A program made the position numbers and the translations under genes. From Nitrospira sp. ND1 (GTDB taxonomy: Bacteria > Nitrospirota > Nitrospiria > Nitrospirales > Nitrospiraceae), in assembly GCF_900170025.1 (NCBI RefSeq), contig NZ_FWEX01000006.1:38668-102667 (forward strand): 64,000 bases of DNA, written 5' to 3'. Shown here in pieces: positions 1 through 64,000 of this stretch. The notes under the pieces are model-generated. The model ran no database searches, was not told where the DNA came from, and saw nothing but the letters and a program-made list of their open reading frames with translations. Position 1 is the first letter of the stretch. Each line of letters opens with the position of its first letter.

Positions 1-666
1 CCCCCAATATTCGCCGCGCCGCAGGCGCCCATAGGGATGGCGGAGATCCGGTCGGCTGAGCCACCAGAGAAACCAGAGAGCTCCCCCGACGGTAAAGATC
101 GTGATCCAGAACCCGAGTCCGCGAAAGTGCGTCTTCTTAATGGAGCCGACGCGAATCTCCTGTGAGACTGAGGCCAATCCAACCACGGTGCGATACAGGC
201 CTTCGCCGAAGTGGCCGTTCTTGACGGCGGGGTCGAGATATTCATGCCCGACCTTCCCGACGACGTTCCCCCCCATCACCGGCAACATCCGCCGTCCCAT
301 GGTAACGGCCGCCTGCCGCTCCTGCACAGACAGGAGCACCAGCACCCCATGCTCATTCTGGGCCGAACCGATGCCCCATTTCTGATAGAGCCCGACCGCG
401 TAGTCATTGGCCGAACCATAGGGTTTCAGCGTGGGCACGGTGACGACCACCATTTCCACCCCGGTCTTGCGTTCAAGATCCTGGCAGACCGAACGGATTC
501 GCGCGCGCCACTCGGCATCGATCACCCCTGCATGGTCGCTCACATACCCCTGTGGGTCATAGGAAGGCACCGGCTCGCGGGCGAACCCGACCGGCACTGC
601 GACCAACAGCAGCAGAAGGCCCAGACTTACCACCGAACCGATATTGAGGCAGGATGGACGATTCAT
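1..666 (-). CDS. TPM-domain secreted/membrane protein (3' end cut by window)
   Basis: The reading frame starts at the ATG at 666 and is open to the window edge, so the C-terminus is missing. The N-terminus has a hydrophobic signal-like stretch (residues about 10-25, LGLLLLLVAVPV) followed by a PxxDPQGYVSDHAGVID-like opening and VEMVVVTVPTLK, which is the pattern of TPM (TLP18.3/Psb32/MOLO-1) domains. These domains are found in periplasmic or membrane-anchored proteins, some with phosphatase activity. A second hydrophobic segment (FWITIFTVGGALWFLWWL) near the cut end suggests a membrane anchor after the domain. The start overlaps the stop of the upstream gene by 4 bases (ATGA), so the two are probably translated together. 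The exact role is not visible. Confidence 0.8.
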   Translation of the reverse strand, partial: MNRPSCLNIGSVVSLGLLLLLVAVPVGFAREPVPSYDPQGYVSDHAGVIDAEWRARIRSVCQDLERKTGVEMVVVTVPTLKPYGSANDYAVGLYQKWGIGSAQNEHGVLVLLSVQERQAAVTMGRRMLPVMGGNVVGKVGHEYLDPAVKNGHFGEGLYRTVVGLASVSQEIRVGSIKKTHFRGLGFWITIFTVGGALWFLWWLSRPDLRHPYGRLRRGEYWG

Positions 667-1436
667 CGCGGCGTCACCGTCCCGTCCATGCGGATCAGCG
701 CGATCAATGCGTCGAGATTTGCAGCATACCGTTCAAACAACCGTGGAACTTCCACCGGACCGGGAGAATTAATGCCCCGCTTCAACTCAAGCACATCGGT
801 CAATCCGGCGAGATCGAGTCCCGTCAACGTGCGCATTCCTGCGAGCAACGCATCCGACTGAAACAAGGCCGGTTGTCCGGCAATCCGTTGCAACCCTCGC
901 AAGCAGGGCAGCAACGCGGTGAGCGAGAGCGGCAATAACATGGTCATCGCTTCTTCCGTGCCGCCGCCTTCGATATATCGCTGCCGCAGACGCACCAGGT
1001 TCCCTTGAATGCCCTGCTGCACTTGATAGGCCAAATGCGTCCGGTCGATGTGCATGCCGATGAACGGATCCCGCCCCCAGAGCACGCGATGTTGCTCCTG
1101 AATCTCAAGGTATTCGAGGGGGAAGACAGTGCCGGGCCGCGTGAGTTCAGTCTCCGTCACCAGGAGCGGCACCACGAACTGTTCACGGCTCCACCGCTTA
1201 TGCGCCTTGGCATACCGCTTCAGGCCCTCGCGCTCGTACCCGGTCAGCATGAGCAACAGATTCAGATTCGACCGGCCGGGCAGGAATTCGCCTCCCACGG
1301 CGCTGCCGTACAGCAGAATGCCTTCCAGCTGCGAACCGAGCAACGTCGTGGTTTCCTTCACGTATCGCTTGAGCAGTTGTTGAACCTCGGAGGGGATGTC
1401 GAGTGCAGTCGGTTGAGTCACAAACACCTCTGTCAT
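663..1436 (-). CDS. Nucleotidyltransferase-fold protein, catalytic aspartates replaced
   Basis: A 257-residue soluble protein. Around residues 40-62 it has a GILLYGSAVGG...SNLNLLLML stretch that matches the GS-x(n)-DxD motif of polymerase-beta-type nucleotidyltransferases. Both metal-binding aspartates are asparagine here (NLN instead of DxD). The rest is mostly helical with no motif I recognise. It is therefore probably a non-catalytic member of the family, or a family using other metal ligands. It overlaps the TPM gene by 4 bases. A foldback repeat (1446-1568) ends only 9 bases upstream of its start codon and takes up the place where a ribosome-binding site or promoter would be expected. 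Confidence 0.75.
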   Translation of the reverse strand: MTEVFVTQPTALDIPSEVQQLLKRYVKETTTLLGSQLEGILLYGSAVGGEFLPGRSNLNLLLMLTGYEREGLKRYAKAHKRWSREQFVVPLLVTETELTRPGTVFPLEYLEIQEQHRVLWGRDPFIGMHIDRTHLAYQVQQGIQGNLVRLRQRYIEGGGTEEAMTMLLPLSLTALLPCLRGLQRIAGQPALFQSDALLAGMRTLTGLDLAGLTDVLELKRGINSPGPVEVPRLFERYAANLDALIALIRMDGTVTPR

Positions 1437-1445
1437 GGTTGGGGT

Positions 1446-1568
1446 AGGATGCTGAAAAATCCCGCCAGCGGCGTTCTCGCTTCGTGTAGACCCTCAACGT
1501 ACCGCAAGGGTACGCTTCGGCCCTGCACTCGCTGCGGCCTTGCTGGACGGCCTTTTTTGAGCATCCTG
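1446..1568 (-). repeat. Foldback repeat family 1, copy R1
   Basis: About 123 bp with inverted ends (AGGATGCTGAAAAA ... TTTTTTGAGCATCCT) and a central palindrome CGTACC-GCAAGG-GTACG. Read on the minus strand it aligns end to end with copies R2, R3, R5 and R6. It lies between the FAD monooxygenase and the nucleotidyltransferase-like gene, both on the minus strand. It has no coding capacity of its own; short ORFs crossing it are chance. Confidence 0.9.
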
Positions 1569-1607
1569 TGTTGGGTTTATTGTTGCCCGAACTGAAACAT
1601 CTCCCTG

Positions 1608-2885
1608 TCACGCCTCGTCCGATGATCGCACCTGGGCGCGCGGATCTGGCAAGAGTCCGGCGGCCATTACGCGGTCCAACAATGAAAACGGCGGTCGGCT
1701 TCGCAATCCGGCCGTGGTCGAGAGCACACGGTAGCGCAGCCTGGCATTCCGGTCGAGCGTCCGGAACACCCGATCTCGCAAATAGGCCACCACCGGATTG
1801 CCGGTATTCCAGAATCGACATTGCTCATCGGCCAACCGCTGCAACATCATCACGTGTGGCCGCCGGGCCACCTCGAATGCGCGTAAGGCCTCAGCCGAGA
1901 AATCGTTTTTCTTCAACCAACCGGGAATGAGGTCCGCCACAACCACCGCGTCCACCATCGCCTGCATCCGCCCTTGGGACGCATGCGGGTTCATGGCGTG
2001 GGCCGCATCCCCGATGAGCAAGGCGCCATCCGCCACCCATCGATCGGTTTTCACACGTCCGGTGGGCATGTAACCCGTCTGGCTCCAATCGACCAGTTCT
2101 TGGACAATCCCTTCCATGCCGGGATCGATCCGGACCCAGGCCCTCCGCAACGCCTCCAACCCCTGAGCTTTGACCGCCTCATACGATCCGGCCTTGATCA
2201 TATAGAAGGCATAGACCTGTTGCCCGGAGGCAGGAAAGAGGCCCAGGATTTCGCGCTTGCCCACCAGATACCGTGCCTCGTCGAAGCCCGGCGGAGCCTT
2301 GAGAATGGCAATGAGATAACTTTGGGGATACCGATGGAGTTGGGCGGTGATACCGAGCGACTCGCGTACTTTGGACAACGCACCGTCGGCGCCGACGACC
2401 AACCGCGCAGAGATATCGACCGGTTCCCCGTGACGTGTTGCCTGCAAGCCGATCACCCGCGAGCCGTCGAACCGGAGGCCGGTAAAGGTCGCGTCGTACC
2501 AGAGCGCGCCGGGATTCTGTTGTTCCAACGCATCGAGGATGGCATGGTGCGCCACATTCGGCAGCGTCACCAGGGCGCGATTATAAGGAGCCGGCAACTC
2601 GCCATAATCCACCGTACAGAGCCGTTCACCGCCCGCACGGCAAAAGTTGAATCGACGGACCGACCGGACTGCATGGGGGGGGAGCTTATCCAGTAACCCC
2701 AGACGATCGAGCACGCGCTGACCGTTCGGTTGCAGGATCTCGCCCCGCAATCCCTGCGGCGGCCCGGCAGCCCGCTCCAACACCAGCGACCGCACGCCCT
2801 GCTGCGCCAACATCAACGCCAACACGGCACCGCCGCCGCCCGCGCCGACAATCGCCACATCTGTCTCGATCATTGCACGGCCCAT
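1608..2885 (-). CDS. FAD-dependent monooxygenase (UbiH/PHBH-like family)
   Basis: A 425-residue flavoprotein with the three signatures of class A aromatic-type monooxygenases. The ADP-binding GxGxxG is at the N-terminus (VAIVGAGGGGAVLALML), the DG motif in the middle (LVVGADGALSKVRE), and the GD motif follows (LLIGDAAHAMNPHASQG). Such enzymes use NAD(P)H and O2 to hydroxylate aromatic or isoprenoid substrates (ubiquinone/menaquinone tailoring, halogenase-like reactions); the substrate cannot be read from sequence. No transmembrane segment is obvious. It follows the PLD-type gene on the same strand with 12 bases between stop and start, so co-transcription is likely. A start 12 bases inside (2873) is possible, but the ATG at 2885 has the better AGGA upstream. 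Confidence 0.85.
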   Translation of the reverse strand: MGRAMIETDVAIVGAGGGGAVLALMLAQQGVRSLVLERAAGPPQGLRGEILQPNGQRVLDRLGLLDKLPPHAVRSVRRFNFCRAGGERLCTVDYGELPAPYNRALVTLPNVAHHAILDALEQQNPGALWYDATFTGLRFDGSRVIGLQATRHGEPVDISARLVVGADGALSKVRESLGITAQLHRYPQSYLIAILKAPPGFDEARYLVGKREILGLFPASGQQVYAFYMIKAGSYEAVKAQGLEALRRAWVRIDPGMEGIVQELVDWSQTGYMPTGRVKTDRWVADGALLIGDAAHAMNPHASQGRMQAMVDAVVVADLIPGWLKKNDFSAEALRAFEVARRPHVMMLQRLADEQCRFWNTGNPVVAYLRDRVFRTLDRNARLRYRVLSTTAGLRSRPPFSLLDRVMAAGLLPDPRAQVRSSDEA

Positions 2886-2897
2886 GCGCGGCTCATC

Positions 2898-3506
2898 CTA
2901 TTGGGTCCAGGTCATAAATCGTTCGTGGTCGTTCCACATGGTCAAAAACTTCTCGCGGGCCTTCGCGGTCAGCCGCGCATCGGTGATGACATCGAGACGT
3001 TCGTCATTGTACCGGTTCCCGCTCGTCGTGTGGTTGGCTGAACCGGACGTATTGACGGCATCGTCGATCACGACCTGCTTCAGGTGCATCAATGCATCAT
3101 GCCGGTTGATCCTGATGGGCACGCCTGCCAGTCGTAATGTATTCACGGCGCTATGCTGCTTCGGATCGTTGAGACGTTCGCGATCGGTAATCACCCGGAC
3201 ATCCACGCCCCGGCGTTTGGCCTCCACCAGCGCCTTCACCACCGAAGGCGCCGTCAACGCATAGACGGACACATAGATGTACCGCGTCGCATGCGCATAG
3301 AGACCGACCACCCGATCGATGGGCTGATCCTCCGGCGCATAGTAGACATCAATCGTGGCGGAGGCACAGACAGGAATCTGCGTCAGAAACACAAACCCAG
3401 CAACAATCAAGGCGATCAGGCAAGAGAGATTCCGGTGAGTCGTGCAGGGACTAGCAGGTTGCAGAGAACCGACGCCTTGCCCCTGCGAAATCAATACGTC
3501 ACACAT
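2898..3506 (-). CDS. Secreted phospholipase D-family (single HKD) nuclease-like protein
   Basis: 202 residues with a hydrophobic export signal at about residues 29-48 ending in VCASA. One PLD-type HKD motif follows near residue 140 (HLKQVVIDD ... TSGSANHTTSG), preceded by the usual RGVDVRVITD strand. A single HKD domain of this size is typical of the Nuc endonuclease branch, which dimerises to make one active site, so a periplasmic or secreted non-specific nuclease is the best guess. The long polar stretch before the signal has no internal Met, so the true start is uncertain. Repeat R2 begins 26 bases upstream of the start codon. Confidence 0.8.
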   Translation of the reverse strand: MCDVLISQGQGVGSLQPASPCTTHRNLSCLIALIVAGFVFLTQIPVCASATIDVYYAPEDQPIDRVVGLYAHATRYIYVSVYALTAPSVVKALVEAKRRGVDVRVITDRERLNDPKQHSAVNTLRLAGVPIRINRHDALMHLKQVVIDDAVNTSGSANHTTSGNRYNDERLDVITDARLTAKAREKFLTMWNDHERFMTWTQ

Positions 3507-3531
3507 TGGAGGCCACGAGTATATATTCCCG

Positions 3532-3654
3532 CAGGATGCTCAAAACGTTCGCCCAGCAAGGCCGCAGCGAGTGAAAGTCCGAGGCGTACCCTTGCGGTAC
3601 GTTGAGGATCTGAATGACGCGAGAACGCCGCTGGCGGAGGTTTTCAGCATCCTG
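3532..3654 (+). repeat. Foldback repeat family 1, copy R2
   Basis: About 123 bp, CAGGATGCTCAAAA ... TTTTCAGCATCCTG ends and central CGTACC-CTTGC-GGTACG hairpin. It lies between the PLD-type gene (start at 3506, minus) and the orphan gene whose stop is at 3665 (minus), i.e. in the promoter region of the PLD-type gene. Confidence 0.92.
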
Positions 3655-3664
3655 CTAGAACCGA

Positions 3665-4042
3665 TCACTCTATATCGAACAAGGTTCGAAAATGGTCGTC
3701 CGATTCCTCCCAGGCTTGCGGAGACGCTTTCGACAACCACTCACGCAAAAAGCCCTTCTGCTCCGGCGTCAACATCTGCTTGATCTGATGCGACCGGCCC
3801 TGCAAGGGTTGGAGAAAACCGGCGCGCGTACGAAAATCGAGTGTCGCGGTCCGCACATAGATGTTCGTGTACATGGAGGGACTGTCGTCCTCGCCTTCCC
3901 CCTGCACCCACACCGACAAAAATTTTTCCATCTGCAACCCGGCGCTGTCCAAGGCCGGTTCCGCATCATGAAACAGCTCGTTTTCCGACTCTTTCAGCGG
4001 AGCCGCCTCGTGCGCGCGAAATAAGAAATTTTTCTTCCACAT
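3665..4042 (-). CDS. Hypothetical protein (125 aa)
   Basis: An acidic, soluble-looking protein that I do not recognise. It has no signal peptide or membrane segment, and a mixed charged C-terminal half (LTPEQKGFLREWLSKASPQAW). That phrase resembles helical stress-type or anti-sigma-like small proteins, but not enough to assign a family. The ATG at 4042 is preceded by AGGGTAGGGCAT on the minus strand, a plausible ribosome site. The upstream region is shared with the divergent sulfur-carrier cluster, and repeat R2 follows its stop. Confidence 0.6.
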   Translation of the reverse strand: MWKKNFLFRAHEAAPLKESENELFHDAEPALDSAGLQMEKFLSVWVQGEGEDDSPSMYTNIYVRTATLDFRTRAGFLQPLQGRSHQIKQMLTPEQKGFLREWLSKASPQAWEESDDHFRTLFDIE

Positions 4043-4164
4043 GCCCTACCCTCCAGACCGGCGCATACTGTAAGCTAGGCATGGTGAAAGTCAAGAAAGC
4101 GGCCGCCTGCCTCATGCGACTCCGCAGCAGCCTCCGCCACATCGACCCATCGGGGTTTGTTGCC

Positions 4165-4194
4165 TTGACAAAACAAGAATGCGTTTGCTAACTT
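4165..4194 (+). promoter_or_regulatory. Candidate sigma-70 promoter ahead of the sulfur-carrier cluster
   Basis: A perfect TTGACA at 4165-4170 is followed, after 18 bases, by TAACTT at 4189-4194, inside an AT-rich stretch unusual for this window. Transcription from here would run through repeat R3 before reaching the carrier gene at 4435. No thiamine (TPP) riboswitch could be found in the 4043-4434 interval. Confidence 0.4.
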
Positions 4195-4283
4195 CTTGAA
4201 ATTATTTAGCAGTTTCAGACAAACACGTCGAATCAAAAACTGTCGAGGGTCTGCGCTTACTGCGCAACAAGAATCCCTTTTGA

Positions 4284-4406
4284 CAGGATGCTCAAAATGG
4301 CCGTCCAGCAAGGCCGTAGCGAACGAAGGGACGAGGCGTACCCTTGCGGTACGTTGAGGGCCTGAGAGATGCGAGAACGCCGCTGGCGGACATTTTGAGT
4401 ATCCTG
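4284..4406 (+). repeat. Foldback repeat family 1, copy R3
   Basis: About 123 bp, ends CAGGATGCTCAAAATG / CATTTTGAGTATCCTG, central CGTACC-CTTGC-GGTACG hairpin. It lies between the candidate promoter (4165-4194) and the carrier gene start at 4435, so it would form part of the 5' leader of the transcript. Confidence 0.92.
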
Positions 4407-4434
4407 TCAGACTCTTACCTTCTCAGGAGCAGAT

Positions 4435-4635
4435 ATGCAGGTCATGATCAACGGCAAGTCCGAAGAGATCGCAGGGGGCAGCGTGCTGGATCTCTTGAAA
4501 GCCAAGAGCATCGAACCCCAAATGGTGGCGGTTGAAGTGAATGACACCATGCTCGAACGGACACACCTCGAGACCACACAGCTGAAAGACGGCGATCATG
4601 TGGAGTTTCTGTTCTACATGGGCGGTGGCCGGTGA
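4435..4635 (+). CDS. thiS: ThiS/MoaD-like sulfur-carrier protein with C-terminal GGGR
   Basis: 66 residues with the ubiquitin-like beta-grasp pattern of ThiS (MQVMINGKSEE ... LKDGDHVEFLFYMGGG). These carriers are adenylated at a terminal Gly-Gly by a MoeB/ThiF enzyme and then carry sulfur as a thiocarboxylate. Unlike normal ThiS this one ends in an extra Arg (Gly63-Gly64-Gly65-Arg66), so the glycine tail must be exposed by proteolysis before use. A JAMM peptidase is encoded at the end of the same cluster. The start has a good AGGAG. The stop overlaps the GTG start of the cysteine synthase, pointing to a CysO-like job with that enzyme rather than thiazole synthesis; no thiG is nearby. The gene symbol is by family only. 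Confidence 0.85.
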   Translation: MQVMINGKSEEIAGGSVLDLLKAKSIEPQMVAVEVNDTMLERTHLETTQLKDGDHVEFLFYMGGGR

Positions 4636-5561
4636 CCGTCAAGGCTCATGCAGATATCACCGAGTTGATCGGCGGAACCCCGCTGGTTCGCCTCAACCGC
4701 CTGAGCAAGCCGGGCGGGGCCACGATCTACGCCAAAGTGGAATCGTTCAATCCTGGCGGCAGCATCAAGGACCGCATCTGCTTGAACATGATCAACGAGG
4801 CCGAGCGCTTGGGCAAACTGAAACCGGGCGGCACCATCGTCGAACCGACCAGCGGCAATACCGGCATCGGCCTGGCGCTGGTGGCGGCGGTGCGGGGATA
4901 TAAGCTCATTTTGGTCATGCCCGAAAGCATGAGTATGGAACGCGCCAGCCTCCTGTCGTCTTATGGGGCACAACTCGTGCTGACGGCGGCGTGGGAAGGG
5001 ATGAAGGGCTCGATTAAGGAAGCGGAGAGCATCGTCGCGCAGAATCCGTCGTATTACATGCCCGACCAGTTCTCCAACCCGGCCAATCCGGATATGCACC
5101 GGAAAACGACCGGCCCGGAAATTGTGAATGCGCTGGATGGACGCGTGGACGCCTTCGTGGCCGCGGTCGGCACCGGCGGCACCATCACAGGCTGCGGCGA
5201 GGTGATCAGAGAACGGAATCCGGCAGCCAAGATCGTCGCCGTTGAACCGGCTGGATCGCCCGTGTTGTCGGGCGGAGATCCCGGGCCGCACAAGATCCAG
5301 GGAATCGGCGCCGGATTCGTCCCGAAGGTGTTGAACCGGACGCTGCTCGATCGCGTGGTGACCGTGACCGACGATGAAGCGTATCAGACGGCGAAGCTGC
5401 TCGCAAAGAAAGAAGGACTGCTGGTCGGCATCTCTGCCGGCGCCAACGTCTTTGCCGCGCAAAAGATTGCCGAAGAGCTTGGACCGGGAAAAAACGTCGT
5501 CACCATTCTCTGTGACACCGGCGAGCGATATATCAGCATCGAAAAGTATTTCAACATTTGA
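4632..5561 (+). CDS. cysM: PLP-dependent cysteine synthase (CysK/CysM family)
   Basis: 309 residues, a fold-type II PLP enzyme. The Schiff-base lysine is in PGGSIKDR, the substrate loop is TSGNTGIGLA, the phosphate-binding glycine loop is GTGGTITG, and the C-terminal ISAGAN loop is intact. It makes cysteine from O-acetyl- or O-phosphoserine. In mycobacteria CysM accepts sulfur from the thiocarboxylated carrier CysO instead of free sulfide. Here a carrier gene overlaps its start by 4 bases (GTG start at 4632, carrier TGA at 4633-4635), so the carrier-fed mode is the natural inference. CysK versus CysM cannot be settled by eye; the symbol rests on this context. Confidence 0.9.
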   Translation: MTVKAHADITELIGGTPLVRLNRLSKPGGATIYAKVESFNPGGSIKDRICLNMINEAERLGKLKPGGTIVEPTSGNTGIGLALVAAVRGYKLILVMPESMSMERASLLSSYGAQLVLTAAWEGMKGSIKEAESIVAQNPSYYMPDQFSNPANPDMHRKTTGPEIVNALDGRVDAFVAAVGTGGTITGCGEVIRERNPAAKIVAVEPAGSPVLSGGDPGPHKIQGIGAGFVPKVLNRTLLDRVVTVTDDEAYQTAKLLAKKEGLLVGISAGANVFAAQKIAEELGPGKNVVTILCDTGERYISIEKYFNI

Positions 5562-5585
5562 CCATTTGGAATGAATGATTGAGGG

Positions 5586-5706
5586 GGGATGCTCATAATG
5601 GTCTCTCAGCAAGGCCGCAGGTGAGAGGAAACCGGAGGCGTACCCTCTGGGTACGTTGAGGATTTCCTCGAATCGAGAACGAAGCTGAAGGCCATTTGCA
5701 GCATCC
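5586..5706 (+). repeat. Foldback repeat family 1, divergent copy R4
   Basis: About 120 bp, GGATGCTCATAATGG ... CCATTTGCAGCATCC. The arms differ from the other copies, yet the central hairpin is kept with paired changes (CGTACCC-TCT-GGGTACG instead of CGTACC-CTTGC-GGTACG). It is followed within 45 bases by R5, so together they fill almost the whole gap between the cysteine synthase and the first MoeB-type gene (5562-5877). Confidence 0.85.
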
Positions 5707-5749
5707 GAAAGATTTTCAACATCTGAGCTTGGGACAGACCACTTAGGGA

Positions 5750-5870
5750 GAGGAGGCTCAAAAGCGTCATCCAGCAAGGCCGCAGCGAGTGAAGGTCCGA
5801 GGCGTACCCTTGCGGTACGTTGAGGGCGTGAACGATGCGAGAACGCCGCTGGTGACGGTTTTCAGCCTCC
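5750..5870 (+). repeat. Foldback repeat family 1, copy R5 with compensated ends
   Basis: About 120 bp. Its ends read AGGAGGCTCAAAA and TTTTCAGCCTCC where other copies have AGGATGCT and AGCATCC, so both sides of the same base pair changed together. The central hairpin is the standard CGTACC-CTTGC-GGTACG. It stops 7 bases before the ATG of the next gene and so covers the place of its ribosome-binding site. Confidence 0.9.
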
Positions 5871-5877
5871 GTCGGAT

Positions 5878-6705
5878 ATGGAATTTACAGAAACACAAAT
5901 CAACCGCTACAGCCGGCACATTCTTCTTCCCGAAGTCGGAGGCAAAGGCCAGAAGAAGATCGTGCAAGCGAAGGTCCTGATCGTCGGCGCAGGAGGGCTC
6001 GGCTCGCCGGCCGCGCTCTATCTCGCAGCCGCCGGGATCGGCACCATCGGGCTCATCGACAGCGATGTCGTGGATCTCAGCAACCTGCAACGGCAAGTCA
6101 TTCACCAGACGCCCGACGTAGGCCGCCCCAAGGTCGTCTCCGGCAAAGAAAAAATTCAGGCGCTGAATCCCGACGTCAACGTGGTGATGTACGAAGAGCG
6201 GCTCACCGCCGGCAATGCGCTGAAAATCATGAGCGGCTACGATGTGGTCATCGACGGCGTCGATAACTTCCCGACGAAATTCCTCATCAACGATGCTTGC
6301 TTCTTCGCCGGCAAACCGTTGGTGCACGGCGGCATTCTTCGATTCGATGGTCGCGTCACCACCATCATCCCGAAGAAGTCGGCTTGTTATCGTTGCGTCT
6401 TTAAGAAGCCGCCGCCCGAGGGGCTCGTTGCCTCCTGCCAGGAAGCCGGTGTCATCGGTGTGCTGGCCGGCATCATCGGGACCATCCAAGCCACCGAGGC
6501 GCTGAAGCTGATCCTCGGCATCGGTCGCCCGTTGACCGATCGCTTGCTGGACTTCGATGCACGACGCACTCAGTTCAGAGAAATCCGCATCAAGCGGAAC
6601 CCCGATTGTCCGCTGTGCGGCGAACGGCCCACGATCACGGAATTGATCGAAGACGGCGACGTCGCCGGGCCGACCTGTGCGCTCCCGGGTCAACGTAACT
6701 TGTAG
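5878..6705 (+). CDS. moeB: MoeB/ThiF-type sulfur-carrier adenylyltransferase (copy 1)
   Basis: 275 residues of the E1-like HesA/MoeB/ThiF family. An N-terminal RYSRHILLPEVGGKGQ precedes the nucleotide-binding GAGGLG (37-42), and zinc ligands form two CxxC pairs (C170/C173 and C244/C247). C187 in SCQEAG lies where MoeB has its cysteine. There is no rhodanese domain. It activates the Gly-Gly tail of a ThiS/MoaD carrier with ATP so that sulfur can be attached. No Shine-Dalgarno is evident because repeat R5 ends 7 bases upstream. It lies between the cysteine synthase and threonine synthase, and a paralogue is at 8566-9369. Confidence 0.9.
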   Translation: MEFTETQINRYSRHILLPEVGGKGQKKIVQAKVLIVGAGGLGSPAALYLAAAGIGTIGLIDSDVVDLSNLQRQVIHQTPDVGRPKVVSGKEKIQALNPDVNVVMYEERLTAGNALKIMSGYDVVIDGVDNFPTKFLINDACFFAGKPLVHGGILRFDGRVTTIIPKKSACYRCVFKKPPPEGLVASCQEAGVIGVLAGIIGTIQATEALKLILGIGRPLTDRLLDFDARRTQFREIRIKRNPDCPLCGERPTITELIEDGDVAGPTCALPGQRNL

Positions 6706-6718
6706 CGAAGGTGTCTCC

Positions 6719-7969
6719 ATGTCGAAAATGAAAGCGCTCGTGTGCCGGGAATGTGGGAAGGAATATCCACCCAAAGCCATCCACGTCTGTGAGATGTGCT
6801 TCGGCCCGCTCGAAGTCAAATACAACTACGACGAGATCAAAAGCACGATCTCCCGGAAAAAGATCGAACAAGGCCCGAACAGCATGTGGCGCTATATCGA
6901 CCTGCTGCCGGTCGAAAGCACCGCGATCATCGGGCCCCATGCGGGACTGACGCCGTTGGTGCGGGCGAAAAATCTCGGCGCCTATCTGGGCATCGACGAG
7001 CTCTATATCAAGAACGATACGGTGAACCATCCGACCCTGTCGTTCAAAGATCGGGTCGTCTCGGTCGCCCTCACACGTGCGCGGGAACTCGGCTTTGAAA
7101 CGGTGGCCTGCGCCTCAACCGGCAACCTGGCCAACTCCGTCGCGGCTCACGCGGCGGCGGCAGGCATGAAGTGCTACGTGTTCATCCCGGCCGACCTTGA
7201 AGCGGCGAAGGTGCTCGGCAACCTGATTTACAAGCCGAACGTGGTCGAAGTCGAGGGCAACTACGACGATGTGAACCGGCTCTGCAGCGAAATCGCGGGT
7301 GAACATGGCTGGGCCTTCGTGAATATCAACATTCGTCCCTACTATGCCGAGGGCTCGAAGACCCTTGCGTTTGAGACGGTGGAACAACTCGGCTGGCGCA
7401 CGCCGGACCAGGCCGTCATTCCCATGGCCTCTGGTTCCTTATTGACGAAGATCTGGAAGGGCCTGCACGAAATGCATGCGCTGGGGCTGGTCGATTCCGT
7501 CCGCACCAAGATCAACGGTGCGCAGGCTGAAGGCTGCTCCCCGATCGCGACCGCCTTCAAGGCAGGCCGGGACTTTTTCAAGCCGGTCAAGCCGAAGACC
7601 ATCGCCAAGTCCCTCGCCATCGGCAACCCGGCCGACGGCTACTACGCCTTAAAAGCCACCGCGGAGAGCAAGGGCGCGATGGACGCGGTGACGGACGAGG
7701 AAGTCGTGGAAGGCATCAAGCTGCTGGCCCAGACCGAAGGCATTTTCGCCGAAACCGCCGGCGGCGTGACCATCGGGGTCTTGTGCAAGCTCGTGAAGCA
7801 GGGGCTGATCAAGAAGAGCGACGTCACGGTCGCCTATATCACCGGCAACGGGCTCAAGACCCAGGAAGCGGTTGTGGACGCCGTCGGTCGTCCGTTCCGC
7901 ATCCAGCCCAGCCTGGTGAACTTCCAAAAAACATTCAAAATGGGAAAGAACAGTGGTGGTGACTCATGA
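6719..7969 (+). CDS. thrC: Threonine synthase
   Basis: 416 residues, a PLP enzyme of fold type II. The N-terminal zinc-ribbon-like CxxC pairs (CRECG ... CEMCFGPLE) are typical of the larger threonine synthases. The PLP lysine is in NHPTLSFKDR, and CASTGNLANSVAAHAAAAG is the phosphate-loop region. It converts O-phosphohomoserine to threonine. The start at 6719 (MSKMKAL) is chosen over an upstream in-frame start at 6677 because it has GAAGGTG just before it and starts at the family N-terminus. The stop overlaps the start of the next carrier gene (ATGA), so amino-acid synthesis and sulfur-carrier genes are translationally linked. Confidence 0.93.
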   Translation: MSKMKALVCRECGKEYPPKAIHVCEMCFGPLEVKYNYDEIKSTISRKKIEQGPNSMWRYIDLLPVESTAIIGPHAGLTPLVRAKNLGAYLGIDELYIKNDTVNHPTLSFKDRVVSVALTRARELGFETVACASTGNLANSVAAHAAAAGMKCYVFIPADLEAAKVLGNLIYKPNVVEVEGNYDDVNRLCSEIAGEHGWAFVNINIRPYYAEGSKTLAFETVEQLGWRTPDQAVIPMASGSLLTKIWKGLHEMHALGLVDSVRTKINGAQAEGCSPIATAFKAGRDFFKPVKPKTIAKSLAIGNPADGYYALKATAESKGAMDAVTDEEVVEGIKLLAQTEGIFAETAGGVTIGVLCKLVKQGLIKKSDVTVAYITGNGLKTQEAVVDAVGRPFRIQPSLVNFQKTFKMGKNSGGDS

Positions 7970-8238
7970 TTAAGGTTCGTATTCCAACGCCCCTGCGTCC
8001 CCTCACAAAGGGTCAGGGCGAAGTTGAATCCGCGGCAGCCAACATTGTGGACATGATCGGATCGCTCGACGCGACCTATCCGGGGCTGAAGAACCGGCTC
8101 TGTGACGAAAAGGGCGACTTGCGCCGGTTCGTCAACATCTACGTCAACGAAGAGGACATCCGTTTCCTGAACGGGAAAGAAACCTCTTTGAAGGACGGCG
8201 ATGAAGTGTCGATCGTTCCTGCGATTGCCGGAGGATAG
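7966..8238 (+). CDS. cysO: MoaD/CysO-like sulfur-carrier protein
   Basis: 90 residues with the beta-grasp pattern (IKVRIPTPLRPLT ... NIYVNEEDIRFL ... DGDEVSIVPAIAGG) and a correct terminal Gly-Gly. Length and the PAIAGG end match CysO of the mycobacterial cysteine route and HcyS-type carriers more than molybdopterin MoaD; no other molybdopterin gene is here. It overlaps the threonine synthase stop by 4 bases and is followed after 2 bases by the NIL gene. Unlike the ThiS-like carrier at 4435 it needs no trimming. Which enzyme it feeds is not shown. Confidence 0.85.
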   Translation: MIKVRIPTPLRPLTKGQGEVESAAANIVDMIGSLDATYPGLKNRLCDEKGDLRRFVNIYVNEEDIRFLNGKETSLKDGDEVSIVPAIAGG

Positions 8239-8240
8239 CC

Positions 8241-8480
8241 ATGACCAGCCTACGCTTTCATATTCGTTTTCCCGAGAACAAGATCAAGGAGCCGATCATT
8301 TATCAGATCGGCCATGAGTTCAAGGTCGTGACCAACGTGCGTCGGGCCGATGTGCGGGAGACGACCGGGTGGATGGATCTCGAACTGACCGGCGAGACCG
8401 AAGAAATCGAACGCGCCATCGACGGCATCCGCACCAAAGGCTGCGTCGTCGATCCCATTGAATTGAACGTAGTGGAATAA
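8241..8480 (+). CDS. Stand-alone NIL-domain protein
   Basis: 79 residues matching the NIL domain, an ACT-like ligand-binding fold known from the C-terminus of methionine ABC-transporter ATPases (MetN) and from stand-alone proteins in sulfur-metabolism clusters. Recognisable elements are IRFPENKIKEPIIYQIGHEFKV and WMDLELTGETEEIERAIDGI. It starts 2 bases after the carrier stop, so the same transcript is almost certain. A sensor or assembly role for a sulfur amino acid is inference. Confidence 0.8.
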   Translation: MTSLRFHIRFPENKIKEPIIYQIGHEFKVVTNVRRADVRETTGWMDLELTGETEEIERAIDGIRTKGCVVDPIELNVVE

Positions 8481-8489
8481 CAATGGGTG

Positions 8490-8562
8490 AAGCGCACCTC
8501 GTGAAGTGTATCTCGTTTTAGGGCCAGACCGCTTCACGTTTCACGAACGACGAGAGACGAGT
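8490..8562 (+). repeat. GTTTCACG-type dispersed repeat, copy G1
   Basis: The gap between the NIL gene and the second MoeB gene holds GTGAAGTGTATCTCG and then TTCACGTTTCACGAACGAC plus GAGAGACGAG. The same words recur, in part inverted, at 28617-28802 and 62129-62281. Confidence 0.55.
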
Positions 8563-8565
8563 CGA

Positions 8566-9369
8566 ATGGAATTTACCGAACAACAAATACAGCGCTATAG
8601 CCGGCACATCATCCTCAACGAGGTCGGCGGCAAGGGACAGGTCAAACTGTCCAAGGCCAAGGTCCTCCTGATCGGAGCCGGGGGACTCGGCTCGCCCGCA
8701 GCCCTGTATCTGGCGGCTGCCGGCATCGGCACCATCGGCCTGGTGGACGGCGACGTGGTGGATCTCTCGAACCTCCAGCGGCAGATTCTCCATACGACTG
8801 CCACCATCGGCGTGCCCAAGGTGGAATCCGGGAGAAGGATGCTGTCGGCCATCAACCCCGACATCACGATCAAGACCTATCAGCTAAACGTCGATACCGA
8901 GAATATTCTTGGACTCGTGTCCGACTATGACATCGTGCTGGACGGCTCCGACAATTTCACCACGCGCTTCCTCGTGAACGATGCCTGTTTCTTCGCCAGA
9001 AAGACACTCATCTCGGCCAGCATGTTTCGCTTCGAGGGACAGCTCACAACCATCAAGCCGCATGCCGGCTACCCTTGCTACCGGTGTCTCTACCCGGAAC
9101 CGCCGCCGGCCGGATTGGTCCCGAACTGTCAGGAAGCCGGTGTATTGGGGGTCCTGGCCGGAACCATGGGCATCCTACAAGCCTCTGAAGCCATCAAGGA
9201 AATTCTGGGCATCGGCGAGACAATCGCGGACAAGCTCGTGATCTACGATGCGCTGGAGATGAAGTTCCGGAAAGTGTCGCGCCCGAAAGACCCGCGTTGC
9301 CCTCTCTGCAGCGCCACGCCGACGATCAAAGACTTGGGCGGGGACTACAGCGTCGCCTGCACCATCTGA
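8566..9369 (+). CDS. moeB: MoeB/ThiF-type sulfur-carrier adenylyltransferase (copy 2)
   Basis: 267 residues, paralogous to the gene at 5878. It has the same N-terminal RYSRHIILNEVGGKGQ, GAGGLG nucleotide loop (37-42), zinc CxxC pairs (C171/C174 and a CPLC near the end) and a cysteine at 188 in NCQEAG. The start at 8566 (MEFTEQQ) matches the paralogue exactly; the longer frame upstream is repeat DNA. The end is one base from the JAMM gene. Two activating enzymes next to two carriers suggest one for each, but pairing cannot be read from sequence. Confidence 0.9.
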   Translation: MEFTEQQIQRYSRHIILNEVGGKGQVKLSKAKVLLIGAGGLGSPAALYLAAAGIGTIGLVDGDVVDLSNLQRQILHTTATIGVPKVESGRRMLSAINPDITIKTYQLNVDTENILGLVSDYDIVLDGSDNFTTRFLVNDACFFARKTLISASMFRFEGQLTTIKPHAGYPCYRCLYPEPPPAGLVPNCQEAGVLGVLAGTMGILQASEAIKEILGIGETIADKLVIYDALEMKFRKVSRPKDPRCPLCSATPTIKDLGGDYSVACTI

Positions 9370-9370
9370 T

Positions 9371-9883
9371 ATGCCCGATCTATCGATTCCGCAACACATC
9401 CTGGATCAGATCGTCGCGCATGCGCGCGAGTTGGCGCCGTTCGAATGCTGCGGCCTGCTCGCCGGCACGAACAAGACCGTCACACACCTCTACCGCATCA
9501 CCAACATCGTGGCCGTCGAAGGCGCGGAAAAACTCTCCACCTTTGATGACGACAAGGTCGCCCATCTTGAACGGCTGTCCCCGGAAGAGCGAGCTGAGAT
9601 CGCCTTCGTGATGGACATGGGGGATTTTTCGGCCGCTAAGAAAGACATCCGCAAGAATGGCTTGGACCTTCAAGTGGTCTACCATTCCCATCCGAAAGAC
9701 CCGGCGCGCCCCTCGCACACCGACATCAAGATCGCCACCGATTACGAAGAAATCTGGGAACGCATCAATCTCCCCGTCCCCGCCTATCTCCTCGTGTCAC
9801 TCATGCACTCCCCCGCAGCGGATATTCGCACCTACTGGATCGCCGACGGCAAGGTTCGCCCTGCCGACGTGCATATCATGTAG
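9371..9883 (+). CDS. mec: JAMM/MPN+ metallopeptidase (Mec/HcyD-like)
   Basis: 170 residues with a full zinc-peptidase JAMM signature: E25 in APFECCGLL and H105-x-H107-x7-S115-x2-D118 in VVYHSHPKDPARPSHTD. Relatives are Mec, which releases cysteine from CysO-cysteine in mycobacteria, and HcyD/QbsD, which trim extra C-terminal residues from sulfur carriers. Both jobs are possible here: CysO-type chemistry with the synthase at 4632, and removal of the Arg from the GGGR carrier at 4435. It is the last gene of the cluster. Confidence 0.88.
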   Translation: MPDLSIPQHILDQIVAHARELAPFECCGLLAGTNKTVTHLYRITNIVAVEGAEKLSTFDDDKVAHLERLSPEERAEIAFVMDMGDFSAAKKDIRKNGLDLQVVYHSHPKDPARPSHTDIKIATDYEEIWERINLPVPAYLLVSLMHSPAADIRTYWIADGKVRPADVHIM

Positions 9884-9983
9884 TCATCGCGCCGCTAGAA
9901 CAAAACCATCTCGCTCCCTCTACCAATCGACCGGCAACGATGCCATAATTGCGCTTTGACCTTGTCATCGAAGGGAGCATTCG

Positions 9984-10313
9984 ATGCGATTTGGCCTGCT
10001 CATTGTCGCACTCATTCTGTGCCTGACCGGGGTGACGAACCCTGAACACACCTCCGCCGCTGAAAAGAGCTACTACAGCCCGATCATCAACGTAGACGTC
10101 GATAACAGCCGCATTCTGATCTCAACGCTCGGCGCGGTGTTTTGGGTGGAGGTCCCGGAGGAGGCCAAAGCTCACATCGAGAAGCTGCCGCAATCAGGGC
10201 TCGTAGATATCGTGGTGGAAACACGCGAAGGGCAACCGCCGCTGCTTAAAACTTGGAAGGTCAAGTCCGGCGAATCGACCTGCCTGCATTTCGACGGAAA
10301 AGTCTGCAAGTAA
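9984..10313 (+). CDS. Hypothetical exported protein (109 aa)
   Basis: A signal peptide is clear (MRFGLLIVALILCLTGVTN ... TSAAE, cleavage near residue 26). The mature part of about 83 residues is unrecognised, with two cysteines near the end (STCLHFDGKVCK) that could form a disulfide. An AAGGGAG ribosome site lies 7 bases before the ATG. It starts 100 bases after the JAMM gene and points toward two small minus-strand genes, with a hairpin between them. Confidence 0.65.
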   Translation: MRFGLLIVALILCLTGVTNPEHTSAAEKSYYSPIINVDVDNSRILISTLGAVFWVEVPEEAKAHIEKLPQSGLVDIVVETREGQPPLLKTWKVKSGESTCLHFDGKVCK

Positions 10314-10332
10314 AGTTGAGCCGTCGTCGCTG

Positions 10333-10365
10333 GTGCCTGTCGGTGGCCCAAGTTCCGACAGGCAC
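10333..10365. terminator. Hairpin between convergent genes
   Basis: A perfect 11-bp stem (GTGCCTGTCGG / CCGACAGGCAC) with an 11-base loop lies 20 bases after the stop of the exported protein and before the minus-strand small genes. There is no T-run on either side, so it is a hairpin in terminator position rather than a textbook terminator. Confidence 0.5.
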
Positions 10366-10415
10366 ACATGTAGAGACGGTCTGTTATGACCCGGAAGTCA
10401 TGCGGTAGCGCTACG

Positions 10416-10625
10416 CTACTCCGAACTCCCCAACATGTCGTCGACTAACGGTCGATTAATATCCGTACACCCCATACAAATAGTATCGAACAACGATTCG
10501 TGATCGGACACGAAGTTGCGCTGATCGACCAGATTCTCAGCAAAGACCTGTTCATAACACACGTCACACAGCATCATGAGGCCGCGTGACACGGACACTG
10601 TTTTCCGGCCTGTACTCCCCGCCAT
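10416..10625 (-). CDS. Small CxxC protein (69 aa), unrecognised
   Basis: Two CxxC knuckles (CDVC near residue 20 and CMGC near residue 50) suggest a small zinc-binding protein. No family is recognised. The minus-strand leader GAAAGGGAGTGTGTT before the ATG contains a good ribosome site, which supports translation. Its neighbour at 10671 has a similar AAAGGGAGT leader and may be co-expressed. Confidence 0.55.
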   Translation of the reverse strand: MAGSTGRKTVSVSRGLMMLCDVCYEQVFAENLVDQRNFVSDHESLFDTICMGCTDINRPLVDDMLGSSE

Positions 10626-10670
10626 AACACACTCCCTTTCGTATATATGCTCCGGTGCGCGCAGCCTGCG

Positions 10671-10865
10671 CTACACCGATCCCTTTTGCCTCGCGATCCA
10701 GAAATCTTCAGGCTCTAGATCAACACCACACACCGCGCACTCATAAATCGACTCTCCCTCCGGCAACCGGATTTCCGTCCGGTCGATCCTGCCCCGACAG
10801 ACATGATAAAAATGCCCCCGGGCGTCCTCATTGTCGAGCGGATCACTCTCGTAAATCAGCACCAT
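10671..10865 (-). CDS. Small cysteine-containing protein (64 aa), unrecognised
   Basis: Begins MVLIYESDPLDNEDARGHFYHVC and has a second cysteine pair in YECAVCGVDLEPEDFW, consistent with a small zinc-ribbon-like protein. An AAAGGGAGTAAGGGAT leader precedes the start. It lies 45 bases upstream of the 69-residue gene on the same strand. Function unknown. Confidence 0.55.
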   Translation of the reverse strand: MVLIYESDPLDNEDARGHFYHVCRGRIDRTEIRLPEGESIYECAVCGVDLEPEDFWIARQKGSV

Positions 10866-10971
10866 ATCCCTTACTCCCTTTGATCATCATTCATGAAGTC
10901 TGCGCAACCGTAACACTCAATATTCAATCGACTCTTGGATATTGACCACGTATTTCTTATACATATTCGTA

Positions 10972-11094
10972 AGGATGCTCAAAATGGCCGTCCAGCAAGG
11001 CCGCAGCGACGTAAATGAGCGAGGCGTACCCTTGTGGTACGTTGAGCTCTTTCACGATGCGAGAACGATGCTGGCGGACTTTTTCAGCATCCTG
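10972..11094 (+). repeat. Foldback repeat family 1, copy R6
   Basis: About 123 bp, AGGATGCTCAAAATGG ... TTTTTCAGCATCCTG, central CGTACC-CTTGT-GGTACG. Arm bases differ from other copies but stay largely paired (CGTAAATGAGC with GCTCTTTCACG). It directly abuts the stop codon of the ABC exporter (11095-11097 on the minus strand). It is the last copy in the window. Confidence 0.9.
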
Positions 11095-12819
11095 TTAAAT
11101 TTTAAACTGGGCCTCATACAGCCCCGCATACACCCCGCCCCGTTTCATCAGGGCCTCGTGGTCGCCTTCCTCGACAATCGTCCCGCGCTCCACCACGATG
11201 ATGCGATCCACGTCATGCAGGGTGGCCAGGCGGTGTGCAATGATGAAGGTCGTTCGCCCTTTGGTGAGATCGTTCAGGGCTTCACGAATCTTCACCTCGG
11301 TTTCAGTATCGATATTGGAGGTAGCCTCGTCGAAGATCACGATGGGCGGATCTTTCAGCAGCACGCGCGCGATCGAGACCCGCTGCTTCTGGCCAACCGA
11401 CAATTTCACCCCGCGCTCCCCGATCCAGCTATCATACCCGTCCGGCAGTCGGGTGATAAAGTCATGGGCACGCGCCGCACGGGCGGCCGCTTCCACACGC
11501 TCATGGCCGGCCGAGAGGTCGCTATAGACGATATTCTGGCGCACGGTGCCGTTGAAGAGAAAGGGCTCCTGCTGCACCAGGCCGATCTGCCCTCTCAAAA
11601 AGTCTAGCGGCAGCTCTCGCACATCATGCCCATCGACCAGCACCGCCCCGCTACGTACGTCGTAAAACCGCATCAACAGCTTCAAGAGCGATGTTTTGCC
11701 CGCTCCGCTCGGCCCGACCAGGGCGATCCGTTCGCCCGGCCTGACCGTGAGATTCACATCGGACAAGACGGTGCCGTCCTTCCGGTAGCCGAACCCCACA
11801 TGCCGATACTCCACCGCGCCTCTCAGCCGCTCGACGGGCCGCACCGCGCCGGGCCGGTCTTCAACCTCCGTTTTGGTATCCAGGATCTCGAACACGCGCT
11901 CACTGGCCGCCAACGCATGCTGCAGCATGTGATTCAACGAGTGGATTTCGTTGATCGGCGTATAAAAGAGCCCGAGGTAGGAGAGGAACATCACCAACTG
12001 ACCGACCGTCAGTTCTCCGGCCAGCACTTCCCCCGCGCCGTACCACAGGATCAACACCGTGCCGGTGCTGCCCACAAACACCATACCCGGCCAGTACCAG
12101 GACCACAGGAACATGGCCCGCAGGCTGTTCTGACTGTATGTCTGGCTCAATGTCTCGAACCGTTCGCGTTCATACTCGTGCTGATTGAAGCCGATGGTCT
12201 CCTTGATGCCCGACAGGGCATCCTGAAGATAGGCATTGAGGTCCGCCACACTTTTGCGGATCTCGGCGTAGTACCCGTGCACCCGTCGGGTAAACCAGGC
12301 GGCACAGACGATCAGGATCGGAATGGGCAGCAGCGAAAGCAGCGCGAGCTTCCAGTTCAGGAAAAACATCATGATCGTGATGCCGACCAGGGTCAGCGAG
12401 GCCGTCAGCAATCCCTCGAGCCCGTCGACGAAAATCCGTTCGACATGTTCGGTATCGCTGGTCACGCGGGTCATGATCTCGCCCGTCGAGCGGTTCTCGA
12501 AATAGCTCAACGACAAGCGTTGCAGCGCCCCGAACACCTGCATGCGCAATGCGTGCACGGCCTTCTGTTCGAGCAGATTATTGAACCGGACCCGCATCGA
12601 GCTCATCAGGTTCCGCAGGACATAGGAGCCGAGGAGCGCTCCCAACACCCAGGGCAACATCTCAGGACGCTTCGACTGGATCACATCGTCGATGACGATT
12701 TTGACGAGATACGGCGGAACCAGTTCCAGCGCCGTGGCGAGCCCCGCGCACACGAAGGTCACCACCGCCAGCATCCGGAACGGCTTGAGGTAAGACAGAA
12801 CGCGTAGAAGCGAGCTCAC
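11095..12819 (-). CDS. ABC exporter, fused membrane and ATPase domains (MsbA-like)
   Basis: 574 residues: a six-helix type I exporter membrane domain (about 1-310) followed by an ATPase. The ATPase has Walker A GPSGAGKTS, a Q-loop (QQEPFLFNGTVRQN), signature LSVGQKQRVSIARVLL, Walker B IVIFDEATS and an H-loop (FIIAHRLATL). It works as a homodimer in the inner membrane. Lipid or drug flipping is the usual role, and the substrate is not readable. The deformylase gene ends 25 bases upstream on the same strand. Its stop touches repeat R6. Confidence 0.9.
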   Translation of the reverse strand: MSSLLRVLSYLKPFRMLAVVTFVCAGLATALELVPPYLVKIVIDDVIQSKRPEMLPWVLGALLGSYVLRNLMSSMRVRFNNLLEQKAVHALRMQVFGALQRLSLSYFENRSTGEIMTRVTSDTEHVERIFVDGLEGLLTASLTLVGITIMMFFLNWKLALLSLLPIPILIVCAAWFTRRVHGYYAEIRKSVADLNAYLQDALSGIKETIGFNQHEYERERFETLSQTYSQNSLRAMFLWSWYWPGMVFVGSTGTVLILWYGAGEVLAGELTVGQLVMFLSYLGLFYTPINEIHSLNHMLQHALAASERVFEILDTKTEVEDRPGAVRPVERLRGAVEYRHVGFGYRKDGTVLSDVNLTVRPGERIALVGPSGAGKTSLLKLLMRFYDVRSGAVLVDGHDVRELPLDFLRGQIGLVQQEPFLFNGTVRQNIVYSDLSAGHERVEAAARAARAHDFITRLPDGYDSWIGERGVKLSVGQKQRVSIARVLLKDPPIVIFDEATSNIDTETEVKIREALNDLTKGRTTFIIAHRLATLHDVDRIIVVERGTIVEEGDHEALMKRGGVYAGLYEAQFKI

Positions 12820-12843
12820 GGCGACTCGACGATCCGGGACGGA

Positions 12844-13374
12844 TCAGATGACACTGGCCGGTTCCTTCTGCCAATACTTCTGAAATTCATCCATCTGGGT
12901 GAGGGTGGAAAAGTCGGTCATGCGGTCGATGAACAGCTTACCGATGAGATGGTCCAGCTCATGTTGAATACAGACGGCGTACAAGCCGCTGGCTTCGAAA
13001 TCGAACGGCTTCCCATTCCGATCCAGCCCGGTCACTCGAACGGTCGAGGGACGCGTCACTTTGCCTCGCAACCCGTCGACGCTCAAGCAGCCTTCCCAGC
13101 CTTCGACCTGCTCGGGCCCGTAAAACTGGATCGTCGGATTGATGAGCACCGTCTTGGGAAAACCGCCTTCACCGGGGCAATCCATCACGACAAGTTGCTG
13201 TGATCGTCCCACCTGCGGAGCGGCTAAACCGATCCCCGGTTCGTCGTACATGGTTTCAAACATGTCGTCGATAAGTTGCTGGAACGCGGCTTTTTTTATC
13301 TCCGCCGGGGTCAGAGGCAGGGCCTTCTGCCGGAGAATCGGGTTACCGAGTTTACTGATTGCCAATATCGCCAT
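12844..13374 (-). CDS. def: Peptide deformylase
   Basis: 176 residues with all three deformylase motifs in order: GIGLAAPQVG (motif 1), EGCLS carrying the metal-binding cysteine (motif 2) and QHELDH carrying the two histidines and catalytic Glu (motif 3). It removes the formyl group from nascent N-terminal methionine. Length is normal for the family. The start MAILAISKLGNPILR matches the usual N-terminus. No methionyl-tRNA formyltransferase is adjacent; an ABC exporter follows. Confidence 0.95.
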   Translation of the reverse strand: MAILAISKLGNPILRQKALPLTPAEIKKAAFQQLIDDMFETMYDEPGIGLAAPQVGRSQQLVVMDCPGEGGFPKTVLINPTIQFYGPEQVEGWEGCLSVDGLRGKVTRPSTVRVTGLDRNGKPFDFEASGLYAVCIQHELDHLIGKLFIDRMTDFSTLTQMDEFQKYWQKEPASVI

Positions 13375-13484
13375 CCTGCACCTTTTCTATCAATACCATC
13401 GCGCGAGCGACTCACGCCGCGCAACCGGTCTCTTTATTACCTACCACGGCTTTTTGACTCTCCGCAACCGCCGAAATCCAGTCG

Positions 13485-14288
13485 TCAACCGGCCCGTTTC
13501 CGGCTCTTCGGTTCCGGCATTTCAAACGTCTCTTTCGACTGGTTCCACCATTCGATCCATTCCTGCGCCCAAGCCTGGCGATCCTGCTTGTTGGAGGCAT
13601 CCCAATCGTGAAACTCCGTCTCATGCCGGGTCAAGGTCCAGAGCGACTGCACGGCGGACAGGGCCACGAACCGTTCGTCGTCCCCCAGCAGATCGATGAG
13701 GGGCTGAATCACCTCTTTCCGACGCACATACCGCGATTCAACCGCCGCCGCCTTCCGAATCGACGCATTGGCATCTTTCGCCATCGCTTCAATGGCGGGC
13801 GCGGCCTGCATCGGATCGAGCCGCACTGCGACCCGGAGCGCATGCTCACGAATGCGAGGCAGTTCGGTCCCCAGCTTCGCCGTATCCAGCAGAGCCGGCA
13901 CGGCAGCCGGAGACTTGATCATGGAGAGGGTCTCAATGGCATTGTACCGTATCCGCGGGCCGGGCATGGCCAGCGCCTTGGTCACCACCGGCAGGACCGG
14001 CTCTCCCAGATGCACGAATTCTCCCATCGCCCAGAATTCTTGTTTTCCCTCCAACAACGGCAACAGCGCCTCGGCCCGCTGCAGTTCCTCAGGCGTCAGG
14101 GCCTTGGTATTGGGGGCCACCGAGACATCCGGGACCGGCTCGGACTTGGGCGGCGCCTCATACGGCATCTGCACCGGCCACACGGTAGCGTCGGACCAGG
14201 CTTGATCCACAGTGATTCCCACCAAGCCCAGGCACACCAGGCCCCGAACCAACAATCGACCGACCATCTGCTGCCTCGCTCCCATCAT
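13485..14288 (-). CDS. Exported HEAT-repeat protein
   Basis: 267 residues. The N-terminal hydrophobic stretch (LLVRGLVCLGLVGITV) ending at QAWSDA looks like a signal peptide, so the protein should be periplasmic or membrane-associated. Helical repeats of the HEAT/PBS type span about 85-220 (RIRYNAIETLSMIKSPAAVPALLDTA; ASIRKAAAVESRYVRRKEVIQPLIDLL; FVALSAVQSLWTLT). The end has a tryptophan-rich helix (QAWAQEWIEWWNQS). Such repeats bind partner proteins; the partner is unknown. The first in-frame ATGs are close together, so the exact start is uncertain by a few residues. Confidence 0.8.
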   Translation of the reverse strand: MMGARQQMVGRLLVRGLVCLGLVGITVDQAWSDATVWPVQMPYEAPPKSEPVPDVSVAPNTKALTPEELQRAEALLPLLEGKQEFWAMGEFVHLGEPVLPVVTKALAMPGPRIRYNAIETLSMIKSPAAVPALLDTAKLGTELPRIREHALRVAVRLDPMQAAPAIEAMAKDANASIRKAAAVESRYVRRKEVIQPLIDLLGDDERFVALSAVQSLWTLTRHETEFHDWDASNKQDRQAWAQEWIEWWNQSKETFEMPEPKSRKRAG

Positions 14289-14339
14289 AATAGTGACCTA
14301 CCCCCTACAGCATGACCATTAATGTGGAACCACCGGTTC

Positions 14340-17300
14340 CTACTCTGCTTCGACCGTGCGCGTGCTCGCCGTGCGACGATGCACGACTTCATACAAGACC
14401 GGCAGCACAACCAGGATCAACACCGCCGCAGTCAGCATACCACCCACCACCACCCGGGCCAGCGGTTGTTGTGCCTGCGAGCCGATCCCTGTGGCCAACG
14501 CTGCAGGAAGCAACCCGATGGCCGCGGCGAGCGTGGCCATGAGAATGGGACGCATCTGCACATCCGCCCCCTTCAAGACGGCCTCTCGCAAATCGAGCCC
14601 ATGCCGACGAAAATCCTCAATGCGTGAGATTAGCAGGACTCCTCCGAGAATCGCTACTCCCAGCGTCGAAATCACCCCCACCGCTGCAGAGATGCTGAAG
14701 TGGGTTCCGGTGAAGACGAGCGAGAAAATACCGCCGATCAACGCAAACGGCACTGTGACCAACACCAGCAGCGCGTTCGTCAGAGAGTTGAAGGTCGTGT
14801 AGAGGAGAAACAGGATGATCACCAGACTCACCGGCACGATCATCGTCAGGCGTTTTTGTTCGGCCGTGAGTTGATCGTACTGACCGGCCCATTCAAGCCG
14901 ATACCGTTCCGGGAGCGAAACCGCTTGAGCCATCTTGGTCTGGGCCTCCTTCACCGTGCTCTCCAGGTCGCGGTCGCGGACGCTGAACTTGATCGGAATA
15001 TACCGTTCGTTGTTTTCCCGATAAATGATGAATGCGCCGGTCTGAGTTCTGATCGTCGCCACCTGTTTCAGGGGAATCCGCGCACCGTCCGGCGTATTCA
15101 CCAGAATATTGCCGATGGTCTCGGCATCCCGTCGAAACTCGGGAAGAAACCGAACCACCAGATCGAACAGGCGCTCGCCCTCGTAGACCTGCGTCACCCC
15201 CTGACCGCCCACCGCCGCCTGCACCACCGCGTTGACGTCGGACACGCGCAACCCATATCGGGCGCTGGCTTCCCGATCCACCTGAATCAGCAGATTGGGC
15301 TGTCCTACTAACCGGAAAATTCCCAAATCCTTAACGCCTCGGACCCCCTTCATCACCGCTTCGACTTCGACGGCCTTCGCCTCCATGGTCTTCAGGTCGT
15401 TGCCGAATAACTTGATGGAATTCTCCCCCTTCACACCCGACATGGCCTCTTCCACATTGTCTTGAATGACCTGGGAGAAGTTGAAGACGATCCCGGGAAT
15501 GACCTTCAGCCGCGCCTCGATCTCTTCCACCAACTGGTCCTTGCTGAGTCCCGGCCGCCACTCCTTCTGCGGCTTCAGATTTGCGAGGAACTCCGCGTTG
15601 AAGAAACTCGTGGGGTCGGTCCCGTCGTCGGGTCTCCCGAGCTGAGACACGATCGTGACGACCTCGGGCGACTGCCGGAACATCTGCCGGATTTCTCCGG
15701 TCAAGCGGGCGGCCTCGTCGTAAGAAATATCGACCGGCATGGTCGCGCGGACCCAGAGGTTCCCCTCCTCCAACGCCGGCATGAATTCTCCACCGATGAA
15801 TTGCAGCGCCCCGAATGCTCCGACCAGCAGCAACAGCGCCGCGCCGATGACTTTCACGTTGTGGCGCAAGGCCCATTGCAACACGGCCAGATAGGTCCGG
15901 CGAATCGCGCCGACAAACCGCGTATCTTCTTCCTTGACCACACCCGTCAGCAGCAGCGAGCACAGCACCGGTGCCAGCGTAAAGGCCATGAGCAGCGCGC
16001 CGAAGAGGGCAAAACCATAGGTAATGGACATCGGCGCAAAAATCTTCCCGGGCACGCCGGTCATCGTGAACAGGGGAATGAACGCCACCACAATGATCGC
16101 CGTCGAAAAGAAAATCGGCTGCCCAACCTGGCGAGCCGCGCGCACGATCTGCTGCGGCACGGTCAGGCCCAGACGGCGATCGTGGCCGAGATGGAAAAAG
16201 ATACTTTCCACCATCACCAGGGTCGCATCGACGATGATGCCGAAATCGATCGAGCCGAGCGAAATGAGGTTGGCGGACTGTCCGATCATCACCATCATCG
16301 TGAAGGTGAACAGCAGCGACATGGGAATGGTCAACGCCACGATGAGCGACGCACGGAAATGACCGAGAAACACGAACAGAATCACGAAGACCAGGACCAT
16401 GCCGCTGATCAAAATATCGGTGACCGTTTCAACCGTGGTATGGATCAGGGCCGTCCGGTCGTAGAAGGTCTTGACCTTCACCCCTTCCGGCAATTTCCAC
16501 TTGTTCAGTTCCTCGACCTTTTCCCGGACCCGCTCCAGCACGGACAGCGCCTTGTATCCGCGCTGCAAGAGGATCACCCCTTCCACGACGTCGTCGTTGT
16601 CGTCGATGCCGACCTTGCCCAACCGCACCCGATGACCCACCGACACGGTTCCCAGCGTCTTGACGAAAATGGGGGTGCCTTCCTTTTCGGCCACCATCAC
16701 ATTTTCGATATCCGCCAAACCGTTGATCAACCCGAGGCCGCGAATGTTGTAGTTCTGGGCGCCGACGGTGAGGTAGTTGCCGCCGACGTTGGCGTTGCTG
16801 TTGGTCAAGGCCTCCATGACCTGCGCGAGGCTGACTTGATAACTGATCAACTTCCCGGGATCGATATCGACGTGATATTCCTGGGTCGTGCCTCCGAAGG
16901 CCGTCACATCGATGATCCCCGGCACACGCCGGAACTCTCGCCGGACCTGCCAATCCTGGATCGTCTTGAGGTCGGTCAGACTCGTCTTCCCGTCTCCGGC
17001 CAGTTCATAGCGGTAGATCTCTGCAATCGCCCACCAGGGCGACAAGGCCGGCTGCACGTTTTGAGGAAGACTGACCGTGGCCAGGCGATTGATGACTTCC
17101 TGCCGGTCGAAGAAGTATTGCGTCCCGAAGTCGAAATAGATCTTCACGTCGCTCAACCCGAAAATCGATAAGGAGCGAATATCGGTGAGACCCGGCATCC
17201 CGTTTAAGGCAACCTCGATGGGAATGGTGATTTGCCGCTCGATCTCTTCCGCGGACCAGCCGGGAAATTGCGTGATCACCTCCACCATCGGAGGCGACGG

Positions 17301-17423
17301 ATCCGGATAGGCGACGATGTCGAGTTGCTGGAAGGCATAGAGCCCGCCGAAGAGGAGACTGAATCCCAGCGCACAGATCAGAAACCGCTGAACGAGGGAG
17401 AGCTCGACGATACGAACGATCAT
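14340..17423 (-). CDS. czcA: RND efflux pump inner-membrane subunit (CzcA/CusA-type)
   Basis: 1027 residues from the ATG at 17423 (MIVRIVELSLVQRF), the usual CzcA N-terminus; a GTG at 17456 would add 11 residues. It has twelve predicted membrane helices and two large periplasmic loops. In helix 4, DFGIIVDATLVMVE has the D-x5-D-x6-E pattern of the CzcA proton-relay residues, which supports the heavy-metal (HME) branch over the drug branch. It takes metal ions or other substrates from the periplasm or membrane and drives them out through adaptor and outer-membrane channel using proton flux. It is last in a czcC-czcB-czcA order. The metal is not readable. Confidence 0.92.
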   Translation of the reverse strand: MIVRIVELSLVQRFLICALGFSLLFGGLYAFQQLDIVAYPDPSPPMVEVITQFPGWSAEEIERQITIPIEVALNGMPGLTDIRSLSIFGLSDVKIYFDFGTQYFFDRQEVINRLATVSLPQNVQPALSPWWAIAEIYRYELAGDGKTSLTDLKTIQDWQVRREFRRVPGIIDVTAFGGTTQEYHVDIDPGKLISYQVSLAQVMEALTNSNANVGGNYLTVGAQNYNIRGLGLINGLADIENVMVAEKEGTPIFVKTLGTVSVGHRVRLGKVGIDDNDDVVEGVILLQRGYKALSVLERVREKVEELNKWKLPEGVKVKTFYDRTALIHTTVETVTDILISGMVLVFVILFVFLGHFRASLIVALTIPMSLLFTFTMMVMIGQSANLISLGSIDFGIIVDATLVMVESIFFHLGHDRRLGLTVPQQIVRAARQVGQPIFFSTAIIVVAFIPLFTMTGVPGKIFAPMSITYGFALFGALLMAFTLAPVLCSLLLTGVVKEEDTRFVGAIRRTYLAVLQWALRHNVKVIGAALLLLVGAFGALQFIGGEFMPALEEGNLWVRATMPVDISYDEAARLTGEIRQMFRQSPEVVTIVSQLGRPDDGTDPTSFFNAEFLANLKPQKEWRPGLSKDQLVEEIEARLKVIPGIVFNFSQVIQDNVEEAMSGVKGENSIKLFGNDLKTMEAKAVEVEAVMKGVRGVKDLGIFRLVGQPNLLIQVDREASARYGLRVSDVNAVVQAAVGGQGVTQVYEGERLFDLVVRFLPEFRRDAETIGNILVNTPDGARIPLKQVATIRTQTGAFIIYRENNERYIPIKFSVRDRDLESTVKEAQTKMAQAVSLPERYRLEWAGQYDQLTAEQKRLTMIVPVSLVIILFLLYTTFNSLTNALLVLVTVPFALIGGIFSLVFTGTHFSISAAVGVISTLGVAILGGVLLISRIEDFRRHGLDLREAVLKGADVQMRPILMATLAAAIGLLPAALATGIGSQAQQPLARVVVGGMLTAAVLILVVLPVLYEVVHRRTASTRTVEAE

Positions 17424-17475
17424 GAGGCGGGATACCTCTGGGAGAGGCGAGAGCACATGATCATGACCTCGATCA

Positions 17476-18621
17476 TTACTTCGCCTCCTGTCCCTTCACC
17501 AGCACCGCGCCCTTGATGACGATGCGCTGGCCGGATGTCAGTCCCTCCAGAATGCGGACCTGCCCGCTGGACACGTTGGAGACCACCACTTCGCGTTTCT
17601 CATAGTGATTGGGGGCGTCGATCAGGTAGACGAAATGTTTGCCGTCGATCTCGACGACCGCTTCCTTGGGAATCGTGAGGAATGGCGTAGCGTCGCCGAC
17701 GTCCAACCTCAGCCGCGCGAACATCTCCGGTTTCAGGCGCTGTTCACGATTATCGACCCAGGCTCGAACTTTGATGGTGCGGGTGTTCGGGTCGACGACA
17801 TCTCCGATGGAGGCCACGACGGAGGCGAAGTCGGTCCCCGGATAGGCTTCCACGTTGATGCGTCCGACCTGGCTGACTTTCACCAAGGCGAGGTCCCGTT
17901 CGTAGACATCGGCCACGACCTGCAACCGATCCAGATCGGCCACCGTGAACAACACCTGGCCGGCGTCGCTTCCGACAGACTGTCCCGGAGTCACGGCCCG
18001 TTCGACGACGGTGCCGGTCAAGGGACTCTTCATCTCGAAGCGCGAGGTAATACGCTGTTGGGCAAGCGGTTTCTCCAGCTCTTGAGCAGGAATGCGCAAC
18101 GACAACAAGCGCTCTTTTGCCCGCCGAAATTCCGCGCGCGCCTTGATCAGATCGTTTTCAGCCTGCTTGAGATCTTTCAAGGCCAAGGCCTTGGTGGCAT
18201 ACAGTTCCTTCGCAAGTTCCTGCGCCCGCGTGGAATATTCCATCTCCGAGGCTTCTTTCACAAACTCCGAATAGGCGGCGGTAATGTCGGAACTGTCGAT
18301 CACCAGCAAGGTCGCCCCTGCCTCCACGCGATCGCCCAACTTGGCCCGCACCTCCACCACCCGTCCTTGCAATGGAGAGGAAATTTTCGAATACCGGTCT
18401 TCCCCGTAGGCCACCTTTCCGACCAGGACCAGCTCGGGCTGGATCGGTTTAAAATCCACCACGGCCGTCTCAATCTGTCCGATGGACTGCGGCGGAGGCT
18501 GGACGGCAACATGTTCCGGGGTCACGGGAGGCTTCGAAGCGGCTGGTTCTTGCGTTTGACTGCAGGCCCACAACGACAGCGCTACGGCTACCCCTGCGAC
18601 CGACCTCACGCCAATGATCAT
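17476..18621 (-). CDS. czcB: RND efflux periplasmic adaptor (CzcB-type lipoprotein)
   Basis: 381 residues with a lipoprotein signal (VAVALSLWAC, lipidated Cys near residue 19). Then come a barrel/lipoyl half (GKVAYGEDRYSKISSPLQGRVVEVRAKLGDRVEAGATLLVID), a coiled-coil hairpin (about 115-180, many Lys/Glu/Leu) and the second lipoyl half (ITSRFEMKSPLTGTVVERAVTPGQSV). The membrane-proximal beta domain closes it. It bridges CzcA and the outer-membrane factor. Its start overlaps the stop of the outer-membrane gene by 4 bases. Confidence 0.92.
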   Translation of the reverse strand: MIIGVRSVAGVAVALSLWACSQTQEPAASKPPVTPEHVAVQPPPQSIGQIETAVVDFKPIQPELVLVGKVAYGEDRYSKISSPLQGRVVEVRAKLGDRVEAGATLLVIDSSDITAAYSEFVKEASEMEYSTRAQELAKELYATKALALKDLKQAENDLIKARAEFRRAKERLLSLRIPAQELEKPLAQQRITSRFEMKSPLTGTVVERAVTPGQSVGSDAGQVLFTVADLDRLQVVADVYERDLALVKVSQVGRINVEAYPGTDFASVVASIGDVVDPNTRTIKVRAWVDNREQRLKPEMFARLRLDVGDATPFLTIPKEAVVEIDGKHFVYLIDAPNHYEKREVVVSNVSSGQVRILEGLTSGQRIVIKGAVLVKGQEAK

Positions 18622-19976
18622 GACGTAATCTCCTGCCCGACCGAACTCTCCAGTTGGAACAGGTTCCGCTGATAGGAAAAGAGGGCCTCGATGAAATTCT
18701 GCTGAATCGTACGGGACGTCCGCGCGGCATCGAGAAGATCCAGGATGGTGGCTCCTCCCCGTTCATAGGCGCGCTCGACGATGGTGAAGGTGGAGCGGGC
18801 ATCTTCCAGCACTCCCGCCAGATAGGCTTCCACCAGCCGGCGACTCTGGAGCAGATTCTGGTAGGCCACATCCACCTGGTTTTCCACCTGGTTGACCGTG
18901 CGATCCAATTCCGCCTGGGCCGACTGTACGCCGACTTCGGCCTGGACGATCCCGCCCTGGTTACGATTGAACAACGGCAGGGGCACACCGAGATTCAGGA
19001 TCCCCATCTGCTGGTTATCGGGACCACGCGAGCCTTGCACCGCATAGCCGGCGCCGATCGTCACATCGGGAACCCGAAAGGCCTTGGCCAGTTTGAGATC
19101 CGCCTCTCGTTGCAACAAGGCCGCCCGCCGGCTCTTGATATCGGGACGGACATCCAGGGCCACCGACCTGAGCCGTCCCATGTCGGGATCCACCCGCCGG
19201 TAGTCCATTTCGGTCGTCAACTCCAGCCTCGACGCAGGAGAGAGACGCAGCAGTTGCCGGAGATCGGCTCTGGCGGACTCACCCTCCTGAATCGCCTCGA
19301 TCACCTGCGCTTGAAAATCGACCACCTGCAGACGAATACGAATCAGATCGACTTCGGCGATATACCCTTTTTTAAAACGGATCGTGTTGACGTCTAAAAT
19401 ACGCGCAAACCGGTCCCGGTTTTCTTCGGCCAGAGACAACCGGCGCTGCGCCACCAGCACTCGATAGTAGGCGTCCTTGATCGTGAATCCCAACTGCCGG
19501 ACGGCATCTTCAAAATCCGCTTCCGCCGACTGCACCCCGAAGCCGGCACTTTCGATGCGGTATCCGCGCTTGCCGGCCAATTCAAACAATTGCTGCACCT
19601 GCATGGTGAGCGCGCCGGTTTTGGACAGCGTATTGCCCTGCGTAAACGAGGCCACATTTCCCAGCTGCGCCACCGGATTCGGAAAGAGCCGTGCCGTAAT
19701 CTGCTGCCCCTTGCTGGACTCGATCCCGTACTTGGCGATCAGCAAATCCAGGTTCTGCCTCAGAAACAGGGCCATCGCCTCGGACAAGTTCAGGCGGACC
19801 ACCGGCGGAGAAAACGGAACCGTCGGGGGTGGAGTTGATTCAGCCGCCTGCGCAATCGCGCCGCCGATCACGAAGAATCCCAGCAGGCCGATCGCCAGCC
19901 AGGCACGACAGACCAGGGCCGATAGGCACGGGCCTACCCGCCTGCAATCTCTGTAGTGGAGCATGTCGTCACGCAT
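18618..19976 (-). CDS. czcC: Outer-membrane efflux channel (TolC/CzcC family)
   Basis: About 450 residues with a signal peptide (LAIGLLGFFVIGGAIAQAAES) and two outer-membrane efflux repeats rich in long helices (NLSEAMALFLRQNLDLLIAKYGIESSKG ... EAEVGVQSAQAELDRTVNQ is the family look). It forms the trimeric outer-membrane and periplasmic tunnel of the RND pump. The frame is open back to an ATG at 20015, but that ATG overlaps a TATAAT element whose start site would lie inside it. I therefore take an internal ATG at 19976; ATGs at 19997 and 19964 are also possible and none has a clear ribosome site. Confidence 0.85.
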   Translation of the reverse strand: MRDDMLHYRDCRRVGPCLSALVCRAWLAIGLLGFFVIGGAIAQAAESTPPPTVPFSPPVVRLNLSEAMALFLRQNLDLLIAKYGIESSKGQQITARLFPNPVAQLGNVASFTQGNTLSKTGALTMQVQQLFELAGKRGYRIESAGFGVQSAEADFEDAVRQLGFTIKDAYYRVLVAQRRLSLAEENRDRFARILDVNTIRFKKGYIAEVDLIRIRLQVVDFQAQVIEAIQEGESARADLRQLLRLSPASRLELTTEMDYRRVDPDMGRLRSVALDVRPDIKSRRAALLQREADLKLAKAFRVPDVTIGAGYAVQGSRGPDNQQMGILNLGVPLPLFNRNQGGIVQAEVGVQSAQAELDRTVNQVENQVDVAYQNLLQSRRLVEAYLAGVLEDARSTFTIVERAYERGGATILDLLDAARTSRTIQQNFIEALFSYQRNLFQLESSVGQEITS

Positions 19977-20013
19977 TGTGCAGGAGTATCGAACCATCGA
20001 GGACAGCGCGCGC

Positions 20014-20042
20014 ATTATACTGATTCTTCAGTGTTTTTGAAA
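20014..20042 (-). promoter_or_regulatory. Candidate promoter of the czcCBA operon
   Basis: On the minus strand a perfect TATAAT (20019-20014) is preceded after 17 bases by TTTCAA (20042-20037). It lies between potD and the outer-membrane channel gene and would make the efflux operon independent of pot transcription. The -35 is weak, which would fit an activated promoter. Confidence 0.45.
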
Positions 20043-20061
20043 CAAGACCCGCGGCACTCGC

Positions 20062-21132
20062 TCATTGCATTTTCAGTTCCGTCCAGGCCCGGTCATAGAG
20101 ACGGATGCCCCTGCCGACATCCTTCATCCACTCCAATCGATCGAGTTGATCGAGCGGCGGATACACCGCGGGATTGTCCCTCGTCGAGGCATTCACCAAT
20201 TCACGGGCCGGCCGGGAAGCGGAGGCAAAACGCAGCCGCTCCGACGTGCGCGCCGCGACCTGAGGCTCCATTAAATAGTTGATAAACCGCATGGCTAACT
20301 GTTTCTGAGGCGCCGTCCGGAGCACCACCAGACAGTCGGCCCACAAGGTTGCCCCTTCCTTCGGAACGACATAGCGAATGGACGGCCGCTCGGCCATGGC
20401 CCGCGCCACGGGTCCACCCCAGGCATGCGCCAGGACCACCTCCCCTGAAGCCAACAACTGATCGTAATGGTCGCTCGTATAGGTCTTCACCAAAGGTTTC
20501 TGCCGCAGCAACCGCTCCTTTGCCGCCTCGATCACCTGCGGATCCGTGCTGTTCATCGATTGCCCCATCGAACGCAACACCGCACCGAACACTTCCCGCT
20601 GGTCGTTCAACATGCTGATGCGGCCTTTGTACCGAGGGTCCCATAGGATCGCCCAACTGTCCGGCGGCGTCGGGATCACCGCAGAATCGTACCCGATCCC
20701 CACGCTGCCCCACAGATACGGGATCGAGTACCGCCGCTCCGGATCGAAGGGCAGCGCTTGTAAATGCGGTTCCAAGAACGACGCGTTGGGCAGCGCCTGC
20801 TGGTCCAATTCACTCAGCAGCCCTTGCTGGATCATGATGGCCACCATGAAATCAGACGGCACCGCCACGTCATACCCCGTGGCCCCGCTCTGGAGTTTGG
20901 CCAACAACTCTTCGTTGCTGCTGAAGGTATCGATCACCACCTTCACTCCCTCGCGCCGTTCGAATTCCTGAATAAGCTCAGGCCCTACATAGTCGGACCA
21001 GGTGAAGTAATGCAGGACCGGTCGAGACTCGGCAGGATCACTCCCTGCACCTTGGCCGCAGGAAGACAACACCCCTGCCAGCCAAAGCAGACACAGCCCC
21101 CAGGGGCTCATTCGTCGGAGAGGAGTCCCCAC
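20062..21132 (-). CDS. potD: Spermidine/putrescine ABC transporter substrate-binding lipoprotein
   Basis: 356 residues with a lipoprotein signal (LAGVLSSC). The mature part has the PotD/PotF pattern: LHYFTWSDYVGPELIQEFERREGVKVVIDTF, GYDVAVPSDFMV, YLWGSVGIGYD. The family binds polyamines in the periplasm and hands them to PotBC; some members bind other cationic or small ligands, so the substrate is by homology. Its start directly follows the PotC stop. It is the last of four tightly packed genes. Confidence 0.9.
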   Translation of the reverse strand: MGTPLRRMSPWGLCLLWLAGVLSSCGQGAGSDPAESRPVLHYFTWSDYVGPELIQEFERREGVKVVIDTFSSNEELLAKLQSGATGYDVAVPSDFMVAIMIQQGLLSELDQQALPNASFLEPHLQALPFDPERRYSIPYLWGSVGIGYDSAVIPTPPDSWAILWDPRYKGRISMLNDQREVFGAVLRSMGQSMNSTDPQVIEAAKERLLRQKPLVKTYTSDHYDQLLASGEVVLAHAWGGPVARAMAERPSIRYVVPKEGATLWADCLVVLRTAPQKQLAMRFINYLMEPQVAARTSERLRFASASRPARELVNASTRDNPAVYPPLDQLDRLEWMKDVGRGIRLYDRAWTELKMQ

Positions 21133-21906
21133 TCAGACCTCCCGGCGTTGAAGATGAAGGGAGAGGGCGACACAGGCCATGGAAATGAGCAGCAGCAGCG
21201 CGGAAAGCGCATTGATCTCCGGCGTGACGCCGGACTTGATCATCGAATACACCTTCAACGGCAGCGTCGTCGCACCGGGACCGGCCGTGAAGAACGTCAC
21301 CAGAAAATCATCGAGCGAGACCGTAAAGGCCACCAGCACCGCGCCCCAGATCGCCGGACGCAAGAGCGGCAACGTGACATGCCGGAAGACCTGCCAGGAG
21401 TCGGCACCCAGATCGGCCGCCGCCTCGCGCAACGCCGGATCCAGTTTGCGCAACCGCGTGCGGATCATAATGGTCACCAGCGGAATATTGAACACGATGT
21501 GTCCCAGAATGACCGTAGTGAGACCGAGCGGCATCTTGAGCATCACGAAAAGCAGCATCAGCGCCACGCCCATCATCACCTCAGGAATGACGAGCGGCAG
21601 CACCAGCCCGCCCTCGATGATCTGCTGCCGGCGAAGCGGCATACGCTCCATGCCGAGTGCCATCAGCCCGCCCAGCAAAGTCGCGCCGATGGTCGAGATC
21701 ACGGCAATGAGCAGGCTGTTCGCGGTCGCAGCCAGCAGCGCCTCGTCTTGCCAGAGGGCGGCATACCACTTGAGGGTCGTCCCCCGCCAGGCCATCGACA
21801 GGTGGGCGGCATTGAACGAATAGAGCACGAGCACAAGAATGGGGCCGTAGAGAAACAGCATCGCCAGACCGCTCACGAGGCTCAGGCCGGTCGATCCTCG
21901 CCTCAT
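21133..21906 (-). CDS. potC: Polyamine ABC transporter permease PotC
   Basis: 257 residues with about six membrane helices and the permease-ATPase contact loop (EAAADLGADSWQVFRHVTLPLLRPAIWG, an EAA motif with the G at the conserved distance). With PotB it forms the membrane channel. Its start overlaps the PotB stop by 4 bases, and its stop touches the PotD start. Confidence 0.92.
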   Translation of the reverse strand: MRRGSTGLSLVSGLAMLFLYGPILVLVLYSFNAAHLSMAWRGTTLKWYAALWQDEALLAATANSLLIAVISTIGATLLGGLMALGMERMPLRRQQIIEGGLVLPLVIPEVMMGVALMLLFVMLKMPLGLTTVILGHIVFNIPLVTIMIRTRLRKLDPALREAAADLGADSWQVFRHVTLPLLRPAIWGAVLVAFTVSLDDFLVTFFTAGPGATTLPLKVYSMIKSGVTPEINALSALLLLISMACVALSLHLQRREV

Positions 21907-22799
21907 CGTCCCTCCAACGGCCCGGCAGTCCGGGCGGCATGGCGGTAATACAGCGCCACCGCGGCCATGACGATCGCCATCAGCACAAAGGACACCGCCG
22001 ATCCCAACGGCCAGTCCCGCACGACCAGATACTCGTGTTGAATGAGATTGCCGATCATCATGCTTCTCGCCCCGCCTAGCAGATCCGGCGTGATAAACGA
22101 GCCGATCGACGGGATGAAGACCAGGACACAGCCGCCGACGATGCCCGGCATCGTGAGAGGAACCACCACCCTCGTGAATATCGCCCAGCGCGAGGCGTAC
22201 AGATCCCAGGCCGCCTCCACCAGGCGCGGATCCAGCCGTTCCACGGCGACATAGAGAGGCAGTACCATAAAGGGAAGGTACCCGTAGACCAGTCCGATCA
22301 CGACGGCCGTCGGCGTGTAGAGCAATTCAAGCGGGGCGTCCACTATTCCGAGAGCCCGCAACAGGCCGTTCACAAGGCCGTCCTGGCGCAGCACAATCAT
22401 CCAGGCGTAGGTTCGCACGAGAAAGTTCGTCCAGAACGGTAACATCACCAGAAGCAACAACACCGGCTGCCACCGGGCCGGACTTCTGGCGATCAAGTAG
22501 GCGAGCGGAAATCCGAGCACGAAACAGATCGCCGTGGTGAGACTCGCGTACCAGAGCGACTGCCCGAGGATCTTGCCGTACAGCGGATGCCACAGGTCCA
22601 GATAGTTCGCCGCCGTGAACTCCCACACAATGCCGCCATAGGTTCCGCGTGAAGCGAAGCTGATCGCAAACACCAAGGCCAGCGGCACGAGAAAAAACAG
22701 GCCCATCCACAACAGACCGGGAGCGGCCAGCCAACAGGAACGGCAGGTGGATTGACCAGGCGCAGGAGGTGAAGACAGGTCGTGAGAGGGCATGGTCAC
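21903..22799 (-). CDS. potB: Polyamine ABC transporter permease PotB
   Basis: 298 residues, six membrane helices, with an EAA-like loop (VEAAWDLYASRWAIFTRVVVPLTMPGI). The N-terminal polar tail of about 22 residues is longer than usual, so a later start is possible. It overlaps PotA upstream and PotC downstream by 4 bases each. This is a pattern of strict translational coupling. Confidence 0.92.
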   Translation of the reverse strand: MTMPSHDLSSPPAPGQSTCRSCWLAAPGLLWMGLFFLVPLALVFAISFASRGTYGGIVWEFTAANYLDLWHPLYGKILGQSLWYASLTTAICFVLGFPLAYLIARSPARWQPVLLLLVMLPFWTNFLVRTYAWMIVLRQDGLVNGLLRALGIVDAPLELLYTPTAVVIGLVYGYLPFMVLPLYVAVERLDPRLVEAAWDLYASRWAIFTRVVVPLTMPGIVGGCVLVFIPSIGSFITPDLLGGARSMMIGNLIQHEYLVVRDWPLGSAVSFVLMAIVMAAVALYYRHAARTAGPLEGR

Positions 22800-23935
22800 T
22801 CGAAGAACAACCGCGCATCAGCCAGGGACCAGTGAAGAAACACCGGGTCTCCCGCCGCGAACGCCGGGAGCGATGTGCCCGAGGTCATTCTCGTTTCCCA
22901 GAAGCGACCGGGAGCGACTCGAACCAAATACTTCATCTCGCTCCCGGCAAACAGGACTTTCTCAATCCGGCCGGAGAGCACCGGGTCGGATGTCGACGGC
23001 CGTTCCTGCGCCATGCGGATGCGCTCCGGCCGGAGCGAGAGCGTGGCTGAACGGCCGGCCTGTTCCGTGGAAGCGGTTCGCACCGTGAGCGGCGCCTGTT
23101 CGGCATCGTCCGGCCGAAACACGCGATCCTCCCCGACCGAGGCCCCGATCGTACCCGTTAGCTCATTCGACACGCCAAGAAATCGGGACACAAACAGATT
23201 ACAGGGTCGCTCATACACCTCGCGCGGGCTTCCGACCTGCCACATGCGCCCCTGATGCATGACGGCAATGCGGTCCGACATCATCATCGCCTCTTCCTGA
23301 TGATGCGTCACACAGACACAGGTCAGCCCGGCCTGCTCCTGAATGGATTTCAGCTCAACCTGCATGGCCTGCCGCAGTTGTTGATCCAACGCGGCTAACG
23401 GTTCATCGAGCAGCACCACAGCCGGCTTGTTCACCAGCGCACGGGCCAGGGCCACACGCTGTTGTTCGCCACCCGATAATTGATTCGGCATCCGTCCTTC
23501 TTTGCCGAGCAGCTTCACCATCGCCAAGGCCTGGCGTACCTGCTCAGCAATGAGTGCTGCGGACACCCGCCGCATCTTCAGGCCGAAGGCCACATTCTCG
23601 AAGACCGTCAGGTGGGGAAACAGCGCGTAGGATTGAAAGACTAGATTCACCGGCCGGCGATTCGGCGGCACGCCGAGCATCGACTGCCCGTCGATCAACA
23701 GATCGCCTTCGTCCGGATCGTCGAAGCCCGCCAGCATGCGCAAGACCGAAGTTTTCCCCGCGCCGCTCGGACCAAGAATGGAAAAAAACTCGCCCCGGCG
23801 GACCTGGAAACTCACCCGATCCACGGCCGTGACCGCACCGTGGCGGCGCACGATCCCGCGTATATCGATCGTTGGAAGTGTTGAGGAAAGAGACTGTTCA
23901 GAAGCGGTGAACGGAGGAGTGGACGACGTGGCCAT
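22796..23935 (-). CDS. potA: Polyamine ABC transporter ATPase PotA
   Basis: 379 residues. Walker A GPSGAGKTS, Q-loop FQSYALFPHLTV, signature LSGGEQQRVALARAL, Walker B VVLLDEPLAALD and a switch His in VTHHQEEAM make a complete ATPase. The C-terminal about 110 residues form a TOBE-type domain (LSLRPERIRM ... FAGSEMKYLVRV). First gene of potABCD. A spacer of only 39 bases separates it from the small coiled-coil gene upstream on the same strand, so that gene may be part of the transcript. Confidence 0.93.
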   Translation of the reverse strand: MATSSTPPFTASEQSLSSTLPTIDIRGIVRRHGAVTAVDRVSFQVRRGEFFSILGPSGAGKTSVLRMLAGFDDPDEGDLLIDGQSMLGVPPNRRPVNLVFQSYALFPHLTVFENVAFGLKMRRVSAALIAEQVRQALAMVKLLGKEGRMPNQLSGGEQQRVALARALVNKPAVVLLDEPLAALDQQLRQAMQVELKSIQEQAGLTCVCVTHHQEEAMMMSDRIAVMHQGRMWQVGSPREVYERPCNLFVSRFLGVSNELTGTIGASVGEDRVFRPDDAEQAPLTVRTASTEQAGRSATLSLRPERIRMAQERPSTSDPVLSGRIEKVLFAGSEMKYLVRVAPGRFWETRMTSGTSLPAFAAGDPVFLHWSLADARLFFE

Positions 23936-23974
23936 CGAAGGCTGAATTCAAACCGCCGCGCCGACAGCCACGGC

Positions 23975-24253
23975 TCAATGCTCCAAATCGACTTTGGAAC
24001 TGACATCGCGCAGGTGTTTGCGCACCCGCACCCGATGCTCATGTTTCCGCAAGAGTTCACGGCGAATGACGTCGCGATCCTCCGCCACAATGCGCACAAG
24101 CCGGTCGTTATCTTCGGCATGGTTCCGCACGAGCTCGGAGAGGCGCTGCACCTGCCGCTCCAGCCGCTCCAGCCGCCACACCATTTCCATCATCGGATTC
24201 GCGGCTTCGATATCGCGCTTGACGACCGCCTGACGGGCATTCTGTTTCTTCAT
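23975..24253 (-). CDS. Small coiled-coil protein (92 aa), unrecognised
   Basis: Starts at MKKQNARQAVVKRDIEAANP, chosen because AAGGAG lies 5 bases before this ATG; an in-frame ATG at 24340 lacks such a site. The middle (MEMVWRLERLERQVQRLSELVRNHAEDNDRLVRIVAEDRDVIRRELLRK) is a clear charged coiled coil. No signal peptide or membrane segment. It sits between potA and the divergent glgC. Function unknown. Confidence 0.65.
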   Translation of the reverse strand: MKKQNARQAVVKRDIEAANPMMEMVWRLERLERQVQRLSELVRNHAEDNDRLVRIVAEDRDVIRRELLRKHEHRVRVRKHLRDVSSKVDLEH

Positions 24254-24388
24254 GTCCGCTCCTTCGCATTGAGCCCGACCGGATGTCGGAGCCGCACGTT
24301 GAGTCGTAGTATCGTCCGAGATCGAGTTGAAGTCAATCATTCTGCATCCTTTCTATTCATCCGTCGTCCTGCTACAATCGGCCCGTCT

Positions 24389-25627
24389 ATGGCTAAGATC
24401 TTCACCATGGTGCTGGCGGGCGGCAAGGGCGAACGCCTGAATCCGCTTACCGAACAACGTGCAAAACCGGCGGTGCCGTTCGGCGGGAAATATCGCATCA
24501 TCGATTTCACGCTGAGCAACTGCCTGAACTCCGGCCTGCGGCAGATGGCCGTCCTGATCCAATACAAATCGCATTCTCTCGACCGTCATATCCGCACGGG
24601 GTGGAACATTCTCAATCCCGAGCTGGGCGAATACATCGTGTCTGTTCCTCCTCAGCAGCGTATCAGCGAAGAATGGTATCGCGGCACCGCGGATGCCGTG
24701 TATCAAAACCTCTTCCTGCTCGATAACGACCACCCCGAGTTCCTACTCGTGCTGGCCGGTGACCACATCTACAAGATGAACTATGCCGACATGTACAACC
24801 TGCTGATCGAAAAGCAGGCGGATGCGGTGGTCGGCGCGATTGAAACGCCGCTGGCGGATGCCAACCGGTTCGGCGTCATTGCGGTGGATAAAGACCGGCG
24901 GATCCTGAGCTTCGACGAAAAGCCGGAGAAGCCGATGCACATCCCCGGCGACCCGACCCAGGCGTTCGTCTCGATGGGGATCTACCTGTTTCGCACGGAC
25001 GTCGTACGCGAGCAACTGATCCGGGACGCCAAAGAGGGCACCAAGCACGACTTCGGCAAGAACATCATTCCGCGCATGATCAAAGAGCAGCGCGTCTATG
25101 CGTTCAAGTTCCAGGACGAAAACAAAAAAGCCGTGAAGTACTGGCGCGACATCGGGACGCTCGATGCCTACTGGGAAGCCAACATGGATCTCGTGGCCGT
25201 CGATCCGCTGTTCAATCTGTACGATCAGCAATGGCCGATCCGCACCTACCAGGGACAATTCCCGCCCGCCAAGTTCGTCTTCGCCCAGGATTTTCAGGGA
25301 GGCCGCATGGGCGTGGCGCTGGACTCCATCGTCTGCGGCGGCTGCATCATTTCCGGCGGCCGCGTGCAGAACTCTGTGCTTTCGCCGAACGTCCGGGTCC
25401 ACGACCATGCAGATGTGCGGGAATCGGTCGTGATGGAAAACGTCGTCATCGGCGAACAGGCCCGCATCAGGCGGGCGATCATCGACAAAGACGTGATCAT
25501 CCCGCCCAAAACCGTGATCGGCTTCGACCCGGTCGCGGACCGTCAACGTTTCAAAGTCACCGATTCCGGATTGGTGGTCATCTCAAAGGGAATGAAACTG
25601 CATGCCGCCGTCGATTCATCCGGTTGA
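24389..25627 (+). CDS. glgC: Glucose-1-phosphate adenylyltransferase (ADP-glucose pyrophosphorylase)
   Basis: 412 residues starting at MAKIFTMVLAGGKGERLNPLTEQRAKPAVPFGGKYRIIDF, the ATP-binding consensus of GlgC; the longer open frame upstream is not coding. Later motifs include AGDHIYKMNY (catalytic Asp region), YWRDIGTLDAYWEAN and a left-handed beta-helix C-terminal domain (CGGCIISGG ... VRVHDHADVRESVVMENVVIGEQARI). It makes ADP-glucose for glycogen synthesis and is normally allosterically controlled. It fits the debranching enzyme and TreZ at 48-52 kb. The helicase gene begins inside its last 26 bases. Confidence 0.94.
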   Translation: MAKIFTMVLAGGKGERLNPLTEQRAKPAVPFGGKYRIIDFTLSNCLNSGLRQMAVLIQYKSHSLDRHIRTGWNILNPELGEYIVSVPPQQRISEEWYRGTADAVYQNLFLLDNDHPEFLLVLAGDHIYKMNYADMYNLLIEKQADAVVGAIETPLADANRFGVIAVDKDRRILSFDEKPEKPMHIPGDPTQAFVSMGIYLFRTDVVREQLIRDAKEGTKHDFGKNIIPRMIKEQRVYAFKFQDENKKAVKYWRDIGTLDAYWEANMDLVAVDPLFNLYDQQWPIRTYQGQFPPAKFVFAQDFQGGRMGVALDSIVCGGCIISGGRVQNSVLSPNVRVHDHADVRESVVMENVVIGEQARIRRAIIDKDVIIPPKTVIGFDPVADRQRFKVTDSGLVVISKGMKLHAAVDSSG

Positions 25628-27464
25628 TCTGGTCGCGACGCTCCGCCAAAGAAATCTCACTCCTGCGATTATCTTTCTCACATCGAGACGGGCCTGCGAC
25701 GAAGCGATGCAGTCGTTCGAGCGCAGTCAGGTCACCCTGCCCAAGACGCAGCAGGAACAGATCGCCCGCGTCCTGGCCCAGGTCACCGAACAATATCCCA
25801 GCATCGCAGAACACCCGTTGATCGACACGGTTCAACGCATCGGTGTGGCGGCGCATCACGCGGGTCATCTCCCCTCCTGGAAGATCGCCGTCGAAGAACT
25901 CATGCGCACCGGGTCTCTGGACGCCGTCTTCGCCACCACCACCCTCGCCGCCGGCGTCGACTTTCCCGCCCGCACGGTGGTCGTGACACAATCCAGCATC
26001 CGGAAAGCGCGCGATTTTACCGACTTGACCGCCAGCGAAATCCAGCAACTGGCCGGCCGGGCCGGCCGCCGCGGCAAAGACCTGGTCGGATTCGCCGTCA
26101 TCACCCCGTCGCCCTATATCGATCTCACCGTCCTGACCAAAGGGCTCACGGGACAACCGGAAGCGATTCACAGCCAATTCGTCATCAGCTACCCGATGGT
26201 GCTGAACCTGCTCAAAGCGCACCCGCGCGAACAGATCCAATCCATTCTTGCGAAAAGCTTCGCCCAGTTTCAGTTGAATCAGCGCACGGCCGTGCTCGAA
26301 ACCAAACTCGATGGACTGCGCGTCGAGATGGAACCCTTCGGTCCGCGCGTCTGCTCGGATTGGATCACGCAGTGGCAGGTATTCGATCAGGCCAGGAAAC
26401 GGAAGAAACCGCGCGGCCTGTCGGCCAGGCAGGAATCGCCCGATGTCGCCGCGCGCCTGCATTTTCTCACGCCGGGACGCGTCGTGGGGCTGATCCGGGG
26501 ACGCGGCATCATCCTGCGCCAGTATCGAAGCAAGGGCCAGCATGCGCCGATGGTGACGTTGCTGCGGGACGGCGGTTCCCTCAATGAATGCCCCGCCTCG
26601 ATCGTGACGCAGGTGTTCGATCGCACGTTCGACTGCGAGGAAACCTCCGCCTATCCCTGGTGTACTCCGCAGACACTGGAGCAGCTGACACACCACCTGC
26701 TGGATCTGCCGCCGCGTCTCCCGATTCTGCCGATTCTGACTCATCAGCACGAAGAGATTCCGCTCGACAGTTCGATCATCCAAACCCTTGGCGATTTCGC
26801 CTGCCCCACCTGTCCCTCGCGTCAGGCCTGTCAACGCGATTTCCCCAGGGCCTCACGGGTCCGCCAGGAAATCCAGCGGCACATGAAATCGATTCAAGCG
26901 CTCCAGACCAGCTTGTGGCACCGGTTTCAAGAGCGCATCGATGTCCTCGAGCGCTTCGGCTATCTCAACGCCACGGCACAGCTCACCGCCGACGGCGAGT
27001 GGGCGCGCTTGATTCGCATCGACCATTCCCTCCTGATTACGGAACTGATCCGGGCCGAGGCCTTCGGCGCCATCGATCCGCCGCTGCTCGCGGCCGTCAT
27101 GGCCAGTATCGCGCATGACGACGATCGTCCCGGCTCATTTCCACGCGGCAGCGCGGGGCTCGTCACGCTCCTGTTCCAGGTCCGGAAGCTGGCAGAAAGT
27201 CTTGTGCCGCACGAGGCGCCGCCGATGCTTCGTGCCGATGTCGCCGCCTTGACCGAACGCTGGGTCGCAGACCAGACGCTGACCTGGATCGGCCTGGCCC
27301 GCCTGACCACGATGGCCGAGGGCGACATGTTCCGGCTGTTCGCGCGCACGATCGAGTTTCTCTCTCAATTGAAGACCCTCAAAGCGACCCACCCCTCGCT
27401 GGCCGAATCCGCCGATCGGGCCATCGCAGGCATGCGCCGTGGCGTCCTGGAGGAACTACCGTGA
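25602..27464 (+). CDS. Ski2-like helicase, C-terminal half (RecA2 and downstream domains)
   Basis: 620 residues containing only the second half of a superfamily 2 helicase: motif IV (AIIFLTSRRACDEAM, about 22-35), motif V (ATTTLAAGVDFPAR, 111-124) and motif VI (QLAGRAGRRGKD, 149-160). A long helical region follows with a C-x2-C-x5-C cluster near the middle (CPTCPSRQAC) and a helical end of the Ski2/Mtr4 type. There is no Walker A or DExx box, so it cannot hydrolyse ATP alone. Those motifs are in the next gene (27547-28617). The start lies 26 bases inside the end of glgC in another frame. RNA unwinding is the likely role if the two products join. Confidence 0.85.
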   Translation: MPPSIHPVDLVATLRQRNLTPAIIFLTSRRACDEAMQSFERSQVTLPKTQQEQIARVLAQVTEQYPSIAEHPLIDTVQRIGVAAHHAGHLPSWKIAVEELMRTGSLDAVFATTTLAAGVDFPARTVVVTQSSIRKARDFTDLTASEIQQLAGRAGRRGKDLVGFAVITPSPYIDLTVLTKGLTGQPEAIHSQFVISYPMVLNLLKAHPREQIQSILAKSFAQFQLNQRTAVLETKLDGLRVEMEPFGPRVCSDWITQWQVFDQARKRKKPRGLSARQESPDVAARLHFLTPGRVVGLIRGRGIILRQYRSKGQHAPMVTLLRDGGSLNECPASIVTQVFDRTFDCEETSAYPWCTPQTLEQLTHHLLDLPPRLPILPILTHQHEEIPLDSSIIQTLGDFACPTCPSRQACQRDFPRASRVRQEIQRHMKSIQALQTSLWHRFQERIDVLERFGYLNATAQLTADGEWARLIRIDHSLLITELIRAEAFGAIDPPLLAAVMASIAHDDDRPGSFPRGSAGLVTLLFQVRKLAESLVPHEAPPMLRADVAALTERWVADQTLTWIGLARLTTMAEGDMFRLFARTIEFLSQLKTLKATHPSLAESADRAIAGMRRGVLEELP

Positions 27465-27488
27465 GCGTGTCGTTCGCAAGAGGATTTC

Positions 27489-27541
27489 CGACGGGCCTCG
27501 TATTCACACGTTTCACGTTTCACGTTTCACGCATCACGAGG
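27489..27541 (+). repeat. GTTTCACG-type repeat with inverted flanks, copy G2
   Basis: Between the two helicase genes there are three tandem TTTCACG units (CACGTTTCACGTTTCACG then TTTCACGCATCACG). They are flanked by GGCCTCGT on the left and ACGAGGCC on the right, an 8-bp inverted pair. It ends a few bases before the ATG at 27547. Confidence 0.65.
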
Positions 27542-27546
27542 CCTCT

Positions 27547-28617
27547 ATGACGACGCACGAACTCGAACAGCTACTGCTGCAGCAACCGGTTTCTCTGCTG
27601 CACCGATTGGCACGTGGACGGATCAGCCGGCATTTTCGTTCCGGCAAACGCAAGCTGATCGATCTGTTGCTCCAGGCCTCCGCTGAAAATCGACCCGGCC
27701 TGGAGTCCGACCTGGCTGCCCTGATCGAGGAACAAACGCACAGGCGTCAGGCTGCACCGGTTGAGGAAGCCCCCAAATCGAAGGTCCATCCGAGACCGGC
27801 TGCATCGCCCACGACGCCACGCCCGCATAGGGCCGAGGAACACGGCCACCATGAGCCGCCGGTCTCGCTTCATGAATGGTTGTCGGGAATCGGAGTTCCG
27901 CCGGCACAGCCGTTTGTACCGGATGCCTGGCAGGTGGATGCGCTGGCGAAGCTGGCTGAAACCGACGTGGTGGTCAGCGTGCCGACCGGCAGCGGAAAAA
28001 CCTATGTCGCCATCGAGGCCACGAAGCGGGCGATGCAGGAGAATCGCACCGTGATTTACACGTCTCCGCTGAAAGCGCTCTCCAATACGAAGTTTACGGA
28101 ATTTTCGCGCCTATTCGGCCCGGGGCAGGTCGGGATCCTCACCGGTGACCGCCGCGAACATGCCCAGGCGCCCCTACTCATCATGACCACCGAAATTTTG
28201 CGCAATCTGCTCTACGATGCGGCGGGAGGCGAAATCGACGTACGCCTGGATACGTTGGGGCTGGTGATCATGGATGAATCCCAATACCTCGCCGATCCGG
28301 AACGCGGAGTGGTGTGGGAGGAGACCTTGATCTTCTGTCCGTCGCAGGCCCGCCTGCTCTTGTTGTCCGCCTCGATCGGGAATCCGCAGGATATTGCGGA
28401 TTGGCTGACGGCCATCCGTCCGAACCCCTGTGCGCTCATTCGCCATACCAAGCGATCTGTCCCGCTCCGGGCCGGTTACATGCACCCGAACGAGAAACTG
28501 ACGCCCCTCTTCCGGACCGCCGGAATCCCCTATGGTCAGCCGCACCTCCTTCATCCCGAAGCCAAACGGCTCATCGCGGAATACGAAGACGAAACCGGCC
28601 CATCTCGCTCGCGCTGA
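27547..28617 (+). CDS. Ski2-like helicase, N-terminal half (RecA1)
   Basis: 356 residues. After a helical N-terminal part and a Pro/His-rich linker (about 68-105) comes a complete RecA1 domain: Walker A VPTGSGKT (145-152), motif Ia TSPLKALSN (172-180), TTEILRN (214-220), motif II DESQ (243-246) with the family phrase ADPERGVVWEE, and motif III SAS (274-276). The frame ends about 80 residues later, where RecA2 should begin; RecA2 is encoded in the preceding gene. The start at 27547 is taken because the upstream extension is repeat DNA. Nothing in the halves looks decayed. Confidence 0.85.
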   Translation: MTTHELEQLLLQQPVSLLHRLARGRISRHFRSGKRKLIDLLLQASAENRPGLESDLAALIEEQTHRRQAAPVEEAPKSKVHPRPAASPTTPRPHRAEEHGHHEPPVSLHEWLSGIGVPPAQPFVPDAWQVDALAKLAETDVVVSVPTGSGKTYVAIEATKRAMQENRTVIYTSPLKALSNTKFTEFSRLFGPGQVGILTGDRREHAQAPLLIMTTEILRNLLYDAAGGEIDVRLDTLGLVIMDESQYLADPERGVVWEETLIFCPSQARLLLLSASIGNPQDIADWLTAIRPNPCALIRHTKRSVPLRAGYMHPNEKLTPLFRTAGIPYGQPHLLHPEAKRLIAEYEDETGPSRSR

Positions 28618-28802
28618 GCACCGCGCCGTGAAACGTCGTTCGTGAAACGTATCTCGGCAGCCATCCGAGCTGATGGCGGGAAAGAAGAGCGTATGGCTCA
28701 TGGATGAAGGCAGAACGCCGCGGGTTGCTGTCGTTCCCAACTATACGCCATAAGCAATACGCTATTTGCTCCCGTTCTGCATCGAGAGACGAACGACGCG
28801 TA
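28617..28802 (+). repeat. GTTTCACG-type foldback repeat, copy G3
   Basis: Begins GTGAAACGTCGTTCGTGAAACG and ends CGAGAGACGAACGAC, which pair as GTCGTTCG/CGAACGAC and TCTCG/CGAGA. Inside are a second inverted pair (AGCGTATGGCTCAT with ATAAGCAATACGCT) and no gene. It accounts for most of 28618-28866. Confidence 0.55.
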
Positions 28803-28866
28803 CGCACACAATGCCGACTGACGTGTAGGTGGTCCAGCGCAAAACGAGGGATACACCGGACAACGG

Positions 28867-29063
28867 CTAGCCCGCATTATTCATGACGGTTCGTCGCGAG
28901 ATTGCGGAGTCGCGACGCGAGACGGGCGCGCGGAGCCGTGAGGAAGGGAGGCATCCTTGAGCAGGATGTCGACCGACCGAGCGGCGAGCCCGCCCGCCGA
29001 TAGGCCTGTCGCAGCTGCGAATCCGCGATTGCAGCAGGAGCGCTCATGAATAATGCGGGCTAG
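28867..29063. repeat. CTAG-ended inverted-repeat element, copy A (MITE-like)
   Basis: A 197-bp element bounded by a perfect 20-bp inverted repeat, CTAGCCCGCATTATTCATGA at the left and its exact complement at the right. The interior is GC-rich and differs from copies B and C. No ORF of transposase size. The right end supplies the TAG stop of the beta-barrel gene. Non-autonomous mobile element is the inference. Confidence 0.85.
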
Positions 29064-30091
29064 AACGAATAGGTCAGCCCGATGGTGGGGCCGTGCCGGA
29101 GAGTTTGAAACTGGTTCAGGGAGGCGGTAGCCGACGAGCCGTCGGAGCCGTACAGCTTCCACTGATCACCGACGAGCACGCGGTTCCAGAACACGCGATA
29201 CCCGCCGGTCAGGTAGAGCCGGTCCCAGATCCTAATTCGCAGATTGATATCCGAATTGGTACCCAGGCCCAGGCCCGTCATTCTGAAGCTCGGATCCTGT
29301 GCGAGATCGGTTCTGAGGTGATGCACATCTTCATTGTTCAAATAGGACAAGAGCATCGCTATTTTGGCCTCAATGCTGATGCGCTTATCGACCCGATATT
29401 CGACCTCACCGCCGAACCGGCCTGATACCCAGGTAGACGTGTTGGTAATCACCGTCTGGTTACGGAACCCGACCGTACCGGCAGGCGAACAACGAAAATC
29501 CTGGTTCGGAGAGGATGCCGTGGTGCATTCGGCTTGTGTGACCCCGTTTGCCACATGCCGCTCCCGCCAGTACTGCAACCCCACAAACATCCCGAGGGTG
29601 CCTTTGTTTTCGGGAAAGGTGAACGTCGTCGCACCGATATCCCCGTTCAGATACCAGAGATTGTCTCCCCCGATGTCACTGAAGGTGCGCGAGAACCGAT
29701 GTTCTCCGCTGACGGTCGCGCCCTGAGCCGCAGCCCCTTGTGCGCTGAGAAAGTCGTCATCTGTCAGCCGGCCTCCGCCGATCGAGCCGTACCCGAAGGC
29801 GCCGCGGAAAAAGATTTTGTTCTTCAACTGCACTCGACCGCTGATTTCGGTCACATTGGTGCCGGTATCCTTATACTTGAGTTTGGAACTTGGATTTCCA
29901 AGGTTGGCATCCAGGCCTGAGGCGTTGTGGCTCCAGACCGTCTCACCCTGGCTGAACCATTCGGACAGGCCGATGTCGACACGGGCGATAGAGGAGGACT
30001 GGGCAGGAGCAACCTCCGCCGCAGCAGGAAGCGCGCCGAAACCGGCCAGGCACGCGCACACCGCACACATGAGACGTCGTAGCGAGAACAT
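29060..30091 (-). CDS. Outer-membrane beta-barrel protein
   Basis: 343 residues with a signal peptide (LMCAVCACLAGFGALPAAAE) and alternating-hydrophobicity strands to a C-terminal phenylalanine (TIGLTYSF), the signature for BAM-mediated insertion. Two cysteines (AECTTASSPNQDFRCSP) lie in a presumed loop. The barrel includes GRFGGEVEYRVDKRISIEAKIAMLLSYL and WDRLYLTGGYRVFW. No named family is recognised; some resemblance to Lpg1974-type barrels cannot be confirmed. The stop codon lies in the end of the MITE-like element A, so the element inserted at, or recreated, the stop. Confidence 0.82.
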   Translation of the reverse strand: MFSLRRLMCAVCACLAGFGALPAAAEVAPAQSSSIARVDIGLSEWFSQGETVWSHNASGLDANLGNPSSKLKYKDTGTNVTEISGRVQLKNKIFFRGAFGYGSIGGGRLTDDDFLSAQGAAAQGATVSGEHRFSRTFSDIGGDNLWYLNGDIGATTFTFPENKGTLGMFVGLQYWRERHVANGVTQAECTTASSPNQDFRCSPAGTVGFRNQTVITNTSTWVSGRFGGEVEYRVDKRISIEAKIAMLLSYLNNEDVHHLRTDLAQDPSFRMTGLGLGTNSDINLRIRIWDRLYLTGGYRVFWNRVLVGDQWKLYGSDGSSATASLNQFQTLRHGPTIGLTYSF

Positions 30092-30599
30092 GTCGTGGCC
30101 CCCTCTGCCACCGGCTCCGCATCGATATCAACGGACTACGTAACCCCTCGGAAACGGCGCGCCCACAGATACCCTACCTACCGAACATGGTCAACAACTT
30201 TCTCACACCTCATGCCCATAGGACCGTATGGCCACCCGCAAACGTCTCTGGTGCATACCTAGGGAATCTCTCTACATCGTGAACGGCAAGGCTGTCGGTT
30301 TTGTACAGACAGGTGCCGACACCCTACAGTGGTCATCGCCCTCATCCACTTTTTTCTACCAGATGTCTTCCTACGAGTCCTACGGGAAGCAAGTGAAATT
30401 TTTACTTGCCTATTCCGTCTTCTTCCGTTAGGGTCGGCACTGATAGTAATCCTGACGGGATTCTCACCGAACTCCGCTGAGCGATTCCCGACAAATAATT
30501 CAGAAGAACGCCGAAGCGATTTGTTGTGGCACGACTGTTGCTCACCAACGACCGTTTCCTTTTTTCTTTTCGGGAATATCACCTAAGGGAGTACTGACT
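30092..30599. other. 508-bp intergenic region between divergent genes
   Basis: Separates the beta-barrel gene (minus) from the secreted repeat protein (plus). It is more AT-rich than its surroundings. It contains half-site look-alikes (CCTAGGG near 30260, TTAGGGTC near 30430) that do not fit the operator described further on. A 67-residue frame at 30228-30431 has no coding support. Promoters for both genes must be here, but I cannot place them. Confidence 0.5.
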
Positions 30600-31775
30600 A
30601 TGAGGTTGCACGACACCACAGTGAACCAGCATCCACCCCGGCTCGTCGGACGACGCGCGAAGGGATTGCTTACGGCCTTGATGCTGACTCTGTGGTTCTG
30701 CGACTTCGGCACGGGAGGATCGGCACTCGCGCAGAACATCCAATTTACACCGGGCGCACTGTCCTTGACCGTCGCCAAGGGAGGAACGGTCAGCGGCACC
30801 CTCAGCCTGAAAAAATCGGATACGGCGCAACACACCTACTTCATCAGCGCCAACCAATCCTGGATCTGGCTGAATCCCCCCTACGGCAGTACCCAAACCA
30901 TCAGCACAGAAACGGACGTCCTCACAGTCACGGTGAATACTGCCGCCATGGGACTTGCGGCCGGAACCTATTCGGGCACGATTTATATCGGACAGGCCGG
31001 ACCCGGCGTGTCTACGACCTGGCGGATCCCGGTGACCACCACCGTGACTGCAACCGGCACGACACCGCCGCCTCCCCCGCCAGCGACCACGCCACCACCG
31101 CCGCCCTCGACGACGCCGCCCCCTCCGCCGCCGCCGACCGGCTCATTGACGCCCATGCTCCAGGCCTTCCCGTCTGCACTCTCGCTCAGCACAGCGAAGG
31201 GAAACACCGTGTCCGGAATCTTTAATTTGCAGAAATCGAGCACCCAACAAAGCACGTATAGCATCAGTGCGAACCAATCCTGGACGGCCCTCAATCCGCC
31301 CTATGGCAGCACGCAGACCATCACAACCGAAATTGACCCCATCACGGTGACGGTCAATACCTCTGCCATGAACATTGGGACCTATTCAGGTGTCGTCTAT
31401 ATCGTCGAAAGCGGCCCCAACGGGTCACAAACCTTGCGCATCCCGGTGTCGCTCTCCGTACTCGCGAGTGGCACGACTCCCCCGCCGCCTCCGCCTTCGC
31501 CGACCGGAAGCACGACGCCGCCACCGCCTTCTGGTACGGCAACCGGCACGGTGACGGTCACCTGGACCGCGAACAGTGAGGCGGACCTCAGAGGCTATCG
31601 GGTCTACGTCGGCACAAGATCCGGCGTTCGTTCTCAGTCGTTCGATGTCGGCAACGTCACCTCGACACGCCTGACATTGCCGCTGGGATCGACCTATTGG
31701 TTTTCCGTAGCCGCCTACGACTCAAGCGGCAACGAAAGTTCCCCCTCCGGAGAAATCAGCAGGAGTCTCTTCTAA
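30600..31775 (+). CDS. Secreted protein with two BACON-like repeats and a fibronectin type III domain
   Basis: 391 residues with a signal peptide (residues about 20-45, ending SALAQ). Two repeats of about 95 residues (about 48-145 and 195-285) share FxPxALSLxxAKGxTVSG, SANQSW and LNPPYGSTQTI. They are Ig-like and recall BACON domains of carbohydrate- or mucin-binding proteins. Long polyproline/threonine linkers (GTTPPPPPPATTPPPPPS type) separate them and precede a C-terminal FN3 domain (TVTWTANSEADLRGYRVYVG ... YWFSVAAYDSSGNES). A surface or extracellular adhesive role is inferred. A GGGAG ribosome site lies 8 bases before the ATG. Confidence 0.8.
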   Translation: MRLHDTTVNQHPPRLVGRRAKGLLTALMLTLWFCDFGTGGSALAQNIQFTPGALSLTVAKGGTVSGTLSLKKSDTAQHTYFISANQSWIWLNPPYGSTQTISTETDVLTVTVNTAAMGLAAGTYSGTIYIGQAGPGVSTTWRIPVTTTVTATGTTPPPPPPATTPPPPPSTTPPPPPPPTGSLTPMLQAFPSALSLSTAKGNTVSGIFNLQKSSTQQSTYSISANQSWTALNPPYGSTQTITTEIDPITVTVNTSAMNIGTYSGVVYIVESGPNGSQTLRIPVSLSVLASGTTPPPPPPSPTGSTTPPPPSGTATGTVTVTWTANSEADLRGYRVYVGTRSGVRSQSFDVGNVTSTRLTLPLGSTYWFSVAAYDSSGNESSPSGEISRSLF

Positions 31776-31840
31776 AAAATATGTATGCTCGACAGACTTG
31801 ACCGTTCTTCCCTCAAGCCTGTATAACGGGCGCTGCTCCT

Positions 31841-31881
31841 TTGAGCCCGCTCCGAAGGGACCGCTCTTCGAACGGGCTCAA
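31841..31881. terminator. Hairpin between secreted-protein gene and tRNA
   Basis: A perfect 9-bp stem (TTGAGCCCG / CGGGCTCAA) with an inner CGAAG/CTTCG stem. It lies 65 bases after the stop of the secreted protein and 12 bases before tRNA-Arg. No T-run follows, so termination is probable but not proven. Confidence 0.5.
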
Positions 31882-31893
31882 TAAATAGAATAC

Positions 31894-31969
31894 GCGCCCG
31901 TAGCTCAATGGATAGAGCATCTGACTACGGATCAGAAGGCTACAGGTTCAAGTCCTGTCGGGCGCACCA
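31894..31969 (+). tRNA. tRNA-Arg (anticodon ACG)
   Basis: 76 bases including an encoded CCA. The acceptor stem pairs GCGCCCG with CGGGCGC; D-arm GCTCAATGGATAGAGC; anticodon arm TCTGA-CTACGGA-TCAGA with anticodon ACG; T-arm ACAGGTTCAAGTCCTGT. It reads CGN (mainly CGU/CGC after A34 deamination to inosine). MITE-like element B lies 113 bases downstream, and no phage or integrase gene is next to it. Confidence 0.96.
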
Positions 31970-32082
31970 CAATCCCGCCCCACGTTCAAACCACCCACCA
32001 TCTCATTCGCTGCGCTTGATCACTTCCGTTGTGTTTCAGCAGCTCTCCATCGCGCACTTTGCCGACCTCCGTGCGTGATATT

Positions 32083-32262
32083 CTAGCCCGGATTATTCAT
32101 GAATGCCGTCGCAAGGCGTTCGAGACGGAAGTCCGCCGAGGCTGCTAGCACGTGAGGCCGACGCAGGCGTACTTGCAGTCCGTCGAGAAGGCCGAACGAG
32201 AACAGCCTCGCTGGGCGAGAGGATCGGACGCCGGAGCAGGTATTCATGAATAGTCCGGGCTG
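32083..32262 (+). repeat. CTAG-ended inverted-repeat element, copy B (MITE-like)
   Basis: About 180 bp; left end CTAGCCCGGATTATTCATGA, right end TCATGAATAGTCCGGGCTGG (one base decayed from CTAG). It aligns over its whole length with the reverse complement of copy C (most bases identical) but shares only ends with copy A. No ORF. The rest of 31970-32606 shows nothing else I can identify. Confidence 0.87.
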
Positions 32263-32606
32263 GAACACTTTGTATCGAACCCTCGCGGAGTCCCTGGTTC
32301 AGGGGCGCTCGGTGCAACACCCCTACCATGCATGATAGTCTGTTTCTCAGACATGCCGGTTGAAAATTCTGATCGCGCGCTTTAATAGGCCAAACCGTCG
32401 AATCCACACCGTTTCATTTTCCCTCGTCCCCTGCTCAGTATTGCCACGAATTTTCCGCGCCTGAGTTTCAGACATACCGTTACCGAACAGCTCAGCTCAA
32501 TTGCCTATTTCCACTCCCTCATCACGCGATGCCACCCATGCCCGCATAACTCGCCGTCACGCATAGTCAATGCAATTTCACGCGTTCAAGCGCTGCGCAT
32601 CGCTCA

Positions 32607-32624
32607 ACTAGGGCCATGCCTAGT
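32607..32624 (+). promoter_or_regulatory. Island operator site 1 (upstream of the YtxH gene)
   Basis: ACTAGGGCCATGCCTAGT, an almost perfect palindrome. A TACTGT -10 candidate lies 22 bases on (32646-32651). It is the best match to the shared consensus ACTAGGGCNNTGCCTAGT. The start codon it would serve is at 32758. Confidence 0.7.
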
Positions 32625-32757
32625 GGGAGGTTCGCGGCATCCTGTTACTGTGTAGTCAAGCAGAGGGATCGGGCGACGAACCGCTTGACCGCTGCTCCCC
32701 TGCTTAGCTTGAGATCAGGCAATCCAACATCATCGTCAATCCTAAGGAGGTCAGCAG

Positions 32758-33084
32758 ATGCATACAGAAGAGTCTTCCAACTGGTCGGCATTTATGGCAG
32801 GCGCATTCATCGGTGCGGGGATCGCACTACTTTTGGCGCCCCAGTCCGGCACGGAGCTTCGCTCCACCCTGCGCGACTATGCATCCAAGGCCAAGGATGA
32901 ACTGGACGAGGCTACCGAACAGGGTCGGGCCGCTTGGGATCACGCCGTGGATCGCGGGCAGGAATATGTCGAGGGTGGAAAGCAAACGCTGCGAAACGCC
33001 GGACGGGCTGCCCGGGAATTCGTGGATGAGACCGTCCAGACCGCCGAGAAAACCGTGGGCGAGGCGGCCTCCCGGCGCGCGTAG
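32758..33084 (+). CDS. YtxH-like membrane-anchored protein
   Basis: 108 residues. An N-terminal membrane segment with the YtxH phrase (FMAGAFIGAGIALLLAPQSGTELRSTL) is followed by a long charged amphipathic helix with Ala/Glu/Lys heptads to the end. Such proteins are membrane-anchored, stress-induced and of unknown molecular role. A strong AAGGAGG ribosome site precedes the start. Operator site 1 is 134 bases upstream. The BON lipoprotein follows after 70 bases, perhaps on the same transcript. Confidence 0.82.
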   Translation: MHTEESSNWSAFMAGAFIGAGIALLLAPQSGTELRSTLRDYASKAKDELDEATEQGRAAWDHAVDRGQEYVEGGKQTLRNAGRAAREFVDETVQTAEKTVGEAASRRA

Positions 33085-33154
33085 TATTCGTACGACATGG
33101 TCTGAGCGCATACGGATATACACCTGGACGAAATTCTGAAAAGGAGTACCGATA

Positions 33155-33469
33155 ATGATCGCACATCTGACACGTTTCGTTTTTGCTGTGACGATGCTCT
33201 CGCTGGTCGGCTGCCAGTCCACGACCGGCAAGACCGCGGGACAAACCATCGATGACGCCACCATCACGGCTTCGGTGCAATCCAAACTGTCCTCCGATCG
33301 CTTGTCGAATTTTTCCCGTATCGACGTGGATACGGAACGCGGGGTGGTCACTCTGAACGGTGTCGTCACATCCACCGAACAGAAAATGCGGGTAGCGGAA
33401 CTGACACGTGGAGTGACCGGCGTGAGGACCGTGAACAACAACCTGCAAATTCAACCGCAACCACAGTGA
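33155..33469 (+). CDS. BON-domain lipoprotein
   Basis: 104 residues with a lipoprotein signal (TMLSLVGC) and a BON domain (TIDDATITASVQSKLSSDRLSNFSRIDVDTERGVVTLNG ... TEQKMRVAELTRGVTGVRTVNNNL). BON domains bind phospholipid and are typical of osmotic-shock proteins such as OsmY. AAAGGAG lies before the ATG. Envelope protection is the likely role. Confidence 0.88.
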   Translation: MIAHLTRFVFAVTMLSLVGCQSTTGKTAGQTIDDATITASVQSKLSSDRLSNFSRIDVDTERGVVTLNGVVTSTEQKMRVAELTRGVTGVRTVNNNLQIQPQPQ

Positions 33470-33759
33470 GAAGAAGCAAGCCACTGGCGCGCACAGGATG
33501 TGGGGATTCGCGGAGACGTCAGGCAGGTCTCTACCTCTCACCTCTGAGGCTGCATGCAATCTCACAATCGACGGGAGCCTCGTGAGGGTCCAGGCAGGAT
33601 CTCGTCAGTTCGTGGTGTCATCGGTGGTCGAAAGAGCGGGAGTGCACAGATAACGCGTGACACACCGTGAGTGCCAGCCCTCTGTACGCCTCGCACGCAG
33701 GCCTGGCCACATCCGCTTCTTGGGTGGCTGCGGTCACGCATGGATTAAGGAGGTTCAAT

Positions 33760-35235
33760 ATGGGTCGATATACACAACCTGTTCTACCGGCGCTCTGCGC
33801 AGTCCTGCTGCTCGGTAATGCCTGCAGCCATTCCATCCCGCAGTCAACATCCAAACCGGTTCCCCCTCCGATCACCAGCGCGGTTCCTTCCTTCGCAGCG
33901 ATGGCGAAGGAGGAGTCACGGGCTCCGCTCTCGCAGATGCCCTTCCAGGTTAAGACCGATCTGACGCCGATTCAGACGGCCATTCGAGATGCCATTCCGG
34001 AACGCATCACGGAGGCGGGGCATCCGCTCGGTCAAGAATTCCGTTGGACCTTTGTCAGGAGCAGCAATACACAGGTACATATCCAGGACGGCCTCGTCGC
34101 GATTCATGCCGAATATAAAGGAGAGATCGAATCGCGCAGCAGTTCACGGGCCTGTCGCCTGGATCCTGTTTTTGCCACACTGGACGTCACGGGCAAACTC
34201 GCCCTGCTGCAAGAAAGCGAATCGGTCTCGTTCGGCTTCGACCCCACTCATCTCGCGGTGAGAACCAAACCGGAGAGCGACGCGCGCTGCAACATGTTCA
34301 ACGTCCCGGTGACCGATCAGGCTCCCGACTTGCTCGGACTGCCTGAAATCAAGATCGCCCTGACGGACGCCGTCCATGCCGACGCGTTTGCGATTCCATT
34401 GCAACGGCTCTGGGATGATCTCGACGGTCCCCTGTCCCTCTCGATGGCGACACTGAACACCCATGCCTGCCTCTACGGCAATCCGAGAGAAATGATTCTC
34501 GGACAACAGAAGGGTACGACACAGGAGACGGTGATTCTGGGCTCGGCAAAACAAATGCCCTTCATCACCTATGAGCCGACCTGTGCGGAGGCTGCTCCCA
34601 CGGTCGCCCTCGTCAATTCTGGCCCTCTGTCGGCTGTTAATAAGCCCTACACGATGCTGGCCCGAGTCCCATTTTCTTATCAGCAGCTCTCGCACCAACT
34701 GCAGAGCAAGCTGTTCCACCAGACGGTGGTGCTCGATTCCACGGCCTCAGACAGGGCCGTCATTGAACAGGTCTCCGCCGCGGACGCCAGTGGGCGCGTC
34801 CTGGTGACGGTCGAACTCAGCGGCGATCTCAAAGGTACGATCTACTATTGGGGAACGCCACGCCTGGATGACGGGGGACGGAGCCTCTCCGTGCCGGACC
34901 TCCAAATGGCCAATGAGTCGAAATCCGCCATCGACTCCATTCGTATCGGCTATTGGCAACTGGTGGATCGGGAACTCAATCAGAAACTCCGGCAGGCTAT
35001 GGCGGTCGACATCTCTGCGCAAGTCGATCGATTGAAGCAAACACTGACTGGAACACACCGGTCGGGAGGCGTCACGATGGATATCCTTGTGACACGGCAG
35101 ATGCCCGACCAGGTCCGCTCTTCGCCGCAGGGCCTGACGGTCATCATTTTGCTGGAAGGGACCGCCAACGCCACCGGCCAGGTCACACTGGAGGGACAAA
35201 GGACCAGGGCGTTGCTCCCGCGGGAAAGCCGCTGA
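33760..35235 (+). CDS. DUF4403-family lipoprotein
   Basis: 491 residues from the ATG at 33760, which has a full AAGGAGG 7 bases before it; the in-frame extension upstream is rejected. A lipoprotein signal is present (VLLLGNAC). Features of DUF4403 are repeated two-half beta-rich lipid-binding-like modules, e.g. VPFSYQQLSHQLQSKLF opening the second half and IRIGYWQLVDRELNQKLRQAMAVDI near the end. The molecular role is unknown; a lipid-binding or tubular lipid-transfer function has been suggested for the fold, which I state only as a possibility. The 290 bases upstream hold no clear operator site. Confidence 0.75.
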   Translation: MGRYTQPVLPALCAVLLLGNACSHSIPQSTSKPVPPPITSAVPSFAAMAKEESRAPLSQMPFQVKTDLTPIQTAIRDAIPERITEAGHPLGQEFRWTFVRSSNTQVHIQDGLVAIHAEYKGEIESRSSSRACRLDPVFATLDVTGKLALLQESESVSFGFDPTHLAVRTKPESDARCNMFNVPVTDQAPDLLGLPEIKIALTDAVHADAFAIPLQRLWDDLDGPLSLSMATLNTHACLYGNPREMILGQQKGTTQETVILGSAKQMPFITYEPTCAEAAPTVALVNSGPLSAVNKPYTMLARVPFSYQQLSHQLQSKLFHQTVVLDSTASDRAVIEQVSAADASGRVLVTVELSGDLKGTIYYWGTPRLDDGGRSLSVPDLQMANESKSAIDSIRIGYWQLVDRELNQKLRQAMAVDISAQVDRLKQTLTGTHRSGGVTMDILVTRQMPDQVRSSPQGLTVIILLEGTANATGQVTLEGQRTRALLPRESR

Positions 35236-35315
35236 CTCGCACCACAGGGAGAGGAGGCGTCCAACGACGCTTCCTCTCCGCACTCCGAATGTCGCCGCTC
35301 ACCGTGGCGTCGATG

Positions 35316-35333
35316 ATTAGGGTCCTGCCCAGT
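35316..35333 (+). promoter_or_regulatory. Island operator site 2 (upstream of hemerythrin 1)
   Basis: ATTAGGGTCCTGCCCAGT. A -10 candidate TACGGC starts 23 bases on (35356). The start codon is at 35412. Confidence 0.6.
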
Positions 35334-35411
35334 GCGCACGCGAACGATTGACTGATACGGCGGCGTTGAGACTCACGAACGACCACGCGTCACTCATTGG
35401 GAGGCAGCCCC

Positions 35412-35810
35412 ATGGCGAATACACCGACGATTTCGAACACCGACGGCGCAGTCAAGCTGGTACGCGACGACCATCGTCATATTCTGGCCCTTTTCCAGCT
35501 GTACCGTGCCACACCGGCAGACTCCCGACAATCGTACGTCGAGCAGATCCTGCAACGATTGTCAGACCATTTCCACATGGAAGAGCGGTTGACTGAGGAC
35601 GTTCGGCATCACGGCAACGAAGGCCGTATCCTCGTGGAACAACTCCTCGTGGAACATGAGGAGATCAAGGCAATGATAGACGAGTTACAACAGGCTGAAA
35701 ACGATGACGACGAATCGTTGGATGCATTCTTTGAAGACATGATGCAGACCGTCCGTGCCCATTTCATCGCGGAGGAGCGCGATCTCTTTCCTCTATTGAA
35801 CAAGGGATAG
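35412..35810 (+). CDS. Hemerythrin-domain protein 1
   Basis: 132 residues, starting MANTPTISNTDG, with GGGAGG ahead of it. A four-helix bundle with the diiron ligands in the expected order: DDHRHILALF, HFHMEER, EHEEIKAM and HFIAEERDLFP. It binds O2 or handles oxygen, NO or iron in the cytoplasm. A second, distinct hemerythrin gene (61189-61689) is also under a copy of the operator. The operator site 2 lies 78 bases upstream. Confidence 0.9.
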   Translation: MANTPTISNTDGAVKLVRDDHRHILALFQLYRATPADSRQSYVEQILQRLSDHFHMEERLTEDVRHHGNEGRILVEQLLVEHEEIKAMIDELQQAENDDDESLDAFFEDMMQTVRAHFIAEERDLFPLLNKG

Positions 35811-35903
35811 CACCACGCCCATCGGTAGCAGCACATCCGGAATGCTACACAGGATGACGGGTCGAACGACGGATGAGGACATCCCCTTCCCCGGGAGGGA
35901 GAA

Positions 35904-37022
35904 ATGGAGTGGCACCGAATGAGTCTTTCACCACTGCGTTTTGCGGTCGTCGGTCTTGGACATATTTCCCAGGTTGCCGTGCTTCCCGCCTTCGCGCATG
36001 CAAAATCCTCGGCACGGCTGACCGCGCTGGTATCGGACGACCCCCTGAAGCGTCGCCTCCTCGGCCGACAATACGGGATCGCCCACACCTATGCCTACAA
36101 AGACTACGAACAGTGTTTGCGAAGCGGCGAGATTGATGCCGTGTACATTGCCCTGCCGAACAGTCTCCATCGCGAATACGCCGTGCGGGCAGCTCGTGCC
36201 GGCATACATATCCTGTGTGAAAAGCCCCTTGCCGTGACGGCCGCCGATTGCCGGAAGATGGTCCGGGCCGCCGAGCGGTATCGCGTCAAACTGATGGTCG
36301 CGTATCGTCTGCATTTCGAGGCCTGTAATCTTCAGACCATTGCCCTGCTGCAGTCCGGGCGCTTAGGTGAGCCGAGGCTCTTTCATTCAGTCTTCACCCA
36401 ACAGGTTCGCCCCGGCGACATCCGTTTAAGCCAGAGGTTGGGCGGGGGGCCGCTGTATGATATCGGCATCTATTGCATCAACGCGGCACGATACCTCTTC
36501 CGCGATGAACCGACGGAAGTCACTGCCTTGGTCGGTCGCGGCCATGACCGCCGATTCCAAAAGGTCGAAGAATCGGCCGGCGCAATCCTTCGCTTTCCTC
36601 ACGATCGCCTGGCGACATTGACCTGCAGCTTCGGCGCGACCGATGCCGCCATGTATGAAATCGTCGGCACAAAAGGCCGGGTGCGTGTGGAGCCGGCCTA
36701 CGAATACCTGGGAAGCTTGAAAGCTTCCATCACCGTAAACGGGAAGACACGCGTCCGCACGTTCAGACCGGGGGATCAGTTCGCCCCCCAACTCATCTAC
36801 TTTGCCTCCTGCGTACAAGACAATCGCCAACCGGAACCGAATGGGCTTGAGGGCCTGCTCGATGTGCAAATTATCGAAGCCCTGCATCGTTCCGCCCGGC
36901 AAGGCCGTAGCGTCCCGCTCCGACTATCGACGAAACAGGTGCGTCCCGACGTCCGGCTGCAGATGCACCGACCGCCGGTCGTCAAACCCAAACAGGTTCG
37001 TGCGACTTCCCCCACCCTCTGA
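35904..37022 (+). CDS. Gfo/Idh/MocA-family oxidoreductase
   Basis: 372 residues. The N-terminal Rossmann domain (FAVVGLGHISQVAVLPAF) has the GxGxxx pattern, with CEKPLAVTAADC as the family EKP motif. The C-terminal half is the alpha/beta substrate domain (GGGPLYDIGIYCINAARYLF, with the active-site D-x3-H region replaced by DIGIYCIN). These enzymes oxidise or reduce sugars or sugar derivatives with NAD(P). The enzyme is closest in outline to glucose-fructose oxidoreductase or xylose-dehydrogenase-type members; the substrate is unknown. A GGGAGGGAG ribosome site precedes the ATG. Confidence 0.87.
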   Translation: MEWHRMSLSPLRFAVVGLGHISQVAVLPAFAHAKSSARLTALVSDDPLKRRLLGRQYGIAHTYAYKDYEQCLRSGEIDAVYIALPNSLHREYAVRAARAGIHILCEKPLAVTAADCRKMVRAAERYRVKLMVAYRLHFEACNLQTIALLQSGRLGEPRLFHSVFTQQVRPGDIRLSQRLGGGPLYDIGIYCINAARYLFRDEPTEVTALVGRGHDRRFQKVEESAGAILRFPHDRLATLTCSFGATDAAMYEIVGTKGRVRVEPAYEYLGSLKASITVNGKTRVRTFRPGDQFAPQLIYFASCVQDNRQPEPNGLEGLLDVQIIEALHRSARQGRSVPLRLSTKQVRPDVRLQMHRPPVVKPKQVRATSPTL

Positions 37023-37062
37023 GGGCACATGTCGGGGATGGAGTCATGCCTCCACCGGCGCG

Positions 37063-37080
37063 ACTAGGGCTTTGCCCAGT
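37063..37080 (+). promoter_or_regulatory. Island operator site 3 (upstream of the 37.1-43.1 kb gene row)
   Basis: ACTAGGGCTTTGCCCAGT with a TACCTT -10 candidate at 37103-37108 (23 bases on). The first start codon downstream is at 37164. Up to eight same-strand genes follow and may share the promoter. Confidence 0.68.
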
Positions 37081-37163
37081 TCATGCGCGGAACGCAGACC
37101 GTTACCTTGAGCATGCCGATGACACCGAGCCACAACCGTAATTGAGGATGAAGGAGAGTCCCG

Positions 37164-37514
37164 ATGGACCAGGAGAAGAGCACTCTCGAACACACCGCCG
37201 AACAGATGAAGGCAACCGTTCATGACGCCGTGAGCGACACGATGGCTGCCGCCGATCGAACGACCAAACGCGCTGGTGAGGCGCTGGAATCCACGGCCGA
37301 CCGACTGCGTGAACGGCTTCCACAAGATGGTGCAGCCGGTGCCGCAGCGGATGCCGTCTCTCGAGGCGTGAAACAAACCTCCCGCATGCTCCAACAACAG
37401 GGGGTGAGCGGCATCGTCGAAGATCTCGAAATCCTCATGCGGCGTTACCCGCTCCAAACCCTCCTCGTTGGACTTGGGTGCGGGTACCTGCTCGCTCGCA
37501 CGCGGCCTGAATAG
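37164..37514 (+). CDS. Small amphipathic membrane-tail protein (116 aa)
   Basis: An Ala/Thr/Lys/Glu-rich amphipathic helix (about 1-85) precedes a C-terminal hydrophobic segment (PLQTLLVGLGCGYLLARTRPE). This is the build of DUF883/ElaB- or YtxH-like proteins that sit on the membrane, sometimes at ribosomes, in stationary phase. No family is certain. AAGGAGAGT precedes the ATG. First gene of a row with two further membrane proteins. Confidence 0.72.
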   Translation: MDQEKSTLEHTAEQMKATVHDAVSDTMAAADRTTKRAGEALESTADRLRERLPQDGAAGAAADAVSRGVKQTSRMLQQQGVSGIVEDLEILMRRYPLQTLLVGLGCGYLLARTRPE

Positions 37515-37533
37515 TGAAGGAAGGGCTTCGGAC

Positions 37534-37941
37534 ATGGACAATCCACATCCAATTTCAATCGGCGCGCTCGTATCGGGACTCATGTCCGACTTCCGCTGCC
37601 TCCTGCGACAGGAGATGGAACTGGCACGTCACGAAATGGAGCACGAACGGCACAAGCTCAGCTCGATCATGATACAAAGCGGAATCGGTCTTCTTCTGGG
37701 AATGATAGCGATCCTCTTTCTGCTACTGATGGTGGTCCATCTACTCGTGACCTACACAAACCTTCCGCTCTGGGCCTGTTTCGGCATTGTGGGGTTCATC
37801 TCGGCACTTGGAACCGGCGGGCTGCTCTATAGGGTGGCTAGGATAGGCGCGGGTCTCCGCCTCTGGCCATTTCGCACCTTTCACTCACTGAAGGAAGATA
37901 TCCGATGGATCAAAGAACGAGTGCTATCGACCAGGACTTGA
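37534..37941 (+). CDS. Phage-holin-like (DUF1469/holin-X family) membrane protein
   Basis: 135 residues. A charged helix (LLRQEMELARHEMEHERHKL) leads into two membrane segments (LLLGMIAILFLLLMVVHLLV and CFGIVGFISALGTGGLLY). This is the pattern of the so-called putative actinobacterial Holin-X superfamily, which in most bacteria is a stress-related membrane protein and not a lysis protein. The start at 37534 has GAAGGAAGGG before it. It overlaps the next gene by 37 bases. Confidence 0.78.
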   Translation: MDNPHPISIGALVSGLMSDFRCLLRQEMELARHEMEHERHKLSSIMIQSGIGLLLGMIAILFLLLMVVHLLVTYTNLPLWACFGIVGFISALGTGGLLYRVARIGAGLRLWPFRTFHSLKEDIRWIKERVLSTRT

Positions 37942-38627
37942 AAGACATTGCACAGACGAGAATCGCCATCGCTGAAAAGTGGGATGCGCTGGAGCAACAG
38001 ATCACACACCGAGTGGAGGACGTGACGATGACGTGTTCAGACATGTTGAATCGAGCCACCGACAACATCGGTGCGTTCGTGAACAAAACCAAAGCGGTTG
38101 TGGATCCGGTCCATCGAATCGACCGGCATCCCTGGCTGATGTTAGGCGGTGCTCTTTGCGCAGGGTATGCCATCGGTTTGATTGAACAGGGGAACAGACA
38201 TCAACGCCGTGGAGTGTATCCACACTACCCACCGGGTGTGCGCGGCCCCCGGGTCATGCCGGCTCCGGCTCAACGAAACGCCGAGTCCAGGCAGTCGGAA
38301 GGCGTGTATGACTACTATCCTCACGAATCGCAATCCTCGTTCAGAGGAACCGGAGGCAATGGCTCAAACCTTTGGAGTTCTCTGTCGCGCGAATTCGGCC
38401 CTGATACAGAAGAAGCCAAGCACATGGTGCTACAGGTCGGGCGCACGCTGCTGTTTGAATTGGCTCGCAAGGCCATGCCTGAAATCGCTCGCACGTTGGG
38501 TGTGAGTCTCTCAGCCCTCACGCCGAAGGACGAGCACCCCTTACGGACGCAGCCCTCATCGAACAAGGGAGCCGACGGCGGGAATCGCCGGAGCAACGAT
38601 GCCCAACAGCCTACTCAGGCGACCTGA
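37905..38627 (+). CDS. Hypothetical protein with one membrane segment (240 aa)
   Basis: An N-terminal helix (DQDLKDIAQTRIAIAEKWDALEQQI), similar to DUF3618-type openings, precedes one membrane segment (PWLMLGGALCAGYAIGLIEQG). A Pro/Tyr/Arg-rich tail follows (GVYPHYPPGVRGPRVMP) and then a folded C-terminal helix (VLQVGRTLLFELARKAMPEIARTLGVSL). It overlaps the Holin-X-like gene upstream, so the two are co-translated. Function unknown; together with the two previous genes it forms a small envelope module. Confidence 0.72.
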   Translation: MDQRTSAIDQDLKDIAQTRIAIAEKWDALEQQITHRVEDVTMTCSDMLNRATDNIGAFVNKTKAVVDPVHRIDRHPWLMLGGALCAGYAIGLIEQGNRHQRRGVYPHYPPGVRGPRVMPAPAQRNAESRQSEGVYDYYPHESQSSFRGTGGNGSNLWSSLSREFGPDTEEAKHMVLQVGRTLLFELARKAMPEIARTLGVSLSALTPKDEHPLRTQPSSNKGADGGNRRSNDAQQPTQAT

Positions 38628-38760
38628 TCTTAGGCTCCCTACTGGGAAGAACTGGACACTCATCACTCCTCCCATGACCTGCTCACGGAGCAGCATAAAA
38701 TGTATGCGCAGTCCCGCTGGACGACGGCGGCAGGCCCTCAATGGAAATGGAGATAGATCC

Positions 38761-39690
38761 GTGCCTACCTCGCTCACCGGTTCCTCGCCCGGCTCGAATC
38801 CCTGGAAACTGGGCGGTCTAGGGTGGAAGGCATTGGTCCGCCGTTTGTGGCGGGAAAGTCTGCACGATGACATTCTCGGACGCGCCGCGCAGTTGGCGTA
38901 CTACTTTCTGCTGGCCCTCTTTCCGGCACTCTTGTTTCTCACGGCATTGATAGGTCTATTTCCTCTGAAACAGACCATGCCCGAGTTGATGCAATATCTC
39001 CGGACCGTCCTCCCTGCCGATGCCCTCTCCCTGTTGGAGAAATATCTGGAAAACGTGATGCAGGGCAGCAGTGGCGACATCCTGTCCCTTGGACTGTTAG
39101 GCGCCCTCTGGGCCTCCTCCAGCGGCGTGACGGCGATCATGGAGGCGCTCAACGTGGTCTATGGAGCCAAGGAAACCAGGCCGTATTGGAAGGTGAGGCT
39201 GGTTGCCTCGTTGCTCACGATCGGCCTCGCGGGGTTCATTATCGTTTCCATCACGCTGATTCTCTATGGCGCCCGCATCGGCGAATGGATCGCCGATATC
39301 GTCGGGCTCGGATGGCTCTTCCTCATCACCTGGAACATTGCGCAATGGCCGGTCGCCGTCACGCTGATGCTCCTGGCCCTCGCAATTATTTACTACGTCT
39401 GCCCAGACGTGAAGCAGGACTGGCGTTGGGTCACGCCAGGATCTGTCTGCGCGGGGTCGCTCTGGCTCCTGGTGTCCCTGGCGTTTAAGGCCTACGTCGA
39501 GCATTTCGGAAACTACAATGCCGCCTATGGCTCCATCGCAGGGGTGATCGTCTTAATGTTATGGCTCTATCTCACCGGGGTGGTGATCCTGCTCGGAGGA
39601 GAAATCAATGCCCAGATTCAACAGGCCGCCTCATCGCTCCGCATCCGGCAGGAAAAGGCGCCACAAACTGTCCCGGCCCCTGCGAATTGA
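38761..39690 (+). CDS. YihY/BrkB-family membrane protein
   Basis: 309 residues from the GTG at 38761, with GGAGAT 8 bases ahead. An ATG at 38599, which also has GGAG, would add 54 residues that do not look like family sequence, so the later start is preferred. It has six membrane helices with the family opening LHDDILGRAAQLAYYFLLALFPALLFLTALIG and a GNYNAAYGSIAGVIVLMLWLYLTGVVILLGGEINA end. The family was once called ribonuclease BN in error; its role is unknown, probably transport or envelope. Confidence 0.85.
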   Translation: MPTSLTGSSPGSNPWKLGGLGWKALVRRLWRESLHDDILGRAAQLAYYFLLALFPALLFLTALIGLFPLKQTMPELMQYLRTVLPADALSLLEKYLENVMQGSSGDILSLGLLGALWASSSGVTAIMEALNVVYGAKETRPYWKVRLVASLLTIGLAGFIIVSITLILYGARIGEWIADIVGLGWLFLITWNIAQWPVAVTLMLLALAIIYYVCPDVKQDWRWVTPGSVCAGSLWLLVSLAFKAYVEHFGNYNAAYGSIAGVIVLMLWLYLTGVVILLGGEINAQIQQAASSLRIRQEKAPQTVPAPAN

Positions 39691-39725
39691 ATTGAACGGC
39701 TCACACATTATGGACACGATGTTCT

Positions 39726-40925
39726 ATGACGCCCGTCTATCCTGACCCGCTGATAAAACAAGAGGTGCCTTTGCCACCGGGAGAACAGGTCTCCCCTGCT
39801 CCTGCGGATCGGCATTTGTGGCAGATCACACCGATCAAAGACATGATGTGGTTGGGTGGGATTCTGTTCTGCCTCTGGTTCGGCTACTATCTGCGCGGCG
39901 TGTTTACGCCGGTCATCATCGCCCTGTTGTTGGCATACCTCTTCAACCCGCTGATCAGGCGAGCGAAAGACCGCTGGCACATTCCCCGCCCCGTCACGAT
40001 TTCCTGCATTCTTTTCGTTTCAGCCGTGGTGATCCTCGGACTGATCACATGGCTGGGCCCGCTCCTGGCGGAGCAGGTGCAGTCGTTTGCCGAACGGGTC
40101 CCGTCGTATATCCAAAGCATTGCCCAGCGCTACCATGTCCGCCTGGGTGACTTCTCTGAGCACCTCTCGGGGCTTGCCACGAGCCTCAAGGACGATCCAC
40201 TTTCAATCCTGAGACCGGTCTTCTCCGGAACCGGCCAGGCCTTTGGTGTGCTGGGGACCGTTATCGGCACCACAACCGACGTCGTCCTGGCATTCATCCT
40301 GATCCCGATTTATTTCTTTTTCTTTGCCTGGCACTTCGACGGCACGCTTGATCAAATCAAACGATACATCCCGACGACCTATCGATCACGAGTGCGTCAC
40401 ATCGTGCGACGCATGGATGATGCGGTCAGCGGATTCTTTCGCGGCCGCCTGGCGATCGCCCTCGGGTCGGCAGTCCTGTACTCACTCGCCTGGGCCTTCA
40501 CCGGTATACGCTATTGGTTTCTTCTCGGTTTGATCACGGGCATCTTGACGATCATTCCCTATGCCTCACTGATCGGCTGGCCGCTTGCCATTGCCCTGAA
40601 ATACCTGGACGTCCTCTCGTCCAATGCGGGCGGATTCGATCTGATGACGATCGTCATCTGGCCTTCTCTCGCCTACCTCCTGGTGCAGTTCATCGAGAGC
40701 TGGCTCCTCACCCCCTGGGTACAAAGTCAGTCGATGGACATGAATGCCGTCACGGTCTTGATCGTGGTCTTCATCGGCGGGGCCTTGGGCGGCTTCTACG
40801 GACTGCTGCTCGCCATTCCCATAGCGGCCTGCTTGAAGATCCTGGCGCAGGAACTGGTTCTTCCGCGGCTGGCCCGCACGGCCATTTTATCCGGGCCGCT
40901 CGACGAACAGAGGAGGGCGAGATGA
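39726..40925 (+). CDS. AI-2E-family (PerM-like) transporter
   Basis: 399 residues, about eight membrane helices. Family features are an early GVFTPVIIALLLAYLFNPLI, a soluble amphipathic part (about 110-160), FILIPIYFFFFAW and the late GFYGLLLAIPIAACLKIL. Members move AI-2, sodium/protons or unknown solutes; none is shown here. The stop overlaps the ATG of the TPP enzyme (40922) by 4 bases. Confidence 0.87.
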   Translation: MTPVYPDPLIKQEVPLPPGEQVSPAPADRHLWQITPIKDMMWLGGILFCLWFGYYLRGVFTPVIIALLLAYLFNPLIRRAKDRWHIPRPVTISCILFVSAVVILGLITWLGPLLAEQVQSFAERVPSYIQSIAQRYHVRLGDFSEHLSGLATSLKDDPLSILRPVFSGTGQAFGVLGTVIGTTTDVVLAFILIPIYFFFFAWHFDGTLDQIKRYIPTTYRSRVRHIVRRMDDAVSGFFRGRLAIALGSAVLYSLAWAFTGIRYWFLLGLITGILTIIPYASLIGWPLAIALKYLDVLSSNAGGFDLMTIVIWPSLAYLLVQFIESWLLTPWVQSQSMDMNAVTVLIVVFIGGALGGFYGLLLAIPIAACLKILAQELVLPRLARTAILSGPLDEQRRAR

Positions 40926-42676
40926 TGAGCAGCACCGTCGCGGACCTGTTAATCGACCGTTTGATCGCCTGGGGAGTCGACACGGTCTTCAGCCTGCCCG
41001 GTGACGGGATCAACGGCATCTATGAAGCCCTCCGCACCCGGCACGATCGCATCAGACTCGTCCAGGTGCGCCATGAAGAGTCGGCCGCCCTGGCTGCCTG
41101 CGGATATGCCAAGTTCACACGCCGATTAGGCGTCTGTCTGGCCACGTCGGGTCCGGGCGGCATTCACTTGCTGAATGGATTGTATGACGCGAAGAGCGAC
41201 GGTCAACCGGTGTTGGCGATTACCGGGCACACCTTCCACGACTTGATCGGGACGCACTATCAACAGGACGTGAGCCTGGACAAACTGTTCAGCGATGTCG
41301 CCCTGTATAGCGAACGGGTCATGGGGCCAACGCATGTCCGCAACGTCGTCGATGAGGCCATCAAGACCGCCATCTCCCGTCGCACCGTGGCGCACATCAC
41401 TATTCCGAAAGATATTCAGGATTGGAGCGCACAAGAGGAGGGCTCCAAGGCCAACATCCCGGGACACAGCGGAGATCGTTACAGCGATCCCTTGCCGCTC
41501 CCCTCGCAATCGCTGATTGAGCGGGCCGCCGCCGTCATCAATGCCGGGTCGAAGCCCGCCATCCTGGCAGGACGCGGCAGCCTGGGTGCGAAATCTGAAA
41601 TTCTCGAACTCGCAGAGCTACTCGGGGCACCGATTGTGAAGCCGCTGCTGGGGAAAGCCGTCGTGCCGGACGATCATCCCTTGACCACCGGAGGAATCGG
41701 CCTGCTCGGCACCGCGCCCTCACAGGAAGTCCTCGAAACGTGCGACACCCTGATCATCGCCGGCAGCAGTTTCCCTTATCTGGAGTTTTATCCGAAACCC
41801 GGTCAAGCCAGGGCCGTTCAAATCGACCTCGATGCGAGCCGCATCGGCCTTCGATATCCGGTGGAGGTGGGATTGGTCGGACATTGCTGGGATGTCCTCC
41901 GCGCACTGCTTCCACTCGTGACGCACAGATCCGACCGCACATTCTTGACGGACGCTCAGGGGCGGATGGCGCAATGGAACACGTTGATGGAGGAGCGAGG
42001 CAGCCGCATGGACATGCCATTGAAGCCTCAGGTCGTGGTTCGCGCCGTCAACGAGTTCCTTGCCGACGACGCCATCGTCTGTTGTGATACCGGCACCGTC
42101 ACCACCTGGGTCGCGCGACACATCAAGATGAAAGACCAAATGGAGTTTTCGGCCTCCGGGACACTGGCCACGATGGGCAACGGACTGCCTTACAGTTTGG
42201 GAGCCGGCATCGCACACCCCGGGAGACAAATCGTCTGCATCGCGGGCGACGGGGGATTCACCATGTTGATGGGCGAACTGGCGACGCTGGTGAAATACGC
42301 GCTGCCGGTCAAAATTATCGTCCTGAAGAACAATGTACTGGGCATGATCAAATGGGAACAGCTGGCGTTTGAGGGAAACCCGCAATACGGGGTCGACCTG
42401 CAGCCGATCGACTTTGCCGGCTTTGCGAGGGCTTGTGGCGCAACCGGCTTCACGGTCGAAGATCCCCGCCAGGTTCAGGACGTGCTGCGACAGGCGTTTT
42501 CGACACCGGGCCCGGTCGTCGTGGAAGCGGTGATCGACCCACTGGAAGCGCCGCTACCGGGAAAAATCACCACCGACCAGGCCTGGCAGTTTGCCAAGGC
42601 GTTAGCCCGTGGGCAGGACGACCGCTGGGAGATTATCAAGACCCTGGTGACCGGGAAAATCAGGGAAGTGGTCTAA
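40922..42676 (+). CDS. poxB: Thiamine-diphosphate enzyme, pyruvate oxidase-like
   Basis: 584 residues starting at 40922, where the ATG overlaps the upstream stop. The N-terminal PYR domain carries the catalytic Glu (QVRHEESAALAACGYAKFT). The middle domain has a nucleotide-binding fold (KPAILAGRGSLGAKSEILELAELLGAPI). The C-terminal PP domain has the ThDP motif GDGGFTMLMGELATLVKYALPVKIIVLKNN. The match is to pyruvate oxidase (acetate- or acetyl-phosphate-forming) rather than acetolactate synthase, whose partner subunit is absent. The real substrate is uncertain. Confidence 0.85.
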   Translation: MMSSTVADLLIDRLIAWGVDTVFSLPGDGINGIYEALRTRHDRIRLVQVRHEESAALAACGYAKFTRRLGVCLATSGPGGIHLLNGLYDAKSDGQPVLAITGHTFHDLIGTHYQQDVSLDKLFSDVALYSERVMGPTHVRNVVDEAIKTAISRRTVAHITIPKDIQDWSAQEEGSKANIPGHSGDRYSDPLPLPSQSLIERAAAVINAGSKPAILAGRGSLGAKSEILELAELLGAPIVKPLLGKAVVPDDHPLTTGGIGLLGTAPSQEVLETCDTLIIAGSSFPYLEFYPKPGQARAVQIDLDASRIGLRYPVEVGLVGHCWDVLRALLPLVTHRSDRTFLTDAQGRMAQWNTLMEERGSRMDMPLKPQVVVRAVNEFLADDAIVCCDTGTVTTWVARHIKMKDQMEFSASGTLATMGNGLPYSLGAGIAHPGRQIVCIAGDGGFTMLMGELATLVKYALPVKIIVLKNNVLGMIKWEQLAFEGNPQYGVDLQPIDFAGFARACGATGFTVEDPRQVQDVLRQAFSTPGPVVVEAVIDPLEAPLPGKITTDQAWQFAKALARGQDDRWEIIKTLVTGKIREVV

Positions 42677-42718
42677 CAATACCCACGGCGACGGAGCGGG
42701 CTAGCAAGGAGGATCGAG

Positions 42719-43090
42719 ATGGAAGCAATCGGTCGCAGACGATGGGCAATTGCAGAAGGATACCTGCCCGCCGGGAGTCATGGGCCGGCGCCGCAGATGA
42801 CGAGTCATGAAACGGTCTGCATTCTCAACACGTCCGACCAGCACGCCGACGTCCGGATCACGATCTTCTACGCGGACCGGGAACCGGTTGGTCCCTATCT
42901 GGTCGCGGTTCCTGCCCGACGCACCAGACACGTTCGATTCAACGATCTGAAAGACCCCGCACCCATTCCAACGGATACGGATTATGCCAGCGTCATTGAG
43001 TCGAATGTGCGCATCGTCGTCCAGCATACCCGGCTCGACTCACGCCAGGCAGAGAACGCATTGTTCAGCACGATGGCGTTCCCCGCCTGA
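42719..43090 (+). CDS. Sensory rhodopsin transducer homologue (ASRT family)
   Basis: 123 residues very close to the small soluble transducer of Anabaena sensory rhodopsin: RRWAIAEGYLPAG, SHETVCILNTSDQHADV, YADREPVGPYLVAVPARRTRHVRFNDL and ASVIESNVRIVVQHTRLDSRQAENAL all match the family core. The fold is a beta-sandwich tetramer that can bind DNA in Anabaena. No rhodopsin gene is in the window. CAAGGAGG precedes the ATG. It is the last plus-strand gene before a convergent zinc-ribbon gene. Confidence 0.88.
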   Translation: MEAIGRRRWAIAEGYLPAGSHGPAPQMTSHETVCILNTSDQHADVRITIFYADREPVGPYLVAVPARRTRHVRFNDLKDPAPIPTDTDYASVIESNVRIVVQHTRLDSRQAENALFSTMAFPA

Positions 43091-43126
43091 TTCGCTGTTA
43101 CCGTCCCGCTCGCTCCGTTTTTATCC

Positions 43127-43387
43127 TCACGCCGCTCGTACCACTTCCTGCGGCCTTTCCTGCGGCAGGTGTCGGTTTCGCAGGATCACCTCGTCGACGA
43201 TGTCGCCGCATTGAATGCAACGCATGGCCCAGAACCAGTAGCCGCCGAGACTCTCGCCGATGTCCATACAACGCTCGCCGATCATCAAGCCTCCGCACCG
43301 TTCGCAGCAGGACGATGAACCTCGGACAGATTCGGCGGTCTGCCTGCTTCTATTGATGAGTGGGATGGTCATGCTGGTGGAGTTCAT
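43127..43387 (-). CDS. Small zinc-ribbon-like protein (86 aa)
   Basis: Two CxxC knuckles (CERCGG around residue 29 and CIQCGD around 57) fit one zinc ribbon: SSCCERCGGLMIGERC ... FWAMRCIQCGDIVDEVIL. AAGGAG lies 6 bases before the ATG. It carries operator site 4 on its strand 94 bases upstream. A partner or DNA/RNA-binding role is likely; no family is named. Confidence 0.75.
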   Translation of the reverse strand: MNSTSMTIPLINRSRQTAESVRGSSSCCERCGGLMIGERCMDIGESLGGYWFWAMRCIQCGDIVDEVILRNRHLPQERPQEVVRAA

Positions 43388-43480
43388 ACGGCTCTCCTTT
43401 CATTGTGATCATTGACGGGATCGGCGGGCGCTCCCACCGTTTGTCATGCTCACCAATATCAGTCTGCCCTGAATCACTCC

Positions 43481-43498
43481 ACTAGCACTCCCCCCAGG
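43481..43498 (-). promoter_or_regulatory. Island operator site 4 (upstream of the 86-aa zinc-ribbon gene)
   Basis: On the minus strand CCTGGGGGGAGTGCTAGT. A TATTGG -10 candidate starts 23 bases on (43458-43453). It is a weaker palindrome than sites 1-3 but keeps the outer halves. Confidence 0.5.
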
Positions 43499-43535
43499 TC
43501 CCGGTTGAAAGCACCCTGGCCACGATCCTCATGCA

Positions 43536-46148
43536 CTAGGTGAGTCTAAGCCGCATTGTTTTCGTGAGTCGTTGTTTCGTCGCACCGTACTCTGCCCACG
43601 GGTCTTTGGACAGTCGGCGGAGTCGATCCGGCAGATTGACGAGCGTGAAACTGTCGGACCGCAGGTCGATCGAGAGTTCGTCCCATGCCAGCGGCACTGA
43701 CACCGGCGCGCCCGGCCTGGCGCGCGTGGAATAAGCGGCCACGGCCGTCGCGCCCTGCGCATTGCGCAGGTAATCGACATAGATCTTTCCCTGGCGCTTG
43801 GCCTTCGACATGGTGGCCACGAACCGTTCGGGAATCAGGCGTTCGAGATGTTCCGCGAGAGATTTTGAGAACGTCTTGACCTCATCCCAGGTGTGCACGC
43901 GCTGCAACGGCACGACGACATGCAGACCTTTCCCGCCCGTGGTTTTGACGAAGGAGGTCAGATTCAATTCGCGCAACAACGTACGAAGTAGTTGGGCTCC
44001 TTCGATGACGGACGACCAGTCCACAGCGGGACCAGGATCCAGGTCGAGGATCATCCGGTCGGGACGATCCAGTTTATCCCGCTTCGCCCCCCAGGTATGA
44101 ATCTCCAGCACACCGATCTGAACCAGTCCCAGCAACGCCTCGAGCGAGTGGGCGATCGTATAGCAGGCACTCCCTTGATCTGCAGGAACCTCCACTCTTC
44201 CGATCACATCAGGCATCTGATCATTCGCATGTTTCTGATAAAAACAATCTTTTTGATACCCTTCAGGACAACGCACGAGCGTCAACGGACGGTCCTTCAC
44301 GTGCGGAAGGATCCAATCGCGGACGGCCTCATAGTACCTGGCGAGCGCCAGCTTGGTGACGGCTTGCTCCGGAAACAGCACGCGGTCCGGATGACTCAGG
44401 GTTACTCCCCCGACCACGGTCGCTTGAGCAGATGAAGCCCTTTTTGAATCCCCTTGAGCGGCGCGGTTCTTTCGCCCAGTTCTCTTCGTGCGATCGTTCG
44501 GTTGTCCGGGCTTCTCACTCGAAGCGTTCTCCGATGTGCGCTCGGCAACGACGGAACCAGCGTCTTTGTCCTCACGCAAGCCTTGGAAGGAGGCGTGCCG
44601 CAATTGACCTTCATTGGTCCACTCGGCAAATGCGACTTCGGCGACCAGCGTCGGCTTCACCCAATGCACTCCCGCAGCCTGACTCCCGCCCGGTGGATTC
44701 ACGAAAGGTGATTTCGTTCGTTGTAATCGTTTCAAGCGAGCGTGCAGTTCCGCAAGGGAACGGTTTGAAAAGCCCGTCCCGGTTCGTCCGGCATATCGCA
44801 ATCGACCATTCTCATCGAACACACCCAGCAGCAACGCACCGAACACGGTCCGCGATCCGGAGGGATCGGTGAATCCGCCGATGACGAATTCCTGCCGCCG
44901 GCCACATTTGACCTTCACCCAATTGCGATTTCGCCCTGCGAGATAGGAGGCGTCGGCGCGTTTGGCAATCAGTCCCTCCATACCGCTTCGACAGGCCTCG
45001 GCAAAGGCCACCTCGCCCTGCCCGGCGATGTGGGCGCTATATCGAATCAGCGTGGACTGTGAGTTATCTTGAAGGAGAGCTGACAGGAGACGTTTGCGCT
45101 CAATCAGGGGGATCGGCCGCAGATCGTACCCATCGAGATAGAGCAGATCGAAGACGACATAGACCAGGTGACTGTCGGTATGCGCCTCGAAGGCATTTTG
45201 TAACCATTGAAAGCTGACCCGCCCATCCGGAAGCAACGCGACTACTTCACCGTCAAGCCAGGCGCTGTTGACCCGGAGGTCTACCGCCGCTGCAGCGACA
45301 TGGGGCAGCTTTGCGGTCCAGTCATGGCCGTTTCTGGTCAACAAGGTTGCTGTGCCGTCTTTCACCCGACAGAGCATTCGATAGCCGTCATACTTGAGTT
45401 CGTGCACCCATTCCGGCCCTTCAGGAGAAGTCGAGACCAGCGTCGCCAGCTGCGGAGCCATCCATCGCGCTAGCGAGGCTTTTCGAGCTCCCGGAGCAGG
45501 AGCTCTTTTGATAGGACGATGCACGGACCCGGCGGGACTCCTTTTCCCCGATGGTCGCTTCGACTGCCACACGGCATGTCCTCCGGCGGCAATCTGCTCC
45601 AGATTTCTTCCGCTCGCCACACTCTCCCCCAGGGTCTGCGTAATGTCGCCCCCTTTCCCGCGCTGCGCCTCTTCATCATCCTCTTTGATGAGGAGCCAAT
45701 TTTCCTTACCCCCTTCCTTTCGACCACCCATGCGCACCAGATTCCAGATGCCATGCAACTTTTCCCCGTGCAGGCTGAACGTGAGGCGTCCACGGCGATA
45801 ACTGGAACCGGGGTCACCGATCGGCTCCCAGTAGCCCCGGTCCCAAAGCAGCACCGTGCCGCCACCATACTGTTTCTCGGGAATGACCCCCTCGAACCCG
45901 GCATACTCCAGCGGATGATCCTCCACATGCACAGCCAGGCGCTTTTGCGCCGGATCCAGACTCGGCCCTTTCGGAACCGCCCAACTTTTCAGTGTGCCAT
46001 TCAGTTCGAGACGAAAATCATAGTGGAGACGGGAAGCGGCATGCTTTTGGATGACGAACCGCAGTCGACCGTCAGGCGGGACGTTCTTACCCCGAGGCTC
46101 CGGCGTCCTCTGGAAGTTTCGCTTCTTCCAATATTGCTGAAGCCCCAT
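43536..46148 (-). CDS. ligD: NHEJ DNA ligase D (PE-LIG-POL)
   Basis: 870 residues with three enzymes in the Pseudomonas order. First comes a 3'-phosphoesterase (about 1-195; HAASRLHYDFRLE, HVEDHPLEYAGFEG). Then an ATP-dependent ligase (about 220-540; nucleotidyl lysine K252 in ELKYDGYR, later LIAKRADASYLAGRNRNWVKVKCG). Then an AEP-type polymerase (about 585-865; TLSHPDRVLFPE, DLDPGP metal motif). It trims, fills and seals double-strand breaks held by Ku. The Ku gene is 6 kb upstream on the same strand (52136-52996), separated by glycogen and envelope genes. Confidence 0.95.
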   Translation of the reverse strand: MGLQQYWKKRNFQRTPEPRGKNVPPDGRLRFVIQKHAASRLHYDFRLELNGTLKSWAVPKGPSLDPAQKRLAVHVEDHPLEYAGFEGVIPEKQYGGGTVLLWDRGYWEPIGDPGSSYRRGRLTFSLHGEKLHGIWNLVRMGGRKEGGKENWLLIKEDDEEAQRGKGGDITQTLGESVASGRNLEQIAAGGHAVWQSKRPSGKRSPAGSVHRPIKRAPAPGARKASLARWMAPQLATLVSTSPEGPEWVHELKYDGYRMLCRVKDGTATLLTRNGHDWTAKLPHVAAAAVDLRVNSAWLDGEVVALLPDGRVSFQWLQNAFEAHTDSHLVYVVFDLLYLDGYDLRPIPLIERKRLLSALLQDNSQSTLIRYSAHIAGQGEVAFAEACRSGMEGLIAKRADASYLAGRNRNWVKVKCGRRQEFVIGGFTDPSGSRTVFGALLLGVFDENGRLRYAGRTGTGFSNRSLAELHARLKRLQRTKSPFVNPPGGSQAAGVHWVKPTLVAEVAFAEWTNEGQLRHASFQGLREDKDAGSVVAERTSENASSEKPGQPNDRTKRTGRKNRAAQGDSKRASSAQATVVGGVTLSHPDRVLFPEQAVTKLALARYYEAVRDWILPHVKDRPLTLVRCPEGYQKDCFYQKHANDQMPDVIGRVEVPADQGSACYTIAHSLEALLGLVQIGVLEIHTWGAKRDKLDRPDRMILDLDPGPAVDWSSVIEGAQLLRTLLRELNLTSFVKTTGGKGLHVVVPLQRVHTWDEVKTFSKSLAEHLERLIPERFVATMSKAKRQGKIYVDYLRNAQGATAVAAYSTRARPGAPVSVPLAWDELSIDLRSDSFTLVNLPDRLRRLSKDPWAEYGATKQRLTKTMRLRLT

Positions 46149-46181
46149 GGGATTCCTCCGCCTGATGACGGCCCCTCCAGC

Positions 46182-46946
46182 TCATTTCTTGAACTGTGGC
46201 GGCGCAGATGCGGGTGGTGGCCCGCTGGGGGCGGATGAACCGCTGCCGATCCCGTAGAACGGTCCATAGTAGGGATACCCATATCCGTACCCAGGATAAC
46301 CGCCATACCAACCTCCCAATCCTCCGTATGGCCCCCAGTAGGAATAGGGGTAGGCATACATGGAGCGCCCATAGGGATAGGCGTAGGGTGCGGACCGTAT
46401 TTGTGGATTGACTTCATCCCAATCCACCAGATGTTTGATCTCAAGCACCGGATAGGTGTACTCCCCTTCATCCATCGCTCGCGTCACGGCAGGTCCCACC
46501 TCACCGACGATCGTCACCGGTGTGCCGGCATCGACGACCGCAGGATCCAAAAACTCTCCGCTCTTGACCGCCAGAAATCGGCCCTGGGACCTCGTGCGAT
46601 CGTTGGTCGGCACCGCGCCGGAGCCGGTAGGAATTTGCAGTACCTCAATCTCGGTGCGATCCTTCACTCGCCTGCTCTTGAGCACGATGCCGCTGACCAT
46701 GATGGTATTGCCTTGATAGGCGGATGGATTGGCTTTCAATGCGGCGAACGAGACTGACGGGTCGACTTGTTGCTGCACGTGGTCCGGCAAGATTCGATCG
46801 AGCAGATCTCGGCCTGATTGGTGAGCGCTTTGGGCACAGCCGGTCGCGAGCGATAACAGCATAGCCGCCACGCCGGCCAGAAGATGCGGCCAGACCGGTC
46901 GGTTTCTAGAAATGGTAGGACAGGCCGGTGACCAGGATGTGCGCAT
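46182..46946 (-). CDS. slp: Slp-family outer-membrane lipoprotein with Gly/Tyr-rich tail
   Basis: 254 residues from the ATG at 46946, 6 bases after GGAG; the frame is open back to 46967. A lipoprotein signal (AMLLSLATGC) and the Slp domain (SFAALKANPSAYQGNTIMVSGIVLKSRR ... VGEVGPAVTRAMDEGEYTYPVLEIKHL) are clear. The last about 80 residues are Gly/Tyr/Pro-rich (GGLGGWYGGYPGYGYGYPYYG), unlike E. coli Slp, and could be flexible or surface-exposed. Slp is a starvation/stationary-phase lipoprotein. The start lies within the end of the upstream barrel gene. Confidence 0.85.
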   Translation of the reverse strand: MRTSWSPACPTISRNRPVWPHLLAGVAAMLLSLATGCAQSAHQSGRDLLDRILPDHVQQQVDPSVSFAALKANPSAYQGNTIMVSGIVLKSRRVKDRTEIEVLQIPTGSGAVPTNDRTRSQGRFLAVKSGEFLDPAVVDAGTPVTIVGEVGPAVTRAMDEGEYTYPVLEIKHLVDWDEVNPQIRSAPYAYPYGRSMYAYPYSYWGPYGGLGGWYGGYPGYGYGYPYYGPFYGIGSGSSAPSGPPPASAPPQFKK

Positions 46947-47538
46947 CATAATCTCCGTTAAACCCACCCGCCGGTCCGAATGCCTGGTTGAACTCGAAGG
47001 TGGACTGATTATATTTGTACTCGGTATACACCGCCACGTAAGGGGTGATGAAGGCTCTCATTCCCAGCAGCACGTTCACCGCCGAAGACACGTCGGTATT
47101 CCCACGCGTCGTCGCCGAATCTCCGATGCGCGCAATCGCCGCGCCGGCGCCGATCCCAGCATAGGGCTGAAACGTCACCCCTGGGTAACGCACCAGCAAA
47201 TTCACCCCCACATTCGTGACCCGCATATGAATTCCGGGCACATCATCCAGATTCTTGATGTGCGGCGTGCTATGGAAGGCGTCGAGTTCCACTCCGAACC
47301 AGCCGTTACCGGGAAACGTCCCCACTTTTCCCCCGTAGAGAAACGAATTCTGAAGATCGAAATCCGGCGCACGAAATCCGCTTAGATCGCCGGTCCCGCG
47401 AATGTCGCTGAGCCGGTCGGCCAGGTTCGCGCCGAACTGGCCCGCCACATACCATTCTGCGAAAGCCGAATGAGGGTGTAGCATGCCCGCCGCAAACCAC
47501 AAAAAGCTCACCGCCACTATATTGCCTAACCGCGTCAT
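46906..47538 (-). CDS. Small outer-membrane beta-barrel protein
   Basis: 210 residues starting at MTRLGNIVAVSFLWFAAGM. A signal peptide ends at AFAEWYVAGQFGAN, the mature start typical of OmpW/OmpA-like eight-stranded barrels. Strands such as WFGVELDAFHS, MRVTNVGVNLLVRYPG, QPYAGIGAGAAIA and VYTEYKYNQSTFEF are followed by a C-terminal F (VTGLSYHF). It overlaps the Slp gene by 41 bases, so they are one unit. The operator-like site 5 lies 90 bases upstream. Confidence 0.85.
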   Translation of the reverse strand: MTRLGNIVAVSFLWFAAGMLHPHSAFAEWYVAGQFGANLADRLSDIRGTGDLSGFRAPDFDLQNSFLYGGKVGTFPGNGWFGVELDAFHSTPHIKNLDDVPGIHMRVTNVGVNLLVRYPGVTFQPYAGIGAGAAIARIGDSATTRGNTDVSSAVNVLLGMRAFITPYVAVYTEYKYNQSTFEFNQAFGPAGGFNGDYDAHILVTGLSYHF

Positions 47539-47627
47539 AGATCGTGGTCTCTCTGGATTTATCGGGCTTGAGCTCAATCGAGACAGGCGCAGAAGCCGAC
47601 TGTACCGGTACGGAACAGCAAGTGGTA

Positions 47628-47645
47628 GCTGGCGTTTATCCTAGC
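47628..47645 (-). promoter_or_regulatory. Island operator site 5 (upstream of the barrel-slp pair)
   Basis: On the minus strand GCTAGGATAAACGCCAGC. A TACAGT -10 candidate starts 24 bases on (47604-47599). A second related phrase (GGATAGGAAAAACGCC) lies immediately upstream, making a loose tandem. The remaining part of 47646-47923 holds nothing else I can identify. Confidence 0.5.
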
Positions 47646-47923
47646 CGCGGCGTTTTTCCTATCCGACTTCAGAGGTGCATGAGGTGCGAAACGGGACGGG
47701 CCGGAGAAACGGAGGCTCTCTTCAAATCGGGTCCAAGCATGAACGAACGACGACGAAGGGCTCATCGCATGAGAAACGCCTGGATGGCAAGATGAAAAGA
47801 GTGAGGTCATTCCGTTGCCTCGCGGGCGATAGTAGGGTCCGCGCCGATGTTGATAGTGCCATCCCGATGTGCCGATGCGCACATGGGGCAGGTGTCGGCC
47901 CGGCCCACGGGAGATCCAGGTGT

Positions 47924-49963
47924 TCATTGAGGCTCCAGGGCCTGTTTCGTTTTTCTGCAGACCCGCAAAAGCTCTGCGACGCTCCAGGCTTGGGCGATGC
48001 ACCCGCGTGGATGGTAGGGAGGTTCCGCATCGAAAATCTCGCTCACCGTGCCGATGCCGTTCTCCAGCAAATGGGAGTGAAAACCTTCCAACATCTCTCG
48101 TGACTTCGGCGCATCCTTGTAGACCTTCAACCAGGCGTCGATAAAGGGTCCGATCAGCCACGCCCAGACCGTTCCCTGATGATAGGCGGCATCTCTGGCG
48201 CGAAGGTCTCCGAAGTAGATCGGCTTGTAGTCGCGATGGTCGCGCGAGAGACTGCGCAGCCCGACCGGCGTCAGCAACTTGTGTTCGACGGCATCCACTA
48301 CCGAGCGCCATCGCGATTCGTCGAGGATCGGGTGCTGTAGGGCAATCGCGAGAATCTGATTCGGGCGAAAACTGGGATCATCGCCCTGCTCGCCGTCGAT
48401 GACATCGAGCAAATAGCCACCCTCCTGGCGCCAGAACCTCTCATTGAACGATTGCCGCGCCCTGGTCGCCATCAGCGCCCACTCGCTCGTCTCCTCCCCG
48501 GCCATCTCCCCCCACTCCACCATGCACCGGAGCGCGTTATACCAAAGAGCTTGAATTTCGACCGGCTTGCCGCGCCGAGGGGTCACGACCCACCCGTCCA
48601 CCTTCGCATCCATCCAGGTGAGCTGATATCCCTCCGCGCCCGCCCGCAAGAGCCCATCGTGCCGATCCACGCCGATACCGAAATGGGTGCCGTTGTGATG
48701 ATGTTCGATGACGGATTTCAAAACGGTCCGCAGGGCCAGCAGAGTCTCGCTGTCGCCGGTCACCCGGTGATACCGGTCCAGCGCGTGAAAATACCAGAGC
48801 GTCGCATCCACCGTATGGTAGAGCGCCTTCCGCTGTCCCTCAGGGAACAAATTGGGCAGGAGTCCGTCCTGCATATAGTTGGCGAAGGTGCGAAGAATCG
48901 ACCGCGCTTCTCGGTATCGGCCGGTACAGAGCGTGAGTCCGTCTAAACTGATCATCGTGTCGCGTCCCCAGTCGGTGAACCAATGATAGCCGGCGATCAC
49001 CGTTCGCGCTTCATCGCCTGACGCTCGTGCAAGCGCTTGCTCTTCCATGCGCGAACCCGGGAGGACGATAAACTGGTCTGCCGCAAGCGTCAGCCATCGT
49101 TCAATATCATGCTGACTTGCATCCGGCAGCTGTGCCACCAACTTATTGAGCCGTTGCGCTTCCGCGTCAAAAATCGCTTCGGGAGTGAACTCGAGGTGTT
49201 CCCACGGCTCCGTGCTGGACACAAACGCGATGGGCAGACCCGGCATCAGGTCCGCGCTGAAGTAGCCGGGACTTGCGAGGCTTTCGACATGTTCAGCCCC
49301 GCGATCGCGGTCCACTCGATAGGACACACCTGGACTCAACAGCGGGTCGGCCACAAAGACTCCAGCGTGAGGCCGCAGGCACATTTTGAGCGACGGGGCA
49401 TTTTCGCACAGAGACATTTCGTAACGCCCGTCGAGCACCGTGAGCGGAAAGGGAGGCTTCCTCGCGTCATGGAGCGGCGCATCCAGCATGCGAAAGGTCA
49501 CGAACGGGCGGAGATGCAACCGGACCGAATCACCCTCCAGCAACCGGTATTCCACATAGACCGAGTTGTGACCGTACGGCATGATGACGCGCTTTTCCAG
49601 CTGCCTGCCCTTGAATGAGCAGCGCCAGACAGGAGTTTGCCACTCACGGGTGAACGCACTGATCACCTTTGTCAGGTCGCTCTCCAAGCGCCCATCTTCA
49701 AACTCGATGCCGCTGAGGAGCACGGACTCTCCCTCCACCACGACTTCTTCGTCCAGGCGGGGAATCATGACTGTCCGCCCCCAAGGCGAGGGAAGATCGG
49801 GCACGAACATCCCGTGGTAACGGCGAGTCGGGGCGCCGAGCAATGTCCCGGAGGCATAGCCGCCGAGACCATTCGTCACCAGCCATTCTCTGGAGAGCAA
49901 GGCATCGCTGTCCTGAAGCTGCTCCAGCGGCACAGAGAGAGTCATATTATCGACTTGCACCAT
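47924..49963 (-). CDS. Amylo-alpha-1,6-glucosidase (glycogen debranching enzyme)
   Basis: 679 residues. The N-terminal beta domain opens with REWLVTNGLGGYASGTLLGAPTRRYHGMFVPDL, the GDE N-terminal hallmark. The catalytic (alpha/alpha)6 domain has GYHWFTDWGRDTMISLDGLTL and QLTWMDAKVDGWVVTPRRGKPVEIQALWYNAL, which carry the acidic catalytic residues in this family. It removes alpha-1,6 branches from glycogen. It starts 2 bases after the TreZ stop, so the two form one unit that would connect glycogen to trehalose. Confidence 0.92.
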   Translation of the reverse strand: MVQVDNMTLSVPLEQLQDSDALLSREWLVTNGLGGYASGTLLGAPTRRYHGMFVPDLPSPWGRTVMIPRLDEEVVVEGESVLLSGIEFEDGRLESDLTKVISAFTREWQTPVWRCSFKGRQLEKRVIMPYGHNSVYVEYRLLEGDSVRLHLRPFVTFRMLDAPLHDARKPPFPLTVLDGRYEMSLCENAPSLKMCLRPHAGVFVADPLLSPGVSYRVDRDRGAEHVESLASPGYFSADLMPGLPIAFVSSTEPWEHLEFTPEAIFDAEAQRLNKLVAQLPDASQHDIERWLTLAADQFIVLPGSRMEEQALARASGDEARTVIAGYHWFTDWGRDTMISLDGLTLCTGRYREARSILRTFANYMQDGLLPNLFPEGQRKALYHTVDATLWYFHALDRYHRVTGDSETLLALRTVLKSVIEHHHNGTHFGIGVDRHDGLLRAGAEGYQLTWMDAKVDGWVVTPRRGKPVEIQALWYNALRCMVEWGEMAGEETSEWALMATRARQSFNERFWRQEGGYLLDVIDGEQGDDPSFRPNQILAIALQHPILDESRWRSVVDAVEHKLLTPVGLRSLSRDHRDYKPIYFGDLRARDAAYHQGTVWAWLIGPFIDAWLKVYKDAPKSREMLEGFHSHLLENGIGTVSEIFDAEPPYHPRGCIAQAWSVAELLRVCRKTKQALEPQ

Positions 49964-49965
49964 GG

Positions 49966-51921
49966 TTATACCGTTCCTATCGGACCTCGCTCCTCCAAGA
50001 CTGACCTCCCGTTCTTAACCTTGGCGGAATACAACGCTGCCGATTCACCAGGAATGACCCATCCGGTTTCGGTCAAGGGCTCGATGACTCCGGGTCCTCC
50101 GTATTCCGGCGCATCGCTCGACCAGAGCAGGTGCCAGGTTCGCCCATCGGGCGGGGCAAGCAATGGTTCAGGAGCGGGACGATAGTCGCAATCCGCCCCC
50201 AGATTGATGAGCAGCAGCCGATCATCGCCTTGTTTACCGGCATACCGCAGGACGAACGCTGCCGGTCCGATCACGGCGCCATCCAGCCGGTCACGAGCCT
50301 GTTGCGCGATGACCGGATCTTCCCGCCGGAGGCGAAGCAGATCTCGATGCAATCGGACGGACCCGGCATGCCGCTCGCGCTCCGACCAATCGATTTTGGA
50401 ACGCTGGAACACGGCAGGGTCGCGAGGATCAGCGACGGCCGCCTGAGCCCCCGCGGAGGCATAACTCGGAAACTGAGCGAGGAACTGCTTTCTCCCTTGG
50501 TGGATCTGCCGGGCCAATTCGCCAGGTGGAAAGTCGGCGAAGAACAAAAAGGGAGCGGATGCCCCGAACTCCTGCCCCATGAATAACATCGGTGTTTCGG
50601 GAGCCAGCAGGAGGAGCGCCGTCAAGGCGCGATGCAGACCGGGACCGGTCTTCTGGTGCAATCGGTCTCCCCGCAACTGATTGGCCACCTGGTCATGGTT
50701 CTGAAGAAAAAATACAAACTGCTCCGCCGGCTCGTCACGAACGGCCGTTCCACGCGGGCCATCTTGCCATTGATAGCGTTGTCCCTGGTAAAGAAACGCC
50801 CGCTTTACACAGGAAATCAGCTCCTGCGGCCCGCCCCGATAGTCGGTGTAATAGCCTTCGCTTCGGCCCGTGGCGGCTACACGCGCGCTGTGGTGAAAAT
50901 CTTCACTCCAGACCGCATCGAGCCCCCATCCCTGTCCGTCCGTCGGTTGAATCGTACAGACCCACTGCGCCTCACATTCGGCGACCAGGATGATCGATCG
51001 TGCTCCTGCCGCCTTCCTGGCTGCCTGAGACAATTCTGCGATCACGTGCAGAGGCCCCTCATCATGAAATGCGTGGACGGCATCCAGCCTGAGGCCATCG
51101 AGATGAAACTCTTCGATCCAGTAACAAGCATTCTGGATAAAAAACTCCCGCACCTCTTTGGAGCCGGGTCCGTCGAAATTGATCGCTTGTCCCCATTCGT
51201 TGGGATATCGATCGGTGAGGTATTCGTCGCTGAAGGCAGGCAGATAGTTTCCATCCGGTCCCAAATGGTTGTACACAACGTCGAGAATCACACCCAGGCC
51301 TCGCAGATGCGCCTCGTCCACAAACCGTTTCAGGGCATCGGGCTCACCGTACACATGCGCAGGCGCATAGAGGCCGACCCCGTCATAGCCCCAATTCCAT
51401 CGACCGGGAAACTCCGCCACCGGCATGATCTCGATAACGGTGATGCCGAGATCCTTCAGGGTATCGAGACGCGTGACGGCTGCATCGAATGTCCCTTCCG
51501 GGGTAAACGCGCCGATATGCAGCTCATAGATCACCTGCCCATGCATCGTCAGGCCTGGCCACCCGCGATCCCTCCAAACGAATGTGTCCGGGTCGACGAT
51601 CAGCGAAGGCCCATGGGGTCCATCCGGTTGATATCGAGAACAGGGATCCGGATAGAGGCTGTTTCCATCCAAGCGATAGCGGTAGCTCATGCCGGCCTTG
51701 GCCTCCGGGATGACACCGGTCCAGTATCCATCGGCTCCCCTTGTGAGGGGATGAACGGTTCCATGGGGCTCGAGAACGACATCCAGCTGCGCAGGCTTGG
51801 GTGCCCAACAGCGGAATTGCACGCCATCCTGGATGACCTGAGCCCCAAGCCGTTTACGGCCGGCCGACGGGGCTTGATTGCCATGTGGTTGCTCCGGCAC
51901 GACGGTAGCCGACCCGCTCAT
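49966..51921 (-). CDS. treZ: Malto-oligosyltrehalose trehalohydrolase
   Basis: 651 residues from the ATG at 51921 (MSGSATVVPEQPHGN), which has AGGA 8 bases before it; a longer frame (to 52167) is not family-like. N-terminal CBM48-like part (GVQFRCWAPKPAQLDVVLE), then a GH13 barrel with the nucleophile in FHLDGLRLDAVHAF, acid/base Glu in IILVAECE and the third Asp in FLQNHDQVANQ. It frees trehalose from the end made by TreY. No treY gene is in the window. Paired with the debranching enzyme 2 bases downstream. Confidence 0.9.
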   Translation of the reverse strand: MSGSATVVPEQPHGNQAPSAGRKRLGAQVIQDGVQFRCWAPKPAQLDVVLEPHGTVHPLTRGADGYWTGVIPEAKAGMSYRYRLDGNSLYPDPCSRYQPDGPHGPSLIVDPDTFVWRDRGWPGLTMHGQVIYELHIGAFTPEGTFDAAVTRLDTLKDLGITVIEIMPVAEFPGRWNWGYDGVGLYAPAHVYGEPDALKRFVDEAHLRGLGVILDVVYNHLGPDGNYLPAFSDEYLTDRYPNEWGQAINFDGPGSKEVREFFIQNACYWIEEFHLDGLRLDAVHAFHDEGPLHVIAELSQAARKAAGARSIILVAECEAQWVCTIQPTDGQGWGLDAVWSEDFHHSARVAATGRSEGYYTDYRGGPQELISCVKRAFLYQGQRYQWQDGPRGTAVRDEPAEQFVFFLQNHDQVANQLRGDRLHQKTGPGLHRALTALLLLAPETPMLFMGQEFGASAPFLFFADFPPGELARQIHQGRKQFLAQFPSYASAGAQAAVADPRDPAVFQRSKIDWSERERHAGSVRLHRDLLRLRREDPVIAQQARDRLDGAVIGPAAFVLRYAGKQGDDRLLLINLGADCDYRPAPEPLLAPPDGRTWHLLWSSDAPEYGGPGVIEPLTETGWVIPGESAALYSAKVKNGRSVLEERGPIGTV

Positions 51922-52135
51922 GATGCGATTCCTTTGGCAGCCCCGACTGAGAGCAGGATGCGGTTGCGCAAAAATCGCAATACCGCTGCCGCCTCCCTCG
52001 GGAGCTGCTGGGACGAGCCAGGCACTCCGTTGTGGATATTCGGGCCAAGGCTTTTCAGTAACGTGCCGTCCAAATAGGCGTGAACAATTTCCGGATGGAT
52101 CGCTCTGAGGCCGCAGGCTGATTTCATTGGTCGAT

Positions 52136-52996
52136 TCATGCCGTTTTGCGACCGGCCTGTCGCTCACGTTTCGGCAAATGCCGCTTTGGTTGTCCGGACT
52201 GTTGCACGCTTCGCTTGAGGAGTGCCATCAAATCCACGACTTTGGCACGGCCAGGCTTTTCCCCGGCTTCGCCTTTGTCCGGCGCTGTCACCACTTCAGT
52301 TTTTCCGGCCTTGATCCGCTTATTGATCAATCGCATGAGATCGTCGTGATAGGTGTCCTTGTATTGAACCGGCTTCCAGCTATCCGACATTTCCTCCACC
52401 AGTTTGGTCGCCATCTCTATCTCTCGTGGCGTCACGCCTGTCGCCTTTAAGCTCTTCGCCGGAATCTCGAGATCCTTGATCGGCCGAAGTTCGTTGGCAT
52501 AGCGCAGCGTGTTCAACACCATCATCTCACTCCAGGGAATCAGCGCGGCGATATATTGCCTCGTCCTGATCACAACCGTGGCAATGGCAACCTTCCCTGT
52601 CTTGGTCAACGTTTCGCGCAGGAGCGCATAACTCTTTTCTCCCCGTTTATCAGGCGCCAGGTAATACGGCGTCTCAAAGGACGTGGGCGAAATATCTTCC
52701 GCGCGCACGAAGCTCAGGATATCGATGGTCTGCGTGGCCTCGACATTCGCGCGTCGAAAATCTTCGTCCGTCAGAACGACGTAACGGCTTTTGTCATATT
52801 CATACCCTTTGACGATGTGGTCCCACGCCACTTCCTTGCCCGTCTCCTTGTTGTAGCGCTTGAATCCGACCGGTTTCATGTCGCGACGGTCGAGGAGCGT
52901 CAGATCGAAACTGTTCCGGTTTTCGGCCGAATAGAGCACAACAGGAATATTGACGAGCCCAAAACTGATGGATCCTTTCCAGAGCGATCGCGGCAT
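52136..52996 (-). CDS. ku: Ku protein (NHEJ)
   Basis: 286 residues of the bacterial Ku fold. Family phrases are SLWKGSISFGLVNIPVVLYSA at the start, ETGKEVAWDHIVKGYEYDKSRYVVLTDEDF, IDILSFVRAEDISP, YYLAPDKRGEKSYALLRETL and MVLNTLRYANELRP. A Lys/Arg-rich C-terminal tail (about 235-286) is typical of Ku proteins that bind DNA or LigD. It forms a homodimer ring on broken DNA ends and recruits LigD (43536-46148). Confidence 0.95.
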   Translation of the reverse strand: MPRSLWKGSISFGLVNIPVVLYSAENRNSFDLTLLDRRDMKPVGFKRYNKETGKEVAWDHIVKGYEYDKSRYVVLTDEDFRRANVEATQTIDILSFVRAEDISPTSFETPYYLAPDKRGEKSYALLRETLTKTGKVAIATVVIRTRQYIAALIPWSEMMVLNTLRYANELRPIKDLEIPAKSLKATGVTPREIEMATKLVEEMSDSWKPVQYKDTYHDDLMRLINKRIKAGKTEVVTAPDKGEAGEKPGRAKVVDLMALLKRSVQQSGQPKRHLPKRERQAGRKTA

Positions 52997-53000
52997 GACG

Positions 53001-53201
53001 TCACCTTTTTTGAGGTACCAGGGAAAACCCCCGCTCTGAGGTCAGGACGCAGATCATGCAGAGGTGCAGACAATTGACACAGGTCACTGGTTGGCCACAG
53101 CCCTCACAGACCACAGGCATCGTTTCGTTAACCTGTCGGCAGCCGTCTCGCCGGCAGGATGGATCAATGCAGCGGCTACAGTCGTAAGGACAAATCCTCA
53201 T
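53001..53201 (-). CDS. Small cysteine-rich protein (66 aa)
   Basis: Eleven cysteines in 66 residues, arranged as CPYDCSRCIDPSCRRDGC and CEGCGQPVTCVNCLHLCMIC. This looks like two zinc or FeS knuckles, possibly a small zinc-finger protein. It ends 4 bases before the Ku start on the same strand, which suggests co-transcription. The ribosome site is weak. It could be a chance frame, but the cysteine spacing argues for a real one. Confidence 0.5.
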   Translation of the reverse strand: MRICPYDCSRCIDPSCRRDGCRQVNETMPVVCEGCGQPVTCVNCLHLCMICVLTSERGFSLVPQKR

Positions 53202-53282
53202 GGTCGTTGCTCGATCATTCCCTCACTGATTTCAGGGATCTCAAAATACCATGCGGGTTCCTGTCGCCAACTCGGATAACCC

Positions 53283-53463
53283 CTAGCCCGGACTATTCAT
53301 GAATCCCTGCTCCGGCGTCCGATCCTCTCGCCCGGCGAGGCTGTTCTCGTTCGGCCTCCTCGACGGACTGCCAGTACGCCTGCGTCGGCCTTACGTGCGA
53401 GCAACCCCGGCGGGCTCCCGTCTCGAACGCCTCGCGACGGCATTCGTGAATAATCCGGGCTAG
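53283..53463 (-). repeat. CTAG-ended inverted-repeat element, copy C (MITE-like)
   Basis: 181 bp, ends CTAGCCCGGACTATTCATGA and its near-complement (one change) ATTCGTGAATAATCCGGGCTAG. It is the reverse orientation of copy B and matches it along the full interior. It lies between the Ku-linked small gene and the FAD-Rieske gene, 35 bases upstream of operator site 6. No ORF of transposase size. Confidence 0.88.
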
Positions 53464-53497
53464 CCGCCGCGCCTGCGTCGAGAGCGGGCACTCGAAA

Positions 53498-53515
53498 ACT
53501 AGGCCCCTGCCTAGC
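53498..53515 (+). promoter_or_regulatory. Island operator site 6 (upstream of the FAD-Rieske gene)
   Basis: ACTAGGCCCCTGCCTAGC with a TAGTGT -10 candidate at 53537-53542 (22 bases on). The start codon is at 53596. Confidence 0.68.
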
Positions 53516-53595
53516 TGGATTTTCCGCTCTCTCCTCTAGTGTCACATGTATACGCCACCCACCCCGTCAATGGGCCTCTACGTTAGGAGATCACA

Positions 53596-55140
53596 ATGAA
53601 CGACAAGTCTGGACAAAGTGCTTCAATCTGGATGTCACAGGACGTCCCGGCCATGCCCCCGATAGTCTCAGGAGCTCACGCCGACGTGTGCATTGTAGGG
53701 GCTGGAATCGCCGGGCTCACGACGACCTACTGCCTGATGAAGGAGGGCAAATCCATCATCCTGTTGGACGCCGGACAGCCTGGCGGAGGCATGACTCAAC
53801 GGACGACGGCGCACCTGTCGAACGCCCTCGACGATCGTTACGTGGAAATAGAACGACTCCATGGCAAGACCGGCGCGCAACTGGCGGCCCATAGCCACAC
53901 GGCCGCTATTGATTGGATCGACAAGGTTCGATTCGAAGAACGGATCGAGTGCGACTTTACGAGGCTGGACGGTTATCTCTTCGCTCCTTCTGATGATGCC
54001 CGACACCTTATCGAGGAAGAATGGCAGGCCGCGAGACGGGCCGGCGTCGAGGGTGTCGAGCGACTGGACCGGTTGCCGGGGAATATGTTTGAGACCGGTC
54101 CCTGCCTGCGGTTTCCCAGACAGGCCCAATTTCACCCGTTGAAGTACGTGTCGGGTCTGCTCAAGGCCATTCGAGCCGGCGGGGGGCGAGTCTTCAGCAA
54201 TGCCCATGTTACCAGCGTCGACAGCGATACGCCGATCAAACTGGAAACGAGCCAAGGGAGCGTGGTGACTGCAGATGCCGTCGTCATCGCCACCAATACA
54301 CCCATCAACAATCTGCTGACCATTCATACCAAACAAGCGGCCTACATCAGTTATGTGATCGGAGCAACCATACCCAGCGGATCGATCGAACCGGCATTAT
54401 TTTGGGATACGCTCGACCCGTATCATTATGTGCGAATTCATCGGCAGGTATCGGCTCGAGAGGGGGAGCATTCCGTCCTCATCGTGGGCGGCGAGGACCA
54501 CAAGGCCGGACAGGCCGACGACGGAGAAGCCCGCTATGCTCGCCTGGAGGCATGGGCGCGCGAGCATTTTCCCATGATGAACGCCGTCGTATTTCGGTGG
54601 TCCGGACAAGTCATGGAGTCGGTGGATGGCCTAGCCTTCATCGGCCGGAACCCGGGCGACCCAGACAATCTTTACATCGCAACCGGAGACTCCGGTATGG
54701 GCATGACCCATGGCACAATTGCCGGACTGCTCATCACCGATCTCATTATGAAACGCGAGTCGCCTTGGTCCTCGCTGTATGATCCTTCGCGCCGGCCGGT
54801 GCACGCCGCAGGCGAGTTTATCCGCGAATCACTGAACGTCGCAGCTCAATATACCGACTGGGTAACCGGAGGGGATGTTGAAACCGAGGCACAGATTCCA
54901 CGTGGACAGGGAGCGGTGCTGAGAGATGGGCTGACAAAGATGGCGATCTACCGCGATGCCCGGGGAGATCTTCACACATGTTCGGCCGTGTGCCCGCATC
55001 TGGGCTGCATCGTGGCCTGGAACCATGCAGAAAATACGTGGGACTGTCCCTGTCACGGCTCAAGGTTCGACAAATTCGGAAAAGTTCTCAATGGTCCTGC
55101 GACGAGCGACCTCACCCCGCTCAAGCAGGAAGACACCTAG
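53596..55140 (+). CDS. FAD-dependent oxidoreductase fused to a Rieske [2Fe-2S] domain
   Basis: 514 residues. The N-terminal DAO-type flavin domain ([19 protein letters not shown] GxGxxG loop, [20 protein letters not shown], and a late [21 protein letters not shown]) is followed by a C-terminal Rieske domain (about 430-510). The cluster ligands are in CPHLGC and CPCHGSRF. Electrons likely pass between flavin and the iron-sulfur centre. Members of this fused family occur in many bacteria with an unassigned substrate. It is monocistronic and has operator site 6 in its promoter. Confidence 0.9.
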
Positions 55141-55241
55141 GACAGCGTAGTGGCCGAGAGTCTGTTTCGCACCGACAAATCATATCCCGCACCTTCGACA
55201 TTCTTATGGCGTGGATGGGAGCAGGTCAGGCGTGGAACGTC

Positions 55242-55259
55242 CCTAGGACACTTCCCAGC
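55242..55259 (+). promoter_or_regulatory. Island operator site 7 (upstream of the HAD-ATPase fusion)
   Basis: CCTAGGACACTTCCCAGC with a TAGGGT -10 candidate at 55282-55287 (23 bases on). The start codon is at 55340. Confidence 0.58.
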
Positions 55260-55339
55260 TTTACAATGGGTCGGCGCAGGTTAGGGTGTGGCTCATGCCA
55301 AACAGATGAATCCTTCGTGGGCAGAGGAGAAGAAACTGA

Positions 55340-57073
55340 ATGCGTTACTTAGCGCTAGCCGCCGACTATGATGGAACATTGGCGAGTGCAGGCACTGTCG
55401 ACACGGACACCATCCAAGCCATTGAACGCCTGGTGGCCTCGGGTCGAAAACTCATTCTGGTCACCGGACGGGTCTTGCCGGAAATCTTAGAGATTTTTCC
55501 CCAGATATCTCTGTGCGAACGTGTCGTGGCGGAAAATGGCGCCGTCCTCTACCGGCCGGCCACCAAAGAAATCACGCTGCTTGCCCCTCCTCCTCCATCG
55601 GCATTCCTGGAGGAAGTCCAACGTCGCAAGGTAGAGCATCTCACCCTCGGGAATTCGATCGTTGCGACCCGGGTACCGTATGAGACGGTCATCCTGGACA
55701 TCATTCGTGATCTCGGTCTCGAACTGCGCATTATCTTCAACAAGGGCGCAGTGATGGTGCTATCCGATGGCATCAATAAGGCCACCGGGCTGACCGCAGC
55801 GCTCAAGCAGTTGGAATTGTCCCCTCATAACATTGCTGCGATCGGAGACGGAGAAAACGATCATGCCATGCTGACATACTCCGAATATGCCGTGGCCGTG
55901 GAGAATGCCGTTCCGATGTTGAAGGAAACAGCAGATCGCACCACCGTCGGCGATCATGGCCACGGCGTCATCGAGTTGATCAATGAGCTGGTCGAGAACG
56001 ATCTGGCGGTAGCGGATCGATCGGTAGCGCGACATCGGATTGCGCTCGGCACACAGGAGAACGGAGGCGACATCACCTTTCATCCGGCGCGACAAAACCT
56101 CTTGCTTGCCGGCACGTCCGGCAGCGGAAAGTCTACGCTGGCGACGGGACTACTCGAGCGCCTTGGCGAACGAGGTTATCAATTGTGTGTGATCGATCCG
56201 GAGGGGGACTACGAGAATTTTCCACAGGCGATTGTCCTCGGAACTGCACAGGATGGTCCCAGTCACGCCGAAATTCTCACGGCATTGGCCAATCCGAACA
56301 ACCATGTGGTCGTGAACCTTGTGGGACTTCCTCTACAGGACCGGCCCTCATTTTTTCTCACCCTGTTGCCCAAACTTCAGGAACTCCGGTCGAAATCGGG
56401 TCGCCCCCATTGGATGCTGGTCGATGAAACGCATCATCTGTTGCCCGTCGATGGGAACCCCACGGCACCGGGGCTGATGAAGGATTTAGCCGGCATGATT
56501 TACGTCACCGTTCATCCCGACCACATCGAACATTCGATCCTCAAGACCGTGGATATTGTGTTCGCCCTGGGCAAATCGCCGGACGAGACGTTGAAGCAAT
56601 ATTGTGCTGCGATCCAACAGCCGGCTCCGGCCGCAACCGCCGCCCGGCTTCAACCGGGTCGAGCGATTATGTGGAATCGCGCCTCCGGGGAGACGCCTTT
56701 CGTGCTTGAGATCGCACCAAGCACGATCGAACGCCGCCGGCATCGACGGAAATACGCGGAAGGCGAATTGCCTCCGGAGCAAAGTTTTTACTTTCGAGGG
56801 CCGGCCGGACAGCTCAATCTCCGGGCTCACAATTTACTGCTCTTTATGCAGCTCGGGGAGGGCGTCGACCAGGCGACATGGATACATCACCTCCGTTCTC
56901 ACGATTATTCGACGTGGATCAAGCAGGTTATCAAGGATGAGGCGCTTGCGCAGCGCGTACACGACGTGGAACAGCAGGCTCATATGCCCGCAGAAGAGAG
57001 CCGGCAACTGATCCGCAGCGCGATCGAAGAACGGTACACGGTTCCAGCAGGCGGGGATGAACATACTTCTTGA
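55340..57073 (+). CDS. HAD phosphatase - HerA/FtsK-like P-loop ATPase fusion
   Basis: 577 residues. Part one (about 1-225) is a Cof-type HAD phosphatase: D9 and D11 in DYDGT, the Ser/Thr of motif II near 42, K147 in the NKATG motif, and GDGENDHAML at 169-178. Part two (about 230-460) is a P-loop ATPase with Walker A GTSGSGKST (258-266) and Walker B WMLVDETHH (D362, E363). Similar ATPase parts occur in VirD4/HerA-like proteins. The last about 110 residues are helical and unassigned. Cytoplasmic. The pairing of a small-molecule phosphatase with a pump-like ATPase is not one whose job I know. Under operator site 7. Confidence 0.82.
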   Translation: MRYLALAADYDGTLASAGTVDTDTIQAIERLVASGRKLILVTGRVLPEILEIFPQISLCERVVAENGAVLYRPATKEITLLAPPPPSAFLEEVQRRKVEHLTLGNSIVATRVPYETVILDIIRDLGLELRIIFNKGAVMVLSDGINKATGLTAALKQLELSPHNIAAIGDGENDHAMLTYSEYAVAVENAVPMLKETADRTTVGDHGHGVIELINELVENDLAVADRSVARHRIALGTQENGGDITFHPARQNLLLAGTSGSGKSTLATGLLERLGERGYQLCVIDPEGDYENFPQAIVLGTAQDGPSHAEILTALANPNNHVVVNLVGLPLQDRPSFFLTLLPKLQELRSKSGRPHWMLVDETHHLLPVDGNPTAPGLMKDLAGMIYVTVHPDHIEHSILKTVDIVFALGKSPDETLKQYCAAIQQPAPAATAARLQPGRAIMWNRASGETPFVLEIAPSTIERRRHRRKYAEGELPPEQSFYFRGPAGQLNLRAHNLLLFMQLGEGVDQATWIHHLRSHDYSTWIKQVIKDEALAQRVHDVEQQAHMPAEESRQLIRSAIEERYTVPAGGDEHTS

Positions 57074-57096
57074 CCTGGCACACTGTCGCCCGCACC

Positions 57097-57114
57097 GCCA
57101 GGGGATCGCCTAGT
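57097..57114 (+). promoter_or_regulatory. Island operator site 8 (upstream of the 26-aa membrane peptide)
   Basis: GCCAGGGGATCGCCTAGT. The outer halves match, but no TANNNT element stands at 22-24 bases; it is the only site without one. Weakest of the set. Confidence 0.35.
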
Positions 57115-57261
57115 AGCGAAGTTCCCGGTCCTGCGGCATGGTAAAAACAGCCGCGGACATGTATCCCTGGCTAATGTCCACGATACGGAAGGAAATCGGC
57201 GACACGAGAACAGCCCCGCTTCCTTCCTTTTTAACCCATTATCGCAAGAGGAGACGATACC

Positions 57262-57342
57262 ATGCCGATCCTTTTATGGCTTCTGGGAGTGCCGATAAGT
57301 TTGATTCTGGTGCTGTGGCTGTTCGGTGTCGTCGGGTTCTGA
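57262..57342 (+). CDS. 26-residue membrane peptide
   Basis: Encodes MPILLWLLGVPISLILVLWL followed by FGVVGF: a single hydrophobic helix with no charged residues. GAGGAG lies 8 bases before the ATG (AAGAGGAGACGATACC), an excellent ribosome site. Similar very short membrane peptides are found near envelope stress genes in other bacteria, from memory. It ends one base before the stop of the convergent lipoprotein. Too short for usual gene callers. Confidence 0.7.
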   Translation: MPILLWLLGVPISLILVLWLFGVVGF

Positions 57343-58209
57343 TCACGAACCGGGGGACAGGCCGTGCAGGTCGTCGATGAGACGTTGGATAGACGTTACC
57401 GCCTTACGCCTCTGTTGTGCGGTCAGCAGGCGGTCGGTTTCCAACAGCAGAACTGTCAGGGATGCCCGTAACTCGCCGACCAGCTCACGATAGCCGGCCG
57501 GCGCGGTCTGGTCCGCCTGGACGAATATCATTCGTAATTCCCGACTCATGTCTTCAAGCGATGCAGGACGCCGAAGCAACGTCAAGAGTTCCTGCTGGCG
57601 CTGCCGGCGATAATGCCAGCTCACAGGTTGGGTGTCGGGAAGGGCTTTCGTGAATGGGCTGAGTCGCGCCACCTGATCGGCACTCAAAGGGCCCAGCCAA
57701 TCTTCGGCCATGGCCAGCATTTTCCTTGTGCGCTCTTCGAGACGTTTTGAAGTTGATCCTTGCAGCGTGCGCACGAACTTGTGTTCCTCTTTACGAAACA
57801 CGTCCTCCAGATTTCGAACCTGCCGCTCGCTGACGGTCATTAATAATGCGCTGCCGTCCGGCACAGCTCGCTCGAACAAATCCTCTCGAAACCGGTCGTA
57901 GGACGCGTACATCCACTCCAGGTCTTCACGGGTAAGCCCTCGGCTCACCCGTTGCTGCAACTCTTTCAAGAATTGTTCGTACTGTGGGATCGCCTCGGTC
58001 CTGTGCCGTGCGAGGAGTGGTTTTAAGCGGGCCGTGACATCCCGGCGCTGGCCTGCCGTGAGATCCAAGTAGTGATCCAATTGCCAGCTGATCATCCAAT
58101 CGACATGCCGATACCCAAAGGTAAGCGCGCAACCGCTCAGCAGAACAACCATCGACAGCAGGCAGAGCGCCGCAGTTCGTACCGTCCCCCACATATGCGT
58201 CCTTTTCAT
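57343..58209 (-). CDS. DUF6279-type lipoprotein
   Basis: 288 residues starting at MKRTHMWGTVRTAALCLLSM; an ATG at 58257 would fall too close to the predicted -10 of operator site 9 and is disfavoured. A lipobox LLSGC is followed by YRHVDWMISWQLDHYLDLTAGQRRDV, the usual start of DUF6279 lipoproteins, and a long helical body. Function unknown. Convergent with the 26-residue peptide gene. Confidence 0.8.
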   Translation of the reverse strand: MKRTHMWGTVRTAALCLLSMVVLLSGCALTFGYRHVDWMISWQLDHYLDLTAGQRRDVTARLKPLLARHRTEAIPQYEQFLKELQQRVSRGLTREDLEWMYASYDRFREDLFERAVPDGSALLMTVSERQVRNLEDVFRKEEHKFVRTLQGSTSKRLEERTRKMLAMAEDWLGPLSADQVARLSPFTKALPDTQPVSWHYRRQRQQELLTLLRRPASLEDMSRELRMIFVQADQTAPAGYRELVGELRASLTVLLLETDRLLTAQQRRKAVTSIQRLIDDLHGLSPGS

Positions 58210-58298
58210 CGTTGGCCGACCCCCTGAAGGCGGTACATAAGCAGCTCTCGCTTGCATCTGTTCTTTTCCATCAATAACCAGTCAGGCCTCGCACGCAT

Positions 58299-58316
58299 AC
58301 TGGGGGTCTCCCGAGT
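58299..58316. promoter_or_regulatory. Island operator site 9, bidirectional (DUF6279 lipoprotein and cupredoxin)
   Basis: ACTGGGGGTCTCCCGAGT between two divergent genes. On the plus strand TACTGT starts 23 bases away (58339-58344). On the minus strand TATTGA starts 23 bases away (58276-58271). The symmetrical pair of -10 elements is strong support for a real bidirectional site. The start codons are at 58428 (plus) and 58209 (minus). Confidence 0.65.
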
Positions 58317-58427
58317 ACGGTCGCGTACCAGGCCTCGGTACTGTGAGTATCGAATGCGATGAGCTGCAAAATCCTGCAAGGACGGCATTCCTGCAACACC
58401 ATGTTCATCTTACCAAGGAGGAAATCG

Positions 58428-58865
58428 ATGAAGACCGCACTGCATTCGCTGCTCGCACTGGCGCTTGTTTCACTGGCTGCCTGCTCCAACTCACCGACCG
58501 CGTCGAAAACCCGCTCAGAAATGGAGGCAGGCACGAAGACCGGTATGGTCAAGAACATCGTCATCAAGGAAACGATCGTCCCCGATGCCTTAACGGTACG
58601 GGCGGGCGACGAGGTTCGATGGATCAATCAGAGACAAGACTCCGTCACCGTGACGATCGATGAACCGCTGGAACACAACGTCTCCTGCCGGAACGGATTT
58701 TCCAAGGCGATGGGAATGGGCGTAGACAACTCCACGACCTTATCGAGCAATGAGACCGCTGGTCTCTGTTTTAGCCGGATCGGCACCGTGAAGTATTCCG
58801 TACGACCGGCGGACGAAACCAAGACCAGTATGGCTAACACCCATGGCTCGATCACCGTTCAGTAA
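58428..58865 (+). CDS. Cupredoxin-like lipoprotein
   Basis: 145 residues with a signal and lipobox (LALVSLAAC) and a cupredoxin-type beta core: IKETIVPDALTVRAGDEVRWINQRQDSVTVTID, then CRNGF and a late TVKYSVRP. The core loop of a classical blue-copper site (Cys-His-Met) is not clear, so copper binding is uncertain. AAGGAGG stands before the ATG. A strong hairpin follows the stop. Confidence 0.82.
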   Translation: MKTALHSLLALALVSLAACSNSPTASKTRSEMEAGTKTGMVKNIVIKETIVPDALTVRAGDEVRWINQRQDSVTVTIDEPLEHNVSCRNGFSKAMGMGVDNSTTLSSNETAGLCFSRIGTVKYSVRPADETKTSMANTHGSITVQ

Positions 58866-58878
58866 TGCGTGAATAGCA

Positions 58879-58915
58879 AGCCGCCGCCCACACCATCACG
58901 GTGTGGACGGCGGCT
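58879..58915. terminator. Bidirectional hairpin between cupredoxin and catalase genes
   Basis: A 16-bp stem with one mismatch (AGCCGCCGCCCACACC / GGTGTGGACGGCGGCT) and a 5-base loop, placed between convergent genes. No U-run on either strand, but stem strength and position argue for a terminator. Confidence 0.7.
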
Positions 58916-58957
58916 CCCCTCAGTACAACCAGTCTCACGTTTAGATCACATTTCACG

Positions 58958-61153
58958 TCATGAGGGACTGGCGAGTCTAATTTCTCTGGCCCAATGGCGA
59001 TGCATCTCGATAGCCTTTATGAAGCGGGCTGCGATCTGCTTGGGCGAAGAGTCCGGCGCCAGAACGATTCCTGAATCCTGCGACCAGTCTTTGGGCGTCT
59101 GTCTGGTTTTGCTTCCATGTTCCGCCTCCGGGTAGGCTGCCCCGACCGCCGCTTCAAAAAAGGCAACCCCCTTCCCCGTCGCGGCAATCGCCTTGCAATG
59201 CAGGTAGGCGTCCTGAACGAACATTCTCGCTTTGGGGGTTCGCAACAATGCGCTGACGCTTTGTTCACCGCCTGGAATGTAGACCGCATCGAATAACACC
59301 GATCCCGTCGTCAACAGGCTGAAATCGATCTTCAGCTCACTTCCGTTCGCAGCCTTGAGGCTTCCCGAACGGGTCGCCACAATCTTGCCCTGCCCTCCGG
59401 CGGCGACCAAGGCCATCTGCATTCCCTTGACCGCCTCGCCATCGACTCCATCGGCAACCAGAATCGCCACCTTTCTGGTTTGAATGCCTTCCTTTGGAGC
59501 CAACACCATGCTCAGCGCCGCAGACTTGTCCAGCGAAGTCACAGCGCGCTTGGGTTGAAAGTCCTTCGGATCACCGTCGGCGGGGATACTCAAATTGAGG
59601 AGCCCCTCGATCCTCTTCACCGGCATACCCAAGCCCTCCGCGACCCGCCCAGCCAGGCCCTTGTCGATCTGGGACAGCATGCCGACCATTCGTTCCCGAA
59701 TCGGGAGGTTCTCGACCTTGCCTAGTTCAAACTGCAACGCCTGCACCAAATGCTCTTGCTCCGGTTCAGACTGACTTCGCCAAAACAGCGCAGCCTGACT
59801 GAAATGGTCGAAAAAGCTCTTGCTCCGTTCTCGCACTTTGCTGCCGGGCAGCCGTTCGGCATAACTCAGGAACCCGCCCATATCCGCCTTGGCCTGCATG
59901 GGACAACCACCCCCCAATGTATTCGGTTGGTAACTCACCGGCCCGGAATTGATCGTCTGCCGCATATGGCCGTCGCGTTGATTGTTATGCAACGGCGCCA
60001 GCGGTCGATTGATGGGAATCTCATGGAAGTTCGGTCCGCCCAGTCGAATGAGTTGAGTGTCCGTATATGAGAAGAGTCGACCTTGTAACAGCGGATCGTT
60101 CGTGAAATCGATGCCGGGAACGAGGTGGCCGGGATGGAACGCCACCTGTTCGGTTTCGGCAAAAAAATTATCCGGATTCCGATCGAGCGTCATCTTGCCG
60201 ATTCGAACCACCGGCACCAGTTCCTCGGGAATGAGCTTCGTCGGATCCAGAAGATCGAAGTCGAACTTCTGTTCGTCCTTCTCCTCCACAATCTGCACCC
60301 CGAGCTCCCATTCCGGGTACTGCCCCGCCTCGATCGCCTCCCACAAATCACGCCGGTGAAAATCGGGATCCAAGCCGGAAATTTTCTGCGCCTCGTCCCA
60401 CAAGAGTGAATGTACACCGAGGAGCGGCTTCCAGTGAAATTTCACGAACCGTCCGACGCCCTTGGCATTCACGAAGCGAAAGGTATGCACCCCGAAGCCT
60501 TCCATCATGCGGAAACTCCGGGGGATGGCCCGATCCGACATGACCCACATGATCATGTGCATGGATTCCGGCATCAGGGAGATAAAGTCCCAGAACGTGT
60601 CATGCGCCGAGGCCGCCTGCGGCATCTCATGATGAGGTTCCGGTTTCACGGCATGGACCAGATCCGGGAATTTCACCGCATCCTGGATGAAGAAGACCGG
60701 GATGTTGTTGCCCACCAGGTCGTAATTCCCTTCCTCCGTGTAAAACTTCACGGCGAAGCCGCGCGCATCCCGCGCCAGATCACTGGAACCTCGGGACCCG
60801 GCGACGGTCGAAAAACGCACAAAGACCGGGGTCTTGACCTGCGGGTCCTGTAAAAATTTTGCCCTCGTCAGCGATGCGAGCGACTTATACACTTGGAAAT
60901 AGCCGTGCGCGGCGGCGCCCCTGGCATGCACCACCCTCTCGGGAATACGCTCATGGTCGAAATGCGTGATTTTTTCCCGTAGGATGAAATCTTCCAGCAA
61001 TGTCGGGCCGCGAGCCCCCGCCTTGAGGCTGTTCTGATCATCGTTGATGCGCAGGCCTTGATCGGTGGTCAGAAAGTGATCGCCGGACTTCTCCCGCGCG
61101 CTGTCAAGGGCAGCGGTTTTCTCATTCTCCCGCTTGGAACGATCTTTGGGCAT
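58958..61153 (-). CDS. katE: Large-subunit catalase HPII (KatE-type)
   Basis: 731 residues from the ATG at 61153 ([10 protein letters not shown]), with GGAGG 8 bases before; E. coli HPII is 753. The catalase core has catalytic His in [12 protein letters not shown], Asn in [21 protein letters not shown] and the haem Tyr in RLFSYTDTQ. The C-terminal flavodoxin/DJ-1-like domain (about 570-725; [12 protein letters not shown] ... [14 protein letters not shown]) marks the large-subunit clade 2 type. It destroys H2O2 in the cytoplasm. Its start is 36 bases after the hemerythrin stop, so it probably shares the hemerythrin promoter. Confidence 0.95.
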
Positions 61154-61188
61154 GGCACAGTCCTCCCCTGGTCGGCCTTCGCCGGCAT

Positions 61189-61689
61189 CTACCGAATTGT
61201 TTTCCTGGATGGGCGGGTGCCGGTTTTTCGACCGGATGCTTTGGCCAGCAACGTCTCCTTGCGCTTCATGACACTGGCCTCTAACGATTCCCAATCGATG
61301 TCGCACTCTTCGGCTTTCGGAAACATTTCACCTTCTTCTTCCTCGATATGGTGCTTCACCAGTTCACTTAAAACGCTGAACTTGGCCTGAAATTTCTCGT
61401 CGCCAGGTTTGAGTTTCTTCAATTCGGCGATGAGCACATGGACGAGGTGGTGTTCCTCAATCGCCTCGTTCATCATGTCCGCTGCATCCACCTCCGCTCG
61501 AATTGCCGGATAAATCAAACGTTCTTCCAGGTCGGCATGAATTTCCAGCTCCTGGATCGCCGTTTTTGCAATCTCGCCCCGCTCCCGTCCCTCCGCCGAT
61601 TCGAAATCCTCAAACAGCTTCTTGACCTTGTCGTGATCCTCTTTCAGCATTTCGAAAACCGTCGAAACAAATCCTGCCGCTCGTGCCAT
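61189..61689 (-). CDS. Hemerythrin-domain protein 2
   Basis: 166 residues from MARAAGFVSTVFEMLKEDHD; AAAGGAG lies 6 bases before this ATG. Ligand positions: EDHDKVKKLFEDFE, HADLEERLIYP, EEHHLVHVLIAEL and KHHIEEEEGEMFP. The C-terminus is Lys/Arg-rich. It binds a diiron centre for O2, NO or peroxide handling and is coupled with the catalase gene. The operator-like site 10 lies 70 bases upstream. Confidence 0.92.
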   Translation of the reverse strand: MARAAGFVSTVFEMLKEDHDKVKKLFEDFESAEGRERGEIAKTAIQELEIHADLEERLIYPAIRAEVDAADMMNEAIEEHHLVHVLIAELKKLKPGDEKFQAKFSVLSELVKHHIEEEEGEMFPKAEECDIDWESLEASVMKRKETLLAKASGRKTGTRPSRKTIR

Positions 61690-61758
61690 GTTCAGCTCCT
61701 TTCCAATGAGACATTCCATACTGCTACGGAAACCTATCATGCATATCGAACGGGGCTA

Positions 61759-61776
61759 GCTCGTGGAAGCCCTAGT
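61759..61776 (-). promoter_or_regulatory. Island operator site 10 (upstream of hemerythrin 2 and catalase)
   Basis: On the minus strand ACTAGGGCTTCCACGAGC: the left half is perfect, the right half degenerate. A TAGGTT -10 candidate starts 23 bases on (61736-61731). The start codon is at 61689, and the spacing mirrors site 11. Confidence 0.55.
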
Positions 61777-61807
61777 TATCGACGCGAGTGACGACCCTTG
61801 TGTACGG

Positions 61808-61825
61808 ACTAGGGCTACTCCTAGT
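61808..61825 (+). promoter_or_regulatory. Island operator site 11 (upstream of the 79-aa zinc-ribbon gene)
   Basis: ACTAGGGCTACTCCTAGT, close to perfect. A TATGCT -10 candidate lies at 61847-61852 (22 bases on). The start codon is at 61896. Sites 10 and 11 stand 31 bases apart in the intergenic region of two divergent genes. Confidence 0.68.
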
Positions 61826-61895
61826 GGACCGGCTAGGGGCGTCACGTATGCTGCTAAAGAATCCGTTCAACACCCTCAACCCTGGAGGTGTAGCC

Positions 61896-62135
61896 ATGAC
61901 AACGCCACGGTTCATTCCCATTTGCTGCGGTTGCAACAATGTGCGAGACGATTCACGACGTGATGAGAGAGAACCGGGATGGGGAACGTTGGACGCCTAT
62001 CTCCACACCCATCATCTGACCAGCGGGGACTACCGGTTGACCCATACCTACTGCCCTTCCTGCTCGGTTCGTTTTTCGAAACTGAGCGGTGGCCATGCGG
62101 TCACGCCGGAGGTTGCGGCAAGCCGTTCGCTGTGA
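61896..62135 (+). CDS. Stand-alone zinc-ribbon tail protein (79 aa)
   Basis: 79 residues, GGAGG 7 bases before the ATG. It has FIPICCGCNNVRDDS, a WGTLDAYLHTHH middle and YCPSCSVRF. This matches the short zinc-ribbon segment found at the C-termini of many response regulators and PAS proteins (ICxxCKKIRDDxGxWxxxxxY ... HGICPxC), here as a protein of its own. Function unknown. Under operator site 11. Confidence 0.8.
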   Translation: MTTPRFIPICCGCNNVRDDSRRDEREPGWGTLDAYLHTHHLTSGDYRLTHTYCPSCSVRFSKLSGGHAVTPEVAASRSL

Positions 62136-62281
62136 AACGTGAACGGGCAGACGTAAAACGTATCCAGGAGCACTTCCTCCGACGGATTATGACGCCACCT
62201 GCGCGGGAACAGCCCGGGAAAAGTGGCGACGTGTCACGTTTTGCGCCCCACATTTTACGCCTCACGGTTCACGTCTCAAGG
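62129..62281 (+). repeat. GTTTCACG-type foldback repeat, copy G4
   Basis: Left arm GTGAAACGTGAACGGGCAG then ACGTAAAACGTATCC; right arm CATTTTACGCCTCACGGTTCACGTCTC. The arms pair as GTGAAC/GTTCAC and CGTAAAA/TTTTACG. Overlaps the 3' ends of the zinc-ribbon gene and the EEP gene. Confidence 0.5.
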
Positions 62282-62965
62282 AAGGTAAATATCGGCCTTG
62301 ACCGGCAGATGGTCCGAGGCCAGTCGGCTCCGGGGAGTATCGTGCGCTTCCACTGTGAGTAGCGCCTGAGCGGGAAAGATCCAGATCCGGTCCAGCGCCA
62401 ACACCGGCCATCGAGCGGGAAAGGTGACCGGAGCAGCCGGGGAACCGAACACCCGACGCAACCCGCGCAAGGATTTTCCCCATCCGTGCCACTCATTCAG
62501 GTCTCCCATCAAAATAGTGAGATCACGCCGGCTGAGTGCCAGGAGTTCCAACAATCGATCCGCTTGTTGCGGCCGTTCGCGAGGCCACAGTCCCAGGTGG
62601 GTATTGAGCACGTGAACCGTTCGGCCGCAGATTGTGAGCTCGACATCCAGCGCGCCCCTCGGTTCGTGCCGACCCACTGAGAGATCCCATCGCCGTACCC
62701 GATCCACCGGGTACCGGCTCAGCAGCGCGTTGCCATACCCCACACCTTCCCGTGACCACACAGGTCCGCCGATGGCTATCATCCCGGTTTTCTGCGCCAG
62801 CCACGGCGCAATAGGAGCGTGGTCCTGCCTTGGAAAATCAACTTCCTGCAACGCAATGATGTCCGCGTTGAGTTCTTGCGCGACACGCAGGATGCGACCG
62901 GGCTCATATCGCCCGTCCCGTCCGATAGCGCGATGGATATTGTAGGAGGCTACCCGCAGACGCAT
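62276..62965 (-). CDS. Endonuclease/exonuclease/phosphatase (EEP) family protein
   Basis: 229 residues from MRLRVASYNIHRAIG; TAGGAG stands just before this ATG. EEP motifs: SYNIHRAIGRDGRYEPGRI, ALQEVD (catalytic Glu), THLGLW, LMGDLNEW (Asp/Asn pair) and ASDHLPVKADI (Asp-His). It cleaves phosphodiesters of unknown target; there is no signal peptide. It begins 22 bases after the stop of the VTT gene. The pairing with PLD/VTT proteins is common and points to a lipid or envelope role. Confidence 0.85.
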   Translation of the reverse strand: MRLRVASYNIHRAIGRDGRYEPGRILRVAQELNADIIALQEVDFPRQDHAPIAPWLAQKTGMIAIGGPVWSREGVGYGNALLSRYPVDRVRRWDLSVGRHEPRGALDVELTICGRTVHVLNTHLGLWPRERPQQADRLLELLALSRRDLTILMGDLNEWHGWGKSLRGLRRVFGSPAAPVTFPARWPVLALDRIWIFPAQALLTVEAHDTPRSRLASDHLPVKADIYLP

Positions 62966-62986
62966 CGTGCTCCTATTCACACGGCC

Positions 62987-64000
62987 TCAGGCGGCCGGCG
63001 CCACCTGCTGAACGTTGCCGACATCCGGTGGGGTGTCCCTGACCTGTAACCGCCGCGACACGTACCAGGCGACACTCCATGCCGCAGCCATGAGCAGGCC
63101 CAGCACGCCAAAGGCGACGGGACTCGGATTGCGCAGGGCTTCCGCCAAACGGTCGACGAACGCCGACATCAGCACAATTCCGGGGCTCATGCCGAGCGCC
63201 GTCCCCAGCAGAAAATCGCGGAGCGACAGCGAGGTCGCCCCGGCAACCAGATTGACCATGGAAAAGGGCGCGATAGGCAGGAGCCTGACGATCAGAATCG
63301 CCCAGAATCCTCTTTGGGCAATCCGGCGGCTCAAATGCGCCACTCGACGGCCGGCAAAACGCTGCACTCGATATCTACCCAAGGCCCGACCCAGGCCAAA
63401 AATGGTCACCGCGCTTAGGAGCGCGCCGGCCAGGGCGGATGGCGCACCGACCAGCGGGCCGAACGCCAGAATCGTCACCACAATCAACACCGTGATAGGA
63501 ACCGCGAGAAAACCACCCACCAGGAAACCGCCCAGCATGACGAGCGAACCGGTAGGTCCCTGGCCGAGGGCCCGCACGGCATCGACCAGGTCGTTCACAT
63601 TCATCCACTCACTCAGAGGGCTCCAACGCCACGCAGCCGCCAAGAGGCCCAGCAGGAGCAGCACCGTATATCCAAGGAACACCCGGCGCCCCACATGTGC
63701 CCGCTCCCGATGTTGAACCACGGCCCCCAACACCTCATCCGCGGCCATGGGACGTTCGGGGTCGATCAGGAGTTGTTCCGGGATTGAAATGGCTTCGGCG
63801 GGGCTCTTGTCGAAGCATCCATCTTCCAGGCTTCGATCGCCGCCCCGCAGGTGATCGATCGCAGGCCCCAGGGAATCCAGCCGCTGGACATGCTCAGCCA
63901 CCAGCTCAGGCTCGACGCCGAGATGTTCCCCGATCAATCCATTGCGCAATCTCGCAATCACCGCCTGGAGCCGGGAGGTCCCGCCGGATTCGATCGCGAG
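62987..64000 (-). CDS. VTT-domain (DedA/TVP38) membrane protein, C-terminal part (5' end cut by window)
   Basis: The frame is open through the window edge, so the start is missing. Visible: a soluble stretch with IPEQLLIDPERPMAADEVL, then five or more membrane helices with the VTT core (GGFLVGGFLAVPITVLIVVTILAFGPLVGA ... RVQRFAGRRVAHLSRRIAQRGFWAILIVRLLPIAPFSMVNLVAGATSLSL). The DPERP phrase before the helices is known from fusions of phospholipase D-type N-terminal domains with VTT. A PLD half outside this window is thus likely but unseen. Lipid flipping (scramblase-like) is a proposed role of the family. Confidence 0.75.
   Translation of the reverse strand, partial: LAIESGGTSRLQAVIARLRNGLIGEHLGVEPELVAEHVQRLDSLGPAIDHLRGGDRSLEDGCFDKSPAEAISIPEQLLIDPERPMAADEVLGAVVQHRERAHVGRRVFLGYTVLLLLGLLAAAWRWSPLSEWMNVNDLVDAVRALGQGPTGSLVMLGGFLVGGFLAVPITVLIVVTILAFGPLVGAPSALAGALLSAVTIFGLGRALGRYRVQRFAGRRVAHLSRRIAQRGFWAILIVRLLPIAPFSMVNLVAGATSLSLRDFLLGTALGMSPGIVLMSAFVDRLAEALRNPSPVAFGVLGLLMAAAWSVAWYVSRRLQVRDTPPDVGNVQQVAPAA

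Follow-up and report, generated by a model that had tools for sequence, protein, structure and literature searches.

A three-domain protein joining a HAD-IIB phosphatase, a HerA-like P-loop ATPase and a predicted OrfY/DUF5752-type domain in a stress and trehalose gene island of Nitrospira

We analysed a 64,000-nt stretch of the genome of Nitrospira sp. ND1 (hereafter the window), in which an ORF of 577 aa at 55340..57073 (+ strand) is a genuine gene and a member of a protein family, as seen from its Pfam matches, its relatives and their alignment. The encoded protein, HAD-HerA-OrfY, consists of three domains. The N-terminal domain (residues 1-220; 55340..55999, + strand) is a PH1421-like HAD-IIB phosphatase domain by its Pfam and NCBIfam matches, structural match and catalytic residues. 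It is followed by an FtsK/HerA-type P-loop ATPase core (about residues 229-466; 56024..56737, + strand) and by a C-terminal domain (about residues 467-570; 56738..57049, + strand) that corresponds, on profile and structure comparison, to half an OrfY/DUF5752 unit. An AlphaFold model of the 577-aa monomer, built with 62 sequences, has a pLDDT of 89.1 and a pTM of 0.78. The current annotation of this three-domain protein is only 'HAD hydrolase'. An earlier note on this DNA described a two-part protein; its HAD and ATPase parts stand, but it overlooked the C-terminal domain. It also stated that the pairing has no assigned function, and we likewise found no function for it in the searchable literature and no title or abstract on the HAD-HerA-OrfY fusion in the openly searchable literature (subscription papers and preprints lie outside both searches).

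The neighbours of the gene in the window are LigD, GDE, TreZ, a Ku-like gene, DAO-Rieske, DUF6279, catalase and hemerythrin genes. TreZ (malto-oligosyltrehalose trehalohydrolase; 49966..52167, - strand) lies in the same island and scores above the cut-off of TIGR02402, and the Ku-like gene (52136..52996, - strand), which is named by its sequence and its position near LigD, has homologues in four Nitrospira loci. The longest TreZ frame begins with a GTG at 52167 and shares positions 52136-52167 with the end of the Ku-like gene; translation of TreZ probably starts further inside this frame. The gene for DAO-Rieske, an FAD-dependent oxidoreductase with a Rieske domain (53596..55140, + strand), shares an operator-like site with the HAD-HerA-OrfY gene. 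On the other side are a large catalase (58958..61306, - strand), assigned by family match, and, upstream of it, the hemerythrin gene (61740, - strand). The presence of catalase, hemerythrin and DAO-Rieske bears out the stress-linked setting proposed for the gene.

An alignment of the upstream regions of nine orthologues exposed an inverted repeat, CTAGG-N6-CCTAG, that was absent from the list of a DNA repeat scan. In the window, the repeat lies with one mismatch at 55243..55258, 81 nt before the ATG of the HAD-HerA-OrfY gene, and in exact form at 53499..53514, 81 nt before the ATG of DAO-Rieske, and at 61809..61824, 68 nt before the hemerythrin gene. It may be the motif that the earlier note called the island operator, a claim that would then hold for this gene. 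The window contains seven sites with at most one mismatch, compared to 0.6 expected, and none of 100 shuffles reached this number. The genome has eight exact sites, four of them within 69 kb of contig C6 (C6:71275-140137; 1.5% of the genome), a clustering with a binomial probability of 4e-6 for a span picked after the fact. A small gene beside TreY, PRC-barrel-like on our reading of its sequence, also has a site, about 48 nt ahead of its longest frame. The sites of the cluster include those at 32608 in the window and at C6:140122 in the genome. Among the 12 Nitrospira copies whose 5' end is available, the start has an exact site no more than 140 nt away in eight; of the others, the window copy has its one-mismatch site and three have no exact site there. 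The repeat is a putative operator that the HAD-HerA-OrfY gene shares with DAO-Rieske, hemerythrin and the PRC-barrel-like gene, and it clusters in one stress and trehalose island.

The HAD domain carries the complete Cof-type motif set that had been claimed for it (D9, D11, T42, K147, D170 and D174), and its four HAD motifs (DxD, T/S, K and GDxxND) and C2 cap fold are those of HAD-IIB (Cof/SPP-type) phosphatases. It matches Pfam Hydrolase_3 (E 1.8e-30), the Cof and phosphoglycolate-phosphatase models of NCBIfam (E ~1e-30) and the HAD-IIB model TIGR01484 (86.5 bits, cut-off 41.8). With the archaeal phosphoglycolate phosphatase model TIGR01487 it reaches 104.8 bits, short of the equivalog cut-off of 122.75, and it stays under the cut-off of each NCBIfam equivalog model listed. 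Conservation was measured on an alignment of 74 sequences, namely 79 full-length candidates minus six with one stop in the matched stretch, plus the window protein. D9, D11, K147, D170 and D174 are present in 74/74 sequences, and position 42 holds T in 72 sequences and S in the other two. A PDB sequence search found PH1421 (1wr8; E 5.7e-16), with HerA not among the matches, and residues 1-224 of the model superimpose on 1wr8 with Z 27.9 and an rmsd of 2.4 over 222 aligned residues (28% identity). Lower on the structure list are mannosyl-3-phosphoglycerate phosphatase (3zty; Z 21.7, 208 aligned, rmsd 2.8) and trehalose-6-phosphate phosphatase (6upb; Z 21.3, 209 aligned, rmsd 2.6), and sucrose-phosphate phosphatase is likewise among the structural matches. 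The HAD-IIB phosphatases PH1421 and TA0175 (1wr8 and 1kyt) share the fold and the catalytic residues of the window domain, but they are single-domain proteins, whereas the window HAD is part of a three-domain chain and under the equivalog cut-offs.

The second half of the claimed pairing, a HerA-type ATPase in the same chain, is also confirmed. The DUF87/HerA Pfam model identifies the central domain with 29.7 bits (cut-off 23.2), and the Walker residues are kept, with K264 of Walker A in 74/74 sequences, D362 of Walker B in 73/74 and E363 in 74/74. Residues 230-466 of the model align with HerA 9x1m (Z 21.4, 225 aligned, rmsd 2.6), and further structure matches are the HerA entries 4d2i (Z 21.1) and 8xav (Z 21.0) and VirB4 (4ag5; Z 20.0). 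A profile comparison of 36 of the 74 ATPase cores with four HerA-type proteins taken from Nitrospirota genomes gives a probability of 93.8 and an E value of 1.7e-7. HerA proteins (4d2i, 9x1m and SIR2-HerA 8woc) and the window protein have in common the P-loop core, Walker A, a DPxG(D/E)Y motif and a DE Walker B, with Z of 20-21. The differences are also clear. In the profile alignment, the HerA EGRK segment faces an eight-residue gap of the window family, and HerA TQRP reads TVHP, while the E, G, R, K, Q and P of these segments are invariant in all four Nitrospirota HerA-type proteins. We take the EGRK arginine to be the HerA arginine finger. At positions 364-395 of the family, arginine occurs in at most 10/74 sequences at any position, and R335 (74/74), R350 (71/74) and R355 (70/74), which are conserved elsewhere in the domain, could be candidates for another mechanism. 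The accessible parts of PMC9960219, PMC12977600, PMC9599734 and PMC5365140 do not mention a HerA arginine finger by name; the domain layout of HerA given in PMC9960219 includes a HAS barrel and an inserted helix bundle. Neither has a counterpart in the window protein, whose HAD domain precedes the core and fills residues 1-224. The 230-466 core aligns with a far longer stretch of HerA, and about 70 residues separate DPEGDY from Walker B.

These results do not bear out the 'ring' and 'pump-type' wording of the earlier description. Because the HAS barrel and helix bundle are absent and EGRK is deleted in the HerA alignment, a DNA-pumping ring formed by this domain seems doubtful, although the loss of one motif does not prove the loss of ring or pump activity. 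Judged by its modelled structure, the ATPase is HerA-like in fold and not a standard HerA. The genome has no second ATPase of this type, the next match having an E value of 0.0014 over 41 residues. A point against this assignment is that, in a HMMER search of the PDB, the ATPase profile matches APS kinase (7yq0; E 1.3e-5 over 82 residues) ahead of HerA (8wiv; E 0.0018); ABC transporters score alike, and the P-loop profile matches are partly generic.

The match of the C-terminus to Pfam DUF5752 (PF19027) is weak in the full protein (17.8 bits) and is 21.4 bits for the domain alone, both under the gathering cut-off of 23, which some members of a divergent subfamily B exceed (29.8 bits for G121); 20 of 36 family members match DUF5752 at E <= 0.01. 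A comparison by hhalign of 36 of the 74 C-terminal domains with 17 of 20 fetched DUF5752 proteins gives a probability of 96.1 and an E value of 3.3e-9, and the aligned region is the second half of DUF5752. The DUF5752 profile finds OrfY of Thermoproteus tenax in the PDB (4cso; E 2.4e-41), and the C-terminal-domain profile finds the same entry with an E value of 0.009. Folded alone, the domain has a pLDDT of 86.9 and matches 4cso with Z 10.9 (95 aligned, rmsd 2.2), the next row having Z 5.0; Foldseek gives only E 0.81 for 4cso, and a mostly helical domain calls for caution. These profile and model comparisons indicate that the final ~110 residues represent half an OrfY/DUF5752 unit, with the C-terminal ~100 residues equivalent to the second half of this double unit. 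The tail is more than a linker because its mean majority frequency over the 74 sequences is 0.68, compared to 0.72 for the HAD domain and 0.59 for the ATPase. The depositors of 4cso label OrfY a transcription factor, and a search of the literature for OrfY and DUF5752, with subscription papers and preprints outside its range, found no paper.

DUF5752 matches occur in 37 of 118 Nitrospirota genomes. We fetched the best 20 of 40 places (L131-L150) with 1.5-kb flanks, a set that comes from one phylum and is partly redundant. A trehalose synthase adjoins DUF5752 in all 20 loci (TreS in eight, a TreT-like GT4 in 12), MscS occurs in six and an OtsB-like HAD in three. An NCBIfam scan of 24 DUF5752 neighbours found TIGR02456 in seven (best E 1e-258) and the TreT model in eight (best E 5e-127); the single TreT-model member detailed falls under the curated cut-off of its model. 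L142, L144 and L148 encode DUF5752-MscS fusions, and it is these that the OtsB-like HAD flanks. The window protein differs from OrfY/DUF5752 in having a half unit only, in its fusion to an ATPase-phosphatase and in not adjoining TreS or TreT. A theme akin to these loci is known from T. tenax, in which one operon (msc-gt-tpsp) encodes a mechanosensitive channel, a GT4 and a trehalose-phosphate synthase/phosphatase that also assemble into a complex, with a HAD-type trehalose-phosphate phosphatase and a link to osmotic stress (PMC3634074, in the part available). Unlike HAD-HerA-OrfY, that complex is made of separate proteins and has no HerA-type ATPase, and OrfY is unmentioned in the same part of PMC3634074.

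The family is widespread. Matches are found in 15 of 41 genomes of the genus and order of the window; one of them (G038; 3.7e-4) falls in an exonuclease VII-like frame and was rejected as a chance match. Within the genus, 14 of 25 genomes, including that of the window, carry the family, one of them (G020) with only subfamily B and a fragment with a stop, and 21 of 198 genomes match across the phylum. When one genome per species was scanned, 80 loci out of 519 confirmed relatives were listed, with 46-90% identity and nearly full length except for L034 (to residue 509). By record titles and tree groups, the listed relatives include members of Nitrospirota, Planctomycetota, Cyanobacteriota, Melainabacteria, Acidobacteriota, Pseudomonadota, Chloroflexota, Myxococcota, Rokubacteria, Fibrobacterota, Verrucomicrobiota, Bacteroidota and Thermodesulfobacteriota, and full-length relatives span more than 10 bacterial phyla. 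In a quick tree, the five Nitrospira rows of the window's subfamily form one clade (100), and phyla are partly mixed. On plasmids, matches that span at least 80% of the query were found at 11 places, in records of Cyanobacteria, Rhizobiales, Burkholderiaceae and Nonomuraea. Viral contigs contain no relative, and a viral origin was rejected on that ground. Subfamily B has the same architecture at 30% identity. The earlier note had considered that the two parts might be separate genes in close relatives; in 10 of 10 genomes, all picked as fusion carriers so that the count tests for extra stand-alone copies, the HAD domain occurs only in the fused frame. A plasmid of Nostoc (C052) has a HAD-only copy (L026:8001-8666) that is 56% identical to the HAD domain. 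Three Nitrospirota copies (L119, L124 and L125) are broken by single frame changes; in the G173 copy, a one-base frame change separates the HAD from the ATPase at their junction, and in those of G001 and G003 the frame changes fall within the ATPase. These changes could reflect sequencing error as well as true decay.

We also compared the gene neighbourhoods of the family. TreZ lies 1.5-5.7 kb from the gene in nine of the 10 Nitrospira genomes with both on one contig and 41 kb away in the tenth, and TreY lies 35-67 kb away in 8/8 Nitrospira genomes compared. TreZ is present in 14/14 carriers and 5/11 non-carriers (Fisher p 0.0026) and TreY in 13/14 and 6/11 (p 0.056), by a test that ignores kinship. 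The plasmid copies lie among stress genes, including Dps, hemerythrin, Mn-catalase, trehalose-6-phosphate synthase, amylo-1,6-glucosidase and GT4 genes. Outside Nitrospira, homologues of TreS, TreY, TreZ-like proteins or OtsA occur within the fetched flanks of only four of 83 loci (L021, L050, L073 and L095). The adjoining trehalose synthase of the 20 DUF5752 loci is not a feature of this gene: in Nitrospira only TreZ lies within 6 kb, and trehalose genes are rare beside it elsewhere. A scan of 125 of 217 listed near neighbours, which left out the window, L028-L031 and 11 further loci, found 146 families; a conserved operon partner was rejected because no family occurs in more than four of the 125. 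In the two subfamily B loci scanned for hydrogenase genes (L120 and L129), hypF precedes the gene and a hydrogenase subunit or hypC is near; elsewhere subfamily B has CBS-domain (L130) and lipoprotein/OmpA (L122) neighbours. The rarity of trehalose genes outside Nitrospira and the hydrogenase setting of subfamily B weaken an exclusive role in trehalose metabolism.

The reading that we consider most likely, and hold only tentatively, is that the protein is an ATP-gated, stress-regulated sugar-phosphate phosphatase of compatible-solute (trehalose-type) metabolism. The N-terminal HAD would hydrolyse a phosphorylated small-molecule metabolite, with a sugar phosphate as the most likely substrate. 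The central P-loop domain would bind ATP, perhaps with slow hydrolysis, and could serve the HAD as a nucleotide-dependent switch or as an assembly platform, not as a DNA pump. The OrfY-type domain may bind a sugar or a partner protein and in this way link the enzyme to the trehalose or osmolyte status of the cell. We infer the substrate, the ATP gating and the role of the OrfY-type domain from the fully conserved HAD set (74/74), the sugar-phosphatase structure matches, the OrfY homology together with the trehalose synthases beside DUF5752, the proximity of TreZ and TreY, the co-occurrence of TreZ with the gene, the common operator, the plasmid copies among stress genes and the deletion of the HerA EGRK segment. 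The rare trehalose neighbours outside Nitrospira, the lack of a common neighbour family, the hydrogenase genes beside subfamily B, the 21.4 bits of the C-terminal domain (below 23) and a TreZ association that ignores phylogeny argue against this reading.

A housecleaning phosphatase ranks second and is a possible, weaker candidate. The HAD domain would clear 2-phosphoglycolate or oxidation-damaged phosphometabolites under oxidative stress, the other domains would regulate or localise it, and there would be no special tie to trehalose. The top sequence models (Cof and archaeal phosphoglycolate phosphatase), the top structure (PH1421), the catalase, hemerythrin and DAO-Rieske neighbours, two of which have the same operator, and a gene context that varies across phyla are consistent with such a role. 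It leaves unexplained an OrfY-type domain that is conserved about as well as the HAD (0.68 vs 0.72), and the phosphoglycolate model is under its cut-off (104.8 vs 122.75 bits).

Two further readings concern the P-loop domain, and both seem unlikely. PFK2/FBPase2 is a kinase-phosphatase that sets a metabolite level, and by analogy the P-loop domain might phosphorylate what the HAD dephosphorylates. One chain holds both domains and the ATPase profile prefers APS kinase over HerA, but the fold matches are of HerA and VirB4 types, Walker B with its catalytic glutamate (DE, 73-74/74) is an ATPase signature, and the P-loop profile matches are partly generic. No more probable is an inert P-loop part, a degenerate HerA scaffold that merely multimerises the HAD of a plain phosphatase; the lost EGRK segment and the HAD-only Nostoc copy would fit, but a (nearly) invariant Walker A/B across phyla is unexpected for an inert domain, and the fusion is kept in 10/10 genomes. 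Least likely is a DNA-linked machine in which a HerA-type translocase and a HAD end-phosphatase ready broken DNA ends for the Ku and LigD of the island: the HerA-like fold (Z 21 to 9x1m, 4d2i and 8xav) and the occurrence of Ku-like genes and LigD both in the window and in related Nitrospira loci suggest it, but among 87 family loci Ku-like genes occur in just four, all Nitrospira, and LigD in three, the protein lacks EGRK, HAS barrel and helix bundle, and known DNA-end HAD phosphatases are capless while the structural matches of this HAD are capped small-molecule HADs along the whole of residues 1-224.

If ATP gates the phosphatase, as the sugar-phosphate reading proposes, a HerA-type domain would be at work in metabolism and not on DNA. 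A wider idea, which we offer as speculation, is that OrfY/DUF5752 senses trehalose or turgor and comes in three formats: as a protein of its own next to trehalose synthases, on MscS and on an ATP-driven phosphatase. HAD-HerA-OrfY would then be a new regulated osmolyte enzyme, in which a HerA-type domain stripped of its translocation features serves as a nucleotide switch for a metabolic phosphatase. The three-domain protein, with about 50% identity across phyla, is widespread yet apparently unstudied, and it provides a testable handle on DUF5752/OrfY, which has a solved structure, a strict trehalose neighbourhood (20 loci) and no function in the searchable literature. A minor feature of the same region is a 168-aa lipoprotein-like ORF at 58359-58865 of the window, divergent from the DUF6279 gene, which has no Pfam match and by eye looks cupredoxin-like.
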